Assembly: GCA_017642935.1 (NCBI GenBank)
Contig: JAEPOK010000002.1
Span: forward strand, 248,001 to 312,000
DNA from: Hyphomicrobiales bacterium
GTDB taxonomy: Bacteria; Pseudomonadota; Alphaproteobacteria; Rhizobiales; MH13
Length of the DNA stretch: 64,000 nt
Reading direction: 5' to 3'
Shown one piece after another: positions 1-64,000 of this stretch (its first letter is position 1; each line of letters opens with the position of its first letter). The notes below the pieces were generated by a model that was not told where the DNA came from, did not search any database, and saw only the letters and a program-made list of their open reading frames with translations. The position numbers and the translations under genes were made by a program.

Positions 1-1
1 C

Positions 2-1534
2 TGCGCGCCACAGTTGGAAGCGCTCGAGCGTCGCGCTAGGCGGCAGAAACTGGCGCGCCTGGCAGCCGAAAACCTGCTTGAGGAAAAAAGCCTTGAGTTG
101 TTTCAAGCCAATCGACGTCTGGAACAGCTCAACGATGTGCTTGAAACGCGTGTCTTGGAGCGCACACATGAATTGGAGGCAGAGCGCGAACGTGCTGTTG
201 AGCTTTCTCGGCAGGATCATCTGACGAAACTCGCCAATCGTGCCGTGCTTGCCGAAGAAATGGCCGTTCTTGCGGAATCCGAGCAAGCCTTCACACTCAT
301 GCTGATCGATCTGGATGGCTTCAAACAAATCAATGATACCCACGGACATGCCGCTGGCGACACGGTCTTGTGCGCCGTGGCACGGCGACTGCGCGAGACC
401 GCCCCTGACTCGGCTCTGGTGGCGCGGCTAGGCGGCGATGAATTCGCGGTTCTGCTGCCAGACTTGAAAGGTTTCGACGCCGCACAAGGCCTGATGGAGA
501 GACTGCTTTCTGCGATCGGCGCACCGATCAGATTTGCCGAATCTAGCCTGATCTGCGGCTCCTCAATTGGGAGCGCTTCCTTTCCCGATCAGGCTGACAC
601 CGTCCGGGACCTACAGATCCATGCCGACTTGGCTCTTTACCAGGCCAAATCGGACTTCGGGCCAAAGGCCGTTTTGTTCTTTCCCGAGCTCGCCCGAATA
701 CACCATGAACGCAAGATGCTTGCCCGTGATCTTGGCCAGGCGCTCAACGACAGATCGCTCGCCACGTTCTACCAGCCGATCATCACCTACGCCCACCGCA
801 GCGAAGTGGCCTGTGAGGTTCTCTTGCGCTGGCACCATCCTGACAAAGGCTGGATCAGCCCGACCGAAATTGTCAGCATCGGTGAGCAAACGGGACAGGC
901 GGGACGCCTCACCCGGTTCGTCATTCAGCAAAGCTTTGAAGAGCTTTCGCCGCTTATGCAAACCGACGTCCTTCGCACAGTGACAATCAACCTTACCGCC
1001 CGCGACCTGCGCGATGAAAGCCTGGCAGACTTCATTCTGGAGCAGTGCGCTTTCTGCAAGATATCGCCGCAGCGGGTGAAATTTGAGATCACCGAGCATT
1101 CGCTTGTTACTGACACCGAGGCAGCACGTGAGAGGATGACCATGCTCGTCGATCACGGTTTCTCTTTTGCGATTGACGATTTCGGAACGGGTTACTCCAA
1201 CCTTGAGACGCTCCATCGCCTGCCGTTTCGCGTCATGAAGATCGACCGAAGCTTCGTCTCCGGCCTGTTTAGCGACGCGGACAGCCGGACGATCGTCAAG
1301 GCGATGATCGATCTTGCACACGCTCTGCGGCTACGTGTGGTTGCCGAGGGGGTGGAAACGCTACAGGAAAGCGAGACCTTGCGGGCCATGGGCTGCGATT
1401 ATGGCCAGGGCTATCTGTTTGGCCGCCCGCAGCCTTTGGACGCTTTCCTAGCTTTTGTTTCAGGCTATCAAGGCAGCGAACCAACCCTTCCCAACCACGA
1501 GGCCGAACAGGGCTCGTTCAGATTGGCCGGTTAA
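2..1534 (+). CDS. GGDEF-EAL cyclic di-GMP protein, 5' end outside window
   Basis: The reading frame is open to the left edge, so the N terminus (probably a sensor or receiver domain) is missing. The visible part begins with a coiled-coil linker (LEQLNDVLETRV), then a GGDEF diguanylate cyclase domain with an intact RLGGDEF signature near nucleotide 430. An EAL phosphodiesterase domain follows. In it the EAL motif reads EVL, but the acid is kept, as are the metal and base residues (TINLT, EITEH, IDDFGTGYS, MKIDRSF, AEGVE, QGYLFGRP), so hydrolysis of c-di-GMP is plausible. The RxxD inhibitory site expected just before GGDEF is absent. Both activities may be present, or one may be regulatory; the input signal cannot be seen. 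Confidence 0.93.
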   Translation, partial: CAPQLEALERRARRQKLARLAAENLLEEKSLELFQANRRLEQLNDVLETRVLERTHELEAERERAVELSRQDHLTKLANRAVLAEEMAVLAESEQAFTLMLIDLDGFKQINDTHGHAAGDTVLCAVARRLRETAPDSALVARLGGDEFAVLLPDLKGFDAAQGLMERLLSAIGAPIRFAESSLICGSSIGSASFPDQADTVRDLQIHADLALYQAKSDFGPKAVLFFPELARIHHERKMLARDLGQALNDRSLATFYQPIITYAHRSEVACEVLLRWHHPDKGWISPTEIVSIGEQTGQAGRLTRFVIQQSFEELSPLMQTDVLRTVTINLTARDLRDESLADFILEQCAFCKISPQRVKFEITEHSLVTDTEAARERMTMLVDHGFSFAIDDFGTGYSNLETLHRLPFRVMKIDRSFVSGLFSDADSRTIVKAMIDLAHALRLRVVAEGVETLQESETLRAMGCDYGQGYLFGRPQPLDAFLAFVSGYQGSEPTLPNHEAEQGSFRLAG

Positions 1535-1552
1535 GCAGGGCCGTCTAGCAGC

Positions 1553-2467
1553 CTAAGCAACCGCGTCAGTGTCGCGCGCCGCACGACGGGCCTCTTGATC
1601 CATCTGCTGCTGGCGCTGGCGGAATCGGGCGCGATCCTTCTCTGTGTATTCATCAACGCAATGTTGGCACTGCACGCCCTTCTCATAGGCAGGGTGGTTG
1701 CGCTCCTCTTCATTGAGCGGGCGACCACAGGCGCGGCAGAGTATGTGCGCGCCTTCGACCAGTCCATGCCCGACCGAGACGCGCTCATCGAACACGAAAC
1801 AATCACCGCGCCAGAGGCTTTCTTCGGCAGGCACAGTTTCCAGGTATTTCAGAATGCCGCCCTTGAGGTGATAGACCTCTTCGATGCCCTGGCCGATGAG
1901 ATAGCCGGTGGATTTCTCGCAGCGAATGCCGCCGGTGCAGAACATAGCGATCTTTTTGTTGTGGAAGCGCTGGGCGTTCTCCTCCCACCAGGCGGGGAAT
2001 TGCCCAAAGGTGCGCGTGCCAGGATCGACGGCGCCTTCAAAGGTGCCAATCGACACTTCGTAATTGTTGCGCGTGTCGATGACGGCAACGTCGGGCGAGG
2101 AAATAAAATCGTTCCAGTCTTCCGGTTCGACATAGCGCCCCACCGCACAGGTCGGGTCGACGTCCGGCTGACCCATTGTGACGATCTCGCGTTTCAACCG
2201 TACCTTCATGCGTTTGAATGGCATGTCACCGGCTGTGCTTTCCTTCCACTCCAGATTGGCGAAACCGGGGAGTGCGCGAATATGGGCAAGCACGGCGTCA
2301 ACGCCAGCGCGGGGACCTGCAATGGTGCCGTTGATGCCCTCCGGGGCCAACAGCAGAATTCCTTTTACTCCCGCCTCATCGCATCGCTGTTTCAGCGGGC
2401 CTTGTAGCGCGGCTGGATCCGGCACTTTGGCGAAATGATAGAGGGCGGCGACAGTATGCATGGGCAA
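1553..2467 (-). CDS. trhO: tRNA uridine(34) hydroxylase TrhO (YceA family rhodanese)
   Basis: The 304-residue protein has the YceA layout: an N-terminal ferredoxin-like domain, a central rhodanese domain with the catalytic-loop cysteine in [10 protein letters not shown], and a C-terminal region with two CxxC pairs (CRAC and CQHC) that may bind zinc. The family performs oxygen-dependent hydroxylation of U34 to ho5U in tRNAs, the first step towards cmo5U/mo5U. The C-terminal tail is rich in Gln, Arg and Glu. Two in-frame ATGs lie six bases apart at the start, and either could be used. It lies just downstream of the small NTF2-like gene and lysS on the same strand, so co-transcription is likely. 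Confidence 0.93.
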
Positions 2468-2473
2468 GTTCCG

Positions 2474-2884
2474 TCACGTACGCAGTGTGATGTTGGCGAT
2501 CTTGTCATCGCGAAACTGAAACTCCGCTGCCGCCGGCAGCGTTAAAGCTTGACCCTCCGTCCAACCATTGGACAGGTCTTTGGCCACGACAGCGTCAAAC
2601 TGGGTGGTCAGCACGGTGCTGCCCAGCATGGTCACGGATGTTTTCACCAACTGGGTGCGCTGCTTGAAGGCGCTTAAGTCGTCGTGCAGGGCTGCTTCAA
2701 ATTCGCCCTTGTCTCCGGCTTTGAAGAGCACGCCCGCATCGCAATAGTGCCGATACACAACATCATCGGTGACGTCAGCCATCATCCCCTCAACGTCTCG
2801 GGCGTTGTAGGCCTCGATGAAGTCCACCACCATGGGCGGCAGTTTGGGGCCTTTGCGCAGTTTGGGCAGTTTTATCAGCGGCAT
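2474..2884 (-). CDS. NTF2/SnoaL-like small protein
   Basis: A 136-residue protein with a basic N terminus (LPKLRKGPKLPP) and then an NTF2-like cone fold pattern: an initial helix (VVDFIEAYNARDVEGMM), a strand region with DDVVYRHY, and beta strands up to the end. This fold is used by ketosteroid isomerase-like enzymes and by many non-catalytic ligand binders; no specific catalytic pair can be assigned. It starts two bases after the stop codon of lysS and ends six bases before trhO, so the three probably form one transcript. Function unknown. Confidence 0.7.
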   Translation of the reverse strand: MPLIKLPKLRKGPKLPPMVVDFIEAYNARDVEGMMADVTDDVVYRHYCDAGVLFKAGDKGEFEAALHDDLSAFKQRTQLVKTSVTMLGSTVLTTQFDAVVAKDLSNGWTEGQALTLPAAAEFQFRDDKIANITLRT

Positions 2885-2886
2885 GG

Positions 2887-4533
2887 CTAGCCCACCAACT
2901 CACCAGCGAGCGCTTTGGCGATCAAAGCGCGGGTTTCCCGCACACCGTAAAGCTCCACGAAGGAACCGAAGCGCGGGCCCTTTTCTTCGCCCAGCAAGAT
3001 CTGATAGAGCGCGGCGAACCAGGCAATCGTGACGCCGGGGGTGCCATCCTTGTTGGGCTTGTCGTGGTCTGGGAAGTGCGCGCGACCGACATCGTAGACC
3101 GCACTTTGCAACGTCTGAGCGTCGGCACCGTCCAGCCCGGCGAGCTTTGCATCAAGGTCTTGCAAGGCCAGACGCTCTTCCTCGCTCGGCGCGCGGTAGC
3201 GTTTGTTCGGCGCGACACGATCTTCAAAATAGCGCACCGCCGAGGCGACCAGCGCATCAAAGGTCGGGCTGTCGCCCTTATTGAGCCCATGCGTGTAGCG
3301 CGAGATGAAACCCCACAGCACATCCGCGTCATGGGCATTGGCCGCGCTGGCAAGGTTCAGCAGCATCGAGAAGTTGACCGGCAGTTCCACCGGCTGCGGA
3401 TCGCCTGCATGGATATGGTAGGCCGGGTTGCCAAGCTTCTGGTTCACATCCTGGCGCGGATAGGCGTTCAGATGCTGAAAATACTCGTCCACCGCTCGCG
3501 GGATCACATCGAAATAGAGCCGCTTGGCCGTGCGCGGTTTTTGAAACATGAACAGGGCCAAACTTTCAGGCGAAGCGTAGTTCAGCCACTCGTCAATGGA
3601 GATGCCGTTGCCCTTGGTTTTTGAGATCTTCTCGCCTTTATCGTCCAAGAATAGCTCAAACACGTAGTGCTCAGGCGGCGTGCCACCGAGCGCCTTGCAG
3701 ATGCGATCATAGACCACCGCGTTGGTCTGGTGATCTTTACCGAACATCTCAAAATCGACATCCAGTGCTGCCCAGCGCATGCCGAAATCCGGCTTCCATT
3801 GCAGTTTGACGTTGCCGCCACGCACATCTAGCGTGACGTCGCGGCCATCCTCGTCCTCGAAAGTCACGGTCGCGTCGGCGGCGTTCACCTCCTTCATCGG
3901 CACGTAGAGCACTCGGCCTGTGGTCGGCGAGATCGGCAGGATCGGCGAGTAGGTCGCCTGACGCTCCGCGCCGAGCGTCGGCAGCATGATGTCCATGATC
4001 TTCTGGTAGCGCTCCAGCGTGCGCACTAGCATGTCATCGAACTTGCCGGACCGGTAATAGTCGGTGGCCGAGGCGAACTCATAGTCAAATCCAAAGCCAT
4101 CAAGAAACGCGCGCAGCTTGGCGTTGTTGTGATGGGCGAAGCTCGGTTCACTGCCCTCAAAGGGGTTCGGCACCACCGTCAACGGTTTGCCCAGATGTTC
4201 CTCCAGCATGGCTTGGTTGGGCACATTGCCGGGCACCTTGCGCATGCCATCCATATCATCGGAGAAGGCAATCAGCCGCGTTTCCACTTTGCCGCCGGTC
4301 AGCACGTGAAAGGCGTGACGCACCATGGTCGTGCGTGCGACTTCGCCAAAGGTGCCGATATGCGGCAGACCCGAGGGGCCATAGCCAGTTTGAAACAGCA
4401 CCGGATCGGTCTTGCCGGACTTTTCGATCCGCTTGACCAGTTTGCGCGCTTCTTCAAACGGCCAGGCTTTAGCGCGCGCGGCAGCGTCCAGCAGGTCAGG
4501 ATCAAGATCGTGGGCGGAAAGAAGCGGCGGCAT
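2887..4533 (-). CDS. lysS: lysyl-tRNA synthetase, class I
   Basis: 548 residues with class I synthetase hallmarks: a HIGH-type motif in [10 protein letters not shown] at residues 53-62 and a KMSKS-type motif, KISKTKGNG, near residue 300. Class I LysRS is the archaeal-type enzyme that replaces class II LysRS in many alphaproteobacteria. It charges tRNA-Lys in the cytoplasm. I chose the ATG at 4533 because homologous sequence starts there and AAAGG lies just upstream; the open frame runs another 32 codons upstream (to 4629), but that extension looks non-coding. The gene heads a short run with the NTF2-like gene and trhO. Confidence 0.95.
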
Positions 4534-4682
4534 GGGCGGGCCTTTGGCCAAAGGTTGAGGGAAACGCGCGCGACAAACACCTTGTAGGCGCGCGTCGGCG
4601 TTCCTAGCTTGGCACCTGACGAAACACAATTGGCAGATCGGGAAACGTTCCCGTCCCCGCTGCGACGCTTGAAGGATCGACG

Positions 4683-5093
4683 ATGTCGGACATTACCGCC
4701 CAAGATGCCCTTGTTATGCTGATGGTGCTGGTTTCAGCATCCGATCGGGCGATGAAGGACGAAGAGCTGGCAAAGATCGGTCAGATCGTTTCCTCGTTCC
4801 CAGTCTTTGATGGCTACTCGCACGATCGGCTGGTGGCGACATCGGAAACAGCGAGCCTTGCATTGTCCGAGGAAGGTGGGCTGGACTCGGTCGTCAAAGC
4901 GATCGCAGAGGCAATCCCACAACGCTTGCGCGACACGGCCTATGCCTGCGGCGTCGAAGTGGCCGCCGCCGATCTGTCGCTGCGCCAGGAAGAATTGCGG
5001 GTGCTGCAAATGCTGCGCGACGCTTTGGAGCTCGACAAGCTCACCGTGGCTGCGCTGGAGCGCAGCGCCATGGCCCGCTACCGAGGCCTATAG
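4683..5093 (+). CDS. TerB-like (tellurite resistance) family protein
   Basis: A 136-residue, all-helical, acidic protein. It matches the TerB/DjlA N-terminal pattern: [18 protein letters not shown] at the start, the paired acidic turn that may bind metal, then the repeated helical half [18 protein letters not shown]-type segment ([14 protein letters not shown]). TerB-like proteins occur widely outside tellurite operons and are thought to act at the membrane in metal or stress sensing. No ter genes are nearby, so tellurite resistance should not be inferred. It is divergent from lysS and converges with the HxlR regulator, overlapping its 3' end by six bases. Confidence 0.8.
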
Positions 5094-5423
5094 GCGGGCG
5101 GTCAAAGACCTTCGCTCAACCCACCAACTGTGCATCGCCTCGAAGGCAGGCTTGAGCGCCAGCGCGTCATCGCTTGCGCTGTATTCAACGCGTGGTGGCA
5201 CCTCGGCATAGATGCGGCGCACCACCAATCCATCCTCCTCCAAGGCCCGCAACTGCTTGGTCAGCATGGTTTGCGTAATGCCGTCGATTTCGCGGCGAAG
5301 CTCCCCAAACCTCTTTGTCCCATGAAAGATGAGAATCTGAAGGATCGAGAGCTTCCACTTACCGCCTATCATCGAAAAGACGAGAGGGGCTGGGCAGAGG
5401 TCGATTGGGCTTCTTTGGTCCAT
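5088..5423 (-). CDS. HxlR family transcriptional regulator
   Basis: A 111-residue winged-helix regulator. The HxlR signature is clear: CPAPLVFSMIGGKWKLSIL, the FGELRREIDGITQTMLTKQL helix-turn-helix, and the wing region GLVVRRIYAEVPPRVEY. Family members are dimeric repressors or activators, often sensing aldehydes, quinones or oxidants through a conserved N-terminal cysteine; one Cys (residue 10) is present. It is divergent from the SRPBCC gene at 5530 and an inverted repeat lies between them at 5437-5453. The likely targets are itself and that gene. Confidence 0.92.
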   Translation of the reverse strand: MDQRSPIDLCPAPLVFSMIGGKWKLSILQILIFHGTKRFGELRREIDGITQTMLTKQLRALEEDGLVVRRIYAEVPPRVEYSASDDALALKPAFEAMHSWWVERRSLTARL

Positions 5424-5436
5424 GAAAACCTACAAT

Positions 5437-5453
5437 AGTATCTTTTCGATACT
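5437..5453. promoter_or_regulatory. candidate HxlR operator
   Basis: A perfect inverted repeat, AGTATC then five bases then GATACT, sits 13 bp upstream of the HxlR start and about 75 bp upstream of the divergent SRPBCC gene. The surrounding DNA is AT-rich, unlike most of the window. Its placement between a regulator and a divergent gene is what one expects of an autoregulatory HxlR site. Assignment is by position only. Confidence 0.5.
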
Positions 5454-5529
5454 TTAGTACAAAAAAACTGCCTACTTTTCAAACATCATGCATTGGGTAG
5501 TCTGCCGGCGCACAAGGAGAACTTTCGCC

Positions 5530-6012
5530 ATGCAGACCAAACGGGACACCAGCCCACTCAACTACGCCGCCGCAATTGATGTTGCTGCTTCGCCGACTCG
5601 CAGTTTCGACGCCGTCGCCAAGCAAATGAGCCAGTGGTGGACACGGACCACCGAGGGGCAGATCGAGACTGTTGGCGATCGGGTGAAAGTGATCTTCCCT
5701 CCGCATTTCGGCTTCTGGACCTTTGAAGCGGTCACCATCGAACCGCCGCACCTGATTTCCATGCGCTGTGTTGACGCCCGACACAGTGTTGAAGGCCAAC
5801 CTGAGACGATTGAACAGGAATGGCTGGGCACGTTGGTCCATTGGCAGTTCGATGCTCTGGACAGCGGCACGCGTATCTGCCTCACCCACGACGGTCTGAC
5901 ACCACAGCTGGATTGCTGGGAGATTTGCCAGGACGGCTGGGATCAGTTTTTCAAAGGCAGTTTGAAAGCGCTCTTAGACCGTGGAGAACCTAGCCCACAC
6001 AGAGCCCCATAG
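5530..6012 (+). CDS. SRPBCC / AHSA1-like domain protein
   Basis: 160 residues from the ATG at 5530, which is preceded by AGGAGA. The START-like pattern is visible: an N-terminal strand (YAAAIDVAASPTRSFDAV), a central FGFWTFEAVTIEPPHLISM segment, and a final amphipathic helix (WDQFFKGSLKALLDRG). Proteins of this superfamily bind hydrophobic ligands; many small ones paired with HxlR or ArsR regulators have no known substrate. The divergent HxlR gene and the shared operator suggest it is inducible. No enzyme activity can be assigned. Confidence 0.8.
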   Translation: MQTKRDTSPLNYAAAIDVAASPTRSFDAVAKQMSQWWTRTTEGQIETVGDRVKVIFPPHFGFWTFEAVTIEPPHLISMRCVDARHSVEGQPETIEQEWLGTLVHWQFDALDSGTRICLTHDGLTPQLDCWEICQDGWDQFFKGSLKALLDRGEPSPHRAP

Positions 6013-6062
6013 CGCAAACATGCAGCATTCGGTCCCACCTTAGAGGATATTGTGGTGGATGT

Positions 6063-6575
6063 TCAGTGAGCCAACAGCTTCAACGCGCTGAGCAACAGGC
6101 CGAGAGCACCGGTGACCGCCGCGCCCACCAGAACGGCTACAACTGTGCCACGAACGCGCCAACCTATATGGCCGCCGAAATAGACCAGCAGCGCAAGGGC
6201 GAGCCATTGGGCAAGCAGCAAAGCGGTCTGGGCGCTGTAGAGCCCCAGCCAGGCTAGAAAAAAAGCGGCGGCGGGCGCATTGGCCGCAAGCAAGACCGTG
6301 CGGCTGTGGTGCCAGGTCTTCACCGCATCAGTGAGGCTTAGTTCCTGGCCAGTCCTCAGCATCTGCTCGCAAAGCTCGGCGAAGGCTTTTGCGAATGCCA
6401 CAGCAACGACGGTTGCGACAAGAACAAGCCCCACGCGACCCGCGTTCTCCACCGGGGGATGCAAAGCCATCAACACGGCCATCACCGAAATCGATCCATA
6501 CACGACGCCAAACGCCGCCTCATCGATGGCACTAGCCGCTTTGATCGCTATCGGTGTCGGTCCATTTGGCGTCAT
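6063..6575 (-). CDS. small membrane protein of unknown function
   Basis: About 170 residues from the ATG at 6575, with four or five hydrophobic segments: VGLVLVATVVAVAFAKAF, the segment after HHSRTVLL, ALLLAQWLALALLVYF and a C-terminal VVAVLVGAAVTGALGLLL. I do not recognise the family. The chosen start lies within the 3' end of the dual-CDGSH gene, giving a 44-base overlap, which suggests translational coupling. It is the last gene of a three-gene run (7659 down to 6063) that diverges from a MarR regulator. A conserved-looking WHHS between the second and third segments could be a metal or haem contact, but that is speculation. Confidence 0.6.
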   Translation of the reverse strand: MTPNGPTPIAIKAASAIDEAAFGVVYGSISVMAVLMALHPPVENAGRVGLVLVATVVAVAFAKAFAELCEQMLRTGQELSLTDAVKTWHHSRTVLLAANAPAAAFFLAWLGLYSAQTALLLAQWLALALLVYFGGHIGWRVRGTVVAVLVGAAVTGALGLLLSALKLLAH

Positions 6576-7188
6576 AATGGGACCCGTCGCAGAATGGTTT
6601 GTTCTTCGACAATCCACATCGGCAGAGCGAGTATTTTGCCTTGCTTGCGCCAACACCGTTGAATTCGGCTTCAAGAGCAACATTGGTCACATGGTAGGGG
6701 CCGTTCGGCTCAATTCTGATCGATACATCGCCGGTGGTCAGATGCTGTTCAGGCCTGTTGCCAACCGACACGCGCAGCGCACCTGATGGACAAGCGGCTA
6801 TTACATCGAGGATCTCATCAAGCTTGCCGCCATCGGGTTGAACCCAGGGCTTCTTGCGCGGATTGAAGACGGATGCAGCGCGGGCCTGGCATTGGGCGGC
6901 GTGCGTGCACAAAACCGGTGTGTAGCTGATGGTGACATCAACGCCATCAGCTAAACCAGAATAGGTGACCGCGTTGTTGCGCAGTTTGCTGTGATCGGGT
7001 GCGCTGGTGAAACCGCCTTTGCTGTGGCTGCCATCGCAAAAAGGTTTGTTGGCCGATAGACCACAGCGACAGAGCGCCATCATCGGCTTTGGTTCAGATA
7101 CCTGACCCTGCGCGTCAGTCAAACCTGGTCCGTTGGCAACCAGAAGCGGGCCATCCTCTTTCATGGATATGGTTGGGGTGTCGGCCAT
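6532..7188 (-). CDS. dual CDGSH iron-sulfur protein with central Fer4_19-like domain
   Basis: 218 residues with two CDGSH iron-sulfur motifs, one near residues 39-54 (CRCGLSANKPFCDGSH) and one near residues 188-203 (CRCGLSKNKPFCDGSH). Each has the three Cys and one His that hold a 2Fe-2S cluster. Between them lies a segment with CTHAAQCQ and ACPSGALRV, typical of the small monocluster ferredoxin-like domain often found with CDGSH. The likely role is electron transfer or redox sensing in the cytoplasm. It sits between two small membrane proteins in an operon divergent from a MarR gene, so it may pass electrons to or from them. Confidence 0.9.
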   Translation of the reverse strand: MADTPTISMKEDGPLLVANGPGLTDAQGQVSEPKPMMALCRCGLSANKPFCDGSHSKGGFTSAPDHSKLRNNAVTYSGLADGVDVTISYTPVLCTHAAQCQARAASVFNPRKKPWVQPDGGKLDEILDVIAACPSGALRVSVGNRPEQHLTTGDVSIRIEPNGPYHVTNVALEAEFNGVGASKAKYSLCRCGLSKNKPFCDGSHYDAKWTDTDSDQSG

Positions 7189-7212
7189 CGCGCTTCTCCG
7201 CTGCTGATTGCT

Positions 7213-7659
7213 TTATCCGGCCGTCTTGGGCCGGTTGATCCACCAGAGCGGCACACTGAGAAGTATGGTTGAGGCCGAGACAAGTGTCATGACGGTGCCA
7301 GGGAAAAAGTTCACGAAACCGCCCAGATCCATAAAAATGAAGTAGCCGACATCGGTAACGCCACCAACAATGGCGGCCGTCCAGATAGCGGTCAGGTTGG
7401 CCCGCCAAATGAAGATGGCGGCGATCAGCGTGTACGTCCCAATCCAGAGCAGATTGAACCCGTGCTGGTTAAGGACGGCGCCGACGGCGGGTTGGTAGTC
7501 ACCCGCCAAGAGCGCTGGGTCCACCGCATCCGCGATGCCAGCCACTGACCCGGCGGTATCCTGCGAAATCGTCATCACGCCAGCGAACATATGCACCAGA
7601 CCCCACACCACCCACAGAACGGCGGCGATCTTTAATGCTAGCGTCTGGTTCTTTGTCAT
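7213..7659 (-). CDS. four-helix membrane protein of unknown function
   Basis: 148 residues from the ATG at 7659; AGAGG lies nine bases upstream. Four hydrophobic stretches are visible: ALKIAAVLWVVWGLVHMFAG, LLWIGTYTLIAAIFIW, IWTAAIVGGVTDVGYFIF and PGTVMTLVSASTILLSVPLW. The family is not one I can name. It is the first gene of the run that continues with the dual-CDGSH protein 24 bases downstream, and its promoter must lie in the 108-bp gap shared with the divergent MarR gene, which holds a near-perfect operator. Control by that MarR is therefore likely. Confidence 0.7.
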   Translation of the reverse strand: MTKNQTLALKIAAVLWVVWGLVHMFAGVMTISQDTAGSVAGIADAVDPALLAGDYQPAVGAVLNQHGFNLLWIGTYTLIAAIFIWRANLTAIWTAAIVGGVTDVGYFIFMDLGGFVNFFPGTVMTLVSASTILLSVPLWWINRPKTAG

Positions 7660-7716
7660 GATCAAAAACCTCTGAAGTGATGCCCAACCACCGTGTGGCG
7701 GGGCTCGAGATGGCGT

Positions 7717-7735
7717 TAGTTGATATCATCAACTA
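7717..7735. promoter_or_regulatory. candidate MarR operator
   Basis: Two perfect 8-base arms, TAGTTGAT and ATCAACTA, are separated by ATC. The site lies between the divergent membrane-protein gene (start 7659) and marR (start 7768). A second, imperfect copy follows at about 7741-7760 (AAGTGGAT ... GTCAACTA), so two dimers could bind side by side. Spacing and symmetry fit MarR-family sites. Confidence 0.65.
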
Positions 7736-7767
7736 TCATTAAGTGGATTATGTCAACTAAATAGATC

Positions 7768-8178
7768 ATGCCAGATATTGAAACCGCACAGCTGACCGAC
7801 CGTTTCATGCGCCGCATTCATGCCCAGCTGGGTGCGCGTGCTGGGCAGTTTGACAACCACAAGGTTGGTCCATCAGGCGGCATCTTGTTGTTGACGTTAG
7901 CCGACATGGCGCCAGTGAAGATGCATGCCCTTGTGAACGCCATGCAACGCGATAAATCGCAGATGACGCGGGCTGTTCAGGGGTTAGAAGCCAAAGGTCT
8001 GATTGAGCGGCGGGACGACCCCGACGATGCACGGGTGAGCGTGCTGGACCTCACGCCACTGGGGCAGAAGGCGGTGTTGTGCATACAGGAAGCGGTTGCG
8101 CAGGTGCTGGCAGAAATTCTTACGCCACTATCGGCCGACGAGCAGGAAACGTTGCGAGCGCTGCTGCGGCGCTTGTAG
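7768..8178 (+). CDS. MarR family transcriptional regulator
   Basis: A 136-residue MarR-type winged helix protein. The recognition region MHALVNAMQRDKSQMTRAVQ and the wing GLIERRDDPDDARVSVLDLT are characteristic, and the last helix (SADEQETLRALLRRL) is the dimerisation helix. There are no cysteines in the DNA-binding core, so oxidation sensing as in OhrR or MhqR is not evident; a small phenolic ligand is the family norm. It is divergent from the membrane protein/CDGSH run and its own start lies just after two operator copies, so it probably represses both directions. Confidence 0.92.
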   Translation: MPDIETAQLTDRFMRRIHAQLGARAGQFDNHKVGPSGGILLLTLADMAPVKMHALVNAMQRDKSQMTRAVQGLEAKGLIERRDDPDDARVSVLDLTPLGQKAVLCIQEAVAQVLAEILTPLSADEQETLRALLRRL

Positions 8179-8262
8179 TGCGTTCTTTACGGGATCACTG
8201 CGACATCCTCGCCGCTCACAGACCTTTGAGGCGACGGTGAAGGCGCGCTAGCCTATAGCGGT

Positions 8263-9165
8263 GTGAAACCACACCAGCACGAGGGCCGTGTGCCAGAGTT
8301 TTCAGAAGCCACCATCCGCCTTACCGCTTTCATTGGCATCTTCACCGCCATGGCGGTGTTTGAGCAGTTCTTGCCGCGCCGCGAACGATTTCCGGCGCGT
8401 GGCCGTCGCTGGCTGACCAATTGGGGCATGCTGATCGTCGACTCCATTGTTCTGCGCATCCTCTTCCCGGCGGCGGCGGTCGGTGTCGCACTATGGGCCG
8501 AAGAAGCCGGGTTCGGCCTGTTCAATATCATCGATGTTTCACTGATCTTCGTGGTGATCTTCGTGATCGTGTTTCTCGATTTCGCGGTTTGGCTGGAGCA
8601 CGTTGTCTCCCACCATTGGCCGCTGCTTTGGCGCATTCACAAGGTGCACCATGCAGACGTCGATCTGGATGTCACGAGCGCCCTGCGCTTTCACCCGCTG
8701 GAGATCATCGTCTCCATGCTTTGGAAGGGCGCCTTGGTCGCGCTGCTCGGCGCACCGGCGATCGCCGTTCTGATCTTTGAGATCATCTTGAACGGCATGG
8801 CGATGTTCAACCATTCCAACGTCAAGCTGCCGCTCTGGCTAGATCGGCTATTGCGGCCTGCCGTGGTGACGCCGGACATGCATCGCATTCATCACTCGAT
8901 CATCGAACGGGAGACGAACACGAATTACGGCTTCAACTTGTCGATCTGGGATCGCCTTTTTGGCGTCTACACGCAGGATCCCGTGATGGGTCAACAAGGC
9001 ATGACGATTGGGCTGGCTGAGCATCAAAACCGGGAGCCGACCGGCCTGGTGTGGAGCCTGGTGTTGCCGTTTCGGACCTATCAGAAGGTCCATGCGCCAG
9101 ATCCCTTGATGGATGGCGAGGCCGCTAAAGCCCCAGTGGGTCGAGTGGAAACGCCGTCAGCATAA
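8263..9165 (+). CDS. fatty acid hydroxylase superfamily (sterol desaturase-like) protein
   Basis: About 300 residues in a membrane-bound di-iron oxygenase layout. Histidine clusters are HVVSH, HKVHH, a lone His in FNHSNV and HRIHH, with hydrophobic segments before and between them (VDSIVLRILFPAAAVGVAL; SLIFVVIFVIVFLDFAVW). Members hydroxylate or desaturate lipids such as sterols, hopanoids, carotenoids or ornithine lipids; the substrate here is unknown. The frame starts with GTG at 8263; an alternative GTG at 8290 would remove nine residues. It is convergent with the binding-protein gene and overlaps its 3' end by about 40 bases. Confidence 0.85.
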   Translation: MKPHQHEGRVPEFSEATIRLTAFIGIFTAMAVFEQFLPRRERFPARGRRWLTNWGMLIVDSIVLRILFPAAAVGVALWAEEAGFGLFNIIDVSLIFVVIFVIVFLDFAVWLEHVVSHHWPLLWRIHKVHHADVDLDVTSALRFHPLEIIVSMLWKGALVALLGAPAIAVLIFEIILNGMAMFNHSNVKLPLWLDRLLRPAVVTPDMHRIHHSIIERETNTNYGFNLSIWDRLFGVYTQDPVMGQQGMTIGLAEHQNREPTGLVWSLVLPFRTYQKVHAPDPLMDGEAAKAPVGRVETPSA

Positions 9166-10018
9166 TTGTTTCCAAATCGCCTGAGGATTCCAGGCGAATG
9201 AGCGCGGCGTTGAGCGCCTGAACGAGTTGTGATTGGCCGCGCGGCACCGCAAAGGCCAAACCCTCGCCAAAATAGGTGACAGAGAAGATCGGCGGACCGA
9301 CAAACGCGCAGCAATCGCCGGACTGGTCGCTGGCGAGCCAGAACGCCAGGTCGATCCCGTCGCCAAAAGCGTGGCTGATATCTTCGTTTCGCAAGGCGCG
9401 GAACAGGTCGGCGGCGGCGGGAAAGGTTGCAATCTCTGCATCGGCATACGCATCGCGCAGGAAGGCCGCGTGGGCCGTGTTCTCAACGACGCCGATGCGT
9501 GCGCCATTGACCCAATCAGGGTTCCCAGCGTCGGCGCTGGCGCCGACAAACCGGGCCGCGAAACGGTAATAGGGCAAGGAAAAGGTGAAGCGGTCGGCGG
9601 TGTCACGGTCGACCGCCAAGCCCGCCGCCAGCACCAAATTGTTCGGGTCGTCCTGAACGGCTGCGGCAACCTGATCGAAACGGCGCGCCTGTAAGGTGCA
9701 GGGCAAATCCAACGTATCGCAGATGGCGCGGATCAGATCGATATGCACACCGGCAAGACGGCCCGTTCCATCCAGAAAGGCGAAGGGCGGGAAATCGTCG
9801 GCAACCACGAACCGCAGCACCGGCCCAGGCATCGGCTCGGGCAGCGCGATGCGCGCGCGCGGGTTTATGAAACGCAGATTCGAGAGGCCCATCGGTGCGT
9901 TCTCGTCCTGAACGACATCACCCTCTGACGCTGTTTCGACCTGCTGCGCCATCGCAGCCTGGGGAAGCAGGGTCAGCGTGAGGAAGGCTGGAACGAGGAG
10001 GCGTAAAAAGTTGCGCAC
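9125..10018 (-). CDS. periplasmic solute-binding protein, family 3
   Basis: 297 residues with a Sec signal peptide (MRNFLRLLVPAFLTLTLLPQ... cleaved near AMA-QQ at about residue 24). A bacterial extracellular solute-binding domain of family 3 follows: LRFVVADDFPPFAFLDGTG, LAGVHIDLIRAIC, and later GARIGVVENTAHAAFL. These proteins bind amino acids or similar polar molecules in the periplasm. No ABC permease or ATPase genes are adjacent, so it may be an orphan binding protein or a sensor partner. A Cys pair, DCCAF, near residue 235 is unusual for the family. Confidence 0.82.
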   Translation of the reverse strand: MRNFLRLLVPAFLTLTLLPQAAMAQQVETASEGDVVQDENAPMGLSNLRFINPRARIALPEPMPGPVLRFVVADDFPPFAFLDGTGRLAGVHIDLIRAICDTLDLPCTLQARRFDQVAAAVQDDPNNLVLAAGLAVDRDTADRFTFSLPYYRFAARFVGASADAGNPDWVNGARIGVVENTAHAAFLRDAYADAEIATFPAAADLFRALRNEDISHAFGDGIDLAFWLASDQSGDCCAFVGPPIFSVTYFGEGLAFAVPRGQSQLVQALNAALIRLESSGDLETIMLTAFPLDPLGL

Positions 10019-10246
10019 GCGTGCCTGCTTGACTTGTGTGATGGAAGATCAGCCCCCTATAGCGCCCCGCCTCAGAAGCTCCAAGGGCGAATTGAGACCA
10101 GAATCTAGGTCGACCTATTAACATCTCTAGGCACTGCCACCGATGCGCAGGTCAGCCAAAGCCGTCAGTGTAGCTTTGGACACGTTTGGTGAGCCTCGCC
10201 GCTTGGCAACTTTTTGCGGCTGAGTTTGTGGCGTAGGGGGTTGAGT

Positions 10247-12106
10247 ATGCGGGGGCTTTCGGGCGCTAGCGAAGCAAAGGGGTCGCGTGTATGGCCGTCT
10301 AGAGGCTTGGCGCCGGCAAGCTTGGCATCGGCTAGCTTAGCGTCGAAAGGAGCGGCACAAAGCCAGGCGCTCAAAGCCAAGCTCGTCATGCCAGGCAAAC
10401 CCAAATCCTTTGCCGGCAAGCATCGCGCGCCGCCAAAGCCGCAGGTCAAAAGTGCCATCCCGCCAGGTTGGTCATCGGCTCTTTTGGACCCTGATGCCAG
10501 CTTGCGGGCGCTCGCCAACAAAGCGCGCTACATGCCGCTGCGGCGAGCCGATGGGGCGCGCGGCGCTGTCTATGAGGATACGCCAAATGCGCGAGCGACC
10601 GTCACGCGGCTGATCGAAAGTCATCCCAAGGCCGCGGAGCTTCTGTTTCTTGCGCCACGCGGCCATGTCCATGCGCTTTGGGCCGATCATCTCGCGCCGG
10701 ACCTGACCCAATTTTCGCAAACTCATCTCGCCACGACCCAGCCTGAAATGAGTGCGCGCGAAACGCTGGCGCGCCGCCAGACCCTGGCCCTCGTCGCCAT
10801 CTCGCTCTGCCTGGCGTTTTGGGCACTGCTCGCCGCTCCCAGCTTGGTTGTGGTGCTCAACCTCCTGTTTGGCTGCCTCTATTTTACGGTCGGGGCGGCG
10901 CGCATCCTCGCCGCTCTCAGCCCGGTCCCAAGACGTGTGCGTTACAGTCCGTTGGCCCACCGGATGGCAAAAGCGGACCTGCCAATCTATTCGGTGCTCG
11001 TTCCGATCTACGATGAAGCGGCGATGGTGCCGCAATTGATTGCGTCGCTTCGCGCGCTGGATTATCCGCCTGATAAACTTGAGATTTTTCTGCTTGCCGA
11101 GGCCGATGATCAAGCAACCCTCCAAGCGCTATCGCGCCAAAATTTGCCCGGACACATGGCCGTCATACGCGTGCCGCCCAGCGAACCGCGCACGAAACCC
11201 AAGGCGCTCAATTACGCTCTACCGCTAACACGCGGTGCATTCCTCACCATCTATGATGCCGAGGACCGGCCTGAGCCGGACCAGCTGCGCAAAGCGGTGG
11301 CGGCGTTTTCCAAAGACAGAGGCGGAGGCGGGGCAAAACTCGGCTGCGTCCAGGCCGCACTCAACGTTACCAACGGACGCAAGACCTTCCTCTCGCGACA
11401 CTTCGCATTGGAATACATGGCGCTGTTCGATGTGTTTTTGCCGGCCCTGTCACGCCTTGATTTACCGATCCCGCTGGGCGGAACATCGAACCATTTCCGT
11501 CGTACGGCTCTGATCAAGGCCGGCGGTTGGGACCCCTACAATGTGACCGAAGATGCCGATCTCGGCATCCGATTGGCGCGGCTTGGCTACACCACACAAA
11601 TGATCAACTCGACGACCTATGAGGAGGCGCCGACGCGGTTTGGCCCGTGGATCAAACAAAGGGCACGCTGGTTCAAGGGCTGGTGGCAGACCTGGCTGGT
11701 GCATATGCGCCACCCGTTGCGCTTAATGCGCGAGCTTGGCGCTCCCGGGTTCTTCACCTTTCAAACCATCATGCTCGGTGTCCTGATCTCGGTGCTGATC
11801 CATCCGTTCTTCTTGCTCATGACGCTGTGGGCGATGAGCGGGGTTGGCGGGCCGCTCTACGCGGCGGCCAGCGGTACTGGGCAGGTTCTGATCACGTTCA
11901 ATCTCGGCAATTTCATTATCGGCTATCTGGCAACCGCCATGCTCAGCGGCGCTGGCGCGGATCGGCGCGGCGTCAAACACATTCTGCCTGTGCTGCTCAC
12001 CATCCCACTCTATTGGGTTTGCCTATCGGCGGCCGGGTTCCTGGCACTCTGGGAATTGATCCGCCGCCCACACCATTGGAACAAGACGCCGCATGGGGTG
12101 GGGTGA
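10247..12106 (+). CDS. processive family 2 glycosyltransferase, membrane bound
   Basis: 619 residues from the ATG at 10247, chosen because AGGGGG lies seven bases upstream. Order: a low-complexity Ser/Leu/Ala/Lys-rich head (about residues 1-80), a region resembling the GspE/MshE N-terminal domain, two membrane segments (LALVAISLCLAFWALLA; VVVLNLLFGCLYFTVGAA), the GT2 catalytic domain, and three or four C-terminal membrane segments. Catalytic motifs of cellulose-synthase-like enzymes are present: YDAEDRPEP, TEDADLGIRL and QRARWFKGW. It probably polymerises and exports a polysaccharide across the inner membrane. No other exopolysaccharide genes flank it, so the product is unknown. Confidence 0.88.
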   Translation: MRGLSGASEAKGSRVWPSRGLAPASLASASLASKGAAQSQALKAKLVMPGKPKSFAGKHRAPPKPQVKSAIPPGWSSALLDPDASLRALANKARYMPLRRADGARGAVYEDTPNARATVTRLIESHPKAAELLFLAPRGHVHALWADHLAPDLTQFSQTHLATTQPEMSARETLARRQTLALVAISLCLAFWALLAAPSLVVVLNLLFGCLYFTVGAARILAALSPVPRRVRYSPLAHRMAKADLPIYSVLVPIYDEAAMVPQLIASLRALDYPPDKLEIFLLAEADDQATLQALSRQNLPGHMAVIRVPPSEPRTKPKALNYALPLTRGAFLTIYDAEDRPEPDQLRKAVAAFSKDRGGGGAKLGCVQAALNVTNGRKTFLSRHFALEYMALFDVFLPALSRLDLPIPLGGTSNHFRRTALIKAGGWDPYNVTEDADLGIRLARLGYTTQMINSTTYEEAPTRFGPWIKQRARWFKGWWQTWLVHMRHPLRLMRELGAPGFFTFQTIMLGVLISVLIHPFFLLMTLWAMSGVGGPLYAAASGTGQVLITFNLGNFIIGYLATAMLSGAGADRRGVKHILPVLLTIPLYWVCLSAAGFLALWELIRRPHHWNKTPHGVG

Positions 12107-12120
12107 CAGGATTGGTGTCG

Positions 12121-12183
12121 GCGCTCTCGGTACTTGCTGCGCAAACGCCTGTCGCTTGTTCCGCCATTCGCTTCGCGATTGGC
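12121..12183 (+). repeat. 63-bp hairpin repeat, copy 1
   Basis: Direct repeat that matches 12257-12319 at 58 of 63 positions. It begins GCGCTCTCGG and ends in a stem-loop, GCCATTCGC-TTC-GCGATTGGC (12163-12183), with one internal mismatch. It resembles REP/MITE-like bacterial repeats. Confidence 0.8.
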
Positions 12184-12256
12184 ATGATGGCGGTTGTGCC
12201 GAAGGCACAGAGCCAATGCACTGAGGACTTAACTGAATCGACGTCTTTCAATGCGG

Positions 12257-12319
12257 GCGCTCTCGGCATTTGCTGCGCAAACGCCTGTCGCTTGTTCCGC
12301 CAATCGCTGCGCGGTTGGC
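12257..12319 (+). repeat. 63-bp hairpin repeat, copy 2, abutting tRNA-Gly
   Basis: Second copy in the same orientation, 136 bp after the first and ending two bases from the tRNA CCA end. The terminal stem-loop is kept (GCCAATCGC-TGC-GCGGTTGGC, 12299-12319). Its substitutions differ from copy 1 yet leave the stem fully paired, counting one G-U pair, which suggests the hairpin matters. Confidence 0.8.
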
Positions 12320-12321
12320 TA

Positions 12322-12395
12322 TGGAGCGGGTGAAGGGAATCGAACCCTCGTCGTCAGCTTGGGAAGCTGCTGCTCTACCATTGAGCTACACCCGC
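12322..12395 (-). tRNA. tRNA-Gly (anticodon CCC)
   Basis: A complete 74-base cloverleaf on the minus strand with encoded 3' CCA. The acceptor stem pairs GCGGGTG with CACCCGC, the D arm has GCTC-AATGGTA-GAGC, the anticodon loop is TTCCCAA (anticodon CCC, reading GGG), and the T arm is GAGGG-TTCGATT-CCCTT. It stands alone, with no neighbouring tRNA. Confidence 0.97.
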
Positions 12396-12510
12396 ACGCG
12401 ATCGCTATGTGACAGAGCCTGATGGTTGGCGCAAGAACGCCGTGTTGGCCTTTTCGTGGACCACCTGATTTGTTCATTATATGACGACAGTCAGTCGAAT
12501 ATTGGCGATC

Positions 12511-12539
12511 TTATTGATCACAAAAACCAGAACTATATC
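12511..12539 (+). promoter_or_regulatory. candidate promoter for mhqO-mhqD
   Basis: TTATTG and TATATC separated by 17 bases lie 40 bp upstream of the dioxygenase start in an AT-rich leader. The -35 region overlaps a GATC-N5-GATC inverted repeat that could be an operator. The rest of the 183-bp gap after the tRNA shows nothing else I can name. Confidence 0.35.
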
Positions 12540-12578
12540 TGCGCTCAACACGAACCTATGCTGGTAGAGGAGCCGGAT

Positions 12579-13511
12579 ATGATCAAAGAGATCAAAGGTC
12601 TGCATCACGTCACATCGATGGCCACCGATGCGAACACCAACAATCAGTTTTTCACGCACACGCTCGGCCTGCGCCGGGTCAAGAAGACGGTCAACTTCGA
12701 CGCGCCTGAGGTGTATCATCTTTATTACGGCGACGAGATCGGAACACCGGGCTCGGTGATGACCTATTTTCCTTTCGGCCGGATGCCACGCGGTGAACGA
12801 GGCGCCGGCGAAGTGGGCGTAACAGAGTTTGCGGTGCCGACCGGATCGCTCGCCTATTGGAAAGAGCGGCTAGGCAAGCATGACGTTGTCGACCTGACCG
12901 AAGAAACCGCCTTTGGCGAACAACGGCTTGCCTTTGAGGGCCCTGATGGCGACAGCTTCGCGTTGGTGGAAAGTGATCCGCAAGGGCGCACGCCTTGGAC
13001 TGGCACCGATGTGCCGGAGGATGCCGGCATTTTGGGCTTTCGCGGCGCGCGTTTTCAACTGCGCGATGCGGATGCCACGGGCGAGCTTCTCTCATTCATG
13101 GGCTACCAGACAGCTGAATCGGACGGCGACCTCACCCGATACGTGGTCGAAGGTGGCAATGCCGCCGATACAATCGACCTACACGCCGTCGCTGGCGCGC
13201 CGTTGGCAGACCAGGGTGCGGGATCGGTGCATCACATCGCCTTTGCCGTTGAGAACCGCGCCGCGCAGCTTGAGGTGCGCAAGGCGCTGTTGGACACCGG
13301 CAATCAGGTGACGCCCGTCATCGACCGCGATTACTTCTGGGCGATCTATTTCCGCACGCCGGGAGGGATCCTGTTCGAGGTGGCGACCAACGAGCCAGGC
13401 TTCGACCGCGATGAAGACACCGCTCACCTCGGCGAGGCATTGAAGCTGCCGACCCGTTACGAAGACCATCGGGCAAAGATCGAAACGTTCTTACCGCCAA
13501 TCGAAGACTAG
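12579..13511 (+). CDS. mhqO: VOC-family ring-cleaving dioxygenase (MhqO/PcpA-like)
   Basis: 310 residues with two vicinal-oxygen-chelate repeats. Likely metal ligands are His in GLHHVT near residue 9, His in SVHHIAF in the second half and Glu in ILFEVATNEPGF. This is the pattern of hydroquinone/quinone-type extradiol dioxygenases such as MhqO. The ATG at 12579 follows AGAGGAG at good spacing; the open frame extends further upstream but lacks a ribosome site. It is followed after 11 bases by an MhqD-like hydrolase, the same pair that detoxifies quinones in other bacteria. Confidence 0.88.
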   Translation: MIKEIKGLHHVTSMATDANTNNQFFTHTLGLRRVKKTVNFDAPEVYHLYYGDEIGTPGSVMTYFPFGRMPRGERGAGEVGVTEFAVPTGSLAYWKERLGKHDVVDLTEETAFGEQRLAFEGPDGDSFALVESDPQGRTPWTGTDVPEDAGILGFRGARFQLRDADATGELLSFMGYQTAESDGDLTRYVVEGGNAADTIDLHAVAGAPLADQGAGSVHHIAFAVENRAAQLEVRKALLDTGNQVTPVIDRDYFWAIYFRTPGGILFEVATNEPGFDRDEDTAHLGEALKLPTRYEDHRAKIETFLPPIED

Positions 13512-13522
13512 GAGCGCTCACG

Positions 13523-14128
13523 ATGTCAAAAGATTCCTATCACGCGCTCACCACGACGCCGCAGGATGGCAAACCGCTACTGTTTGCCTTTCACGGCACC
13601 GGCGGCGATGAGCATCAGTTCTTTGACCTGGCTAAATCGTTGGTGCCGGGCGCTGGCGTCGTCTCGCCGCGCGGCGATGTGTCGGAGATGGGCGCCAACC
13701 GCTTCTTCCGGCGGACCGGCGAAGGCGTCTACGACCTGGACGATCTGGCAAAACGCACCGCGCAGATGGCCGCCTATGTCGAATCCTTCAAGGCCGAGCA
13801 TCCGGAAAGCCCGGTCTATGGATTTGGCTATTCCAACGGGGCCAACATCCTCGCCTCGGTCGTGCTGACCCGCCCTGATCTATTTGACCGCATCGGTCTG
13901 CTGCATCCCTTGATCCCTTGGGATCCGGACCCGGTCGAGGGTTTGCGAGGCCGCAAGGTGCTGATTTCGGCCGGTCGTCAGGATCCAATCACGCTGTGGC
14001 CAGCCAGCGAGCGTCTGATCACCTGGTTCCAAGATCAGGGCGCAGAGGTCAGTACTGCTGTCCATGAAGGCGGCCATGAACTGCGCGAAACGGAAATCGA
14101 GGCGTTAGCCCAACTCCTAACGGGCTAG
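13523..14128 (+). CDS. mhqD: alpha/beta hydrolase, carboxylesterase MhqD-like
   Basis: A 201-residue minimal alpha/beta hydrolase. The oxyanion region FAFHGTGGDEHQF, nucleophile elbow GYSNGAN (Ser of GxSxG), acid in GRQDPI and final His in HEGGHEL give the full catalytic triad. The family includes YodD/MhqD, a phospholipase/carboxylesterase-like enzyme found with MhqO dioxygenases. The gene starts 11 bases after mhqO, with AGGAG inside the gap, so the two are one operon likely active on quinone-derived compounds. No MarR or MhqR gene is adjacent. Confidence 0.88.
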   Translation: MSKDSYHALTTTPQDGKPLLFAFHGTGGDEHQFFDLAKSLVPGAGVVSPRGDVSEMGANRFFRRTGEGVYDLDDLAKRTAQMAAYVESFKAEHPESPVYGFGYSNGANILASVVLTRPDLFDRIGLLHPLIPWDPDPVEGLRGRKVLISAGRQDPITLWPASERLITWFQDQGAEVSTAVHEGGHELRETEIEALAQLLTG

Positions 14129-14140
14129 AAAGCCAACGCT

Positions 14141-14161
14141 GGCGCGGGTTGATCCCGCGCC
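14141..14161. terminator. inverted repeat between convergent genes
   Basis: GGCGCGGG-TTGAT-CCCGCGCC forms a perfect 8-bp GC stem between mhqD (ends 14128) and the thioredoxin gene (ends 14189). It has no T-run, so it may act as a transcript end or stabilising hairpin for either strand rather than as a classic terminator. Confidence 0.45.
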
Positions 14162-14188
14162 GGTCATCCTAAGATGGCACTTCGGTTT

Positions 14189-14599
14189 TTAGAGCCCACG
14201 ATCCATGAGCTGCCGGATGTCGGTGGCTGAGGTTCCCGCTACTATGCGGCCAAGCTCCTGATTGCCGCGCAGGACAAGTAAGGTCGAGCGGCGCGGAATT
14301 GAGCGACGAACCGCCACCTCGTGCGTCCGATAGGTGTCCCAATCCACACGCACAAAGGTCATCGCCTGATCGTAGGCTGGGTTGGTGGCACGCAAATTGT
14401 TGACCACGCGCTCTTGGCGACGGCAGGTCCCACACCAGGTGGCAGAATAGTCGACAAACACCGTCTTGCCTTCATCCAAGGCGCTCTCAATCACGCCAGG
14501 CGTATACTCGACGAAATCGGACGCCGAAGCGGCGTTAGGGCCAACGGTTGGGGCCAGCACCAGGGCCATCGCAGACGTGAGAAACAGGCGGCGGTTCAT
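14189..14599 (-). CDS. periplasmic thioredoxin-like protein
   Basis: 136 residues. It begins with a signal sequence carrying an arginine pair (MNRRLFLTSAMALVLAP), then a small thioredoxin fold with active site WCGTC at residues 55-59 and a short C-terminal half. The missing canonical cis-proline context is replaced by RSIPRRSTLL. Export puts it in the periplasm, where it would reduce or relay disulfides. It is encoded 16 bases downstream of a CcdA-like gene, which normally feeds electrons from cytoplasmic thioredoxin to such proteins. The partner substrate (cytochrome c, a peroxidase or a metal chaperone) is unknown. Confidence 0.87.
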   Translation of the reverse strand: MNRRLFLTSAMALVLAPTVGPNAASASDFVEYTPGVIESALDEGKTVFVDYSATWCGTCRRQERVVNNLRATNPAYDQAMTFVRVDWDTYRTHEVAVRRSIPRRSTLLVLRGNQELGRIVAGTSATDIRQLMDRGL

Positions 14600-14615
14600 G
14601 GCAAATCTCCTCGCA

Positions 14616-15332
14616 TCAAAGGGAAACGGACAGGTCTTGAAGCCAGATCGGCATCACATCCAGCGCCCAGCTTTCGACATAGTGGTGGACGCCAAGCAGC
14701 AACATCAGGCCGACGGCAAAGAAGGTTGCGCCAATCGCCGGTTTCGCGCGTTCGGCCAAGGTCCTCAGGCTGTCAGCGCGGGCGCGTATGGTTTCGCGCG
14801 CGCCATAACCGATGGCGAGGATCAGCGTCGAAACGCCAAGGGCAAAAAACGTCATGATCAGCGTGACGTAGACAAGGTTCTCGCCCTGCGAGGCGAGCGC
14901 GATCGCGCCACCGAGTGTCGGGCCAATGCAGGGCGACCAAACCATGCCGAGCAGCGCGCCCCCCAGGAACTGACCCCGCAAATCGGACGTGTCCATGTCG
15001 GCCATGCGGTTGCCGGCGCCAGCGGCCGCGCCAGCCGTCGCCAGTTGGAACCGACGCGAAAAGGCCGGCACCAGCATGACCAACCCGAACGCCATCATGA
15101 GGACCGCGCCGATCTGCGCCAGCGATTCCTGGGTCAGCCCAATGGCGCTGCCAAAGGCGGTCACCGTGACACCGAACAGTACGAAGGACAGGCTCATCCC
15201 AGCAGCAAGTGCCAGCGGCCCGAAGCGGCTGGCGTTGAGTGCGCCGACCAGCACGATCGGCAGCACTGGAAGCACGCAAGGGTTGATCAGCGTCAGCAAG
15301 CCGGCAGCGTAAGCGAAAATCAGGTCCATCAT
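14616..15332 (-). CDS. ccdA: CcdA-type transmembrane thiol-disulfide carrier
   Basis: About 238 residues with six hydrophobic segments and the two cysteines of the CcdA/DsbD-beta family, in LINPCVLPVLP and in WSPCIGPTLGG. The family carries reducing equivalents from cytoplasmic thioredoxin across the membrane. Two adjacent ATGs (15332 and 15329) could serve as start. The next gene on the same strand is a secreted thioredoxin, so the pair forms a compact electron relay. No cytochrome c maturation genes are next to it, so a role in haem attachment is only one possibility. Confidence 0.9.
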   Translation of the reverse strand: MMDLIFAYAAGLLTLINPCVLPVLPIVLVGALNASRFGPLALAAGMSLSFVLFGVTVTAFGSAIGLTQESLAQIGAVLMMAFGLVMLVPAFSRRFQLATAGAAAGAGNRMADMDTSDLRGQFLGGALLGMVWSPCIGPTLGGAIALASQGENLVYVTLIMTFFALGVSTLILAIGYGARETIRARADSLRTLAERAKPAIGATFFAVGLMLLLGVHHYVESWALDVMPIWLQDLSVSL

Positions 15333-15529
15333 GCTGCATTGCAAGCCAAACGCCGGTCGATCAAGCGTTTGCCGGTCACGATTGGTTTACTGCCACTTGG
15401 TGCGGCGGGTGGACAGGCGGCAGGCGAGGCTTGGCAAAACCGCGCGAAAGGAACGCCTGCGAGGCCTTGAAGCGACCGGCGTGCTTACCCATAAGGCTTC
15501 AGACAGATCCCGTGCCGGCAAGGACCCAA

Positions 15530-16351
15530 ATGCGCGAACAGGTTGAAGCCTTCATCACCAGCCGCCGCTTTGAGGTGGCGATCACCGCCCTCATCATCGT
15601 GAATGCCATTACGCTTGGACTGGAGACGTCCGAAGCGGTCATGGCGCGATTCGGACCGGTGCTTTTGTTCATCGACCGGGCTGTGCTTTGGGTGTTCGTG
15701 GTGGAGCTTGCGCTGCGGTTCTACGTTTACCGAACGAAATTTTTTCACGATCCTTGGCGCATCTTCGATTTCGTCATTGTCGGCATCGCGCTTATGCCAA
15801 CCACCGGCAGCCTGTCAGTGTTGCGGGCGCTGCGCATTCTGCGCGTGCTGCGCCTTGTTTCCATGGTGCCGTCACTGCGTCGCGTCGTCGGTGGGCTCAT
15901 CGCCGCTTTACCGGGCATGGGTTCGATCACCGTGCTTTTGACGCTGATCTTTTACGTTTTCTCGGTGATTGCGACCAAGCTTTACGGCACCGGCCAGGGC
16001 GCCTGCGAGGCGGTAGAAGGTCGGTGCGCGGAGCTTGTTGAATGGTTTGGCACCCTGCCCGCCTCGGCCTATTCGCTGTTCCAGGTCATGACGTTAGAAA
16101 GCTGGTCGATGGGCATCGTGCGCCCAGTGATGGAGGTCCACCCTTATGCCTGGACGTTCTTCATCCCGTTCATTCTCTGCACGACCTTTACCGTGCTTAA
16201 TCTGTTTATCGGTATCATCGTCTCGGCCATGCAGGCCGAGCATGAGGCAACCGCCGAACAGGAACGCGCCGATCTGCACGAAGAGCAGAAGGTGATCTTG
16301 ACCGAGCTGCGCGCGTTGCGGTCAGACGTGGCGGAGTTGAAGAAGGGATAG
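15530..16351 (+). CDS. NaChBac-type voltage-gated sodium channel
   Basis: A 273-residue six-helix channel subunit (tetramer in the membrane). S1 is FEVAITALIIVNAITLGLE, S4 carries arginines every third residue (LRALRILRVLRLVS, about residues 97-110), and the selectivity filter is TLESWSM at residues 188-194, close to the TLESWAS of NaChBac and so predicted Na+-selective. A C-terminal coiled coil (from about residue 237) is typical for assembly. The S5-P turret holds two cysteines (GACEAVEGRC) that could form a disulfide. AAGGA precedes the ATG at 15530. No operon partner is seen. Confidence 0.93.
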   Translation: MREQVEAFITSRRFEVAITALIIVNAITLGLETSEAVMARFGPVLLFIDRAVLWVFVVELALRFYVYRTKFFHDPWRIFDFVIVGIALMPTTGSLSVLRALRILRVLRLVSMVPSLRRVVGGLIAALPGMGSITVLLTLIFYVFSVIATKLYGTGQGACEAVEGRCAELVEWFGTLPASAYSLFQVMTLESWSMGIVRPVMEVHPYAWTFFIPFILCTTFTVLNLFIGIIVSAMQAEHEATAEQERADLHEEQKVILTELRALRSDVAELKKG

Positions 16352-16369
16352 GCGCCACTCCCATGGGGC

Positions 16370-16475
16370 GTCACTCTCGGCCTTGTGCCGGGGGTCCATT
16401 TCAATGAGCGCTGGGCACCCGAGTAGCTGCAGACCGATCTAAGGAATGGATCCCTGTGACAAGCACAGGGATGAC
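16370..16475. repeat. rhizobial-type intergenic palindromic element
   Basis: Two inverted arms flank a short middle. The left arm begins GTCACTCTCGGCCTTGT and runs into GGTCCATT; the right arm runs AATGGATCC to GGGATGAC and carries a perfect stem, ATCCCTGTG-ACAAG-CACAGGGAT (16450-16472). Similar elements ending in GGATGAC are widely dispersed between genes in Hyphomicrobiales. No coding content. Confidence 0.6.
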
Positions 16476-16488
16476 CCCCGCGAAATTG

Positions 16489-17595
16489 CTATCGAAAATG
16501 CTTCGAAAGCTTCAGACCCTGCGCCTGGTAGTTGGAAACGCCGCCCGCGCCATAGAGCGTTGTTGGGCGCTCGCGCATCGTCTCGAACACCAGCCGGCCG
16601 ATCATTTGGCCGTGCTCGACCAGAAACGGCACTTCGCGCGAGCGCACTTCAAGCACCGCGCGGGCGCCTTTGCCATCGGCTTCCGGCGCGCCGAAGCCAG
16701 GATCGAAGAACCCGGCATAGTGCACACGAAATTCTCCGACGAGCGGATCGAAGGGCACCATCTCCGCGGCGTAGTCCGCTGGAACATGCACCGCCTCGCG
16801 GGACACCAAGATGTAGAACGCGGTCGGATCAAAAATCAGGGATTGGGATGCGTCGGCAAAAAGCGGCTCCCAATAGGCCTCGCGATCTAGACCAGCCTTG
16901 TCATCGACCTTCACCAGGCCGCCTGGGCGTTTGGCGCGGTAACCGATCAAGCCGTCCTCGCCGCCTTTCAGGTCGATCGAGACCGCCAGACCATTCTGGA
17001 ATTGCGCTCGCGCGCCTTCAACCAAACCAAGGCGCTGGTCGAGGCTTTTCAGCTCCTTGTCCGAAAGCAGCGTGTTGCCGCAGCGAAAGCGGATTTGCGA
17101 CAACCGTGAACCCGGCTTCACCAGGATCGGGAAGCTCTGCGGCGCGACTTCCAAATAAAGTTTTCCGGCATAACCCGCGGGGATCTGATCGAACACCGCC
17201 CCACCATCGGTGATCACACGGGTGAAGATATCAAGGCGCCCAGTGGAACTTTTCGGATTGGTCGCGGCGCTCACTTCCGGCGGCAGCGCCAGCGCTTCAT
17301 TCAGCTCCACAAGGTAGATGCAGCCGGTTTCAAGCACCGCACCTTTCTCGAGCGGCATCTGGTGCAAAGCGATCTCGTCAAGTCGTTCAGCGACGGTTCG
17401 ACCTGCGCCCGGCAGGAAACTCGCCTTGATGCGATAGGCCGTCTGACCGAGGCGCAGATCAAGACTGGCCGGTTGAACCTGATCGTCGTCCAGCGGCGTG
17501 GCATGGGAGATCGCACCCGCCGCGACCATCGCGTGGATGTCGTGGTCAGGCAGGATGCCATCGTGGGGGCCAAAGGAGGGAAGTGTGGCGCTCAT
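16489..17595 (-). CDS. dcd: 2'-deoxycytidine 5'-triphosphate deaminase, double-domain form
   Basis: 368 residues from the ATG at 17595, about twice the length of E. coli Dcd. The first half has SSTGRLDIFTRVITDGG, matching the conserved nucleotide-binding SSxGR motif, and YAGKLYLEVAP. The second half repeats the trimeric dUTPase-like fold with AGFFDPGFG and the closing region GVSNYQAQG. The enzyme makes dUTP from dCTP for thymidylate synthesis. The long form is usual in alphaproteobacteria. The open frame extends 56 codons upstream, but no ribosome site or conserved sequence supports that. It is divergent from metZ. Confidence 0.88.
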   Translation of the reverse strand: MSATLPSFGPHDGILPDHDIHAMVAAGAISHATPLDDDQVQPASLDLRLGQTAYRIKASFLPGAGRTVAERLDEIALHQMPLEKGAVLETGCIYLVELNEALALPPEVSAATNPKSSTGRLDIFTRVITDGGAVFDQIPAGYAGKLYLEVAPQSFPILVKPGSRLSQIRFRCGNTLLSDKELKSLDQRLGLVEGARAQFQNGLAVSIDLKGGEDGLIGYRAKRPGGLVKVDDKAGLDREAYWEPLFADASQSLIFDPTAFYILVSREAVHVPADYAAEMVPFDPLVGEFRVHYAGFFDPGFGAPEADGKGARAVLEVRSREVPFLVEHGQMIGRLVFETMRERPTTLYGAGGVSNYQAQGLKLSKHFR

Positions 17596-17703
17596 CGTGC
17601 CTGACTGTTTTCGCAAAGCGCCGCGTGAGTCCATCGCGCGAGGGCCACCATACACAGCTGGTTTGTGCTCTCGGGCTCCGGTTTGTTCGATAAAACGGAC
17701 AAA

Positions 17704-17721
17704 CGTTCGTCTTGACGAACG
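17704..17721. promoter_or_regulatory. palindromic operator candidate upstream of metZ
   Basis: A perfect palindrome, CGTTCGTC-TT-GACGAACG, lies 46 bp before the metZ start in the 171-bp gap shared with dcd. Its size and symmetry suit a TetR-type or similar dimeric regulator. A TTGACG that could be a -35 element overlaps its right half. No regulator gene is adjacent, so the protein is unknown. Confidence 0.5.
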
Positions 17722-17766
17722 ATATGGCTGTGATAGTCGGTCAGGCAGCCCATGAGGAAGCACCCG

Positions 17767-18957
17767 ATGACCGATCCATCACGCCCTGCACACGCTCTGC
17801 GCCCGGAAACCAACCTTGTCCATGGTGGCACCCTGCGTTCGGGATTTGGCGAAACGTCCGAAGCGCTCTTCCTGACCCAAAGCTTTGTCTATCACAGCGC
17901 CGAGCAGGCCGAAGCACGGTTTCAGGGCGACGAACCGGGGTTCATCTATTCGCGGTTTTCCAATCCGACGGTGAAGATGCTGGAGGACCGGCTCTGCCTG
18001 CTTGAAGGCGCCGAGGCCTGCCGTGTGACGGCCTCGGGTATGGCGGCGGTGACGGCGGCAATGCTCTGTTCGCTGTCCGCTGGCGATCACGTGGTAGCCG
18101 CTCGGGCGCTTTTTGGTTCTTGCCGCTATGTGGTCGAAGAGTTGTTGCCGCGCTTTGGCGTCGAAACCACACTCATAGACGGACGCAATCTGGAGGCCTG
18201 GAAAGCCGCGCGGCAACCGAACACCAAAGCATTTTTTCTCGAAACGCCCTCCAACCCGACGCTGGAAGTGATCGATTTGCAAGCCGTGGCCGACATCGCC
18301 CATGACGGCGGCGCCAAGCTCTATGTGGACAATGTCTTTGCCACGCCGCTCTACCAGCGTCCGATGCAGTTTGGCGCCGATGTCGTGATCTACTCGGCCA
18401 CCAAGCACATGGATGGCCAGGGCCGCTGTCTTGGCGGCGCCGTGCTTGCCTCGCAAGACTGGATCGACGAGCATCTGCATACATTTTTGCGCCAGACGGG
18501 GCCGAGCCTTTCGCCGTTCAATGCCTGGGTGATCCTGAAAAGCCTGGAAACCTTTGCGCTGCGAGTGAACCGACAGACCGATAATGCGTCTGCCTTGGCG
18601 GATCGGTTGGCAGAGCATCAAAAGGTGACGCGGGTGTTCTTTCCGCACCGCGAGGACCATCCTGATTACGCCATCGCCTCAAAACAGATGGCACGCGGCG
18701 GCACACTCATCGCGTTTGAAGTAGCCGGCGACAAGGCCGAGGCCTTTGCCGTCCTCAACCGGCTGAACATCATCAAGATTTCCAACAATCTGGGTGATGC
18801 GAAAAGCCTGATCACCCATCCCTCAACGACGACGCATCAGCGTTTGGATGAGGCCGACCGATTGGATCTCGGCATCCACCAGAACCTGCTCAGGCTCTCG
18901 GTTGGCCTTGAGCATGCGGATGATCTTTGGGACGATTTGAGCGCAGCGCTCGGCTAA
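17767..18957 (+). CDS. metZ: O-succinylhomoserine sulfhydrylase
   Basis: 396 residues from the ATG at 17767. This is a Cys/Met-metabolism PLP enzyme: the nucleotide-phosphate loop SGMAAVTAAM, FLETPSNPTLEVID, and the PLP lysine in YSATKHMDGQGRCLGG near residue 212. The GQGRCLGG and HPSTTTHQRL motifs favour MetZ over MetB or MetC. It makes homocysteine directly from O-succinylhomoserine and sulfide. A perfect palindrome lies in the promoter region. The stop codon overlaps the end of the convergent phosphatidyltransferase gene by four bases. Confidence 0.94.
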   Translation: MTDPSRPAHALRPETNLVHGGTLRSGFGETSEALFLTQSFVYHSAEQAEARFQGDEPGFIYSRFSNPTVKMLEDRLCLLEGAEACRVTASGMAAVTAAMLCSLSAGDHVVAARALFGSCRYVVEELLPRFGVETTLIDGRNLEAWKAARQPNTKAFFLETPSNPTLEVIDLQAVADIAHDGGAKLYVDNVFATPLYQRPMQFGADVVIYSATKHMDGQGRCLGGAVLASQDWIDEHLHTFLRQTGPSLSPFNAWVILKSLETFALRVNRQTDNASALADRLAEHQKVTRVFFPHREDHPDYAIASKQMARGGTLIAFEVAGDKAEAFAVLNRLNIIKISNNLGDAKSLITHPSTTTHQRLDEADRLDLGIHQNLLRLSVGLEHADDLWDDLSAALG

Positions 18958-19562
18958 GGCTTGAACGTCTGCCAAGCCATCAAGATGCGAGCGATGGCCG
19001 TCAGCATCACCAAGACGGTGAAGCCATAGGCAAGCCAGGGAAACCAGGCCGGCGCGAGGCAAGCGACAACAAAAACGGCAATGGTCTCGGTGCCCTCGGC
19101 CAAACCGCCGGTGAAATAGAGCGATTTGGAGCCACGCCGATCGGTGCTCAGGCCATGCTTTTCCGCCAAGATCGCGTAGCCCAAGAACGATCCACCGTTG
19201 ATGTAAAAGCTGAAGAGCATCGCGCAGGCGGCAACAGCGTTGGCGGAGGGATCGGCGATCGCAAAGCCCAGCGGGATCGCAGCGTAGAACGCATAGTCAC
19301 ACACGATATCCAGGTAGCCACCGCGATCCGTCTTTTGGGTGGCGCGGGCGACGGCACCGTCCAGTCCGTCGGCAAGTCGACTGGCCAAGACCAAGCCGAG
19401 ACCGATCCAATAGGCCTGGAATGCGATGGCCAGACCGGCGGCCAAGCCAAGCACCAAACCTATCAGTGTGATGTGGTCAGCCGTCAGTCCCGAGCGGGCA
19501 AGACCACGGCCCAGCGCGTTGAGTGGCGGATCGATAAGGGTGCGCATTTGGCCATCAAGCAT
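18954..19562 (-). CDS. CDP-alcohol phosphatidyltransferase family protein
   Basis: 202 residues from the ATG at 19562. The family signature D-x2-DG-x2-AR-x8-G-x3-D-x3-D is complete: DGLDGAVARATQKTDRGG then LDIVCD. Hydrophobic segments flank it (LIGLVLGLAAGLAIAF; AVAACAMLFSFYI; a C-terminal pair). These inner-membrane enzymes join a CDP-linked lipid to an alcohol such as glycerol-phosphate, inositol or choline; the acceptor cannot be told from sequence. The open frame extends 44 codons upstream without a convincing start. Confidence 0.88.
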   Translation of the reverse strand: MLDGQMRTLIDPPLNALGRGLARSGLTADHITLIGLVLGLAAGLAIAFQAYWIGLGLVLASRLADGLDGAVARATQKTDRGGYLDIVCDYAFYAAIPLGFAIADPSANAVAACAMLFSFYINGGSFLGYAILAEKHGLSTDRRGSKSLYFTGGLAEGTETIAVFVVACLAPAWFPWLAYGFTVLVMLTAIARILMAWQTFKP

Positions 19563-19746
19563 GGTGGCGAGCTTTCGGTGGTGGCGATGGCTCTCGGTTA
19601 GGCGGTCACTGGGCTTGGCGCAAGCAACGCCAGACGCGGCTCCTTGGCTTGTGAACAGGCGTGACAGGCCCTGCCCCGTGTGGGAGACTGACACCTAGCA
19701 GACGTGTGAGCCGAGAGGCAGAGAAAGGCCCGGTTGGGTTGGCGCA

Positions 19747-20139
19747 ATGTACCAGGCGGTAACGAAGAACATCCAGGTGACGGTGGAGCCGCAGTTTTTG
19801 CCGGATGAGTCCGACGTGGATGCGAGCCGCTTTTTCTTCGCCTATGGCGTGGAGATCGCCAATCTCGGCCGCTCGATCATCCAGGTGCGCACACGCTACT
19901 GGCACATCACCGACGGTCTTGGCCGGGTGCAGGAAATCAGCGGTGCCGGTGTGGTTGGCGAGGAGCCCATCCTGCATCCGGGGGAAAGCTATCGCTACAC
20001 ATCCGGCTGCCCACTCGACACGCCGACCGGTATTATGGTTGGTCATTACGGCGTTGAGACGTTGGAAGGCACACGCTTCAAGGTAGAGATTCCGGCCTTC
20101 TCGCTCGATGCGCCGTTCTTCGAGCGCACGCTGAACTAG
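19747..20139 (+). CDS. apaG: ApaG family protein
   Basis: 130 residues with the ApaG/DUF525 beta-sandwich: YQAVTKNIQVTVEPQFLPDES, ANLGRSIIQVRTRYWHITD, and the glycine-rich GAGVVGEEPILHPGESYRY followed by TPTGIMVGHY. ApaG is small and cytosolic; it has been linked to Co2+/Mg2+ phenotypes but its biochemical role is not settled. The length is the family norm. It is followed after 16 bases by trkH on the same strand, suggesting co-expression of two ion-related genes. Confidence 0.95.
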   Translation: MYQAVTKNIQVTVEPQFLPDESDVDASRFFFAYGVEIANLGRSIIQVRTRYWHITDGLGRVQEISGAGVVGEEPILHPGESYRYTSGCPLDTPTGIMVGHYGVETLEGTRFKVEIPAFSLDAPFFERTLN

Positions 20140-20155
20140 GTCTCCCCAGCTCTCC

Positions 20156-21607
20156 ATGTTCAATCCCGGACCGATCTTTTTGATCATCGGCGCATTGTTG
20201 GCGACGCTAGGCGTTGCGATGATGATCCCGGCGCTGGTCGATTTAGCACAGGCCAACAATGATTGGGTGGTGTTTGCGGCGAGTTCACTGGTCACAACGC
20301 TGGTGGGTCTTGGCCTGGCACAGACGGGGCGCGGCAGGCCTGCGATCCTATCCTCACGTCAGGCGGTATTGATGACCGTCGGCGCCTGGACTGTCTTGCC
20401 GGCCTTCGCCGCCTTGCCTTTGCTCTGGTCGGGCGCCACCCCCACCTACACCGATGCATTTTTCGAGGCGATGAGCGGGATCACCACGACCGGTGCGACC
20501 GTTGTGTCTGGCCTCGATGCTCAACCACCAGGCGTCTTGGTGTGGCGGTCCATGCTGCAATGGCTCGGGGGCCTCGGCGTCGTCGTGATGGCGGTGTCGA
20601 TCCTGCCGATGCTACGCGTTGGCGGGATGCAGCTGTTTAAGACTGAAGCCTTTGATACCCCGGACAAAATTCTCCCGCGCGCGACCCAGATTTCCGGTTC
20701 GCTGATTGCCGTCTTTTCGGTTTTCACGCTGCTTTGCGCGATGGCCTACACGGCCGCCGGCATGACCTTTTTTGATGCCATCAACCACGCCATGACAACG
20801 GTTGCCACCGGCGGTTACTCCACCCGCGATGCCTCGATAGGGTATTTTCAGTCCGGCGCCGTTGAGTTGACGGGGATCATTTTCATGATCCTCGGCTCGC
20901 TGCCCTTTTTGCTTTACGTGCAGGCGCTTCAAGGACGGCCCATGGGCTTAGTGCGCGACAGCCAAGTGCATGTGTTCCTTGTCTTGTTGATCGCCTTTTC
21001 CCTGCTCGTCGCGCTGGCGCTCGATCCGCTAACGGCTGAGCGCGGCGTTCTGGCCGATCTGCGTGTTGCGACCTTCAACGTCGTCTCAATCATGACTGGC
21101 ACCGGCTACGCCTCGGAGAACTACGGCCAGTGGGGGGCCATGCCGGTGATGGTGTTTCTGGTGCTGACGCTAATTGGCGGATGCGCTGGCTCGACCGCCT
21201 GCGGCATGAAGATTTTCCGCGTTCAGGTCGCGCTGAAGACCGTTTCTCAGCACGTGCGCCGCCTTGCCTATCCGCACGGCGTGTTCGTCATGCGATACAA
21301 TGGACGACCGGTGGATGGCTCGGTTGTCTCCGCTGTGATGAGCTTCATCTTCCTCTATTTTTTGCTCATCGGTGTATTGGCCGTCGCGCTGATGGCCATG
21401 GACCTTGATCCGCTCACCGCGTTCTCTGGTGCGGCCACTGCCATCGCCAATGTCGGGCCGGGCCTTGGTGACGTTATCGGGCCGGACGGCAATTTCTCGA
21501 CTTTGCCGGATATTGCCAAATGGCTGTTGGCGCTCGCGATGTTGGTTGGTCGCCTGGAGCTCTTCACTGTTTTGGTGCTTATCCTGCCACGCTTCTGGCA
21601 ACGCTGA
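20156..21607 (+). CDS. trkH: TrkH family potassium uptake protein
   Basis: 483 residues, the size of TrkH. Four pore-loop repeats of the KcsA-like M-P-M type can be seen, with filter-like sequences around SGITTTGAT, TVATGGYST, MTGTGYASE and IANVGPGLG. The protein forms the membrane pore of the Trk system and works with the NAD-binding TrkA subunit, which is not in this window. It begins 16 bases after apaG. No unusual length or missing filter is apparent. Confidence 0.94.
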   Translation: MFNPGPIFLIIGALLATLGVAMMIPALVDLAQANNDWVVFAASSLVTTLVGLGLAQTGRGRPAILSSRQAVLMTVGAWTVLPAFAALPLLWSGATPTYTDAFFEAMSGITTTGATVVSGLDAQPPGVLVWRSMLQWLGGLGVVVMAVSILPMLRVGGMQLFKTEAFDTPDKILPRATQISGSLIAVFSVFTLLCAMAYTAAGMTFFDAINHAMTTVATGGYSTRDASIGYFQSGAVELTGIIFMILGSLPFLLYVQALQGRPMGLVRDSQVHVFLVLLIAFSLLVALALDPLTAERGVLADLRVATFNVVSIMTGTGYASENYGQWGAMPVMVFLVLTLIGGCAGSTACGMKIFRVQVALKTVSQHVRRLAYPHGVFVMRYNGRPVDGSVVSAVMSFIFLYFLLIGVLAVALMAMDLDPLTAFSGAATAIANVGPGLGDVIGPDGNFSTLPDIAKWLLALAMLVGRLELFTVLVLILPRFWQR

Positions 21608-21663
21608 CCGCCAGCGGCAGTCGGCTGGAGTTTGGTTTTGTCGTGACTGGATAGATTGGCTGT

Positions 21664-24600
21664 TTATTCGGCTGGCGTGAGCGCCTGGCTGTTGCTTTCG
21701 CCATCATCGGCTAATCGCCGGCCAAAGAATGTGCGCAGCACAATCCCAATATCATCGCCGACCTTGAGCAGCGAGGGCACCAGCACCATGACAAACAGGG
21801 TCGCGGTGGCGAGGCCAAAGGTGATGGTGATCGCCATTGGCAGCAAGAACTGCGCCTGAAGCGATGTCTCAAAAAGCAGCGGCGAGAGCCCGCCCACGGT
21901 GGTCAGCGACGTTAGAAGGATTGCGCGGAAACGATCTTGCGTCGCCTGTACGGCAGCTTCGGCAACGCCCATCCCTTCCTTCAACCGGTCGTCAAACCGG
22001 GAGACTAAGATGATGGAGTTGTTGACCAGGATGCCCGCCAGCCCGAGCAAACCGATCATAGATAGAATGGTGAGCTGGAAGCCCATCACCCAGTGGCCCA
22101 TGATCGCGCCAACAATGCCAAAGGGGATGATCATCATCACCGCGATGGGGCGCCAATAGCTGGCAAACACCCAAGCCAGAATGATGTACATGATGCCAAG
22201 GGCCAACATGCCGCCAAGGCCGAGATCAGCAAAGGCTTCCTGACGCTCTTCGGCACGACCGGAAAAAGTGAAGTCAACGCCATAGGTGTCGGCAACGCGC
22301 TGCAAGTCTCCAGCGCGCAATGCAGCCTCAATCTCACTGTTGGTGGTCACTTCGATGTCGACGTCGGCGGTGACGGAAACCGTCGTGCGGCCATCTCGGC
22401 GCTGGATGACCGAGAAGCCCTGCCGATCCTCCAGGTTCACCACTTCGGTCAGCGGGACATAAAGGCCAGTTGGTGAGCGCAGTTCCAAGGTTCGCAGCGT
22501 CCCGGTTCCGCCCTCGCCTAGGTTTTGGCGCACGACGATGGCGATTTCCTCGTCGGGGAACGGCAGATTGCGTGCCGTGCGACCGCCAACGGCATCACGA
22601 ATCTGCGCACCGACACCATCGAGAGTGAAGCCCAGCGCCTCGCCACGTTCGGTAAGCGTCAAGATGATCTCCGGTTTGCCGTAGGGCAGATCATCATCGA
22701 CGCCGGACACCCCGGGAAACTGGGTGAGTGCCTCTTGCAGGTCGGCTGCGGCGGTTTTCAGCGTGGCGGCATCGTCGCCAAGCAGACGGATATCCAGATC
22801 GCGTCCTGGCGGACCGCCGCGGCGTTCAAAGATCGAAATGCGTTCCACTCCTGGCAAATCGGGCACGGCGCGTCGCCAAGCACGGACGACTTCGGGTGTG
22901 CGGATCGATCGGGCCTCGGACGATGTGAGTTCCACATCGATGGACGCAAAATTGTCGCCGCGATTGCGTCCCGACGAGCCGTAGGTTGCATAGGATGACA
23001 GCACCAATGTGTCTTCGTCGGCAAGGTTTGCCGTCAACTGTTCATCGGTTGCGCGCAGCGCTTGATCGACACGCGCCAGTGTTTCCAGAGCCGCCGCTTC
23101 GGAAACGCCCGGCGTGAACGTGATCGTGGCGGTGATGTTCTCCGCTTCCGGCGAGGGGAAGAACACAAAACCCACATGGTTGCCGCGAATGACGCCGACG
23201 ACCAGGATCAGCGCCGAGACGCACAAAGCAAGAGTCACATAGCGCCAGGCTACAGCGGTCTTAACGATTAAGCGGAACGGGTTGTCGCGGACCCAGCCAA
23301 AGCCGGTATCGAAACCGCGACGGAACCAGCTCTTGGCATTCACATCGTGGGTAGGACTGGTGCGGTCGCGCTGGCGTTCACCGCGCAGACGCCACAGCTC
23401 AATCAACCCGGCCAGCGCAAAGGCGGCCAGGGCAATCGCGACGGCAAGCGCTGGTGTTTGGGCGAGCGGGTGGGCGTTGATGATGGCGGCGATCGCACCC
23501 AGACCTACTGCACCGGCCAGCGGCGCTTGGTAGAGCACCAAAACCATAGGAGCCGCGAGGATTAGCGCCGTCAGGATCAGGCGCGTCCAGTTGGTGCCGC
23601 GTTTCGGCGTCGCGCCAAGCGAATGCGCCAGATGACCTGGCAGAACGAAGAACACTTCAATGAGGCTTGCGATCAGAACCGCGACCACGACCACCGGCAG
23701 CACGCCCATGATCTGCCCGATGGTGGACCCAACCAGCAAGATCGGGCCGAAGGCAGCCGTTGTGGTGAGCATGGCGGCAATCACCGGCATCATCATGCGT
23801 GTCGCGCCGTTTTCGGCTGCCTCATAGGGTCCATCACCCATATCGAGGCGCGTGGCGGTGTGTTCGCCGACCACAATGGCATCGTCGACGATGATCCCCA
23901 GCGTCATGATCAGCGCGAACAGGGAGATCATGTTGATCGACTCGCCGAACACAAACATTAGGCCAAGCGTTGCCATGACGGCGGTCGGAATGCCGACCGC
24001 CACCCAGAAAGCGATACGCATATTGAGGAAAACAAATAGAATGGTGACGACCACCAACAGGCCTGTCAAGCCGTTGGTGACGAGCAGTTGAATGCGCTGC
24101 TCAACGGCGGTTGAACGCAGATCGTAAATCGCGAGGTTCAGCGACTGGGGGTACTCCAATTGAGCCTGCTCAACCGTGGCCACCATCGCGTCGGCGACGG
24201 CCAAAACATCTTGCGAAGCCGAGCGCGACACATCCATGCGGATAGCCCGTTCGCCCTCAACAAACCCTTGGCTCTGACTGCTGTCGTAGGTCTGGCGGAT
24301 ATCGGCAATGTCGCGCAGTTCGATGCGCTCGCCGCTGGCCTCGCCGCGCACCACGATGTGGCCGAGCGACTCGATGCTGTCGGCCTGACTGAGCGCGCGG
24401 ATTTGGCGCTCTAGATCGCCATCAAGATTGCCCGATGGCAGATCGCGGCTGTTTTGTCCGATACGACCAGCCACATCGCCGATGGTCAGATCAAGCCGGC
24501 GCAGCGTTTCTGGGTCGATGGTCACCTCATATTCGGTGTCGCGCATCCCAGAGAAGCTGACCAAGTCGATATCATTGGCGATCAGGCGGTCGCGCAGATC

Positions 24601-25146
24601 GCGGGCGAAGCTTTTCAGCGCGTCTTCGGAAAAAGGACCGGATATCGCGATACGGCCGACGCGATCAGCGAAATTGCTGGTGGTGATGACAGGCGTTTCG
24701 GATCCATCGGGGAGCAAGGTGATGCCGGCAACAGCCTGCTCGACATCGGCGCGAGCCTCGATCATGTCGGTGTCGTCGGTGAAATCGAGCCGCACCGAGC
24801 CAGAGCCTTCGCGGGCGTAAGACACGATCTCATCCACCCCGTCGATGAAGCGCACTTCTGGCTCAACAATGGTCAGGATGTTGCTCTCCACATCCTCCGC
24901 GCTGGCGCCCGACCACGAGATGGAAATCGTGATGTTCTTCGTTTCGATATCGGGGAAGAACTGGGTGTTGAGATTGGCCAGCCCATAGATGCCAAAAAGC
25001 ACCATCAGCGCCATGACGAGGTTGGCGGCGTTGGGATGACGGACGAACAGGCTGATCACACCACGCGCGCCAGTTGGGCCTTCATTGAGGCGATTGGCTG
25101 CTGTGATGCGCGTTTGTCGCAGGCGCGAGAGGGGCTGTTTGCTCAT
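21664..25146 (-). CDS. RND efflux transporter permease, HAE1-like
   Basis: 1160 residues, about 110 longer than AcrB. It has the RND plan: a first helix (PNAANLVMALMVLFGIYGLANL), two large periplasmic loops, and membrane bundles with the proton-relay acids in TLGIIVDDAIVVGEHT. Between the end of the first bundle and helix 7 there is an extra stretch of roughly 100 residues (about 515-617) with two or three added hydrophobic segments and a charged linker (RLRGERQRDRTSPTHD). The fusion protein gene lies 11 bases upstream, so they form one pump operon. No outer-membrane factor is encoded nearby. Substrate unknown. Confidence 0.93.
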   Translation of the reverse strand: MSKQPLSRLRQTRITAANRLNEGPTGARGVISLFVRHPNAANLVMALMVLFGIYGLANLNTQFFPDIETKNITISISWSGASAEDVESNILTIVEPEVRFIDGVDEIVSYAREGSGSVRLDFTDDTDMIEARADVEQAVAGITLLPDGSETPVITTSNFADRVGRIAISGPFSEDALKSFARDLRDRLIANDIDLVSFSGMRDTEYEVTIDPETLRRLDLTIGDVAGRIGQNSRDLPSGNLDGDLERQIRALSQADSIESLGHIVVRGEASGERIELRDIADIRQTYDSSQSQGFVEGERAIRMDVSRSASQDVLAVADAMVATVEQAQLEYPQSLNLAIYDLRSTAVEQRIQLLVTNGLTGLLVVVTILFVFLNMRIAFWVAVGIPTAVMATLGLMFVFGESINMISLFALIMTLGIIVDDAIVVGEHTATRLDMGDGPYEAAENGATRMMMPVIAAMLTTTAAFGPILLVGSTIGQIMGVLPVVVVAVLIASLIEVFFVLPGHLAHSLGATPKRGTNWTRLILTALILAAPMVLVLYQAPLAGAVGLGAIAAIINAHPLAQTPALAVAIALAAFALAGLIELWRLRGERQRDRTSPTHDVNAKSWFRRGFDTGFGWVRDNPFRLIVKTAVAWRYVTLALCVSALILVVGVIRGNHVGFVFFPSPEAENITATITFTPGVSEAAALETLARVDQALRATDEQLTANLADEDTLVLSSYATYGSSGRNRGDNFASIDVELTSSEARSIRTPEVVRAWRRAVPDLPGVERISIFERRGGPPGRDLDIRLLGDDAATLKTAAADLQEALTQFPGVSGVDDDLPYGKPEIILTLTERGEALGFTLDGVGAQIRDAVGGRTARNLPFPDEEIAIVVRQNLGEGGTGTLRTLELRSPTGLYVPLTEVVNLEDRQGFSVIQRRDGRTTVSVTADVDIEVTTNSEIEAALRAGDLQRVADTYGVDFTFSGRAEERQEAFADLGLGGMLALGIMYIILAWVFASYWRPIAVMMIIPFGIVGAIMGHWVMGFQLTILSMIGLLGLAGILVNNSIILVSRFDDRLKEGMGVAEAAVQATQDRFRAILLTSLTTVGGLSPLLFETSLQAQFLLPMAITITFGLATATLFVMVLVPSLLKVGDDIGIVLRTFFGRRLADDGESNSQALTPAE

Positions 25147-25157
25147 CTTCGCGCCCT

Positions 25158-26522
25158 CTAAGAGGCCGGCTGGACGCGGCGGACCGCAACGCCATCACCG
25201 GCATCGGTCAGCCGCGAGATCACGATCTCAGCGCCGTTCAGGCTGTTCTCCCCGACCGAGCGCACCAGGGCATGGGCACCATCCCAGGCGACCAATTCTA
25301 CATCCCGCCGCTGCAAACGGTCCTCAACCACAATGAAGACATGGTCGGTGTTGTAGAGCGCGGTTTCTGGAATGCGCACCGTGCTGTCAAAGGCCTGATC
25401 AGCCAACGACACCGAAACGAAGGCGCCAGGGCGGAGGTTGGCCGTCGTCTGCTCGATTTCCAAGCGCCCGAAGAGGGCCACGCCACCCGACGCCGCTGAA
25501 ATGTCCGCGTCCAGGCGGTCGATTGTGCCGGAAATCTGGACATCCTCACCGCCCGTCGACCAGGTGACGGCTATCGGCCGGCCGATCAGCGGCTCGGCCT
25601 CGCCGGCCAAGCGGCCAAACTGGCTATCGGATAGCGTGAAACGGACGTTGAGCGCGCTGTCATCGTAGATTGTGGCGACGACGTCATTGACCGACACCAG
25701 GCGACCGATCTCAACGCTTTCGGAGCGAATGACGCCGGTGAAAGGGGCGAGCAAGGTTGTGCGTTCCAAATCCCGCTCAGCTTGCTGCAAGCGCCACTCC
25801 AGCCGAGCGATCTGGGCACGCTGTTGTTCCAGTCGCGCTTCTTCGATGCGCAGATTGGCCTGGCGCTGATCCACTGCCTGCTGGCGTTGCGACAGGGTCA
25901 GTTGGCGGGTTTCGAGGTCACGCTCCGTCAGCTGTCCGCGCTCGGCAAGCTGGCTGGCGCGTTCCAGATCGCGCTCGGCCAAATCGACCTGTTCGGCAGC
26001 GCGCGTCAGCTGATCGCGCTCCAGCGCGGAGCGGGCTTCGGATTCTGCAGCGCGGGCGCGCGCTTCGGCAAGGTTGGCCTGCGCTTCCACAACCGCGCCT
26101 TCATAGGAAAAACGATCAATCTCAACCAGCGGCGCGCCAGCATCGATCCTGCGCCCGGCTTCAAGATTGGGATGAACGGCCGTGATCTCGCCAGCGACGA
26201 GGGCGCGTAAGTCAACCAGGCGACCTGCTACCACTTCGCCGAACACCTGAATGGTCGGGCTGTGGGTTGCGACCTGGGCGGTCTGCGTCAGGACCGGCAC
26301 TTGGCGCTCAACCGCCGGTCGTTGAGGCACCTCTGGTCGACTGTCGATCAACCGCTGCATGGCCATGACAGCGCCAGCGATGATGGCAACAGCCAGGAGC
26401 GCGGAGATCAGGGTCTTGCCGGCCACCCACCAGGAGGACGGGCGTCGCCGTATTTCCGCATCCTCCAAGGTGACAAGATCAGTCTCGTTATCACGGGTCG
26501 GATTGGGATCCGGGTTCAGCAT
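25158..26522 (-). CDS. RND efflux periplasmic adaptor (HlyD/MFP family)
   Basis: 454 residues. One N-terminal membrane anchor (TLISALLAVAIIAGAVMAM) near residues 38-56 is followed by a biotinyl-lipoyl-like half (VAGRLVDLRALVAGEITAV), a very long Ala/Glu/Arg/Gln coiled-coil hairpin (about residues 130-260), the second lipoyl half (LLAPFTGVIRSESVEIGRLV) and beta-barrel domains. It bridges the RND permease to an outer-membrane channel. The coiled coil is long, suggesting a TolC-like partner elsewhere. It is the first gene of the two-gene operon, with no regulator beside it. Confidence 0.93.
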   Translation of the reverse strand: MLNPDPNPTRDNETDLVTLEDAEIRRRPSSWWVAGKTLISALLAVAIIAGAVMAMQRLIDSRPEVPQRPAVERQVPVLTQTAQVATHSPTIQVFGEVVAGRLVDLRALVAGEITAVHPNLEAGRRIDAGAPLVEIDRFSYEGAVVEAQANLAEARARAAESEARSALERDQLTRAAEQVDLAERDLERASQLAERGQLTERDLETRQLTLSQRQQAVDQRQANLRIEEARLEQQRAQIARLEWRLQQAERDLERTTLLAPFTGVIRSESVEIGRLVSVNDVVATIYDDSALNVRFTLSDSQFGRLAGEAEPLIGRPIAVTWSTGGEDVQISGTIDRLDADISAASGGVALFGRLEIEQTTANLRPGAFVSVSLADQAFDSTVRIPETALYNTDHVFIVVEDRLQRRDVELVAWDGAHALVRSVGENSLNGAEIVISRLTDAGDGVAVRRVQPAS

Positions 26523-26628
26523 CGCTATAGCTCATGGCGTATCGGGTGGGGGGATACCCTTTTACGCGCCACACCCTGTCATAGATGCGGCAATGGTTTG
26601 AGTTAAAGATTGGTCATGTTGTCGGAAC

Positions 26629-26658
26629 AAAAAAGGGGCCGACCATCTGGCCGACCCC
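26629..26658 (-). terminator. intrinsic terminator after hslO
   Basis: Read on the minus strand, a 10-bp stem (GGGGTCGGCC with GGTCGGCCCC, including two G-U pairs), an AGAT loop and then six T. It begins 13 bases after the hslO stop codon, so it closes the argD-argF-hslO transcript. Confidence 0.85.
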
Positions 26659-26671
26659 ATTATTCAGGTTT

Positions 26672-27739
26672 CTAGAGCGATTCGTAGGTCTTCGGGTCGA
26701 AGCGATACTGCTTGGAACAGAAGTCGCACGTCACCTCGATGGCGCCGTTTTTGATCATTCCTTCATCGGGATCCTCGCCAAAGGTTTTCACCGTCGCGTG
26801 CACCCGCTCGGTCGTGCAGGTGCAGCGCTCTTGCACCGGCAGGGCCTCGAAGACGCGCACGCCGCGCTCGTGGAACAGCCGGAAGAGCAATTGATCGGAT
26901 CCGGTTTGTGGATCAACCAGCTCTGCGTCTTCGATCGTGCCAATCAGGGCTTCTGCCTCGCGCCAATGATCGTGCTGATCGACGTCGCCCGTGCCGGTGC
27001 CGTCCGCATTGGGATCATCGCCCGGATGCAGATCGCGCACAGGAATACGGCTGGTGTCGCGCGGCAGATATTGCGCGAGGAAACCACCGGCCCGCCATTT
27101 GGCCCTGCCGCCATCACCGCGATCCACGCTCTGGGCAACGGCAAGCCGCACCAGGGTCGGGATCTGCTCCGATTGCAGGAAGTAGGCCTGCGCCATTTCC
27201 TCAAGGCTTTTGCCCTGCATGGCCACCACGCCCTGATAGCGGTTCATGTGGGCGCCTTGATCGACGGTGAGCGCCAAATGGCCTTCACCAAGAAGCTGCG
27301 CCGGATCGGTTTCTCCAGCAGCGACAGCTTCATCCAGGCGTGCATCATCGAACCGGGCCATGGCGCGCACGCTGTCCGGCGTTTGAAAATCGACCACCAA
27401 AAGCGAGACCGGGCCGTTGCCCTGGGCCTGGACGATAAAACGGCCATCAAATTTCAAGGAGGTGCCAAGCAACAGAGTCAGCGCGACCATCTCCGCCAAG
27501 AGCCGGGCAACGGGCTCTGGATAGTCGTGGCGATCCAAGAGATCGTCGATGGCGCCGCCAAGGCGGATCACACGGCCGCGGACGTCCAAGTCTTCTACCG
27601 CAAACGGCATGACGTGATCATCGTCGCCGCCATGAAAGCTTGCCGGCGCGCGCGAAGTCGCTACCGTCGGTGTTCCAGAAAGCCGGGCGGGATCGGTCCC
27701 GCCGTATGAAGGGGGGTTCGGTGTCATGGGATGTCTCAT
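26672..27739 (-). CDS. hslO: redox-regulated chaperone Hsp33
   Basis: 355 residues, longer than E. coli Hsp33 because of an N-terminal extension of about 35 residues rich in Pro and Thr. The holdase domain is clear (FDGRFIVQAQGNGPVSLLVVDF; GEGHLALTVDQG). The C-terminal zinc switch has CTCT (CxC) near residue 309 and CDFC (CxxC) near residue 341, which release zinc on oxidation and activate the chaperone. Two ATGs, 27739 and 27727, are possible starts; neither has a strong ribosome site. It follows argF after 106 bases and is closed by an intrinsic terminator. Confidence 0.94.
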   Translation of the reverse strand: MRHPMTPNPPSYGGTDPARLSGTPTVATSRAPASFHGGDDDHVMPFAVEDLDVRGRVIRLGGAIDDLLDRHDYPEPVARLLAEMVALTLLLGTSLKFDGRFIVQAQGNGPVSLLVVDFQTPDSVRAMARFDDARLDEAVAAGETDPAQLLGEGHLALTVDQGAHMNRYQGVVAMQGKSLEEMAQAYFLQSEQIPTLVRLAVAQSVDRGDGGRAKWRAGGFLAQYLPRDTSRIPVRDLHPGDDPNADGTGTGDVDQHDHWREAEALIGTIEDAELVDPQTGSDQLLFRLFHERGVRVFEALPVQERCTCTTERVHATVKTFGEDPDEGMIKNGAIEVTCDFCSKQYRFDPKTYESL

Positions 27740-27845
27740 CGCTTAGGAGGGAAGGCGCGTTGGAGTACTACGCGCTGTTGCTCCATAAGATAGTATGGCG
27801 TGCCTGGAATCCAAGCCGCATCGTCCATGCTGTCGGCCAGCGACG

Positions 27846-28760
27846 CTAACCCACCAGTCCAAAGCACCAGGCGAGCACGCCTTTTTGTGCATGTAGCCGG
27901 TTTTCGGCCTCATCAAACACCACCGATTGCGGTCCGTCGATGACGCTTGCCGACACCTCTTCCTCGCGGTGAGCCGGCAGGCAGTGCATGAACAGCGCAT
28001 CCGGGTTGGCGCGGGCCATCAGGCGGTCGTTCACCTGGTAGGGTCCGAGCAGATTATGACGACGCTGCGCCTGATCATCGCCCATGGAAACCCAGGTATC
28101 GGTGATGATGAGATCAGCGCCTTCGGCAGCCTGATCAGGATCGGTGGTCACCTCAAGTTTCGCGCCAGCGGCCTTCGCATTGGCAACAGTATCCGCATCG
28201 AGCGCCATCTCCGGCGGCGCGGCCACCGCGATGGTCATGTCGATATGGGTTGCCGCGTCGATCCAGCTCTTGAGGACATTGTTGGTGTCGCCCGACCACA
28301 TGATACGCTTACCGGCCAGCGAGCCACGATGTTCCTCATAGGTCATGATGTCCGCCATCACCTGGCAGGGGTGTGAAACCTTGGTCAGGCCGTTGATCAC
28401 CGGGACCGTGGCGTGTTCAGCAAGACCCTCTAAAAGGTCATGATCGAGCGTGCGGATCATGATGCCGTCGACCATGCGCGAGAGAACTTTGGCCGTGTCG
28501 TGAACGCTTTCGCGCTTGCCAAGCTCAATTTCCGCGCCGGTGACCATCAGTGTTTGGCCACCAAGCTGACGCATACCAACGTCAAAAGAGACGCGGGTGC
28601 GCAGCGAGGGTTGCTCGAACACAAGGGCCAGCACCTTGCCGTCCAGCGGCTTGTCGGCGTTGCCCGCCTTTTGTGCCTTCTTGCGCGTGTGCCCGTCGGC
28701 CAGGATCGCCTGAAACGTGTCGGTGGACAGGGTATCAATATCAAGAAAATGGCGGGTCAT
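27846..28760 (-). CDS. argF: ornithine carbamoyltransferase
   Basis: 304 residues. The carbamoyl-phosphate loop SLRTR is at residues 52-56 and the ornithine-side motif HCLPAHR is near residue 261, so the protein is an anabolic OTCase. It converts ornithine and carbamoyl phosphate to citrulline in arginine synthesis. It starts 56 bases after the argD stop on the same strand; argD-argF is a common pair in rhizobia, usually followed by hslO as here. Confidence 0.96.
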
Positions 28761-28816
28761 GTCGGTCAGCCCGAATAGTAAGAAGCAGGATTGGTGAATC
28801 GGTTTGGGCGCGGGCC

Positions 28817-30052
28817 CTAGTCGCCACGTCGATCGTCGAGGTCGCGCGCGGCCTCTTCCAGCGCGTCCATCGCAAAAGCGATGTCCTCGCGGGTGACGAT
28901 CAGCGGTGGCAGAAGGCGCACCACATTGTCGCCAGCGGCCACCAAGAGAAGACCTTTATCGCGCGCCGTAGCCACGACCTCGCCAATCGGGATGGCGCAT
29001 TTCAGCCCCATCAACAGACCCTCACCGCGCACCTCGGTGAAAATGTCGGGGTAAAGATCGATCAGCGCGCCCAAACTCTGCGTCAGGTCGCGGGCGCGGG
29101 CCTGAACGGTGTCGAGGAAACCTTCTTCCAGAACAACATCGAGAACCGCATTGCCGGCGGCCATGGCCATGGGATTGCCGCCATAAGTCGTACCATGGGT
29201 GCCGGGCACCATGGCAGCTGCGACATCGGCCTTGGCAAGGCAGGCCCCGAGCGGGAAACCGCCTCCAATGCCTTTGGCCACAGCCATAATGTCAGGCTCA
29301 AAGCCGAGCCGCTGGTGAACGAACAGATGGCCGGACCGGCCCATGCCGGTTTGAACCTCATCGAGGATCAACAGCACGCCATGCTTGTCGCAGGCCTCGC
29401 GCAATCCACGCAGGCACTGGTTGGGCACTGGACGCACGCCGCCCTCACCCTGAATGGGCTCGATGAGCACGGCGGCGCAGTCCTCCCGGGCTATGGCCTC
29501 GTTCAACGCGTCATGATCGCCGAAAGCGAGGTTCTCAAAACCCGGCGCCGCTGGGCCGAAACCTTCCAGATAGGATGGATTTCCGCCAGCAGCGATCGTT
29601 GCCAGGGTGCGACCATGAAAAGCACCTTGAAAAGTGATGATACTCACCCGTTCCGGTTGGCCCTGATCATAGTGGTAGCGCCGCGCCGTCTTGATCGCGC
29701 ACTCCAGCGCTTCGGCGCCCGAGTTGGTGAAGAATACCTTGTCGGCAAAGGTCGCATCGCACAGCCGCTGGGCGAGTTTTTTGCCACCGTCAATCTGAAA
29801 CAGGTTGGAGGTGTGCATCAGCTTGTCGGCCTGGGCCTTGATGGCCTCCACCAGATGCGGATGGGCATGGCCAAGCGCGTTGACCGCAATGCCGGAGACA
29901 AAATCCATGTAGCGTCGCCCATCCTCATCAAACAGCCAAACGCCTTCGCCGCGCACAAAGGTCTGCGGCGTGCGGTTGTACGTCCCGTAGAGCGGATTGC
30001 TCTCCGGGTCGGTTGATGATGCGCTTGGCTGCGCGAGCATGGATTGCGCCAT
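28817..30052 (-). CDS. argD: acetylornithine aminotransferase
   Basis: 411 residues from the ATG at 30052, with another possible ATG at 30040. It is a class III PLP aminotransferase: [14 protein letters not shown] binds the cofactor phosphate, [15 protein letters not shown] holds the PLP ring aspartate, and [14 protein letters not shown] holds the lysine. It makes N-acetylornithine in arginine synthesis and can act on N-succinyl-diaminopimelate in lysine synthesis. The frame remains open upstream to 30184, but the conserved region starts at 30052. A candidate promoter and stem-loop lie 140-200 bp upstream. Confidence 0.95.
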
Positions 30053-30191
30053 GGCGGGATGCCCCCTTTGCGGGCTGTAGGCGGATCGGCCTGCCCAGAT
30101 GGCAGCGCCGATGCCGCGACGGTGGTAAATGCGGGGCCGAGCCCAAAACGGCTTAACTCTAGGGCAGGCTCGGCAATGGCCCAAAAATAAA

Positions 30192-30208
30192 CGGCCCGCA
30201 GCGGGCCG
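30192..30208 (-). terminator. stem-loop with T-run in argD leader
   Basis: On the minus strand CGGCCC-GCTGC-GGGCCG is followed directly by TTTATTTTTGG. The shape is that of an intrinsic terminator, yet the only minus-strand gene downstream is argD, so it would act as an attenuator or 5' stem-loop. It lies just after the candidate promoter at 30220-30248. Confidence 0.5.
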
Positions 30209-30219
30209 AGAGCTTTTCG

Positions 30220-30248
30220 TCTAACATTTTTTTTGCCCGGACTGTCAA
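30220..30248 (-). promoter_or_regulatory. candidate argD promoter
   Basis: A perfect TTGACA (30248-30243), a 17-base spacer containing eight consecutive A, and GTTAGA (30225-30220) as a weak -10. Transcription would begin near 30213, placing the GC stem-loop at the very 5' end of the RNA. Confidence 0.4.
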
Positions 30249-30571
30249 TTTCTAAGTCCTTCAAACGACTCAGGAAACCTGAGCTTTTCCCCGGAACGGC
30301 TGGAACTTGTTCACTTTTTTTTAACCCCTGACTCTTGTCACCGATTCAACCGCTAGTGTAGCTCTACTGGCGAGGGCCACCAGATATGGTGGCTGGCATT
30401 CACCGATCCGGCAAATCGTGGGCTCTGCCCGCAACGGCTCAGCGCACCCTGGCGTGCGCGTGGACAGGCTTTGCCTTCAGGCAATTTGGTGATGCGGAAT
30501 TGAATTTGAGGCTGGGGCAGGTCGGCGAGCGCTCGGATTGAGCGCCGCTTCGTGTGTGGAGGATGCAACCG
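30249..30571. other. gcrA upstream region with clustered GANTC sites
   Basis: No gene is seen here. Three GANTC sites (CcrM methylation targets) lie at 30267-30271, 30330-30334 and 30343-30347. Two perfect inverted repeats follow: GCCACC-N6-GGTGGC (30376-30393) and TTGCCT-TC-AGGCAA (30471-30484). These fit a cell-cycle-controlled upstream region for gcrA; the actual promoter is not clear. Confidence 0.5.
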
Positions 30572-31114
30572 ATGGCATGGACTGACGAACGCGTTGAAGT
30601 ACTGAAGACGATGTGGCTGGGCGGCTCAAGCGCCAGCCAGATTGCTGCCGCCCTAGGCGATGTCACACGCAACGCGGTGATCGGCAAAGTGCACCGTCTT
30701 GGCCTTTCCGGTCGCGGCAAACCGACCGCGACCGCGACACCTCGCGCCCGCAAACCACGCACGCCGTCGTCAGGCGCGTCACGACCAAGGCGCAGCACCA
30801 CGTCGACGCGGGTCAGCGGCGGGTCCATGTCGGTGGGCGCTACCGCGCTGAAGACCGATGAGATGGCGGTTGCCGAACTCGATCAAGCGCCGGTTGCGCG
30901 CGGCCGCGTCGATCTGGTGCTTGTCGGCGAGAGCCCAAAGCTCTCCATTCAGGAGCTTAACGAAGACACCTGCCGCTGGCCGGTGGGCGATCCTCTGAAC
31001 GATGATTTCCACTTTTGCGGACGGTCCGCTCTCGAGAACCAGCCCTATTGCGAATATCATTGCGGCGTGGCGTTTCAGGCGCCTAACGAACGTCGCCGGG
31101 ATCGCAACCGGTAG
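30572..31114 (+). CDS. gcrA: cell-cycle regulator GcrA
   Basis: 180 residues from the ATG at 30572, nine bases after GGAGG; an ATG nine bases earlier is too close to that site. The N-terminal helix-turn-helix is typical (AWTDERVEVLKTMWLGG; SQIAAALGDVTRNAVIGK). A basic, Thr/Pro/Arg-rich linker follows, then a C-terminal cysteine/histidine region (TCRWPVGDP; FCGRSALENQPYCEYHC) that contacts sigma-70. GcrA stimulates transcription at promoters carrying CcrM-methylated GANTC. It converges with phoB, 17 bases apart. Confidence 0.96.
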   Translation: MAWTDERVEVLKTMWLGGSSASQIAAALGDVTRNAVIGKVHRLGLSGRGKPTATATPRARKPRTPSSGASRPRRSTTSTRVSGGSMSVGATALKTDEMAVAELDQAPVARGRVDLVLVGESPKLSIQELNEDTCRWPVGDPLNDDFHFCGRSALENQPYCEYHCGVAFQAPNERRRDRNR

Positions 31115-31131
31115 GTTATCAGCCCACTGGT

Positions 31132-31848
31132 TCAGGCGGACTGGCGGGCCTGGTTATCCTGAAAACGATCATCGAACGCATAGCCCGCGCCACGCACGGT
31201 CCGGATGGGATCGCGGGCGCGGCCCTTGTTGATCGCCTTGCGCAGCCGGCCGATGTGAACATCGACAGTGCGGTCATCGACATAGACGTCGTGCCCCCAA
31301 ACACCGTTGAGCAGCTGCTCGCGGGAGTAGACGCGCCCCGGGGTGCGCATCAAAAACTCCAAGAGCCGGAACTCGGTCGGTCCGAGGTGGATTTCACGGT
31401 TCTGCCGCTGAACACGGTGGGTCTCGCGATCAAGTTCAATGTCACCAACGACAAGCGAATTTGTGATCAATTCCGGGCTAGACCGGCGCAGCAGCGCCTT
31501 GATGCGAGCGGATAGCTCCGGGATCGAGAACGGTTTGACGACATAGTCATCGGCGCCCGTCGTCAGCCCCCGAACCCGCTCACCCTCTTCGCCACGGGCT
31601 GTCAGCATGATAATGGGCGTTGTGCTGGTTTCGGCGCGCGAGCGAATGCGACGGCAAAGCTCGATGCCCGAGAGGCCGGGGAGCATCCAATCGAGAAGGA
31701 TTAGATCGAAGGTGCGCTCGCGAAGCCGTGTCTCGGCATCGTCTCCGCGCATGGCGACATCGACATCAAAACCAAGCGCCTCGACATTGTACTTCAAGAG
31801 CTCGACGAGCGGCGCTTCGTCCTCAACGATCAGAATGCTCGGCTGCAC
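31132..31848 (-). CDS. phoB: phosphate regulon response regulator PhoB
   Basis: 238 residues: a receiver domain with acidic pocket EDE (residues 9-11), phospho-acceptor Asp53 (LLDWMLPG) and Lys in VVKPFS, then an OmpR-type winged helix (HLGPTEFRLLEFLMRTPG; DRTVDVHIGRLRKAI). When PhoR phosphorylates it under phosphate limitation it binds Pho boxes such as the one at 38108-38136. It is the last gene of the seven-gene phoR-pstSCAB-phoU-phoB block, 18 bases after phoU. Confidence 0.95.
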   Translation of the reverse strand: MQPSILIVEDEAPLVELLKYNVEALGFDVDVAMRGDDAETRLRERTFDLILLDWMLPGLSGIELCRRIRSRAETSTTPIIMLTARGEEGERVRGLTTGADDYVVKPFSIPELSARIKALLRRSSPELITNSLVVGDIELDRETHRVQRQNREIHLGPTEFRLLEFLMRTPGRVYSREQLLNGVWGHDVYVDDRTVDVHIGRLRKAINKGRARDPIRTVRGAGYAFDDRFQDNQARQSA

Positions 31849-31866
31849 GGCTTACCTCACCTGACG

Positions 31867-32589
31867 CTAATTCGGTCGCGGCGTTGTTTCCGGCGTCGCA
31901 TCGCCCAACTCATCCTGTTTAGGACGGTTGGTCGCCACCATCTCGCCAGTGCGCGTGTAGATCGCGCGCTCGGCAATGTTGGTGGCGTGATCGCCAATGC
32001 GCTCAAGATTCTTGGCACAGAAAAGCAGATGCGTGCAGGAAGAAATGTTGCGCGGATCTTCCATCATATAGGTCAGCAACTCGCGGAACAGCGAGGTGTA
32101 GAGCGCATCGACTTCGGCATCGTGGCGCCAAACATCTTCAGCTTTGGTGGTGTCGCGCTCAACGAAGGCTTCGATGGACCGCTTGAGCTGGCCAAGCACC
32201 AAACGCGACAAGCTATCGACACCGTGGGCCAGCGTGCGTTGATGGATTGAACCATCGATTATGAGAGCCCGTTTGGCGATGTTCTTGGCCAAATCGCCGA
32301 CCCGCTCCAAATCCTGGCTGACGCGCATGGACGAGACGATGACGCGCAGATCGTCGCCCATCGGCTGACGACGGGCGATCAGAAGCACGGCGTCGCTCTC
32401 TACCTTACGGTCGGCGTCATCGATGCGGTCGTCGTTGGAGATGACGCTTTCTGCTTCGTCCGTGGCGCCAGTCATCAGCGCATCCACGGCATCTTCGACA
32501 GCCCGCTCGACCCAGCCTGCCATTTGCGCCAGTTCGAGCAGAAGGTCGCGGAGATCGGTGTCGAAGGCGGTGACGATATGCTTTGTCAT
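31867..32589 (-). CDS. phoU: phosphate signalling protein PhoU
   Basis: 240 residues forming two PhoU three-helix repeats, with acidic metal-binding signatures VSSMRVSQDLERVGDLAKNI and FCAKNLERIGDHATNI (E-x3-D pattern). PhoU links PstB to PhoR and keeps the regulon off when phosphate is plentiful. The order pstB-phoU-phoB with 61- and 18-base gaps shows it is part of the same transcript. Its tail (DATPETTPRPN) is probably disordered. Confidence 0.96.
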   Translation of the reverse strand: MTKHIVTAFDTDLRDLLLELAQMAGWVERAVEDAVDALMTGATDEAESVISNDDRIDDADRKVESDAVLLIARRQPMGDDLRVIVSSMRVSQDLERVGDLAKNIAKRALIIDGSIHQRTLAHGVDSLSRLVLGQLKRSIEAFVERDTTKAEDVWRHDAEVDALYTSLFRELLTYMMEDPRNISSCTHLLFCAKNLERIGDHATNIAERAIYTRTGEMVATNRPKQDELGDATPETTPRPN

Positions 32590-32650
32590 CGAGGTAGTCC
32601 TCTAACGATGCGTGCGTCGCATCCTTTGTATCACGAGCGCCAAAGCGCGA

Positions 32651-33523
32651 TCAGCCAAAGCGGCCGGTGATGTAATCACGGGTGCGACTATCGGTAGGAT
32701 TGGTGAAGATATGATCTGTGGCGCCGACCTCGACCAAGATGCCGAGGTGGAAGAAGGCGGTGCGCTGCGAGACACGAGCAGCCTGCTGCATGGAGTGGGT
32801 GACGATCACGACGGTGAAATTCTCGCGCAGTTCATCAATCAACTCTTCCACCTTGGCAGTGGCAATGGGATCAAGCGCCGAGCATGGCTCATCCATCAGC
32901 AACACTTCGGGCGAGGTCGCAATGGCGCGCGCAATGCAAAGCCGTTGCTGCTGACCGCCGGAAAGGCCGGTGCCTGGCGCATCAAGACGGTCTTTGACCT
33001 CTTCGAAAAGGCCCGCCTTTCGCAGCGAGGTGACAACGATCTCTTCCAGATCGGTCTTGTTATCGGCGAGCCCATGAATGCGCGGGCCGTAAGCGATGTT
33101 TTCAAAGATCGATTTGGGGAATGGGTTCGGCTTTTGGAAGATCATGCCGACCCGCGCGCGCAGTTCAACCACATCAATCGATGGGTCATAGATGTCCTGC
33201 TCACCGATGGTGATCTTGCCTTCCATCCGGGCGATATCGATGGTGTCGTTCATCCGGTTGAGACAGCGCAGGAATGTCGACTTGCCGCAGCCCGAGGGGC
33301 CGATCAGTGATGTGACCTGGCGCTCACCAATATCGAGATTGATGTCGAACAGAGCCTGTTTGTCAGCATAGAAGACGTTGACATCAACGCCCTTCATCTT
33401 GACGTTTTCCGGTGGCGCGTCGGTGATGGTCGTTCCTCCAGGCGTTATGCTTGAGCCCTCTGACGGCGCCGCTGGGGCCACGGGAATGGCGGTGTTGCGT
33501 TCCATGGTCTGCGTGGTCGACAT
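32651..33523 (-). CDS. pstB: phosphate ABC transporter ATPase PstB
   Basis: 290 residues. Walker [11 protein letters not shown]-loop [10 protein letters not shown], signature LSGGQQQR and Walker [14 protein letters not shown] are all intact. A Pro/Thr-rich N-terminal tail of about 45 residues precedes the ATPase domain. Of two ATGs, 33523 is eight bases from AGGAG whereas 33529 is only two bases away, so the former is preferred. It powers PstC/PstA phosphate import. Confidence 0.96.
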
Positions 33524-33565
33524 ATGCATGTCTCCTTGGTGCCGTTTACTCGATACGAGGCGCGC

Positions 33566-35404
33566 TTACCAGCGGCGCTCAAAGCGCTTGCGCAGGATCA
33601 CGGCAAGAGCGTTCATAGTGATAAGGAAGGCCAGCAGGACCAAGATGGCTGCTGAAGTCTTCTGGCGGAAGAGGACTTCCGGGAAATCGGCCCACATGAA
33701 GATCTGGACCGGCATCACGGTGGACGGATCGAGCGGGGTGGAGGGCACATCGACGATGAAGGCCACCATGCCGATCATCAAGAGCGGCGCGGTTTCACCC
33801 AGCGCTTGCGCCATGCCGATGATGGTGCCGGTCAGAATGCCAGGCATCGCCAGCGGCAACACATGGTGCAGAACGGTTTGCAGCTTTGACGCACCGACGC
33901 CAAGCGCGCCCTCGCGGATCGACGGAGGGACAGCCCGCAGCGCGGCGCGCGACGCAATGATGATGGTCGGAAGAGTCATGAGCGCCAGCACCATCCCGCC
34001 GACCACCGGCGCTGAACGCGGCATGCCGAAAACGTTCAAGAACACCGCCAGACCGAGCAACCCAAAAACGATGGACGGCACAGCAGCGAGGTTGTTGATG
34101 TTGACCTCGATGATCTGCGTCAGGCGGTTCTTCGGGGCGAACTCTTCCAGATAGATCGCCGCGGCCACGCCCAGCGGAAACGCCAGGGCCAACGTGACGA
34201 CCATGGTGAAAAACGAGCCGACGACTGCGCCCCAGATACCGGCCAGTTCGGCCTCGCGGCTCGCACCAGAGGTGAAGAACACGGTGTTGAAAGTGCGTTC
34301 AACGCGATCCTGATCGGCGAGCAGATCGAGATAGACGAGCGAGCGGTCATCGAGCTGGCGATTGCGCTCTGGCAATATGATCTCACGGATCGACCACTCA
34401 TCACCCACCGCATCGGCAGTGCTTTGCAAGGGAATGATCACGTCGCCCTCGATCCCGCTTGCGCTCAATCGATTGGCTTTGACGACGCCACCATTGATCT
34501 CCACGAGGATGGAAGGCAGTTCCCGGGAGAGTTCCTCTTCGGCGCCTGGTGCCTCTGACCTGGCGCGCAGATCGGCCAGCTCCGCCGTCAGGTTTTCGAT
34601 ATCGCGACCCAGCGAAACAATGCCGCGTTCAAGAATATTGATCTGCGATTGGAAGAAATCGGTACGGCCTTCCGGCGCGTTCGGCAGGCGCGTACGGTAG
34701 GAATCCAAATCCAGGATGGCCCGCTCCAGCGAGCGCTCCTTGGCAGCGAGTTCGCGCGCAACGCCATCGGCCTCCTCAGAGAGAAACTCTTTTACGTCAG
34801 CCAGCAATTCACGAAAATCATTGGCTGTGGAGAGAACCTGGATCGTGCCTTCGGTGCCGGTCGGTGATGCGATGCCAGTTGGAACAAAGCGTTGCTCGTC
34901 GGAGATCAGGTCCTTGAAATAGAGATCGGCAACATCGTCCAGCGGCACGGTGAAGCTGGTTTGGCCCATCATCGCTTCAGGGTCATCCAGCACAGCTTCA
35001 CGGACCCGAACCGCCGACCCGGACGAAATCAGCGAGGAGACAGTCCGCTGATCATCGCGGCTTTCGGCAAAGGGATAGAGGCTGCGGATGCCATTGCGCA
35101 CCACCGCATCATAATTGGCGCGGCGCAGGACGCTCTCGCCCTCATTGTTCGGATCCAGCGTTTCCTGGCTAAGGTCGACCGGGATCGTCACCTGATGCGA
35201 CACGAAGGCGGGCAACGCCTGGCCGACAATGGTGGACAGCAGCAGCACCAAAAAGAGACCGGCTGTGACAACGGCTGCGATTCCACAGAGCTTGAAACGG
35301 AACTCAGAGGCGTAACGCGCCTTCAGCCGGCGGCGTGCCGCCTCGGAGGTGTGCAAGTCGGTGTCGGCAGACCCGCCTGAGGGATCAGAAGCAATATCAG
35401 TCAT
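33566..35404 (-). CDS. pstA: phosphate ABC transporter permease PstA, long form
   Basis: 612 residues, roughly twice the length of E. coli PstA. After one N-terminal membrane helix (FKLCGIAAVVTAGLFLVLLL) there is an insert of about 300 residues predicted to be periplasmic, including a Glu/Arg/Leu-rich coiled coil (LAAKERSLERAILDL; INILERGIVSLGRDIENL). The normal permease core follows, with the coupling loop at ALGVGASKLQTVLHHVLPLAMPG. Long PstA proteins of this kind (N-terminal DUF3333-type region) are known in alphaproteobacteria. Its ATG overlaps the pstC stop (ATGACTGA), indicating translational coupling. Confidence 0.94.
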   Translation of the reverse strand: MTDIASDPSGGSADTDLHTSEAARRRLKARYASEFRFKLCGIAAVVTAGLFLVLLLSTIVGQALPAFVSHQVTIPVDLSQETLDPNNEGESVLRRANYDAVVRNGIRSLYPFAESRDDQRTVSSLISSGSAVRVREAVLDDPEAMMGQTSFTVPLDDVADLYFKDLISDEQRFVPTGIASPTGTEGTIQVLSTANDFRELLADVKEFLSEEADGVARELAAKERSLERAILDLDSYRTRLPNAPEGRTDFFQSQINILERGIVSLGRDIENLTAELADLRARSEAPGAEEELSRELPSILVEINGGVVKANRLSASGIEGDVIIPLQSTADAVGDEWSIREIILPERNRQLDDRSLVYLDLLADQDRVERTFNTVFFTSGASREAELAGIWGAVVGSFFTMVVTLALAFPLGVAAAIYLEEFAPKNRLTQIIEVNINNLAAVPSIVFGLLGLAVFLNVFGMPRSAPVVGGMVLALMTLPTIIIASRAALRAVPPSIREGALGVGASKLQTVLHHVLPLAMPGILTGTIIGMAQALGETAPLLMIGMVAFIVDVPSTPLDPSTVMPVQIFMWADFPEVLFRQKTSAAILVLLAFLITMNALAVILRKRFERRW

Positions 35405-36782
35405 ATTGTTCCCTGTACTTTTGCACCACACGCAGAGCGATGAAGTTGAGCGTGAGCGTGACGCAGAAAAGGAGCAGGCCGAGGGCGAACGCGGCGAGCG
35501 TCTTGGCGGTGTCGAACTCTTGGTCGCCGACCAGCAATGTGACGATTTGAACCGTGACGGTGGTCACCGCTTCCAGGGGATTGATGGTGAGATTGGCAGC
35601 AAGGCCAGCGGCCATTACCACGATCATGGTTTCACCAATGGCGCGCGAGATGGCGAGGATCATGGCCGAGACGATACCGGGCAGCGCCGCCGGCAGAACG
35701 ACGCGGCGAACGGTTTCGGATTTGGTCGATCCAAGCGCCAACGACCCGTCGCGCAGCGATTGCGGCACGGCGGTTATTACGTCATCGGAGAGAGACGACA
35801 CGAAGGGGATGATCATGATGCCCATGACAACGCCTGCGGCCAGCGCCGACTCGGAGGACACATCAAGGCCGAACCCCTCGCCGGTATCACGGATAAAGGG
35901 CGCCACCGTCAGCGCGGCGAAAAAGCCGTAAACCACCGTTGGCACACCGGCGAGGATTTCCAGAACCGGCTTGGCAACCGCACGCACCGATTTCGAGGCG
36001 TAATCGGACAGGTAAATGGCGGCGAAGAGGCCGATCGGCCCAGCGACCAGCATGGCGATGAAGGTGATGAAGAGCGTGCCGACGATCAGCGGGATCGCGC
36101 CAAAAACTTCTGGATTGGCATCCACAACCTCACCAGCGCCAGCAAAGGCCGATTGCGGCGACCAGTGCAGACCGAACAGGAAGTCGTGGATCGGGATCAT
36201 CGTGAAGAAGCGGATACTCTCGAAGATCAGCGAGAGAACGATGCCAATGGTGGTGAAGATCGCAACCACTGAACAGGCGATCAGCAGGATCATTACCGCC
36301 CGCTCGACGAAATGACGGGTGCGGCGCTGCGGCTCGATGTTGCGATATCCGGAACGGAACCCAAGGAAAGCGAGCGTCGCCATTACCGCGACCATGGCTA
36401 TCAATGAGATTGTGTGAAGGTTGCCGTAGACTTCGGCGGCGGCCTCTTTCACCTCATCGGTGAAGCCGACAATGCCGCCAAAGGCGATTGCGCGGGCATC
36501 GCGCAAGAACGCTTCACGTGCGGGCAGTGACAGTTCAGCGACCTCATCGGCAAACTGTCCAAGGACGATCGAGTCGAGGATTGGGCCTTGCGCGATCGAC
36601 CAGATGATCAACACACCCAGCGCCGGAACTGTCGACATGATGGCGAGGTAGCCGCCGTGATAGCTTGGCCGCGAATGCAGCACGCTCGTGCTGGCGCCAG
36701 CCACTCGGCGAGACCGCATTGCGCCGATGTAGAGCGACCCGACAAACAGGGCCATCAGCGCCAGAAGAAGCAACCAAAACAC
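35397..36782 (-). CDS. pstC: phosphate ABC transporter permease PstC
   Basis: About 461 residues from the GTG at 36782, which begins directly at the first membrane helix (FWLLLLALMALFVGSLYIG). The frame stays open to an ATG at 36896, but that ATG sits against a strong hairpin and has no ribosome site, so I prefer the later start. An extra loop (SLPAREAFLRDARAIAFGG) separates the first two helices from the permease core, which carries the coupling loop ALGSTKSETVRRVVLPAALPG. With PstA it forms the membrane channel for phosphate. Confidence 0.92.
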   Translation of the reverse strand: MFWLLLLALMALFVGSLYIGAMRSRRVAGASTSVLHSRPSYHGGYLAIMSTVPALGVLIIWSIAQGPILDSIVLGQFADEVAELSLPAREAFLRDARAIAFGGIVGFTDEVKEAAAEVYGNLHTISLIAMVAVMATLAFLGFRSGYRNIEPQRRTRHFVERAVMILLIACSVVAIFTTIGIVLSLIFESIRFFTMIPIHDFLFGLHWSPQSAFAGAGEVVDANPEVFGAIPLIVGTLFITFIAMLVAGPIGLFAAIYLSDYASKSVRAVAKPVLEILAGVPTVVYGFFAALTVAPFIRDTGEGFGLDVSSESALAAGVVMGIMIIPFVSSLSDDVITAVPQSLRDGSLALGSTKSETVRRVVLPAALPGIVSAMILAISRAIGETMIVVMAAGLAANLTINPLEAVTTVTVQIVTLLVGDQEFDTAKTLAAFALGLLLFCVTLTLNFIALRVVQKYREQYD

Positions 36783-36901
36783 GAAAACGCACCACCCGGT
36801 TGGAGACCACGCGCGGGCGCGGCAGGTAAGGCATGGGCCTTGGGACCAAGACCGCGGCGCATCTTCAAGGACATGGTCCAGACACGCCAAAAACATTGGA
36901 A

Positions 36902-36932
36902 AGCAGCACGCACCGAGGTGATGCGCGCTGCT
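36902..36932 (-). terminator. pstS-pstC intercistronic hairpin
   Basis: On the minus strand an 11-bp stem (AGCAGCGCGCA with TGCGTGCTGCT) closes a nine-base loop, 17 bases after the pstS stop codon and followed by only TTT-like short runs. It would protect or partly terminate the pstS message, giving more binding protein than permease. Confidence 0.6.
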
Positions 36933-36948
36933 GCATTGGATGTGTGGA

Positions 36949-37968
36949 TTACATGGCCGTGAACGGCGTCATCGACTGGACTTCGGCAGCCGCTTCGGCA
37001 CGGGCATCAGCAGGAAGCGGGATCAGACCACGCTCAGCCAGATAGCCTTCATCGCCCCAAGCGGCCTCAGACGTGTACTCGGCAACGAACTCTTCCATGC
37101 CTGGGATCACGCCAACATGCTCAGCCTTCACATAGACGTAGAGCGACCGCGACACTGGATAGTCGCCAGAGGCGATGTTTTCAAACGTTGGGTCAACGCC
37201 ATCGATGCGAGCACCTTTCACCACGTCGCCATTCTCGGCGAGGAAGGAGTAGCCGAAGATGCCGACGGCATCCGGGTTGGCCTGCAGACGCTGGACGATC
37301 AAATTATCGTTTTCGCCTGCGTCAACATAGGCGCCGTCTTCGCGCAGTTCTTCGAAGATGGCTTCGCACGTGTCGCCTTCAAAACCGGCCTCTTCGCAGC
37401 CTGGTTCCATCACGAGTTCAAGGAAGGCATCACGGGTACCTGAGGTCGGGGGAGGGCCGAGAACTTCGATGTCTGCTGATGGCAGACCTGGGTCAACGTC
37501 AGCCCATGAGACGTTCGGGTTGTCCATCAGAGCGCCATCGTCACCAGGGATCTGTTTGGCCAGCGCGAGGAACAGCTGAGCGCGGGTGAGGTCGAGGGTC
37601 GGACCATCGATGGAGTCAGCGACCACGATTCCGTCAAAGCCGACGCGCATTTCAACCGGCGTCACGCCGTTGGCGGTGCAGGATTCCAGCTCCGACGCCT
37701 TCATGCCGCGCGATGCGTTGGTGAAGTCAGGCGTGTCGGCGCCAACACCGGAGCAGAACAGGCGCATGCCACCACCGGTGCCGGTGGATTCAACGACTGG
37801 CGTTGCAAAATCCGTCTGCTGGCCAAAGCGCTCGGCGACAGCCGTGGTGAAAGGGAACACGGTGGACGAGCCAACAACTTGGATCTGGTCACGAGCATGG
37901 GCCGGTGCAGCAACCATGGCGCCGGCCATGGCAAGTGCAGCAACACTGGTGAGGGTTGCAGTTTTCAC
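36949..37968 (-). CDS. pstS: phosphate-binding periplasmic protein PstS
   Basis: 339 residues with a signal peptide ending AHA at about residue 25. Phosphate-binding loops are visible: VVGSSTVFPFT, ESTGTGGGMRLFC, DFTNASRGMK and PPTSGTRDAFLE. Four cysteines in the mature part could form two disulfides. It captures phosphate in the periplasm for PstCA. A three-repeat Pho box 140 bp upstream makes strong PhoB induction likely. The start is followed by an intercistronic hairpin at the other end of the gene. Confidence 0.96.
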   Translation of the reverse strand: MKTATLTSVAALAMAGAMVAAPAHARDQIQVVGSSTVFPFTTAVAERFGQQTDFATPVVESTGTGGGMRLFCSGVGADTPDFTNASRGMKASELESCTANGVTPVEMRVGFDGIVVADSIDGPTLDLTRAQLFLALAKQIPGDDGALMDNPNVSWADVDPGLPSADIEVLGPPPTSGTRDAFLELVMEPGCEEAGFEGDTCEAIFEELREDGAYVDAGENDNLIVQRLQANPDAVGIFGYSFLAENGDVVKGARIDGVDPTFENIASGDYPVSRSLYVYVKAEHVGVIPGMEEFVAEYTSEAAWGDEGYLAERGLIPLPADARAEAAAEVQSMTPFTAM

Positions 37969-38107
37969 GATTCAATCTCCCTGATTGATGCTGAGGGCCG
38001 GATCGACGCGTGGATTTCTGCATGAAACCCATCAATAAGCGCGCCGCGCGACCGCAGGTGCAAAGCTTGAATGCGGGCGGACCGTAGCCCCTGCGCATGA
38101 GGGTTCT

Positions 38108-38136
38108 ATGACAGTTATGTATCAGTCTTGTGACAG
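38108..38136 (-). promoter_or_regulatory. Pho box for pstS
   Basis: Three 7-base repeats on the minus strand, CTGTCAC, CTGATAC and CTGTCAT, are spaced four bases apart (11-bp period), which is the PhoB consensus arrangement. The site is 140 bp upstream of pstS, and its first repeats include the last codons and stop of phoR (stop at 38122-38124). Confidence 0.9.
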
Positions 38137-39579
38137 TTTAACCGGCTGTTTTTTCTCGTCTTTTATAGATTCGATCGAATCTTTGTGACGCTCGGCCATG
38201 TAAGGAAGACGCACGCTAAAGCTCGCACCTTCGCCAGGCTCGCTTTCAACCAGCAGGCGCCCACGATGACGCGCCACAATGTGTTTGACGATGGCAAGTC
38301 CAAGGCCCGTGCCACTGGCCAGCGGGTTGCTGTCCTCATGCGCGCGGTAGAAGCGCTCGGTCAGGCGCGGCAGATGTTCCGGCGCTATGCCCGGGCCGTG
38401 GTCGCGCACCTGCATCTCCACCATCCGGACGCCGCCTTCGACGGCATCGCGCAGCGCGATATCGACGCTGCCACCGCTGCCGCCATATTTGATAGCGTTC
38501 TGCAACAGGTTGATGGCGATCTGGCGCAGCTCACTGGCATCACCGCGCACCGTAGCTGGCGAAGTTGAGGGTTCAACCGCGATGGACACATTTGCGGCTT
38601 CGGCGTTTGGGCGAGCCAGATCGACAGCCTCGCGCACCGTGGTTTCGAGATTGACGCAATCGGTTGGCGTGCGGTGGGCGCGCATCTCAATACGGTTGAG
38701 CGACAGCAAATCGTCGATAAGAGCTGTCATGCGATCAGCTTGCTGGCTCATGATCGTCAGGAACCGCTCCTGACCAACCGGATCGTTTTTCGCCGGGCCT
38801 TGCAGCGTCTCAATGCAGCCACTGATCGAGGCAAGCGGCGTGCGCAGTTCGTGGCTGGCATTGGCGACGAAATCTGAGCGCATGCGTTCGGAGCGATAGG
38901 TCGCGGTGTCGTCTTCAATCACGATGACAACAAAGCGCGCCGTCTTGCCTTCGCGCCTGTCGCCAAGATCCGGCAATCCCGAGGTGCCGGTATAGGAAAA
39001 GGGGCGGATATGCAGTTGCAGCATCCGCTCCGACGGCACTTTTTCAAGAATCGGCTGGGTGCTGGCCCGACCCTCGTCGAGCGCGGCCTGAACGGCGGCC
39101 AAAACATCCGGCTCGCGCAGGCGGAACGAGAGCGGATCGCCTGGCTTGCGGATTTCCATCAACTCAGACGCCGGCGCATTGATGGTGCGGATGATGAGCC
39201 GTTGGTCGACCAGGATGACTGGTTGAGGCCAGGCGCGGATCAATTGCTCATAGCTTGGGCGCTTGGAGGTCTTAGGTTGTTTGACCGTGCGGGCCAGGGG
39301 CGAGCGCTGAGCGGCCACGGTCCCGGTCACAATCGCCGTCAGGGCCAGAAAGCCGAAGGTGAAGGCTGCTTCAGCACCATCGATCCGGCCGGACACGAGC
39401 AACACACAGACAACAACGCCGATCGCGACAATCATCCAGCGCACACGGCGCATCTGCGCCATGAACCGCTCGACCATGCTGATCGGCAGGTCGAGCGACG
39501 CCGAATCCGGCGCGTCGCTAGATGTCTGCCAAGATTGATTGTCGGGCGTAGCGGCCATTATCTTGCGTGCACTTGTCAC
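38122..39579 (-). CDS. phoR: phosphate regulon sensor kinase PhoR
   Basis: About 485 residues. Two membrane helices (WMIVAIGVVVCVLLVSG; FTFGFLALTAIVTGTVAA), a PAS domain (RAWPQPVILVDQRLIIRTIN), the HisKA motif FVANASHELRTPLAS with the phospho-His near residue 238, and ATPase boxes NAIKYGG, DHGPGIAPEHL and GTGLGLAIVKH. It phosphorylates PhoB when Pst transport signals low phosphate. The outermost start is a GTG at 39579; an ATG at 39558 is equally reasonable. The very short periplasmic loop is normal for PhoR. Confidence 0.94.
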   Translation of the reverse strand: MTSARKIMAATPDNQSWQTSSDAPDSASLDLPISMVERFMAQMRRVRWMIVAIGVVVCVLLVSGRIDGAEAAFTFGFLALTAIVTGTVAAQRSPLARTVKQPKTSKRPSYEQLIRAWPQPVILVDQRLIIRTINAPASELMEIRKPGDPLSFRLREPDVLAAVQAALDEGRASTQPILEKVPSERMLQLHIRPFSYTGTSGLPDLGDRREGKTARFVVIVIEDDTATYRSERMRSDFVANASHELRTPLASISGCIETLQGPAKNDPVGQERFLTIMSQQADRMTALIDDLLSLNRIEMRAHRTPTDCVNLETTVREAVDLARPNAEAANVSIAVEPSTSPATVRGDASELRQIAINLLQNAIKYGGSGGSVDIALRDAVEGGVRMVEMQVRDHGPGIAPEHLPRLTERFYRAHEDSNPLASGTGLGLAIVKHIVARHRGRLLVESEPGEGASFSVRLPYMAERHKDSIESIKDEKKQPVKLSQD

Positions 39580-39646
39580 TGTCGCCGCCCATCAACGGGC
39601 GAATCAGACCATCGGGTTCTGCTTGAATTTACTTAGCTTCTAGTCG

Positions 39647-39664
39647 GTGACAGGCACGTGACGC
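39647..39664 (-). promoter_or_regulatory. possible Pho half-box upstream of phoR
   Basis: GCGTCAC and CTGTCAC on the minus strand are separated by four bases, an 11-bp period as in Pho boxes. The site is 70-85 bp upstream of phoR and in the same gap as the divergent ppk2. A third repeat is not evident, so this is tentative. Confidence 0.35.
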
Positions 39665-39773
39665 AAATGCGGCGTTTCTGGCGCCGGCGCTTGTCATGGC
39701 TGTCGCGCGCGGGCAGTCTGGCACTTTCCCGTTTCTCGCGGTGCGTCTGCGCTGCCCTTTCTGGATCACGATC

Positions 39774-40640
39774 ATGGACTATCCCAGCGATGTGAAAGCC
39801 GCGCTTTCCGCCTTCGACCTCGACGACCCAAGCTTTCCTGAAGCGTTGGCCGACTATCAGATGCAGGATGGCGGTTACCCCTATCAAAAAAAACTGAAAC
39901 GCTCCAAATACGAGGCGCGGCTGGAAGACTTGCAGATCGAGCTGGTCAAACTCCAGCGGCACATGCGCGAAACTGGGCAACGCTTGGTCTCGGTGTTCGA
40001 GGGGCGCGATGCCGCTGGCAAGGGCGGATCGATCTTCAACTTCCGCCGCTATCTCAACCCACGCCACACACATGTGGCCGCACTTTCCAAACCAACCGAA
40101 ACTGAGCGCGGTCAGTGGTATTTCCAACGCTATGTTTCGCACCTGCCGACAGAGGGCAATATGACGCTCTTTGATCGCTCCTGGTACAATCGTGCCGGTG
40201 TCGAACCGGTGATGGGGTTTTGCACGCCTGAGCAGCATGCTCAGTTTTTAACAGAAGCCCCAGCCTTTGAGCGCGCCTTGGTGCGCGACGGCATGGTGTT
40301 CGTGAAATTCTGGCTGAACATTGGCCGCACAACGCAGATCAAACGCTTCCATGATCGTCGCCATGATCCGCTGAAGGTTTGGAAACTGTCCCCTATCGAT
40401 CTCAAAGCGCTGTCGAAGTGGGAGGACTACACCAAGGCGCGCGATGAAATGCTGGCCCGCACCGACACAGAGCACGCACCCTGGACGATTGTGCGGATGA
40501 ACGACAAACGTCGTGGACGGCTGGAGATCATTCGCCACGTTCTCACGCAGTTCGACTATGAAGGTCGCGATGATGGCGTGCTCGGCGCGCCGGATCCTGC
40601 CATTATCGGTCTGGAACCCTCCGATCTCACTGACGCCTAA
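39774..40640 (+). CDS. ppk2: polyphosphate kinase 2
   Basis: 288 residues from the ATG at 39774. PPK2 motifs are complete: Walker [12 protein letters not shown] at about residues 75-85, the lid/Arg region [15 protein letters not shown], and Walker [15 protein letters not shown]. Single-domain PPK2s of this length mostly phosphorylate NDPs with polyphosphate (class I). The enzyme links the polyphosphate store to nucleotide pools. It is divergent from phoR, so it may share phosphate control. An upstream GTG at 39741 is possible but has no conserved sequence. Confidence 0.95.
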
Positions 40641-40649
40641 GGTAATTCC

Positions 40650-41684
40650 ATGAGTTTTAAAGCAGGTCTGGTCGGCTATGGCGCTGGCGGGCGCATCTTT
40701 CACGCGCCACTCCTTCAGGCGGCAGGTATCGATCTTGCCGCCATTGCCTCCAGCCGAGGCGACGAGATCGCGCGCGACTATCCTGGCGCAACAGCCTATC
40801 CGACTGCGCAAGACTTGTTCGGCGATACATCGCTCGACCTTGTGATCATCACAACGCCGTCACCAACGCACGCCTCGCTGGCCATCGAGGCTCTGCAGGC
40901 CGGACACAATGTGGTGGTCGACAAGCCCTTTGCCGGGTCGGTGGACGAGGCCAATCAGGTGATCGAGGCGGCCAAGACAGCCGGCAAACTGGTCAGCTGT
41001 TTCCAGAATCGGCGCTGGGACAGCGACTTCCTAACGCTGAAGGACCTGATCGCACGCGGCGTTCTTGGCGATGTGCACCACGTGCATTCCAGTTTTTCGT
41101 TCTACAAACCCGAACCGCCGGCCAGCTGGCACAATCAAGCCCTCAACGCTGTCGGCATTCACTTCGATCTGGGCACGCATTTGCTTGATCAACTGGTGCA
41201 GCTCTTCGGTATGCCCGACTGGGTCGAAGGTGAGGTGCTGACCCGACGGCCCAAAAGTGGTGTGCCTGACCGGTTGCATGCGCGGCTCGGCTATCCGGGC
41301 GTTCGGGCCATTGCTGAAGCCGATATGTTCTCGCCGGAGCACGCGCCACGCTTTGTCGTGCAAGGCACCAAGGCCGGTTGGCGCAAGGACTTTATGGATG
41401 GCCAGGAAGCGCAGTTAAAAGCTGGCATGAAAGCGCATGAGCCTGGGTTTGGCGTTGAAGCGCCGGAGAATTATGGCATGCTGACGACCTACCCCGATGG
41501 GGTCAAAACCGCAGAACGCGTGTCGCTTCTCAATGGCGAGCATCACACCTTCTATCGTTTGGTGCGTGAGGCCATCCAAAACGACACGCCGCCACCGGTG
41601 ACGGGCGAAGAGGTGCGCGACGTCTTGAAGGTCATCGAGGCCGTGGTTCAATCGGGCGTAACGGGTCAGCGGGTGACGCTGTAG
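40650..41684 (+). CDS. Gfo/Idh/MocA family oxidoreductase
   Basis: 344 residues with an N-terminal Rossmann fold (GLVGYGAGGRIFHAP) and the family motif DKPFAGSVDEA near residue 91, whose Lys is catalytic. The C-terminal alpha/beta domain contains the catalytic histidine region AVGIHFDLGTHLLDQL. It is an NAD(P)-dependent dehydrogenase, probably of a sugar or polyol; the substrate cannot be fixed. It starts nine bases after ppk2, suggesting read-through from that gene, though no functional link is obvious. Confidence 0.9.
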   Translation: MSFKAGLVGYGAGGRIFHAPLLQAAGIDLAAIASSRGDEIARDYPGATAYPTAQDLFGDTSLDLVIITTPSPTHASLAIEALQAGHNVVVDKPFAGSVDEANQVIEAAKTAGKLVSCFQNRRWDSDFLTLKDLIARGVLGDVHHVHSSFSFYKPEPPASWHNQALNAVGIHFDLGTHLLDQLVQLFGMPDWVEGEVLTRRPKSGVPDRLHARLGYPGVRAIAEADMFSPEHAPRFVVQGTKAGWRKDFMDGQEAQLKAGMKAHEPGFGVEAPENYGMLTTYPDGVKTAERVSLLNGEHHTFYRLVREAIQNDTPPPVTGEEVRDVLKVIEAVVQSGVTGQRVTL

Positions 41685-41719
41685 CTTGCGCCTGCGCCCA
41701 TATGCGCTAAACGAGCGGC

Positions 41720-43324
41720 ATGACCAAAACCACGTCCCCTTATGCCGACCAGATCGAGCAGCGGCGCACCTTCGCCATCATCTCGCACCCCGATGCCGGT
41801 AAGACCACGCTGACCGAAAAAATGCTGTTCTTCGGTGGCGCCATTCAGCTTGCCGGCGAGGTGAAAGCCAAGGGTGACCGTCGACGCACCCGTTCGGACT
41901 GGATGGATATTGAGCGCCAGCGCGGCATCTCGGTTATGACCTCGGTGATGACGTTCCGCTACGAAGGCAACATCTACAATCTGCTTGATACGCCGGGCCA
42001 CGAAGACTTTTCCGAAGACACTTACCGCACGCTGTCGGCCGTTGATAGCGCCATCATGGTGATCGACGCCGCCAAAGGCATTGAGGCGCGCACGCGCAAG
42101 CTTTTTGAAGTCTGCCGCCTACGCGACATCCCGATCATCACCTTCATCAACAAGATGGATCGGGAGAGCCTGCACCCGTTCGAACTTCTGGAAGACATTG
42201 AAAACACGCTGGCGCTCGACCTGACGCCGTTCAACTGGCCCATCGGGCAGGGCAAGACCTTCGCCGGGCTTTACGACATGCGTCAAAGCGCGATCCGGCG
42301 GATCGACAATCCTGCCGGCGAACTGGAGAAGGTGAACGGTCCGGAAGACCCCAAGGTCGCCGAGCTTTTCAACGAGCATGAGCGCGAGACAGGCGTTGAA
42401 GATCTCATGCTCGCTTTAGAAGCCTCCAAACCCTTTGACGCCGACGCTTTTAATGAGGGCCATTTGTCACCAGTGCTATTTGGCTCGGCACTGCGCGAGT
42501 TCGGCGTCAAAGACCTGATCGATACGCTGGGCGCCATCGCGCCACCACCGCAAGGCCTGGAAGCTGACCTGCGGGAAGTCGCGCCAAGCGAACCGGCCAT
42601 GACCGGCTTCGTCTTCAAAATTCAGGCGAATATGGACCCCAATCACCGGGATCGAATCGCGTTCATGCGCGTGTGCTCCGGAAAGCTGTCACGCGGCATG
42701 AAGGCGCGTTTGGCGCGAACCGGCAAGATGATCGGTTTGCACACACCGCAGTTCTTCTTCGCACAAGACCGAGCATTGGCTGAAGAGGCCTATGCCGGCG
42801 ATGTGGTGGGGATTCCGAACCATGGCACGCTGCGCATTGGGGACACGCTGACCGAAGGTGAAGTGCTGGCGTTTCGCGGGGTCCCAAGTTTTGCGCCGGA
42901 GATTTTGCGCCGTGTGCGGTTGGAAGATCCGATGAAGGCGAAGAAACTGAAAGAAGCGCTGCAACAATTGGCCGAAGAAGGCGTCACGCAAGTGTTCACG
43001 CCTGTCGATGGATCGCCGGCGCTGGTCGGGGTTGTTGGGGCGCTTCAACTTGACGTGCTCAAAGACAGGCTGATGGCTGAATACAAACTGCCGGTCGATT
43101 TCGAGATGGCACGCTTTTCGCTGGCCCGCTGGGTGGTTTGCCAAGACAAAGCCGAATTGGCCAAGTTCGAGAACCGCCACCGCGCCTCGCTCGCCACCGA
43201 TCTCGATGGCGCGTTGGTGTTCCTTGCGGCCTCGGAGTTCGACCTCACCTATGAGGGTGATCGATTTCCCGGGGTTTCGTTTGTCGATGTGAAGGATTAC
43301 CAGCGCGAAGGTATCGCCGCCTAA
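41720..43324 (+). CDS. prfC: peptide chain release factor 3
   Basis: 534 residues, the usual RF3 length. The G1 loop HPDAGKTTL at residues 23-31, G2/switch region RQRGISVMTSV, G3 DTPGHEDF and G4 NKMD are intact. The RF3-specific region downstream (TGFVFKIQANMDPNHRDRI; DRLMAEYKLPVDFE) is also there. RF3 is a GTPase that removes RF1/RF2 from the ribosome after peptide release. RF3 is patchily distributed in alphaproteobacteria, so its presence is worth noting. Confidence 0.96.
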   Translation: MTKTTSPYADQIEQRRTFAIISHPDAGKTTLTEKMLFFGGAIQLAGEVKAKGDRRRTRSDWMDIERQRGISVMTSVMTFRYEGNIYNLLDTPGHEDFSEDTYRTLSAVDSAIMVIDAAKGIEARTRKLFEVCRLRDIPIITFINKMDRESLHPFELLEDIENTLALDLTPFNWPIGQGKTFAGLYDMRQSAIRRIDNPAGELEKVNGPEDPKVAELFNEHERETGVEDLMLALEASKPFDADAFNEGHLSPVLFGSALREFGVKDLIDTLGAIAPPPQGLEADLREVAPSEPAMTGFVFKIQANMDPNHRDRIAFMRVCSGKLSRGMKARLARTGKMIGLHTPQFFFAQDRALAEEAYAGDVVGIPNHGTLRIGDTLTEGEVLAFRGVPSFAPEILRRVRLEDPMKAKKLKEALQQLAEEGVTQVFTPVDGSPALVGVVGALQLDVLKDRLMAEYKLPVDFEMARFSLARWVVCQDKAELAKFENRHRASLATDLDGALVFLAASEFDLTYEGDRFPGVSFVDVKDYQREGIAA

Positions 43325-43392
43325 CGGTCCGCAGTTACGCGTAATTGTACCGACACATTTAACGCTTTTGGAACCACCTTCAATTACCAGTT

Positions 43393-43416
43393 GCACACCG
43401 TGATTACTTGGTGTGC
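43393..43416 (+). promoter_or_regulatory. hairpin just before a c-di-GMP gene
   Basis: GCACACC, a ten-base loop and GGTGTGC form a perfect 7-bp stem ending 11 bases before the ATG at 43428 and covering an alternative GTG start at 43413. It could mask the ribosome site or serve as an operator. A 10-bp palindrome TTACGCGTAA is also present at 43335-43344. Confidence 0.4.
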
Positions 43417-43427
43417 GCCAATTGTCG

Positions 43428-45986
43428 ATGAGCCCAAACGGCCCAAATCTTTCCAGCCTCGTGTCGAGCCATGCGCTTGCCGATGCCCATCGGCGAGCCT
43501 TGGAGTCGCATTCCATCGTTTCGATGAGCGACACCAAAGGCGTCATCACCTACGTCAATGACCGGTTTTGCGAGGTTCTGGGCTTTGCCCGCGAAGACCT
43601 GATTGGCCAGAGTTATTCGGTCATCAACAGTCGTCGCCAATCGCCAGAGTTCTTTGCAGAGCTTTGGTCGACGGTGAACTCCGGCGAGAGCTGGGAGGGC
43701 GAGGTCTGCAACCAGACCAAGGACGGTCGCTTCATCTGGTTCGACAATATTGTGGTGCCGCTTTACGACGATCACGGAAACGTTACCGGTCACTTCAGTG
43801 TTCGCAGGGACATCACCAAACGCAAAGACGCCGAGGCGGAACTGCAGCGCAATGAGCAGTTCCTGTTGGATGTGTCTGAGATTGCGCAGGTCGGCGGATG
43901 GTCACTCGATCTGCAGTCGGGATCACTCTATTGGTCCGATCAAACCAAGCGCCTGCATGATGTTCCACTGGATTACCAGCCGAAGATCGCGACGGCCATC
44001 GAGTTCTACGCCCCTGAAGCCCGGGCTGCGATCACCAATGCAGTGGAAGCCGGCATAGGCTCTGGCGAAAGCTGGGACCTTGAGCTGCCGATGATCACGG
44101 CGACAAAGCGCTCGATCTGGGTACGCGCCGTTGGCCATGCGGTGTTCGAAGACGGCCAAGCCGTGCGCCTCCTTGGTGCATTCCAGGACATCACCAAACG
44201 GAAATTGGCCGAGGATGTTCTGCGTGATGAGGTCACGCAGCGCCATTCAGCCGAACAGCTTTTGCGCGATGTGTTGGAAACACTGCCTGACGCCGTGGCC
44301 GCCTATGACGATGATGATCGGTTGATCGTCTGCAACTCGGCTTACTTGGAAACCTATGCGGCGTCCGCCGAGGCCATCGAGCCAGGCGCCACATTTGAGA
44401 GCATTTTACGGTTCGGCCTGGCGCGCGGGCAATACAGCGATGCCGGTCGTACGGCAGAAAGCCAGGAAGCCTGGCTGAAAAAGCGTTTGGAGAACCATCG
44501 CAATCCCCCCGACCAGCTCACCCAAAGACTGCATGACGGAACGTGGTTGCAGGTGCGCGAGCATATTTCCTCGGCTGGAACCACCGTTGGCGTTCGCACC
44601 GACATCACTGGCTTGAAGCGCGCCGAAACCGAGCTACGTCGGTACGCGGAAACCGACCAACTGACTGGACTTTTGAACCGCCGCAGTTTCAGCCTGCGCT
44701 TGGACGCGCTGCTTGATGAGATGATGCAAGGCGGGCGGACCAGCGGCTGCGTGGCGCTGTTCGACATCGACCATTTCAAGCCGATCAACGATGCCTATGG
44801 CCACGATGTGGGCGATGAAGTGCTTGTCGAGCTCGGCCGACGCCTGCGTGCGGTGCTTGGGCCGGACGATTTCGCGGCGCGCCTTGGTGGCGATGAGTTC
44901 ATCTTCGTGCTCGCCGACCGACCAGACCGCGCTTCGTTTGAGGATGTGGTCATCCGCTTTTTTGAACGTTTGGGCGCACCGATCATGACCTTGGCCGGCA
45001 AGGTATCGGCGAGCGTTTCGCTTGGTCTGGTGGAGCTCAACGACGCGGATCTGACCAGCCGCAGCCTGATGAAATATGCTGACCTTGCCCAGTACCGCGC
45101 CAAGCAGGAAGGCCGTGGGCAATGGTATTGGTTCTCCGGCGATGATGCCGCCGACCATCGCCAGGAAGTTGAGCTGGCCAAAGCGCTTGGCGCTAACCTG
45201 CGCGAGATCGCATTCAATCTGATGCCGATCGCGGGCGCTGATGACGGCGCGGCGCTTGGTTTCTCTGTCGATCCATCCTGGTCGCATGAGGGCAAAGTAT
45301 ACGACGCCGATGCTCTGTTCCGCTTGGCGCAGAAATCAGGCCAGGTCGCAAACCTCTTCACCCAAGCCATGGAAACGGCGATGGCGGCCATTGGCGATGC
45401 CCAGGCGCGTGGCGCCGAAACCGGCCAGTTGTGGATCAGTTCAAGCGCCGACCATATGAAACTGGAGCCGTTCGTCTCCACCGTAGAACGATTCCGCACG
45501 CAAAACGGTCTCGATGCGCCCTCGCTCACGTTTGCCGTCGATGAGGCTGCGCTGACCGACCGGTCGGCTACAGCTATCGAGAAGACCTTCCTTACCCTCG
45601 GCGAGCATGGTTACCGCGTGGCGATCGACCACTTCGGCTCGCATGCCTCATCCTTGGCGACCATGGAACGCCTTGGTGTGCACGCTGTTCGGTTTGATCC
45701 AACGCTTACCGATGCGCTTGCCGATCCTGAGGCCGATGATCGTTTGGTGCGCGGGTTGGTGGCCATGGCGTCCGCGCTCGACATCGATATTTTGGCCTGC
45801 CACGTTGCCGATCCGCGCCACGCTGCGCGCCTTGCCGATCTCGGATTTGCCGCCCTTCAGGGCCCGCTCATCGGTGACCCTGTCGGAACCAATGATCTTG
45901 CGATGCATCTTGTCGAGACGGCGCGCCGTCGTCTCTCGTCGGTGCTAGGCGATCGCACCATGGGATCGGACAAAAGCGCTGCCTAG
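43428..45986 (+). CDS. PAS-PAS-PAS-GGDEF protein with degenerate EAL domain
   Basis: 852 residues from the ATG at 43428. No signal peptide or membrane helix is seen, so it is a cytosolic sensor. Three PAS/PAC units end with [27 protein letters not shown] and [12 protein letters not shown], followed by a GGDEF domain with intact RLGGDEF near residue 487 but no RxxD inhibitory site. The last 260 residues align with EAL domains but have lost key residues: ALGF in place of [13 protein letters not shown] in place of DDFGTGYS, VRFDP for KIDRS and ACHVA for AEGVE. It is therefore likely a cyclase with a non-catalytic EAL-like regulatory domain. Confidence 0.9.
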
Positions 45987-46879
45987 CGGGCGCTGCTTCT
46001 CGCCCTCGCTTCGGCGGCCTTCAGCGTGTTGGCCATCAGCATGGCAATGGTCATCGGGCCAACGCCGCCAGGAACCGGCGTCAGAGCGCCGGCAACAGGT
46101 TGAACCGCATCGAAATCAACGTCGCCAACCAGTTGGCTGGTTCCAAGGTTTTGATCTTCGATGCGGTTGATCCCAACATCGATGACCGTCGCGCCAGGCT
46201 TCACCCAATCGGCGCCAACCATTTGCGGGCGCCCGACAGCCGCCACCAAAATGTCGGCACTGCGTGCCAAACCGGCGATATCCTTGGTGCGGCTGTGGGC
46301 GACGGTGACGGTGGCGTTCGCGGCCAAGAGCAGATGGCTGATCGGTCGACCAACGATGGTGGAACGACCGAGCACGACGGCCGATAGTCCTGACAGATCC
46401 TTGCCATGGACAGTGCGGATCATGTGCATGATACCCGCCGGGGTGCAGGGGATCAGTGGGTTGTCGATATCGCCGGAGGCCAAGCGGCCGGCATTGACCG
46501 GATGGAAGCCGTCAACGTCCTTGGCTGGATCGATGGCGTTCAGCACTGCATCAGCGCTGATATGGTCCGGCAAGGGAAGCTGAACCAAGATGCCGTCAAC
46601 GTTGTCGTCGGCGTTGAGCTGATCGACGGTCGCCAATAGTTCCTCTTGCGACAGTTCGGCAGACTTGCGGATGGTGACTGAATGGAAGCCGCATTTGGCC
46701 GCCATTTTGCCTTTCGAGCGCACATAAACCTGGCTCGCGGCGTCCTCGCCGACCAACACCACGGCCAGGCCCGGTTGGCGCTTATGCTCCTGCGTGAAGC
46801 GCGCCGCAACGTCGGCGACGGCATCGGTCACGCCACGGGCAAGCGCCTTTCCGTCAATGAGATTTGCTCGATCGGCCAA
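45983..46879 (-). CDS. folD: bifunctional methylene-THF dehydrogenase/cyclohydrolase
   Basis: 298 residues. FolD signatures are [14 protein letters not shown] (with the catalytic Tyr and Lys), QLPLPDHI, the dinucleotide-binding [17 protein letters not shown] and the C-terminal [15 protein letters not shown]. It interconverts 5,10-methylene-THF and 10-formyl-THF with NADP. It begins four bases after the pgi stop, so the two are co-transcribed, and its end overlaps the c-di-GMP gene stop by four bases in convergent orientation. Confidence 0.96.
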
Positions 46880-46883
46880 GATG

Positions 46884-48512
46884 TTAGTCCTTATCCAACA
46901 GGGCTTCGATCAGGCCTCGCGTTGAGGGGTCGAAGGCGGCTGCGAGGCGGCGATCGGAAAGCGCCGGCGTGATTTGTTTCGCCAACTGCTTACCAAGTTC
47001 CACACCCCATTGGTCAAAAGCGTTGATGCCCCACAGCACGCTCTCGACGAACACTTTGTGCTCGTAAAGCGCGATCAGTTTGCCAAGCGTCTCTGGGTCC
47101 AGGTGGTCATATACAATCGTCGTGGAGGGCCGATCGCCTGGGAAGGTGCGGTGCGGTGCCAAACGATCGATCTCATTCGGTGCAATGCCGTCTTCGACCA
47201 TTTCCGCACGGGTTTCTTCTAGCGTTCGCCCAAGCGCCAGGGCACGGGTCTGCGCCAATGCGTTGGCGAGCAGGTGCGTGTGGTGGACGTCGGCGCGACC
47301 TGGCACGGCCTCACCAACGACCGACGTGCCGACCAGAACGTCAAGCCCGACGACATCGTGGCCCTGATGGAACAGTTGGAAGAAAGAGTGTTGGGCGTTG
47401 GTGCCTGGCTCGCCAAAAACCAGCATACCAGTCGCATCCACTGTGGCAGTGCCATCGATCCGCACGCGCTTGCCATTGGACTCCATGTCCATCTGCTGAA
47501 GGTAGGCCGGAAAGCGCGCCAGACGCTCCTCATAGGGAATGACGGCATGGCCAACCAGCCCTTGGCCGTTGCGGCGCCAAACGCCGATCAAGGCGAGAAT
47601 CGCCGGCAGATTGTCGGCAAGCGGCGCCTCGGCGAAATGCAGGTCCATCGCATGGGCGCCGGCCAGAAAGGCCTCGAAACGGTCGGCGCCGATTGCGATG
47701 GCCAGCGGCAGCCCGATGGCCGACCACAGCGAATAGCGTCCGCCAACATAGTCCCAAAAGCCGAAGACTCGCGCCTCGTCGATGCCAAAGGCTTTGGTTG
47801 CCTTGGCATTGGTGGACAGCGCGGCCAGATGCCCTCCAACGCCCTCCTCTCCTACCGCTTCAACCAGCCAGGCGCGCACGGTTTCCGCGTTCGTCAGCGT
47901 TTCCAGCGTGGTGAAGGTTTTTGAGGCGACCAGAACCAACGTGCGCTGGGGATCGAGGCCCTTCAGAACGTCCGTCGCGTGTGCGCCATCGACATTGGAA
48001 AGAAAATGCACCTGAGGCCCATCGCAAAATGGCGCCAGCGCTCGAACCGCCATGGCCGGTCCAAGGTCCGACCCGCCGATCCCGATATTGATTACATGGG
48101 TGAACGGTTCGCCATCCGATGCTGTAATGGCGCCAGATCGCACACCCTCGGCGAACAGTAAAAAGCGAGACTTTTCAGCGGCGATTTCATGCCGAACGTC
48201 TGACGGCGCTGCTTCGCCGCCGCGCAAAGCTGTGTGCCGCACCGCGCGGTTCTCGGTGGCGTTGATCGGGTCGCCACGCAGCATGGCATCGCGCATGCCT
48301 GTAACGTCGCGATCTTGGGCAAGTGTCAGCAGTTGATGCCAGGCCTCCTCGTCGAGCTTCTCCTTCGACCAATCGATCAAAACGCCGCAAGCAGTTCGGC
48401 TGAAACGGGAAAAGCGGTCCAAATCGTCCTGCAGAAGGCTGCGAAGATGCGTTGCGGCCATCCGCTCGGCATGCGGAGCCAGCAGGTCAGACAAGGATGT
48501 TTGCTCAGACAT
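46884..48512 (-). CDS. pgi: glucose-6-phosphate isomerase
   Basis: 542 residues from the ATG at 48512. The substrate loop [17 protein letters not shown], the signature [18 protein letters not shown] with catalytic Glu, and [15 protein letters not shown] with the catalytic Lys are all present. It interconverts glucose-6-P and fructose-6-P. The frame extends 40 codons upstream with no ribosome site. In this organism it could support gluconeogenesis or Entner-Doudoroff cycling together with the sugar kinase at 52457; no other glycolytic gene is adjacent. Confidence 0.95.
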
Positions 48513-48739
48513 CGGAGGTCCGTTTTTTCGGAATTTGGAAGTGCTCCGGGCGTGTTTGCATGGCCGGTTCCTGAGGGCAAGCGACAACACGATTGGCTCA
48601 ACGACAGACCGCGGAAATGGCAGCCGGCTCACTAGAGAACATGCCGCTGCGTAAACCTATGAAATCGCCGCCTTTTTCATCCGCCGTTCACCAGTCCCTA
48701 AGACTTGTGTGGAAAAGCTGGTGAGCTGATGGAGGACAC

Positions 48740-51700
48740 TTGACCGATACGCTCGTCTCGCTGGTGCGGCAACTGGGGCCACGCGACCATCTCCGATTCC
48801 CGGAGCTGGCACGGATCAGTGCGTGCATTGACGGGTACGCGGACGGCGCTCCGCCCTCCTTGGAAACCTTCATCGCGGCCCTTGGTGATCAAGCTGAACA
48901 AGTAACGATCGCCTATGAACGCGATGATGGTAGCTACCAGTATCGGCACTTTGGCGAGCATTTGGCGAGCGATGCCGGGTTCGACATGACCGGTAAGTCG
49001 ACCGCCGATTTCGACACCATTACACGCCATCACATCGAAGCCAGCTTCCAAGCGACCAAAGAGAGCGGTGTCGCTTTAAGCACCATCATGGAGGCGGCCC
49101 CCGGTTCGCTGGTGAACAGTTGGCAGCGCGTCGTTTTCCCCGTCGAACTCGACAGCGGTCAGCACATGCTCACTATGGTCAAGCCGCTCTTCAAAGCACT
49201 GGACGCTATCCATGCGCGCCGCGATGACGTGGCGGTGTGCGTGGTGCCGCTGCGCGCATCGGCCGACGAACGCGCCTACTCGTTGGCGACCACTGAGCCA
49301 CTTGAACGCTATCTCGGCGCCATCGACCTCTCGCCGATCGAGGCCTTTGTCACAGGCGTCGACATGCCGGCAGAAACGCCTGCTGTCGGCACACTGATTG
49401 CCACTCAGTCGCTTGAACTGACCGATGCAAAGAGTCATCCGCTGGCGCTCGTGCTCGACATGGTGCACGGGTTTACGACACCGTTCCTGGTGGTTCTGAA
49501 CGCGACGGGGGCGACGCAGACCAACGATCAGCTTCGCTCCACCACCCATCTGCTGAAGGCCAGTTTCGAGCTCGGCCGGCTTGGTTCGTGGATCAACTCT
49601 GGGCGCGAAGACGGCCGGTTCCGGATCGCCCAGGAACTGGCAACCATGATGGGCGTGACCATCGATCGTGATGGGCTTGTCGACCTGGAAGAGTTGCGCG
49701 CGCTCTACGACGATGATTTGCGCGAGGCGACACAGAAAGCGGTCGAAGATTGCTGGGAGAACGGCACCAGCTATGTGCTTGAAGGCGGGATGACCCGCAC
49801 AGATGGCGAGAAGATCCAGGTGCGCATCTCCGGCAGCCCGATGCGCGACGAGGCCGGTCGCATCATCAGCCTGTTCGGCTTGGTTCAGGACATCACAGCC
49901 GAACAGGCGGCGCGTGACCAGTTGCGCGAAAGCGAGGAACGTTTTCGCGATTTTGCTGCATCGGCCGGCGACTGGTGCTGGGAAACCGACGAGAAACATC
50001 GGTTTGTAGATTTCACCCAAAGCATTGATCCGGCGAGCCGTGAACTACAGGCGAAATATGTCGGCAAGACGCGTCTTGATTTCCGCGTCGTCGAAGAAGA
50101 CCGGCACATCATCGAGGCCCATTTCGAGGATCTGGAAGCGCGCCGCGAGTTTAGCGACTTGGTCTATCGGATTCACTCCGAAGCCAATGACGACCAGATC
50201 TATACGCTGCAAATCTCCGGCAAGCCCCGCTTCGACGATGACGGCACCTTCCTTGGCTATCGCGGTACGGCCCGCAACATCACCGACAAGGTCGAGGTCG
50301 AGCACGAAAACCGAGAAAACCAGCTGGCGCTGAAAACCGCGCAGTCGATCGCCAAGCTTGGGCACTGGATCACCGACATGAACAGTCGGACGACACGTTG
50401 GTCGGACGGGCTGATCGCCCTACTCGGGTTTCACACCGATCCAGCCAAGGCTGAGCAGGAGGCATCAGTCAACGCAGACATTGACCCTAACCAGTTTCAG
50501 ATGCCGTCCTGGCGTGAGCTCCTGTCGCGCATTCACCGCGACGACCGCACCGCCTTTAACGCCTGCCTACGTCGCGCCGCCGATGGCGAACGGGTCGAGC
50601 CGCTTGATATTCGCTACTTCCTGCCGGAAGCCCGTTCAGCCCGCCATTTTCGCATCATGATGCGCTTGAAAGAGGCGACCTCCAGCCACGGACCGCAATT
50701 GATGGGCGTGGCGCAGGACATCAGCACGCTCAAGCGCGCCCAGGAGGAACTGGAAAAGCGCAGTGCCACCCTCTCCGAAGCCCAAGAGATGGGCGGCATC
50801 GGCGATTGGCAGTTTGAGCTCGCAACCGGAAAGGTGACTTGGTCGAAGCACCTCTACACTATATTAGGTCTTGATCCGGAACAGTTCATTCCGACGCCAA
50901 AAGCCATTTTCTCGCTGTGTGGACCGGAGGACTGCGAGGCTATACGCGCTGAACACAGCGCTGCCTTGGAAGGCAAACCGTCCTCCAGCATCGATGTGCA
51001 AGCGCGACGCGGTGACGGCACGTTCGGCTACTATACGATGATGTCCAAACCGCTTTTCGACGAACATGGCGCGATCAGCGGCCTGTTCGGCACGGTGCAG
51101 GACATCACCGACCGCAAGCATTCTGAAAAACAGCTGCGTAACCTTGCCTTTTTCGATCCGCTCACCGGCCTTGCCAATCGCGCGCTGTTCTCGCGCGAGT
51201 TGCGCGATGTGATGTTCGGTGTGCAGGCCAAAGGCGGGTCTGCGGCGCTGTTTTTGCTCGACCTTGATCACTTCAAAGAGGTCAACGACACGCTCGGCCA
51301 TGCCGCCGGCGATGAGCTTTTGCGCACCGTTGCCCGCATCTTGAAAGAGCATGTCGACGATCGTGGTTTTGTTGCCCGCTTGGGTGGCGATGAGTTTGCC
51401 GTCATCATTCGCAATTATCGCAGCTATGATTGCCTCAATCGCTTTGCCAACAGCATCGTCGACCGGTTGATGGGCGTTCTGAAGCTGGAGCGTGGCGAGG
51501 TGCTGACCGGCACGAGCCTTGGCATCGCGCTGATCCCCCAGGATGGTGGCGATGCGGAAGCTGCCCTGCGCAATGCCGATTTGGCGCTCTACATGGCCAA
51601 GGATGAGGGCCGGGGCAAAGCGCTGTTCTTCACACCCAATATGAGCCATTCGGTTCAGGCGCGCCTCAACCTTGCTCGCGATCTGCGTTTGGCGATCGAG

Positions 51701-52495
51701 AATGATGATCTGGAAACGCGTTACCAAGGGCAAATTCATCTGACGACCGGCAAGGTGGTTGGGTTTGAGACCTTGGTGCGTTGGAAACATCCGGTGCGCG
51801 GCTACATCTCACCAGCCGAATTCATTCCTGTGGCCGAAAGTTCGAGCCTCATTTGCGATATCGGGCTTTGGGTGCTGCGCGATGCCTGCCGCACCGGCAA
51901 GGCATGGCTCGACGCCGGGGAGCCCGAGCGGATGATTTCGGTGAACGTTTCAGCCGCCCAAATCTGGCAGTCGGACTTTGAAGATGACGTCATCGCAATC
52001 ATCGAAGAGACCGGTTACCCGCCACGGCTGCTTTGCCTGGAGCTGACCGAAAGTGTGTTCGCCGACCATGGCGAAGGACGGGTGCGCAAAGCCCTGGCCC
52101 GCTTTAAAGAAGCTGGCATTCGACTTGCCGTTGATGACTTTGGCACCGGTTATTCCTCGCTGGGCTATCTCAACGACCTACCCTTTGATGAGCTGAAAAT
52201 CGATCGCTGCTTCGTTGCCGGCGTGCATCAAGCGCCGGAAAAAGCACGGCTCCTGCAAGGCATCATCGCGCTTGGTCGCGGCCTTGGCATGAGCGTAATC
52301 GGCGAAGGCGCTGAGGAGGATGGCGAGATCGCGATGCTGCGCGCCTATGGCTGCGACCTGGTGCAGGGCTTTGCCTATATGCGCCCTGAAACCGCCGAGG
52401 AAGCGTTGGGCTGTGCCGAGCAGTTGGAGTTCCGCCTCGCCGAAGCTGCCAACCAGCTAACGGTTGTGGGCGAACCGCTCAAACAAACGGGTTGA
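48740..52495 (+). CDS. multi-PAS GGDEF-EAL c-di-GMP protein
   Basis: 1251 residues. The start is a TTG at 48740 close after GGAGG. The N-terminal 260 residues include a PAS-like segment (YQYRHFGEHLASDAG). About four further PAS/PAC units follow, ending at GLVQDITAEQ, GTARNITDKV, GVAQDISTLKRAQ and GTVQDITDRKH. The GGDEF domain (RLGGDEF near residue 881) lacks the RxxD I-site. The EAL domain reads ETL but keeps catalytic residues (VNVSAA, LELTES, VDDFGTGYSS, LKIDRC, GEGAEE, VQGFAY), so phosphodiesterase activity is likely. No membrane helix is visible. The 3' end overlaps the convergent kinase gene by 39 bases. Confidence 0.9.
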   Translation: MTDTLVSLVRQLGPRDHLRFPELARISACIDGYADGAPPSLETFIAALGDQAEQVTIAYERDDGSYQYRHFGEHLASDAGFDMTGKSTADFDTITRHHIEASFQATKESGVALSTIMEAAPGSLVNSWQRVVFPVELDSGQHMLTMVKPLFKALDAIHARRDDVAVCVVPLRASADERAYSLATTEPLERYLGAIDLSPIEAFVTGVDMPAETPAVGTLIATQSLELTDAKSHPLALVLDMVHGFTTPFLVVLNATGATQTNDQLRSTTHLLKASFELGRLGSWINSGREDGRFRIAQELATMMGVTIDRDGLVDLEELRALYDDDLREATQKAVEDCWENGTSYVLEGGMTRTDGEKIQVRISGSPMRDEAGRIISLFGLVQDITAEQAARDQLRESEERFRDFAASAGDWCWETDEKHRFVDFTQSIDPASRELQAKYVGKTRLDFRVVEEDRHIIEAHFEDLEARREFSDLVYRIHSEANDDQIYTLQISGKPRFDDDGTFLGYRGTARNITDKVEVEHENRENQLALKTAQSIAKLGHWITDMNSRTTRWSDGLIALLGFHTDPAKAEQEASVNADIDPNQFQMPSWRELLSRIHRDDRTAFNACLRRAADGERVEPLDIRYFLPEARSARHFRIMMRLKEATSSHGPQLMGVAQDISTLKRAQEELEKRSATLSEAQEMGGIGDWQFELATGKVTWSKHLYTILGLDPEQFIPTPKAIFSLCGPEDCEAIRAEHSAALEGKPSSSIDVQARRGDGTFGYYTMMSKPLFDEHGAISGLFGTVQDITDRKHSEKQLRNLAFFDPLTGLANRALFSRELRDVMFGVQAKGGSAALFLLDLDHFKEVNDTLGHAAGDELLRTVARILKEHVDDRGFVARLGGDEFAVIIRNYRSYDCLNRFANSIVDRLMGVLKLERGEVLTGTSLGIALIPQDGGDAEAALRNADLALYMAKDEGRGKALFFTPNMSHSVQARLNLARDLRLAIENDDLETRYQGQIHLTTGKVVGFETLVRWKHPVRGYISPAEFIPVAESSSLICDIGLWVLRDACRTGKAWLDAGEPERMISVNVSAAQIWQSDFEDDVIAIIEETGYPPRLLCLELTESVFADHGEGRVRKALARFKEAGIRLAVDDFGTGYSSLGYLNDLPFDELKIDRCFVAGVHQAPEKARLLQGIIALGRGLGMSVIGEGAEEDGEIAMLRAYGCDLVQGFAYMRPETAEEALGCAEQLEFRLAEAANQLTVVGEPLKQTG

Positions 52496-53434
52496 GATCG
52501 CTGCTTCAAGATCGCCGGCCGCTGGAATAACCGGCCCTCGCTGGGCACAAATGCGTGCGGCAACCGCGACGGCAGCTTCAGCGATATCCACCAGAGCCTC
52601 GAAGGCTGCTGTGCGCGCTCGCAACGCTTTTGCGTTTTCCGGTCGCGATGCCCAAGCGATCAGCGTCGCCTGGAAGGAGTCACCGGCGCCCACCGTGTCG
52701 ACGACCTCGACCTGCGGCGCGACGATTGTCTGCCGCCTATCGCCGCGAATGACCGTCACGCCTTGATGGCCCAGCGTCAGGTATACCGGCGCACCGGTGA
52801 GAGTGGACAGGTCGCGAGCATAAGCCTCCGGATCAGCGCCTGGCGCCAGAAACGCGATGTCTTCATCGGACAGTTTGATGATATCGGCGCGCCGATAGAG
52901 CGGATCGAGACGCCGACGCCAGACCTCGACATCGGGATCGACCATCGGGCGCACATTGGGATCGAGCGTCAGCAGGCTGTCGGCGGGCAAACGTTCCACC
53001 AGAGTTGCCAACGTATCGGCCAATGGCGGCGTCACCAGGCTGTAAGACCCTAGGTGCAGCAGGCTCGGCAGTTGCGGCAGAACGGCCAGATCCTCCAGCG
53101 TGATGTCCACATCCGCCGTCGATTGGCCGTAATAGCTGTAGGTCGGCTGACCATCCTCAGCGAGCGCGATCAGCATCAAGGGCACGAGGTTTGGCTTACG
53201 GACGATGGCGTCAGCGCGCACGCCAGCGGCGGTTAGGATTTCCGCTTGGCGATCGCCCATTTGACCTTCGGCGATCCCACCAAAAAAACGAGGTGCGAAT
53301 CCTAAACGCCCAAGCCCGCACGCGACGTTGAAGGGTGATCCGCCGGTGACCGCATCGAGCCCAATCTGCGAGGCTTCTGCTGCGCCCATCTTGGGGAACA
53401 CATCGTAGAGTGCCTCGCCAGCAATCGTAATCAA
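52457..53434 (-). CDS. PfkB family sugar kinase, fructokinase-like
   Basis: 325 residues starting at a TTG (53434), seven bases after a strong GGAGG. Both PfkB signatures are present: the N-terminal substrate loop VTGGSPFNVACGLGRLG and the C-terminal DTVGAGDSFQA with the catalytic Asp. The arrangement fits bacterial fructokinases, but ribokinase-like specificities cannot be excluded. Its last 39 bases lie inside the 3' end of the c-di-GMP gene on the other strand. No sugar transporter is adjacent. Confidence 0.88.
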   Translation of the reverse strand: MITIAGEALYDVFPKMGAAEASQIGLDAVTGGSPFNVACGLGRLGFAPRFFGGIAEGQMGDRQAEILTAAGVRADAIVRKPNLVPLMLIALAEDGQPTYSYYGQSTADVDITLEDLAVLPQLPSLLHLGSYSLVTPPLADTLATLVERLPADSLLTLDPNVRPMVDPDVEVWRRRLDPLYRRADIIKLSDEDIAFLAPGADPEAYARDLSTLTGAPVYLTLGHQGVTVIRGDRRQTIVAPQVEVVDTVGAGDSFQATLIAWASRPENAKALRARTAAFEALVDIAEAAVAVAARICAQRGPVIPAAGDLEAAISTRLFERFAHNR

Positions 53435-53591
53435 GGGAACGCCTCCTTTAGCCGACCATGCGGGCAGGTGGCAGACCTTCTAAACGTCGCACCACCGAGC
53501 GCAAGGCCCTGGCGCGCGGGATTGACGACTGACTGGGCTTTTGGCTGCCAGGTCGCTAGGGTCGCGTCAAAGATTCCCCAGGAGCCAAACT

Positions 53592-54269
53592 TTGACATCC
53601 TCCACGCACACGCTTTCGATCGTCTCCGATTTCGTCTGCCCATGGTGCTACATCGGCAAGGCGCGCCTTGACGCGGCGCTCGACAAGATTCCCGCTGAGC
53701 AACGGCCGCAGTTGCGCTATCTGCCGTTCAAGCTGAATCCGGCTATGCCCGATGAAGGCATGGCGCGGGCGGACTATCGTGAGCAGAAATTTGGCTCGCT
53801 TGAGCGATCCGAAGAGCTGGACGCGCAGGTCCGTCAGGCCGCCGAGGAAAGCGGCGTCGCCATTCATCACGACAAGATGGAACGTACGCCCAACACGGTC
53901 AAAGCGCACATGCTGATGGCGATGGCATCGAGCCTAAAGGGCGAGAAGGGTGATGCTTCGATTGCCCTGGCCGACCTGCTCTTCAACGCCTATTTCACCG
54001 AGGGCGAAGATATTGGCGAGGATGAGGTTCTCTTGCGCCTTGGCGAAGAGGCCGGCCTGCCGCGCGAGGTTGCCTCGGCAGCCCTAAACGATCAGGAACT
54101 GCGCTCAGCCACCGACAATCTTGCAGATGGGCTCGCCGGCCAAGGCGTAAACGGCGTGCCGACGTTGCTACTTGATCAACATTTTTTGATTTCCGGCGCG
54201 GTGCCGAGCGATGATCTTGTGCGGATCATTCCCGAAGCGATTGGGATCTTGGAAAAAGCCGGCACGTAG
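53592..54269 (+). CDS. DsbA family oxidoreductase, FrnE-like
   Basis: 225 residues from a TTG at 53592 that follows AGGAG by eight bases. The active site is CPWC in SDFVCPWCYIGKARLD near residues 16-19, with the helical insertion domain of the FrnE/2-hydroxychromene isomerase-like DsbA group and the cis-Pro loop GVNGVPTLLLDQ. There is no signal peptide, so it is a cytosolic thiol oxidoreductase or isomerase. Members have been tied to oxidative stress. It is divergent from the sugar kinase. Confidence 0.9.
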   Translation: MTSSTHTLSIVSDFVCPWCYIGKARLDAALDKIPAEQRPQLRYLPFKLNPAMPDEGMARADYREQKFGSLERSEELDAQVRQAAEESGVAIHHDKMERTPNTVKAHMLMAMASSLKGEKGDASIALADLLFNAYFTEGEDIGEDEVLLRLGEEAGLPREVASAALNDQELRSATDNLADGLAGQGVNGVPTLLLDQHFLISGAVPSDDLVRIIPEAIGILEKAGT

Positions 54270-54331
54270 TTCTTGCCGCAACTGTTTTACCACCCACATC
54301 CGCCAAACATGCAACGCGCCACGAGGCCTTT

Positions 54332-56377
54332 ATGACCAGCAATCCGTTTCTTCAAGACTGGCAGACCCCGTTTGAGGTTCCGCCCTTTGCCGACATCACG
54401 GCGGAGCATTATGGCCCAGCACTGGACAAGGCCTTTGAAGACCATCTGGCCGAGGTCGAGGCCATCGCCAGCACCACCGATCCGGTGACCTTTCAGAACA
54501 CCATCGATGCCCTGGAACTGGCCGGTGAGCTGCTGCGCAAAACCTCGGCTGTCTTCTACAATCTGGCGGGATCGCACACCAACGATGCGCTGCAAGCCCT
54601 GGAACGCGAGCTTGCCCCCAAAATGGCCAAACACAGCCAGGCGGTCAGCCTGCACGAAGGCCTGTTTGCGCGCATCGAACAATTGTGGGCGACCAAGGAC
54701 ACGCTTGACCTGTCCGGCGAACAGGCGCGGGTTCTTGACCTGACGCGCAAAGGCTTTGTGCGCGCTGGCGCTCTCTTGGAGGGCGCGGAGCGAGAACGGA
54801 TCAAAGAGATCGGCCAGCGGCTTGCGGTGCTTGCCACCCAGTTCTCCCAGAACGTACTCGCCGATGAGCAGGTTGAGGCCCTCCACCTCACCGACAAGGT
54901 CGATCTGGCTGGCCTCGCGCCGTCGCTCGTGGCTGCAGCGGCTGAAGCGGCCAAGGAGCGCGGCAAGGAGGGGTGGGTGATCACCCTCTCACGATCCTTG
55001 ATTGAACCATTCCTCATTCAATCGACGCGGCGCGATCTGCGCGAAGCAGCTTTCGCGCAATGGACGTCGCGCGGCGAGCGCGGCGGCGAGACCGACAACC
55101 GAGCGATTGCCCAGGAGACGCTGGCCCTACGCCAAGAGCGGGCAAAACTTCTGGGGTATGAGACTTACGCGCACTACAAGCTTGAAAACGAGATGGCCAA
55201 GGATCCGTCGGCTGTGCGCAGGCTGCTCGATAATGTCTGGGAACCGGCGCGCGAGATGGCGCTTGCCGACCAAGCCAAGCTCGAAGAACTCGCCGCTAGC
55301 GAAGGCGCCAACATTCAGTTAGAGGCCTGGGATTGGCGTCACTTCAGCGAGAAACGCCGGCAGGCGGAGTTTGCGATTTCCGACGATGAGGTGAAGCCCT
55401 ATTTCACGCTCGATGCGATGGTCGAGGCTGCTTTTGCGACGGCCAATCGTCTGTTTGGTCTCTCCTTTAAGCAGCGTCATGACATCCCGACCTATCATGA
55501 GGACGTGCGAACCTATGAGGTTCTTGGACCGTCCGGCGAGCATGTGGCGGTGTTTTTGGGAGACTATTATGGACGCATGTCCAAGCGCTCGGGCGCCTGG
55601 ATGAGCGCCTTTCGCGGCCAGCGAAAACTGGGGGAAGACGTCCGCCCGATCATCGTCAATGTGATGAACTTCGCCAAGCCGCCGGCAGGCGAGAACGCGC
55701 TGCTGACGCTCGATGATGTGCGCACCTTGTTCCACGAGTTCGGCCACGCGCTTCACGGCATGCTGTCGAATGTGACTTACCCCTCGGTGGCCGGGACATC
55801 CGTCGCGCGGGACTTCGTCGAACTGCCCTCTCAGCTTTACGAGCATTGGTTGATGGTCCCCGACATTTTGCGCGAACACGCGCGCCACGCGCAAACTGGC
55901 GAGGTCATTCCCAACGATCTGATCGAGCGTCTGACGGCGGCGTCTAAATATGATCAAGGGTTTGTCACGGTGGAATATGTCGCTTCGGCCATGGTCGATC
56001 TCGACATGCATGATGGAACGACTAACGGGGCGACAGATCTTCTGGCCGCTGAGGCGCAAACGTTGGAGCGCATCGGCATGCCGCGCGCCATCACCATGCG
56101 GCATCGCAGTCCGCATTTTCAGCACATCTTTTCCGGTGGCAGCTATGCGTCAGGCTATTACAGCTACCTCTGGTCGGAGGTGATGGATGCCGATGCGTTC
56201 GCTGCCTTCAAGGAGGCCGGATCGCCGTTCGACGCCAATGTGGCCGACAAGCTCAAAACCTACATCTTCGCTGCCGGCGGTGCGACTGACCCTGCCGACC
56301 TTTACACCGCGTTCAGAGGGCGGATGCCGACGGTGGATGCGTTGCTGGCAAAGCGCGGGCTCGACAAAGCCGCTTAG
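54332..56377 (+). CDS. M3 family zinc oligopeptidase
   Basis: 681 residues, matching oligopeptidase A / dipeptidyl carboxypeptidase (PrlC/Dcp) length. The zinc motif TLFHEFGHALHGM is near residue 467 and the third ligand Glu lies in RDFVELPSQLYEHW about 25 residues later. The N-terminal helical half (NPFLQDWQTPFEVPPF) and C-terminal HRSPHFQHIFSGG-YASGYYSY region are typical. It degrades short peptides in the cytosol. No signal peptide. The gene stands alone after the FrnE-like gene and converges with the AEC transporter. Confidence 0.94.
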   Translation: MTSNPFLQDWQTPFEVPPFADITAEHYGPALDKAFEDHLAEVEAIASTTDPVTFQNTIDALELAGELLRKTSAVFYNLAGSHTNDALQALERELAPKMAKHSQAVSLHEGLFARIEQLWATKDTLDLSGEQARVLDLTRKGFVRAGALLEGAERERIKEIGQRLAVLATQFSQNVLADEQVEALHLTDKVDLAGLAPSLVAAAAEAAKERGKEGWVITLSRSLIEPFLIQSTRRDLREAAFAQWTSRGERGGETDNRAIAQETLALRQERAKLLGYETYAHYKLENEMAKDPSAVRRLLDNVWEPAREMALADQAKLEELAASEGANIQLEAWDWRHFSEKRRQAEFAISDDEVKPYFTLDAMVEAAFATANRLFGLSFKQRHDIPTYHEDVRTYEVLGPSGEHVAVFLGDYYGRMSKRSGAWMSAFRGQRKLGEDVRPIIVNVMNFAKPPAGENALLTLDDVRTLFHEFGHALHGMLSNVTYPSVAGTSVARDFVELPSQLYEHWLMVPDILREHARHAQTGEVIPNDLIERLTAASKYDQGFVTVEYVASAMVDLDMHDGTTNGATDLLAAEAQTLERIGMPRAITMRHRSPHFQHIFSGGSYASGYYSYLWSEVMDADAFAAFKEAGSPFDANVADKLKTYIFAAGGATDPADLYTAFRGRMPTVDALLAKRGLDKAA

Positions 56378-56386
56378 CCTGCTCGG

Positions 56387-57319
56387 CTAATAAAGGTGCG
56401 GCCAAAGAAAGAACCATCCGGTGACGGTGGCCGCCGATAGTACGGTGCCGACCGTCACGCTTTGCGCCATCAAAGGCGCGTTGCCGCCAAGCTGTCGAGC
56501 AAGGATGTAGGACGATGTCGCGCCCGGCACGATCGTGGCGAGAAGCCCCAGCGCGGTCAGTTCACGCGGCAAGCTGACAGCGAAAGCAAATGACAAGAAG
56601 AGCGCCGGCATCAGCAGAAGCTTAATCACGCTCGACGTGGCGATGGCGAACACCGATCCTTTGCCGGAGATGGGGCGCAGCCCCGCACCAACGGCAAACA
56701 AGCCCATGGCGATCGCGGCGGTGCTGAACCAACCAAAAGCGGTGTCCACAGGCCCCGGCCAATCGATCTGCAACGGGTTGATCGCCAGGCCAGCAGCGCA
56801 GGCCAGGATCAGCGGATTTGTCGCCAGCGCCTTAACCAAGGACGGCGCCTCGACGCCCTCTTCCGGAGCCCCATAGCGCGCAAGAATCGACACACAAAGA
56901 ATGTTGATGGTGATGATCATCAGCGCCATCGGCACGGTGATGTTCTGCACGCCTTCAGCGCCATAGACCGCAAAAGCGAGCGCCAGGACGATGTAGCTGT
57001 TGAAGCGCACCGCGCCTTGAAACCCGCTGGTCGCCGACGGACCATCCAGACGCGAGCGCGTGTAGAAGATCCAGGCCAGGATCCCAACGGTCAGGTGCGT
57101 GCCGGCGAGCAGCAGCGCCAGTGTCCAAACCGAGGGATTATCGAAGCTCGCGGTTGAAAGGTTAGAGAACAGGAGTGTCGGGAAGAACACCACATAGGTG
57201 ACGCGCTCAACGCCCGCGACATGAGCGTCGCTCACCAATCCAACCCGCCGAATGAGGAAGGCGAGGGCGATGACCAAGATGACAGGAAGGAGGGCCGAAC
57301 CGACCACGGCAGGTGACAT
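56387..57319 (-). CDS. AEC family transporter
   Basis: 310 residues with about ten hydrophobic segments in two halves, matching the auxin-efflux-carrier-like (AEC) family: ALLPVILVIALAFLIRRVGL at the start, GFQGAVRFNSYIVLALAFAVYG in the first half, and VPGATSSYILARQLGG-type crossing region in the second. Bacterial members move dicarboxylates or amino acids. No substrate can be assigned. It is 112 bases from the divergent GT-C gene. Confidence 0.9.
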   Translation of the reverse strand: MSPAVVGSALLPVILVIALAFLIRRVGLVSDAHVAGVERVTYVVFFPTLLFSNLSTASFDNPSVWTLALLLAGTHLTVGILAWIFYTRSRLDGPSATSGFQGAVRFNSYIVLALAFAVYGAEGVQNITVPMALMIITINILCVSILARYGAPEEGVEAPSLVKALATNPLILACAAGLAINPLQIDWPGPVDTAFGWFSTAAIAMGLFAVGAGLRPISGKGSVFAIATSSVIKLLLMPALFLSFAFAVSLPRELTALGLLATIVPGATSSYILARQLGGNAPLMAQSVTVGTVLSAATVTGWFFLWPHLY

Positions 57320-57431
57320 GGCTTCGCCCTAACCGATGCGCCCGGTGGGCGCAATTGCATGACCGTTAGGGCCACCTTTACTCCGCCTGCCTACCGTCAC
57401 GTCATCACGCACTTCACCACGGGGACTGGCG

Positions 57432-58691
57432 ATGCTTGGCACGCGCACACCTTTTCAATGGGTCATGCTGGCCTTAGCCCTATTGCTCGGGCTGGCGCTG
57501 GTCGCGGTTCTTGGCTTTCGCACGCTCACCGAGGCAAGCGGCACCAACTCCTATGCTCTGATCGCTGAAAGCTTTCTGACCGGCACACCCTGGGCCTCGG
57601 CCTGTTTCGACATTGACTGCGCCCAGTTCAAAGGCCGCACCTATATCGTCTTCCCACCCTTTCCGGGTGTCATGGCGATGCCGCTGGTGGCGCTCAATGG
57701 GATTGAAACGACCGGCTTTATGCTGATCGGACTGGCAGGGCTTATCCTCTCATTGTTCTTATGGAAGCGCATCTTCGATGCCTTCGAGATGGAAGGTGAG
57801 GTGCAAATCTGGCTGTTGATCGCGCTCGCCTTTGCCAGCCCGCTTTTCTATGTCGGCCTGCGTGCCGACGGCGTGTGGTTTTTCGCACAGATTGTCGGGT
57901 TTCCGCTGCTAACGCTGGCGCTGCACGAGGCGATCTATGGCCGGCTAGTGACCGCTGGAATCGCGCTCGGATGCGCCCTGCTTTGCCGGCAGATGTCGGT
58001 GTTTTACGCCCCGCTCCTGCTTTTGATCGCAATTGGGCCGTCGGCGCCTCTCTTTCGCATGGACTGGTACGATGTGCGCGAGCGGTTCGGCTGGGTTCTG
58101 CAGATTGGGATTCCTGTTGCCATCGGCCTCGCCGGCTACTTTGCCTACAATTATTGGCGGTTCGGCGATCCGTTGGAGACCGGCTACAGTTTCATCTTTT
58201 ACGATTTTGCGCCCGATCCGGAGACCGGCGAGACGCCTGTGTTGACAGCGCGCGTGCGCGACCATGGGGTCTGGTCGTCGGCCTATGTGCTTTACAATGC
58301 GGCCTATCTGCTGGTGCAGGGCTTCGACATCACCTTCGACGCCGCCAAGAAGCTCAACATCACCGGGCTCGACAATGGCGGGACAAGCGTTTTTGCCGCC
58401 AGCCCTTGGCTGTTGTTCCTGGCCTTCACGCCATGGCGGCGACTGGCCCTGTTCTGCCTGCTGATTATCGCCGGGTTTGCGACGATGCTGCTCTTCTACC
58501 ACTCCAACGGGTTCACCCAGTACAACACGCAGCGTTACATCTTGGATTGGCTGCCAGCGGCGTTGCTGATGCTGGCGTTGGCAAAAGACAAGCTTGCCGA
58601 ACACAAGGATGTTCTGGCGCTGTTGGTGCTCTGGGGTATGGCGCTCAATGTGGTGACCGTTACCGTACTCGCGCTGACCGTCGGCGCCTAA
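57432..58691 (+). CDS. polytopic membrane protein, GT-C glycosyltransferase-like
   Basis: 419 residues starting after GGGGA. About ten hydrophobic segments are visible. The first large extracytoplasmic loop carries an acidic motif, ACFDIDCAQFKGRTYIVFPP, which resembles the catalytic DD/DE loop of GT-C enzymes (PMT, ArnT, EmbC-like) that use polyprenyl-phosphate sugars. I cannot name a family with certainty. It ends 11 bases from the convergent gtrA, which with the HAD-UbiA gene suggests they make and use the same lipid-linked sugar. Confidence 0.68.
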   Translation: MLGTRTPFQWVMLALALLLGLALVAVLGFRTLTEASGTNSYALIAESFLTGTPWASACFDIDCAQFKGRTYIVFPPFPGVMAMPLVALNGIETTGFMLIGLAGLILSLFLWKRIFDAFEMEGEVQIWLLIALAFASPLFYVGLRADGVWFFAQIVGFPLLTLALHEAIYGRLVTAGIALGCALLCRQMSVFYAPLLLLIAIGPSAPLFRMDWYDVRERFGWVLQIGIPVAIGLAGYFAYNYWRFGDPLETGYSFIFYDFAPDPETGETPVLTARVRDHGVWSSAYVLYNAAYLLVQGFDITFDAAKKLNITGLDNGGTSVFAASPWLLFLAFTPWRRLALFCLLIIAGFATMLLFYHSNGFTQYNTQRYILDWLPAALLMLALAKDKLAEHKDVLALLVLWGMALNVVTVTVLALTVGA

Positions 58692-58702
58692 CCAATCAGC
58701 CT

Positions 58703-59128
58703 TTACGTGCGCTGCGCTTTGGCGAATGTGATGCGGCTGTGGCCAAGATAGTTGGCGACGGCGCCGACCGCGATGGCAGTGCCATGGGCAAATGCTTCCA
58801 CATAGGCTGAAGGGCCAAAAATCCCGGCGCCAAGGCGTTCAAGGCCCATCGCCGTGCCCAAAACAACGCCTGCGCCTACAGCATTGACCAGCAGGAACGC
58901 AGGCACCTGCGCCTTCCAGTCCATGTGCTGACCCGGCCAAACTAGATGACGGTAGAGCAGGAAGCCTGCGGTCATGCCGATGGCGTACGCAACGATGATT
59001 GCCGGCTCAAAAGGCATGACGAACGACAGCCCAATACGCGCGAACCAATTGATGGCGGCGGCCGTGCCGCCGCAGAGCAGAAACCGGACAATGGCAGACG
59101 ACTGGATGAGATGCGTCAGGCGATCCAC
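58703..59128 (-). CDS. GtrA family membrane protein
   Basis: 141 residues with four membrane helices. The GtrA pattern is clear: IVRFLLCGGTAAAINWFARI, IIVAYAIGMTAGFLLYRHLVW, and the C-terminal GAVANYLGHSRITFA. GtrA proteins are thought to help polyprenyl-phosphate sugars cross or be used at the membrane. The GTG start at 59128 overlaps the end of the HAD-UbiA gene by 13 bases, so the two are translationally coupled. A longer upstream frame exists but lies within that gene. Confidence 0.88.
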   Translation of the reverse strand: MDRLTHLIQSSAIVRFLLCGGTAAAINWFARIGLSFVMPFEPAIIVAYAIGMTAGFLLYRHLVWPGQHMDWKAQVPAFLLVNAVGAGVVLGTAMGLERLGAGIFGPSAYVEAFAHGTAIAVGAVANYLGHSRITFAKAQRT

Positions 59129-60654
59129 GGCAGCGCCTCCAGTGCGAACCCGCCAAAGATCGCGCCGCCAAAGGCGAGGCCGAGCATCAGGCCAAGGGCG
59201 AGGCTTGCCTTGTCGTTGAGGGCAAAAGCGACAGGATCGTCGTCCAGCTCGCCGCGCTGGGACACCAACCAGATGCGCCCGAGCCAGAGAAAGAGCAGGA
59301 TCGGCGTTGCCCACAAAAAGCCCGGCGCGGTGTACATGGCCGCGTGGAAGGCTTCTGCGGTGAGGTAAAGCGAGAAAAGCACGACGGCCGACATGGCCGC
59401 CGCCAGACCGAGCGCGAGAAGCATAGGCTCGTCGCGGGCAATGTAACCACGACCAGCCGTTTTGGTCTTACCGTGCAGCGCCATGCGCACCACTTCGGTA
59501 TGACGCTTGGCGGTGGACAGTGATAAAAAGAGTGCCATGGAAAACACAAACAGCCAGGGCGAAATGACCGCGCCGATGGCAACAACGCCGAGAAACAGGC
59601 GAAGCGTGAACAGGGTCGCAAGGACCGCGACATCGAGGATCGGCACGCGTTTGACATGGAATGAGTAGGCCAGTGTGATCGCCGTATAGAGCGTGACCGT
59701 GGCGAAGACTGCCCAGCCCGCGGCAGCGGCAAGCGCGAACCCGGCTAGGGCAAGGACCGGCACAAGCATCAATCCTTCCCCAATGGGCAGAGCGCCTGAG
59801 GCAAGCGGACGGTTTCTTTTGGTCCAGTGACGTCGGTCGTCAGCCAGATCGAACAGATCGTTGAGCAGATAGGTCGCTGAGGCCACAAAGCCGAGGCCGA
59901 AAAAAGCAAACAGAGCGTCACGCCATGCCGCCAAATCGGTAGCCATGCCAGCTAAGAAAAGCGGAATGAAGATAAGGGCATTTTTCGCCCACTGCTTCAC
60001 GCGCGCGGCCTTGATGAGCACACGGGCGGGATGCTTGGCGTCGTTGAGGAGCAACATGGGCTTGCCAAGCTGTGCTAAGGCCTTTGCGGTCTTCGGCTGC
60101 AAATTGACGCCTACGGCGCTTTGCGCGCGCGCCCAGACGACAAGATCGGCCTTGCTGTCGCCAGCATAGATGAAGCCTTGCGGGAACCGTTCGGCGAGGC
60201 GTTCAGCTTTTGAGGCACCCTTCAGGTTCTTGGTTCCATCGGAGGCGAAGACCTCGCCAATGAAGGCGAAGCGTTTGGCGACGCGTCGCGCCATCAACTC
60301 GTCCGACGCCGTCGCCAACACCACGCGGCGGCCACGGCGCGCCTCGCGTTCGGCCAACTCGACCACGCCATCGTGGGCCGGAATGGCATCCAGATCGTCG
60401 GGCGCATAGGGCGCAAGCTTTTGCTTCAGATAGGCTTTGCCGCGCGCCAGCCAGAGAATGGCTTGGAACAGGATAAACGGGTTACGGCGCAGCGCCGCCA
60501 CAAAACACTCCACCAAGAGGTCGGAGCGCAAGAGCGTCTGGTCAAGATCAAGCACAAGCGGCTGATCGAGCGGCGCATTGTGCACCGAGCGACCATCATG
60601 CAGCGGGTCGTTGGCGGCCGCAGGGCGCAAAGATACGCTTTCAAGGGTGACCAT
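59116..60654 (-). CDS. HAD phosphatase-UbiA prenyltransferase fusion (decaprenyl-P phosphoribosyltransferase type)
   Basis: 512 residues from the ATG at 60654, after AGGA. The N-terminal 200 residues are a HAD hydrolase (VLDLDQTLLRSDLL with the DxDxT nucleophile; ATASDELMARRVA; GDSKADLVVWA). The rest is a UbiA-type integral enzyme with eight or nine helices. Its first Asp motif, NDLFDLADDRRHWTKRNRP, has the NDxxDxxxDRxHxxKRxRP form specific to decaprenyl-phosphate phosphoribosyltransferases such as mycobacterial Rv3806c and rhizobial NoeC. That enzyme joins PRPP to a polyprenyl phosphate; the HAD part would remove the 5-phosphate. It overlaps gtrA. Confidence 0.88.
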   Translation of the reverse strand: MVTLESVSLRPAAANDPLHDGRSVHNAPLDQPLVLDLDQTLLRSDLLVECFVAALRRNPFILFQAILWLARGKAYLKQKLAPYAPDDLDAIPAHDGVVELAEREARRGRRVVLATASDELMARRVAKRFAFIGEVFASDGTKNLKGASKAERLAERFPQGFIYAGDSKADLVVWARAQSAVGVNLQPKTAKALAQLGKPMLLLNDAKHPARVLIKAARVKQWAKNALIFIPLFLAGMATDLAAWRDALFAFFGLGFVASATYLLNDLFDLADDRRHWTKRNRPLASGALPIGEGLMLVPVLALAGFALAAAAGWAVFATVTLYTAITLAYSFHVKRVPILDVAVLATLFTLRLFLGVVAIGAVISPWLFVFSMALFLSLSTAKRHTEVVRMALHGKTKTAGRGYIARDEPMLLALGLAAAMSAVVLFSLYLTAEAFHAAMYTAPGFLWATPILLFLWLGRIWLVSQRGELDDDPVAFALNDKASLALGLMLGLAFGGAIFGGFALEALPWIA

Positions 60655-60957
60655 TGTGATCCTGTCCCGGTCAGAAAAACCTAGCGGCACCCTGCCACGC
60701 GACACCCCAGCATTTGCCTGACAGGCAGCGTTAAGATCGCCCTAATCCGAGCTAGGGTTTCCGGTCGGTTTCCAGCTTCCTTCAAATGCGAGAGATCGGA
60801 CTCAATCAGGTTCGACGAAAGACGTAGGTTAAGTTTCCGGAAGCGCTACCGAAACTCTTTGACAGTCGTACCTGCTTGCCGCAGGTTCGCCTTCTGCGCC
60901 GGGCTGGCATGACCTTTCAGCCCGCACGACTTGCTTCTCTTCGGATTGGAATCGCCG
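60655..60957. other. promoter region between HAD-UbiA and aglA genes
   Basis: A 303-bp gap without a gene. It contains a LacI-type operator at 60834-60855, a TTGACA at 60859-60864 that could be a -35 element (no good -10 seen), and a 6-bp inverted repeat ACCTGC-TTGCC-GCAGGT at 60870-60886. All point rightwards to aglA. I saw nothing else. Confidence 0.55.
60834..60855 (+). promoter_or_regulatory. LacI-family operator candidate for aglA
   Basis: A palindrome centred on AGCGCT (60842-60847), with flanks TTTCCGGA and ACCGAAAC that are symmetric at five of eight positions. The central CG and 20-22 bp size are typical of LacI/GalR sites. It lies just upstream of a TTGACA, well placed to block aglA transcription. 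Confidence 0.6.
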
Positions 60958-62622
60958 ATGTTCGTTTCACCCCTTTCCTCCAGCGTGCACACCCGTCGCC
61001 AGCTTGGCGGCGACCCGGATTGGTGGCGCGGCGGCGTGATCTATCAGATCTATCCGCGCTCGTATTTGGACGTGAACGCGGACGGCATTGGCGATCTGTC
61101 CGGCATCACCTCACGGCTCGACTACATCAAGAGCCTGAACGTCGATGCGATCTGGATTTCGCCGTTCTTCGTCTCGCCAATGGATGATTACGGCTACGAT
61201 GTTGCCGACTACAAGAATGTCGATCCAATGTTCGGCTCGCTTGAGGATTTCGACGCTCTTCTGCAAGCTGCACATGACCGCGACATTCGCGTGCTCATCG
61301 ATCTGGTGATTTCGCACACCTCCGATCGTCATCCCTGGTTCCGCGAAAGCCGGGTGGATCGCAGCAACGCCAAAGCCGATTGGTATGTCTGGGCCGACCC
61401 GAAACCGGACGGCACACCGCCGAACAATTGGCTGTCGATTTTTGGCGGCTCGGCCTGGGAGTGGGACTCACGGCGCCGGCAATATTACTTGCACAATTTC
61501 CTGACCTCGCAGCCAGACCTCAACTTCCACAATCCCATCGTCCAGGAAGCGGTGCTCGACGCGGCCCGCTTCTGGCTGGAGCGTGGCGTGGACGGCTTCC
61601 GTCTCGACACGGTGAACATGTACTTCCATGACGCGGAGCTGCGCGACAATCCGCCCGTCGAAGAGGGGATGAAGGTCAACGGCATCCCGGAGCAGAACCC
61701 CTACGGTTTGCAGCAACCGATCTACAACATCACCCGGCCGGACAATCTGGTTTTCCTGGAAAAGATGCGCACGCTGCTGGACGAGTATCCAGCGACGACG
61801 ACCGTCGGTGAAGTGGGCGCCGTGCTCGACATGTACGACACGCTGGCCGACTACACCGAGCAGGGCAAGCGCCTGCACATGGCCTACTCGTTCGATTTTC
61901 TGGATCGCCAGTTCTCAGCGGATTTCATCCGCCAGGTTGCCCAGCGCATGGAGAGCAACCGCAACAGCTGGCCGAGCTGGGCCTTCTCCAACCATGACGT
62001 CGAACGGGTGCTTAGTCGTTGGCAGCTTGGCCATGAGCAGGATCGGGCCGCGCCGCTGCTGATCGCGCTGCTGACCTCGCTTAAAGGCACGCCCTGCATC
62101 TATCAGGGTGAGGAGCTTGGTCTGACCGAGGCGATCGTGCCGTTCGAGAAACTGCAGGACCCCTACGGCATCCGCTTCTGGCCGGAGTTCAAGGGCCGCG
62201 ACGGCTGCCGCACGCCGATGCCATGGAACCCCGCCGCGTCGAATGGCGGCTTTACAGAAGGCACGCCGTGGCTGCCGGTGCCGCCGGAGCATGTCGCGCG
62301 CGCCGTTTCAGTGCAGGAGGCCGATGATCGGATGCCGCTGCGCCATGTGCGCCGGTTCCTGGGCTGGCGCCGCGAACAGATGGCGCTGCTGCGCGGTTCG
62401 ATGACGTTCCATGACACGCAAGGCGACGTCCTGGCCTTTACCCGCGACTATGAGGGCGAGCGCATCTTGTGCGTGTTCAATCTCGGCACGGCGCCTGGCA
62501 GCTTTGCCACCGGCGGCTTCGGCCCGATCAGCCCGATTGGCGGGCACGGCTTTGGCGGAAAGCTCGACGGCATGGGCATCTCGCTTGATCCGCTGGACGC
62601 GTTCTTCGCCACCTACACCTAA
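60958..62622 (+). CDS. aglA: GH13 alpha-glucosidase, AglA-like
   Basis: 554 residues from the ATG at 60958. It begins directly with the barrel (WWRGGVIYQIYPRSYLDVN). Catalytic residues are the nucleophile Asp in GFRLDTVNM, the acid Glu in TTVGEVGAV and the stabilising Asp in FSNHDVERV. This is the cytosolic oligo-alpha-glucosidase type (GH13 subfamilies 17/23/30 group) found in rhizobial agl operons for sucrose, trehalose or maltose use. The AglEFGK transporter genes are not adjacent. The upstream operator suggests LacI-type control. An in-frame ATG/TTG nine codons earlier is possible. Confidence 0.93.
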   Translation: MFVSPLSSSVHTRRQLGGDPDWWRGGVIYQIYPRSYLDVNADGIGDLSGITSRLDYIKSLNVDAIWISPFFVSPMDDYGYDVADYKNVDPMFGSLEDFDALLQAAHDRDIRVLIDLVISHTSDRHPWFRESRVDRSNAKADWYVWADPKPDGTPPNNWLSIFGGSAWEWDSRRRQYYLHNFLTSQPDLNFHNPIVQEAVLDAARFWLERGVDGFRLDTVNMYFHDAELRDNPPVEEGMKVNGIPEQNPYGLQQPIYNITRPDNLVFLEKMRTLLDEYPATTTVGEVGAVLDMYDTLADYTEQGKRLHMAYSFDFLDRQFSADFIRQVAQRMESNRNSWPSWAFSNHDVERVLSRWQLGHEQDRAAPLLIALLTSLKGTPCIYQGEELGLTEAIVPFEKLQDPYGIRFWPEFKGRDGCRTPMPWNPAASNGGFTEGTPWLPVPPEHVARAVSVQEADDRMPLRHVRRFLGWRREQMALLRGSMTFHDTQGDVLAFTRDYEGERILCVFNLGTAPGSFATGGFGPISPIGGHGFGGKLDGMGISLDPLDAFFATYT

Positions 62623-62631
62623 TTGGTACTG

Positions 62632-62669
62632 GTTCGGCTGGCTAAGCCGTCAGCCGGCTGGTGCCGAAC
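62632..62669. terminator. inverted repeat at aglA / ABC exporter convergence
   Basis: GTTCGGC (62632-62638) pairs with GCCGAAC (62663-62669), with a further inner GGCT/AGCC pairing. It begins ten bases after the aglA stop codon and runs into the last codons of the convergent ABC gene. No T-run is present, so terminator function is uncertain. Confidence 0.35.
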
Positions 62670-64000
62670 TGAAGATCGTGCAGCGCGGCGTAATGACCGC
62701 CATGGGCCATGAGCTCGTCATGGGTACCCTGCTCGACGGCGCGGCCCTGTTCCATCGCGATGATCTGATCAGCGCCGCGCACGGTGGAGAGCCGATGGGC
62801 GATGACCAGCGTCGTGCGGCCTTCGGAAAGCCGGGCCAGCGTCGCCTGGATTGCGTCTTCAGAATGCGCATCGAGTGCCGAGGTCGGTTCGTCGAGCAAC
62901 AGGATCGGCGCGTCGCGCAAGAAAGCCCGGGCGATGGCGATCCGCTGGCGCTGACCGCCTGACAGCAAGGAGCCAAGTTCGCCCACCGGCGTCTCATAGC
63001 CGTGCGGCAGCGCAGTAATGAAGGTGTGGGCTTCTGCCCGGCGCGCGGCTTCTTCGATAGTGGATTGGTCGATATCCGGCAGACCAGCACGAATATTGTC
63101 GGCCACCGTACCATCGAACAGATACGCATCCTGCCCGACATAGGCCATGGACGCGCGCAAGGAAGACGACGAGAGGGTTTTCAGGTCCTGCCCATCGATG
63201 GTGATTTGCCCACCGTCTGGATCCCAGAACCTTAGCACCATCGCCATGACAGTGGATTTGCCGGCGCCCGACGCACCGACCAGCGCCGTGGTCTTGCCGG
63301 CAGGTGCGGTGAAGATCAGCCCCTGCAGGACAGCGTCCCCGCCAGGATGGTAGCCGAAGCTCACCTGATCGAAGGTGATCTGCCCTTTCTCAAGCGCAAA
63401 GGGCTTGCCAGTGCCGGCCTCACGCTTCGATGGCGGACGGTCGAGGAAGCCATACATCATACGCACGCCGACTAGGCCGGCTTCCAGCGGAACGCGCAGA
63501 TTGGCGAGCTTGCGAGCTGGCTCGTAGGCGAGCAGCAAGGCCGTGACGAAGGAGAAGAACTCGCCCGGAGACTGGCCCTGTTCGATAACCCGGTAACCGC
63601 CATAAAAAATGACGATGGCGACCGCGATGCCGCCCATGGTTTCAACCAGCGGCACCGGCCGGGCCTGATAGATGGCGATCTTGTCGGCAGTCTTGCGCAA
63701 ATCATCGATGGTGCCGCCGATGCGTCCGCCGAGTTCGTCTTCCATGCGGAAGGCTTTGACGATCCGGAAACCTTGGGCGGTTTCGCGTACATAGTTGCCT
63801 ATCTCGGCGGTTAGCGAGACCTGGCGCTTGGCAATGCGGCGCACGCGACCCATCATTTTCTCGATCAGGAAGGCCATGATCGGCAGGGCCACGATCATCG
63901 AGAGCGACATGATCGGGTCTTGGATGATCATGACGATCAACAAGCCAATCAGCGACAGCACATCGCGTCCGGCGCCGGTGACAATGAGATTGAGGACTTG
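62642..64000 (-). CDS. MsbA-like ABC exporter, 5' end outside window
   Basis: The frame is open to the right edge, so the N terminus is missing; 452 codons are visible. The visible part has the later membrane helices (LSLIGLLIVMIIQDP; GGIAVAIVIFYGGYRV) and a complete nucleotide-binding domain: Walker A GASGAGKST, signature LLSGGQRQRIA, Walker B ILLLDEPTSALDAHS and the H-loop IAHRLST. It is a fused permease-ATPase half transporter that works as a homodimer, of the lipid A/multidrug exporter group. The substrate is unknown. A GTG at 63961 is internal to the gene and not its start. Confidence 0.92.
   Translation of the reverse strand, partial: QVLNLIVTGAGRDVLSLIGLLIVMIIQDPIMSLSMIVALPIMAFLIEKMMGRVRRIAKRQVSLTAEIGNYVRETAQGFRIVKAFRMEDELGGRIGGTIDDLRKTADKIAIYQARPVPLVETMGGIAVAIVIFYGGYRVIEQGQSPGEFFSFVTALLLAYEPARKLANLRVPLEAGLVGVRMMYGFLDRPPSKREAGTGKPFALEKGQITFDQVSFGYHPGGDAVLQGLIFTAPAGKTTALVGASGAGKSTVMAMVLRFWDPDGGQITIDGQDLKTLSSSSLRASMAYVGQDAYLFDGTVADNIRAGLPDIDQSTIEEAARRAEAHTFITALPHGYETPVGELGSLLSGGQRQRIAIARAFLRDAPILLLDEPTSALDAHSEDAIQATLARLSEGRTTLVIAHRLSTVRGADQIIAMEQGRAVEQGTHDELMAHGGHYAALHDLQFGTSRLTA

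Follow-up and report, generated by a model that had tools for sequence, protein, structure and literature searches.

The locus at 57432-60654 of the window (the whole 64,000-nucleotide stretch of DNA that was analysed) holds three genes, recognised by ORF calls, domain search and structure prediction. They encode a fusion of HAD and UbiA domains, a GtrA-family protein and a GT-C glycosyltransferase (Table 1). The GtrA and fusion genes overlap by 13 nt, the GtrA start lying at 59128. The GT-C and GtrA genes are convergent, tail to tail, and 11 bp separate their stops. The G+C content of this cassette (0.604) is no different from that of the window (0.601), and base composition is therefore uninformative on transfer. 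Junction repeats at the cassette borders amount to short matches; one shared 19-bp stretch sits in the right flank and resembles conserved sequence upstream of the alpha-glucosidase gene. No glycan-synthesis genes were seen adjoining the cassette within the window.

Table 1. Genes of the cassette and its borders (window positions)
Feature	Position	Strand	Basis and remarks
GT-C glycosyltransferase gene, 419 aa	57432..58691	+	ORF, AlphaFold model, Foldseek, VIA-align; presumed periplasmic pentofuranosyltransferase
GtrA-family gene, 141 aa, GTG start	58703..59128	-	PF04138; presumed lipid-linked pentose flippase
HAD-UbiA fusion gene, ATG start	59116..60654	-	NF006088/PRK08238, PDB 8j8j match, active-site residues
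Left border, outside the module: AEC-type membrane transporter	56387..57319	-	PF03547
Right border, outside the module: GH13 alpha-glucosidase-type gene	60931..62622	+	PF00128, E 4.7e-121

The fusion gene has two candidate starts. The ATG at 60654 lies a short way downstream of the purine-rich GGGACAGG, and the longer alternative is a GTG at 60705, from which residues are numbered here. PF12710 (HAD) covers residues 51-188 and PF01040 (UbiA) residues 251-489, both exceeding the Pfam cut-offs. At 583.6 bits the protein is a member of NCBIfam PRK08238 (NF006088; curated cut-off 351). The next-best NCBIfam models are three for DPPRS (PRK12324), at 139.7, 135.7 and 85.5 bits, below their respective cut-offs of 207, 234 and 474. 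On these scores the fusion is a relative and does not belong to those models. A PDB sequence search at E <=1 gave three matches, of which the top two are Rv3806c (chain 8j8j, E 3.4e-17). Judged by sequence, the closest characterised relatives of the fusion are decaprenyl-phosphate phosphoribosyltransferases.

Another clue is the active site. The exact NDLFDLADDRRHWTKRNRP motif is found in the fusion, together with both the NDxxDxxxD loop and the R..E loop of polyprenyl-phosphate phosphoribosyltransferases. Residues N282, D283, D286, D290, R401 and E404 match, by sequence and spacing, N247, D248, D251, D255, R366 and E369 of ORF15 from Citrobacter youngae (PMC11127046). They are invariant in 76/76 fusions, a set obtained for the fusion tree by taking the 83 of 110 loci that gave a stretch of at least 400 aa and merging identical ones. 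In the HAD half, DLDQT at 53-57 supplies the DxDxT nucleophile and GDSKAD at 182-187 the acidic motif IV; D53 and D187 are each kept in 75 of the 76. In one relative (G044) the fusion carries two stops. ORF15, which has the same HAD-UbiA architecture, makes farnesyl-P-Ribf from PRPP in vitro (PMC11127046). The HAD domain had been likened to mycobacterial Rv3807c in the first-pass annotation. The idea that it performs the next step stands, but the implied homology does not, since Rv3807c is unrelated to HAD-family phosphatases (PMC11127046). The domain would therefore take the role of Rv3807c without being its homologue.

The GtrA open frame extends to 59314, and homologues favour the GTG at 59128. 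The protein matches PF04138 over its full length (E 1.7e-11) and is the sole PF04138 match in the genome. The first-pass annotation points to Rv3789 as its putative mycobacterial counterpart. A gene for a GtrB-type UDP-sugar:polyprenyl-phosphate transferase is absent among the three cassette genes.

The third cassette protein has no match in Pfam and, in a PDB sequence search, none at E <=5; its best NCBIfam match, the LA3751_2_3 family, reaches 52 bits (cut-off 200). An AlphaFold model (pLDDT 91.0, pTM 0.91) has ArnT 5f15 as its top Foldseek match (E 9.0e-5, probability 1.00). VIA-align Z scores are 17.9 for ArnT, 13.9 for AftD, 13.6 for AftB and 10.8 for EmbB, falling from 9.5 to 3.9 past the last GT-C row. 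On the strength of this model, a GT-C fold can be predicted with confidence. ArnT transfers Ara4N to lipid A; the fold is common to the two proteins over 326 aligned residues, but their identity is 13%. A named Pfam family was considered and rejected. In a scan of 39 GT-C members, 24 touch PMT_2 at E <=0.1 (best 5.6e-7) and six touch GT87, but the window's protein matches neither. The final enzyme of the cassette is of a kind unnamed in the libraries searched.

Do the three genes belong together? Two of four same-genus genomes lack the fusion and the GT-C. In both, the AEC-type transporter adjoins the alpha-glucosidase gene, the two lying about 220 bp apart. The trio behaves as a single cassette, gained or lost in one block. 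Among 199 genomes of the order, the fusion is present in 18/18 of those with the GT-C, as against 46/199 overall (Fisher p 1.7e-13, uncorrected for kinship). The GT-C led to 64 named loci, and 45 of them hold all three genes together, which is more than chance; the 64 loci partly overlap the 199-genome sample (L037 and L082, for instance, are apparently one contig), and relatives are not independent. Genes at the loci were chosen by a home-made heuristic, with locus HMMs built from the sample itself. The association has exceptions. In 13 of the 64 loci the fusion and GtrA are both absent near the GT-C in the stretch examined, and 15 loci have no adjoining fusion, of which 13 belong to genomes that encode one elsewhere. 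At one locus of the same family (L038/L093) the fusion and the GT-C are present and GtrA is not beside them. A plasmid of Devosia neptuniae carries the order fusion-GtrA-GT-C, and its third protein shares 40% identity with that of the window. The transferase is labelled 'hypothetical protein' in the single annotated record inspected.

The surroundings of the cassette were also compared. Clustering of 62 loci of at least 6 kb found no further gene family recurring beside it across many families, and an association with some adjacent glycan locus was rejected for this reason. The neighbours that do recur, assessed by first residues in the 28 largest clusters, are apparent antisense cassette frames, genus- or family-specific genes or common transporter parts. 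Phage carriage was likewise rejected, the single match in 50,697 records being weak (30% over 47% of the query). The first-pass annotation is borne out in part. It had described a HAD-UbiA fusion with a phosphoribosyltransferase signature, a GtrA gene overlapping it and a GT-C-like enzyme facing the pair, all as partners in a candidate lipid-linked pentose glycosylation module. The overlap and the convergent third gene were found as described, the GT-C recurs beside the pair, and empty sites and co-occurrence support the partnership.

A system of this general kind is known. Pentofuranosylation of the C. youngae O1/O2 O antigen relies on three components, ORF15, ORF14 and ORF12; ORF15 makes polyprenyl-phosphate-ribose from PRPP, and ORF12 provides the GT-C transferase, of family GT136 (PMC11127046). 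The two systems agree in the domain order and catalytic residues of their HAD-UbiA fusions, each has a separate (here presumed) flippase and a GT-C transferase, and DprE1 and a clear DprE2 are lacking here, as these enzymes are in C. youngae where the sugar is ribose. However, the presumed flippase is GtrA (PF04138) here and the MATE/SMR-type ORF14 in C. youngae. The window's GT-C has 419 aa and no C-terminal carbohydrate-binding domain, whereas ORF12 has about 652 aa and carries one. Finally, the window's cassette stands alone, whereas the C. youngae genes sit in an O-antigen cluster. The cassette is a variant of the published three-component system with GtrA in place of the MATE/SMR flippase. 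In other words, the general pathway is known, and what differs is the carrier (GtrA) and the last enzyme (GT-C).

Other systems share parts of this design. The mycobacterial arabinan donor pathway (Rv3806c, Rv3807c, DprE1/DprE2, Rv3789, Emb/Aft) has the phosphoribosyltransferase family in common with the cassette, and VIA-align finds the GT-C fold in AftD, AftB, AftA and Emb. However, here there is no DprE1 and no clear DprE2, the phosphatase is HAD-type and fused, and there is one small GT-C. In Shigella and Salmonella, the Gtr systems (GtrA, GtrB, GT-C) also combine GtrA and a GT-C with a lipid-phosphate sugar donor, but theirs is made by GtrB from UDP-glucose, whereas here a UbiA-type enzyme would make it from PRPP. 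Arabinosylation of the Azorhizobium Nod factor and of Pseudomonas paraeruginosa pilin has a phosphoribosyl-lipid step and a Gram-negative host in common with the cassette; unlike it, these systems are described as makers of a D-arabinose donor (PMC2443382, PMC12369383). The first-pass annotation had also related the locus to Azorhizobium noeC. This holds for the wider family only. According to the Azorhizobium genome paper, noeC shares its operon with noeH and noeO, whose suggested product is a D-arabinose precursor (PMC2443382).

The cassette very probably makes a lipid-linked pentofuranose of some kind. Its probable purpose is extracytoplasmic ribofuranosylation of an acceptor on the periplasmic side or the surface. 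As homology to ORF15 and Rv3806c suggests, the UbiA half would move 5-phosphoribose from PRPP to undecaprenyl phosphate. The HAD half would then strip the 5-phosphate to leave undecaprenyl-phosphate-D-ribofuranose, the likely donor. GtrA would carry this lipid-ribofuranose to the periplasmic face, which is the weakest of the enzyme steps (GtrA as a flippase is likewise a proposal in PMC11127046). The GT-C, going by its fold and genetic linkage, would hand the ribofuranose on to an acceptor, periplasmic or at the surface, that genes outside the cassette provide. The domain content, the intact catalytic residues, the modelled GT-C fold, the block gain or loss and the absence of DprE1 are what the analysis shows directly. 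Ribofuranose is the expected sugar, with no epimerisation to arabinose because DprE1 is absent.

That absence comes from a search of the genome, which is 98.8% complete, with four models for DprE1 and DprE2. There is no PF04030 match for DprE1, and the best match to NF053785 (DprE1) has 50 bits and spans residues 7-190 only, as against 297-418 bits in 26 of the 48 genomes searched. For DprE2, the top match to NF005489 (cut-off 267) reaches 108 bits, as against 244-355 in 17 clear DprE2 genomes. With NF053786 (DprE2; cut-off 250) the best score is 94 bits, as against 180-206 in five positives. True DprE2 members of the order also fall below the NF053786 cut-off, and so the argument rests on the score gap and not on the cut-off. 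A cassette-free congener encodes a similar DprE2-like protein (91 bits with NF053786). Among genomes with this GT-C, DprE1 is missing from 43 of the 50 covered by the search (out of 64; DprE2 was sought there in the local stretch). The GT-C occurs in 14/20 fusion genomes without DprE1 but in 4/26 of those with it, and the tree branch that holds the window's fusion is mostly without DprE1. The whole-genome search, set beforehand as a refutation test, thus came out against arabinose. The arabinose-like product of the first-pass annotation is not upheld, and arabinose was rejected as the leading reading.

What if the sugar is another pentofuranose? Xylofuranose, for example, could be made by an ORF13-like SDR epimerase encoded outside the cassette. 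A single SDR gene (orf13) suffices in C. youngae O2 (PMC11127046), and the genome has many SDR proteins, 49 of them first-look candidates from queries other than ORF13 itself. However, orf13 sits within its own cluster in C. youngae (PMC11127046), the window's cassette codes no epimerase, and none recurs beside it across families in the 62 clustered loci, as seen from first residues. This scenario is unlikely. Arabinofuranosylation would need DprE1/DprE2-type enzymes coded elsewhere to epimerise the lipid-ribose before the GT-C transfers arabinose. In its favour, 13 of the 46 loci of related fusions in the same order adjoin DprE1 and DprE2, and DprE1 is present in 7 of the 50 genomes with a GT-C of the window's type. 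In two of the seven, both Bauldia, the fusion, the GT-C and DprE1 share one locus, so this type of GT-C is compatible with arabinose-type chemistry nearby. Donor specificity of GT-C enzymes is also sometimes loose, ORF12 having accepted Ribf and Xylf donors (PMC11127046). Nevertheless, the DprE results above make arabinose a poor candidate. Equally doubtful is the proposal that lipid-phosphoribose serves some other end, such as a small glycolipid or a means to regulate or store undecaprenyl phosphate, with the GT-C acting elsewhere. The lack of adjoining glycan-synthesis genes in the window would fit, but the empty sites, with their joint gain or loss, and the 18/18 co-occurrence bind the GT-C to the fusion. 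Finally, next to no credence can be given to the UbiA half as an ordinary quinone or haem prenyltransferase with chance neighbours: it does fall in superfamily PF01040, but where the best DPPRS model gives 139.7 bits, those for UbiA and haem O synthase give 22.4 and 22.5. These scores refute that identity, in agreement with the first-pass annotation, and the genome has three further UbiA-family genes as candidates for those roles.

Ribofuranosylation thus remains the preferred reading. A bolder version of it can be offered tentatively. Perhaps this is a mobile, ribose-specific surface cassette, with GtrA as a ribofuranosyl-lipid flippase and a GT-C family apart from GT136, acting on an envelope glycan for which ribofuranose has not been described. 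It might then have spread in Hyphomicrobiales through Methylobacterium, Methylorubrum, Pseudovibrio, Methylopila, Hansschlegelia, Devosia, Chelatococcus and others. No literature on the fusion/GtrA/GT-C pairing or on the variant was found, which is weak evidence of novelty from a search with few subscription journals and no supplements. The surprise is limited, the general concept having been in print since 2024.

If the reading is true, two branches of one enzyme family, previously lumped together as arabinose makers, come apart. Because the family splits in this way, the fusion alone would be no sign of arabinose. For a compact GT-C of 419 aa, the partners would be named and the donor probably known, which would make it readily testable in a laboratory strain. 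Many plant-, soil- or sponge-associated or marine Alphaproteobacteria would then bear a switchable surface pentose tag that annotation has hidden.

The first-pass annotation had proposed three adjacent genes for a lipid-linked pentose glycosylation module. All three are present as described, at the coordinates found (in C2:248001-312000 of a 3.74 Mb genome of 17 contigs, 98.8% complete). They encode a HAD-UbiA two-domain protein (the fusion), a presumed flippase (GtrA) and a presumed periplasmic transferase (GT-C). The fusion and GtrA genes overlap by 13 nt in an operon-like manner, and the GT-C gene is convergent to GtrA with 11 bp separating their stops. The same window has a large open frame of 1251 aa; judged by eye, its product resembles a sensor built of several domains, GGDEF and EAL among them.

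Positions of the cassette genes and of the large open frame in the window
Feature	Coordinates (nt)	Alternative
Fusion (HAD-UbiA)	59116-60654	to 60705
GtrA	58703-59128	
GT-C	57432-58691	
Large open frame	48740-52495	

HAD and UbiA domains are recognized in the fusion by Pfam, and the NCBIfam model PRK08238, which spans exactly this two-domain protein, scores 583.6 bits (cut-off 351). The runners-up are three models for decaprenyl-phosphate phosphoribosyltransferase, at 139.7, 135.7, and 85.5 bits and each below its own cut-off; quinone and haem models (NCBIfam) reach about 22 bits. There are three matches in the PDB, the top two being chains of the mycobacterial phosphoribosyltransferase Rv3806c. 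Residues N282, D283, D286, D290, R291, H293, K296, R299, R401, and E404 (numbered from the GTG at 60705) are invariant across 76 distinct fusions, 75 of which also retain the HAD nucleophile. Six of the invariant residues correspond, in order and spacing, to residues tested in ORF15, a HAD-UbiA protein of Citrobacter youngae. ORF15 has been demonstrated to convert PRPP to farnesyl-phosphate-ribofuranose (PMC11127046). In one genome (G044, locus L066) the fusion gene has two TAG codons within the matched stretch, so it may be decaying there.

An AlphaFold model of the third protein was built on an alignment of 39 relatives (pLDDT 91.0, pTM 0.91). Foldseek placed ArnT first in the PDB (E 9.0e-5, probability 1.00). 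In structural alignment, ALG12 (Z 18.1) and ArnT (17.9) were followed by protein mannosyltransferases and oligosaccharyltransferases, with AftD (13.9), AftB (13.6), AftA (11.0), EmbB (10.8), and EmbC (10.7) lower. After the last GT-C match Z drops from 9.5 to 3.9. On this ranking and drop, the modelled protein is a GT-C fold; the sugar transferred cannot be told from the fold alone. Polar residues conserved in all 39 rows include N39, C58, C63, R144, R186, Q187, R274, H357, N359, R368, Y369, and D372, and E34 is kept in 35 of 37. Judged by eye rather than by alignment, R368-Y369 resembles R349-Y350 of the C. youngae GT-C transferase ORF12, which is reported to be required or almost required for activity (PMC11127046).

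The fusion scores above cut-off in 46 of 199 genomes of the order. GT-C occurs in 18, spread over eight families, and all 18 have the fusion (Fisher p 1.7e-13, uncorrected for kinship). Within the genus, both are found in the window's genome and in G103, and neither in G021 or G067. In the latter two, AEC transporter and alpha-glucosidase genes lie 226 and 217 bp apart (matched parts); in the window's genome they flank the three cassette genes. In a named collection, GT-C relatives are encoded at 64 loci, and those with a genus in the title are, going by the names, presumably all Hyphomicrobiales. The near relative of the window's genome in this collection is a Cohaesibacteraceae MAG (L082, 84% GT-C identity). 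The stretch examined contained fusion and GtrA at 45 loci, fusion only at 4, GtrA only at 2 and neither at 13. GT-C is on the opposite strand to the fusion in 43 of 49 loci and on the same strand in 6. For 13 of the 15 GT-C loci that lack a nearby fusion, the genome encodes one at another place. Fusion, GtrA, and GT-C are consecutive on a Devosia neptuniae plasmid (NZ_CP104964.1, L147:5911-9093), where GT-C is 40% identical to the window's and annotated as a hypothetical protein. This suggests that the set can move.

Is the sugar ribose or arabinose? If relatives of the fusion serve an arabinose donor, the epimerisation enzymes DprE1 and DprE2 are expected, and both lie beside the fusion in 13 of 46 order loci. 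DprE1 is absent from the window's genome (the best score is 50 bits and covers just the first 190 positions), as is any ALO-domain protein; elsewhere the DprE1 model reaches 297-418 bits in 26 of 48 genomes searched. A clear DprE2 was not found in the window's genome either (best 108 bits versus 244-355 in 17 genomes). The mycobacterial-type DprE2 model gives 94 bits there versus 180-206 in five positives, and 91 in a cassette-less congener. Among the 46 fusion genomes, GT-C occurs in 14 of 20 without DprE1 and in 4 of 26 with it. DprE1 was found in 7 of the 50 GT-C genomes searched among the 64 (3 Hoeflea, 2 Bauldia, 1 Prosthecomicrobium, 1 Methylobacterium). In a tree of the 76 fusions, 19 proteins separate, at full SH-aLRT support, from 57 including the window's (44 GtrA and GT-C, 6 GtrA only, 1 GT-C only, 6 DprE1 loci). 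None of the 19 comes from a locus where GtrA and GT-C occur together. It is possible that an SDR-type epimerase of another kind converts the sugar. Together, the searches, the distribution and the tree suggest that the product is most simply undecaprenyl-phosphate-ribofuranose itself, and ribose is favoured over the arabinose-like sugar initially proposed.

A clear DprE2 is present in 17 of the 26 fusion genomes that have DprE1. The fusion loci of the other nine genomes (L039, L040, L041, L045, L054, L060, L064, L071, L075) all have a class III aminotransferase with the PLP-lysine motif (931-971 bits), and none of the remaining 37 fusion loci reaches 300 bits. An ArnE/ArnF-like small transporter and an NAD-dependent epimerase-like protein are encoded as well in most of the nine. 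Since the DprE1 product is a 2-keto sugar, an aminotransferase replacing the DprE2 reductase would possibly yield a lipid-linked 2-amino-2-deoxy-pentofuranose. Substrates of class III aminotransferases are more often other than sugar ketones. The two Bauldia loci (L060, L064) combine GT-C with DprE1, the aminotransferase, the small transporter and the epimerase-like gene, without GtrA, so GT-C may accept other donors.

The concept of pentofuranosylation and the fusion activity are already published (PMC11127046). Compared with the C. youngae set described there, the window's flippase is GtrA rather than the MATE/SMR-type ORF14, its GT-C is shorter than ORF12 and without a carbohydrate-binding domain, and the cassette stands alone. 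No paper on such a pairing or variant turned up in a literature search, and among the matches listed for GT136 and related terms the 2024 paper was the only one on the subject.

From ORF15 and the modelled fold, we infer that the UbiA half would form lipid-phosphoribose out of PRPP and undecaprenyl phosphate, from which product the HAD half would remove the 5-phosphate. GtrA would then turn the lipid-ribose over and GT-C would pass ribofuranose from the lipid to an acceptor. Neighbourhood genes, clustered across 62 loci, gave no pointer to that acceptor. Such silence is in keeping with a post-polymerisation modification, the genes for which would lie away from those of its target.
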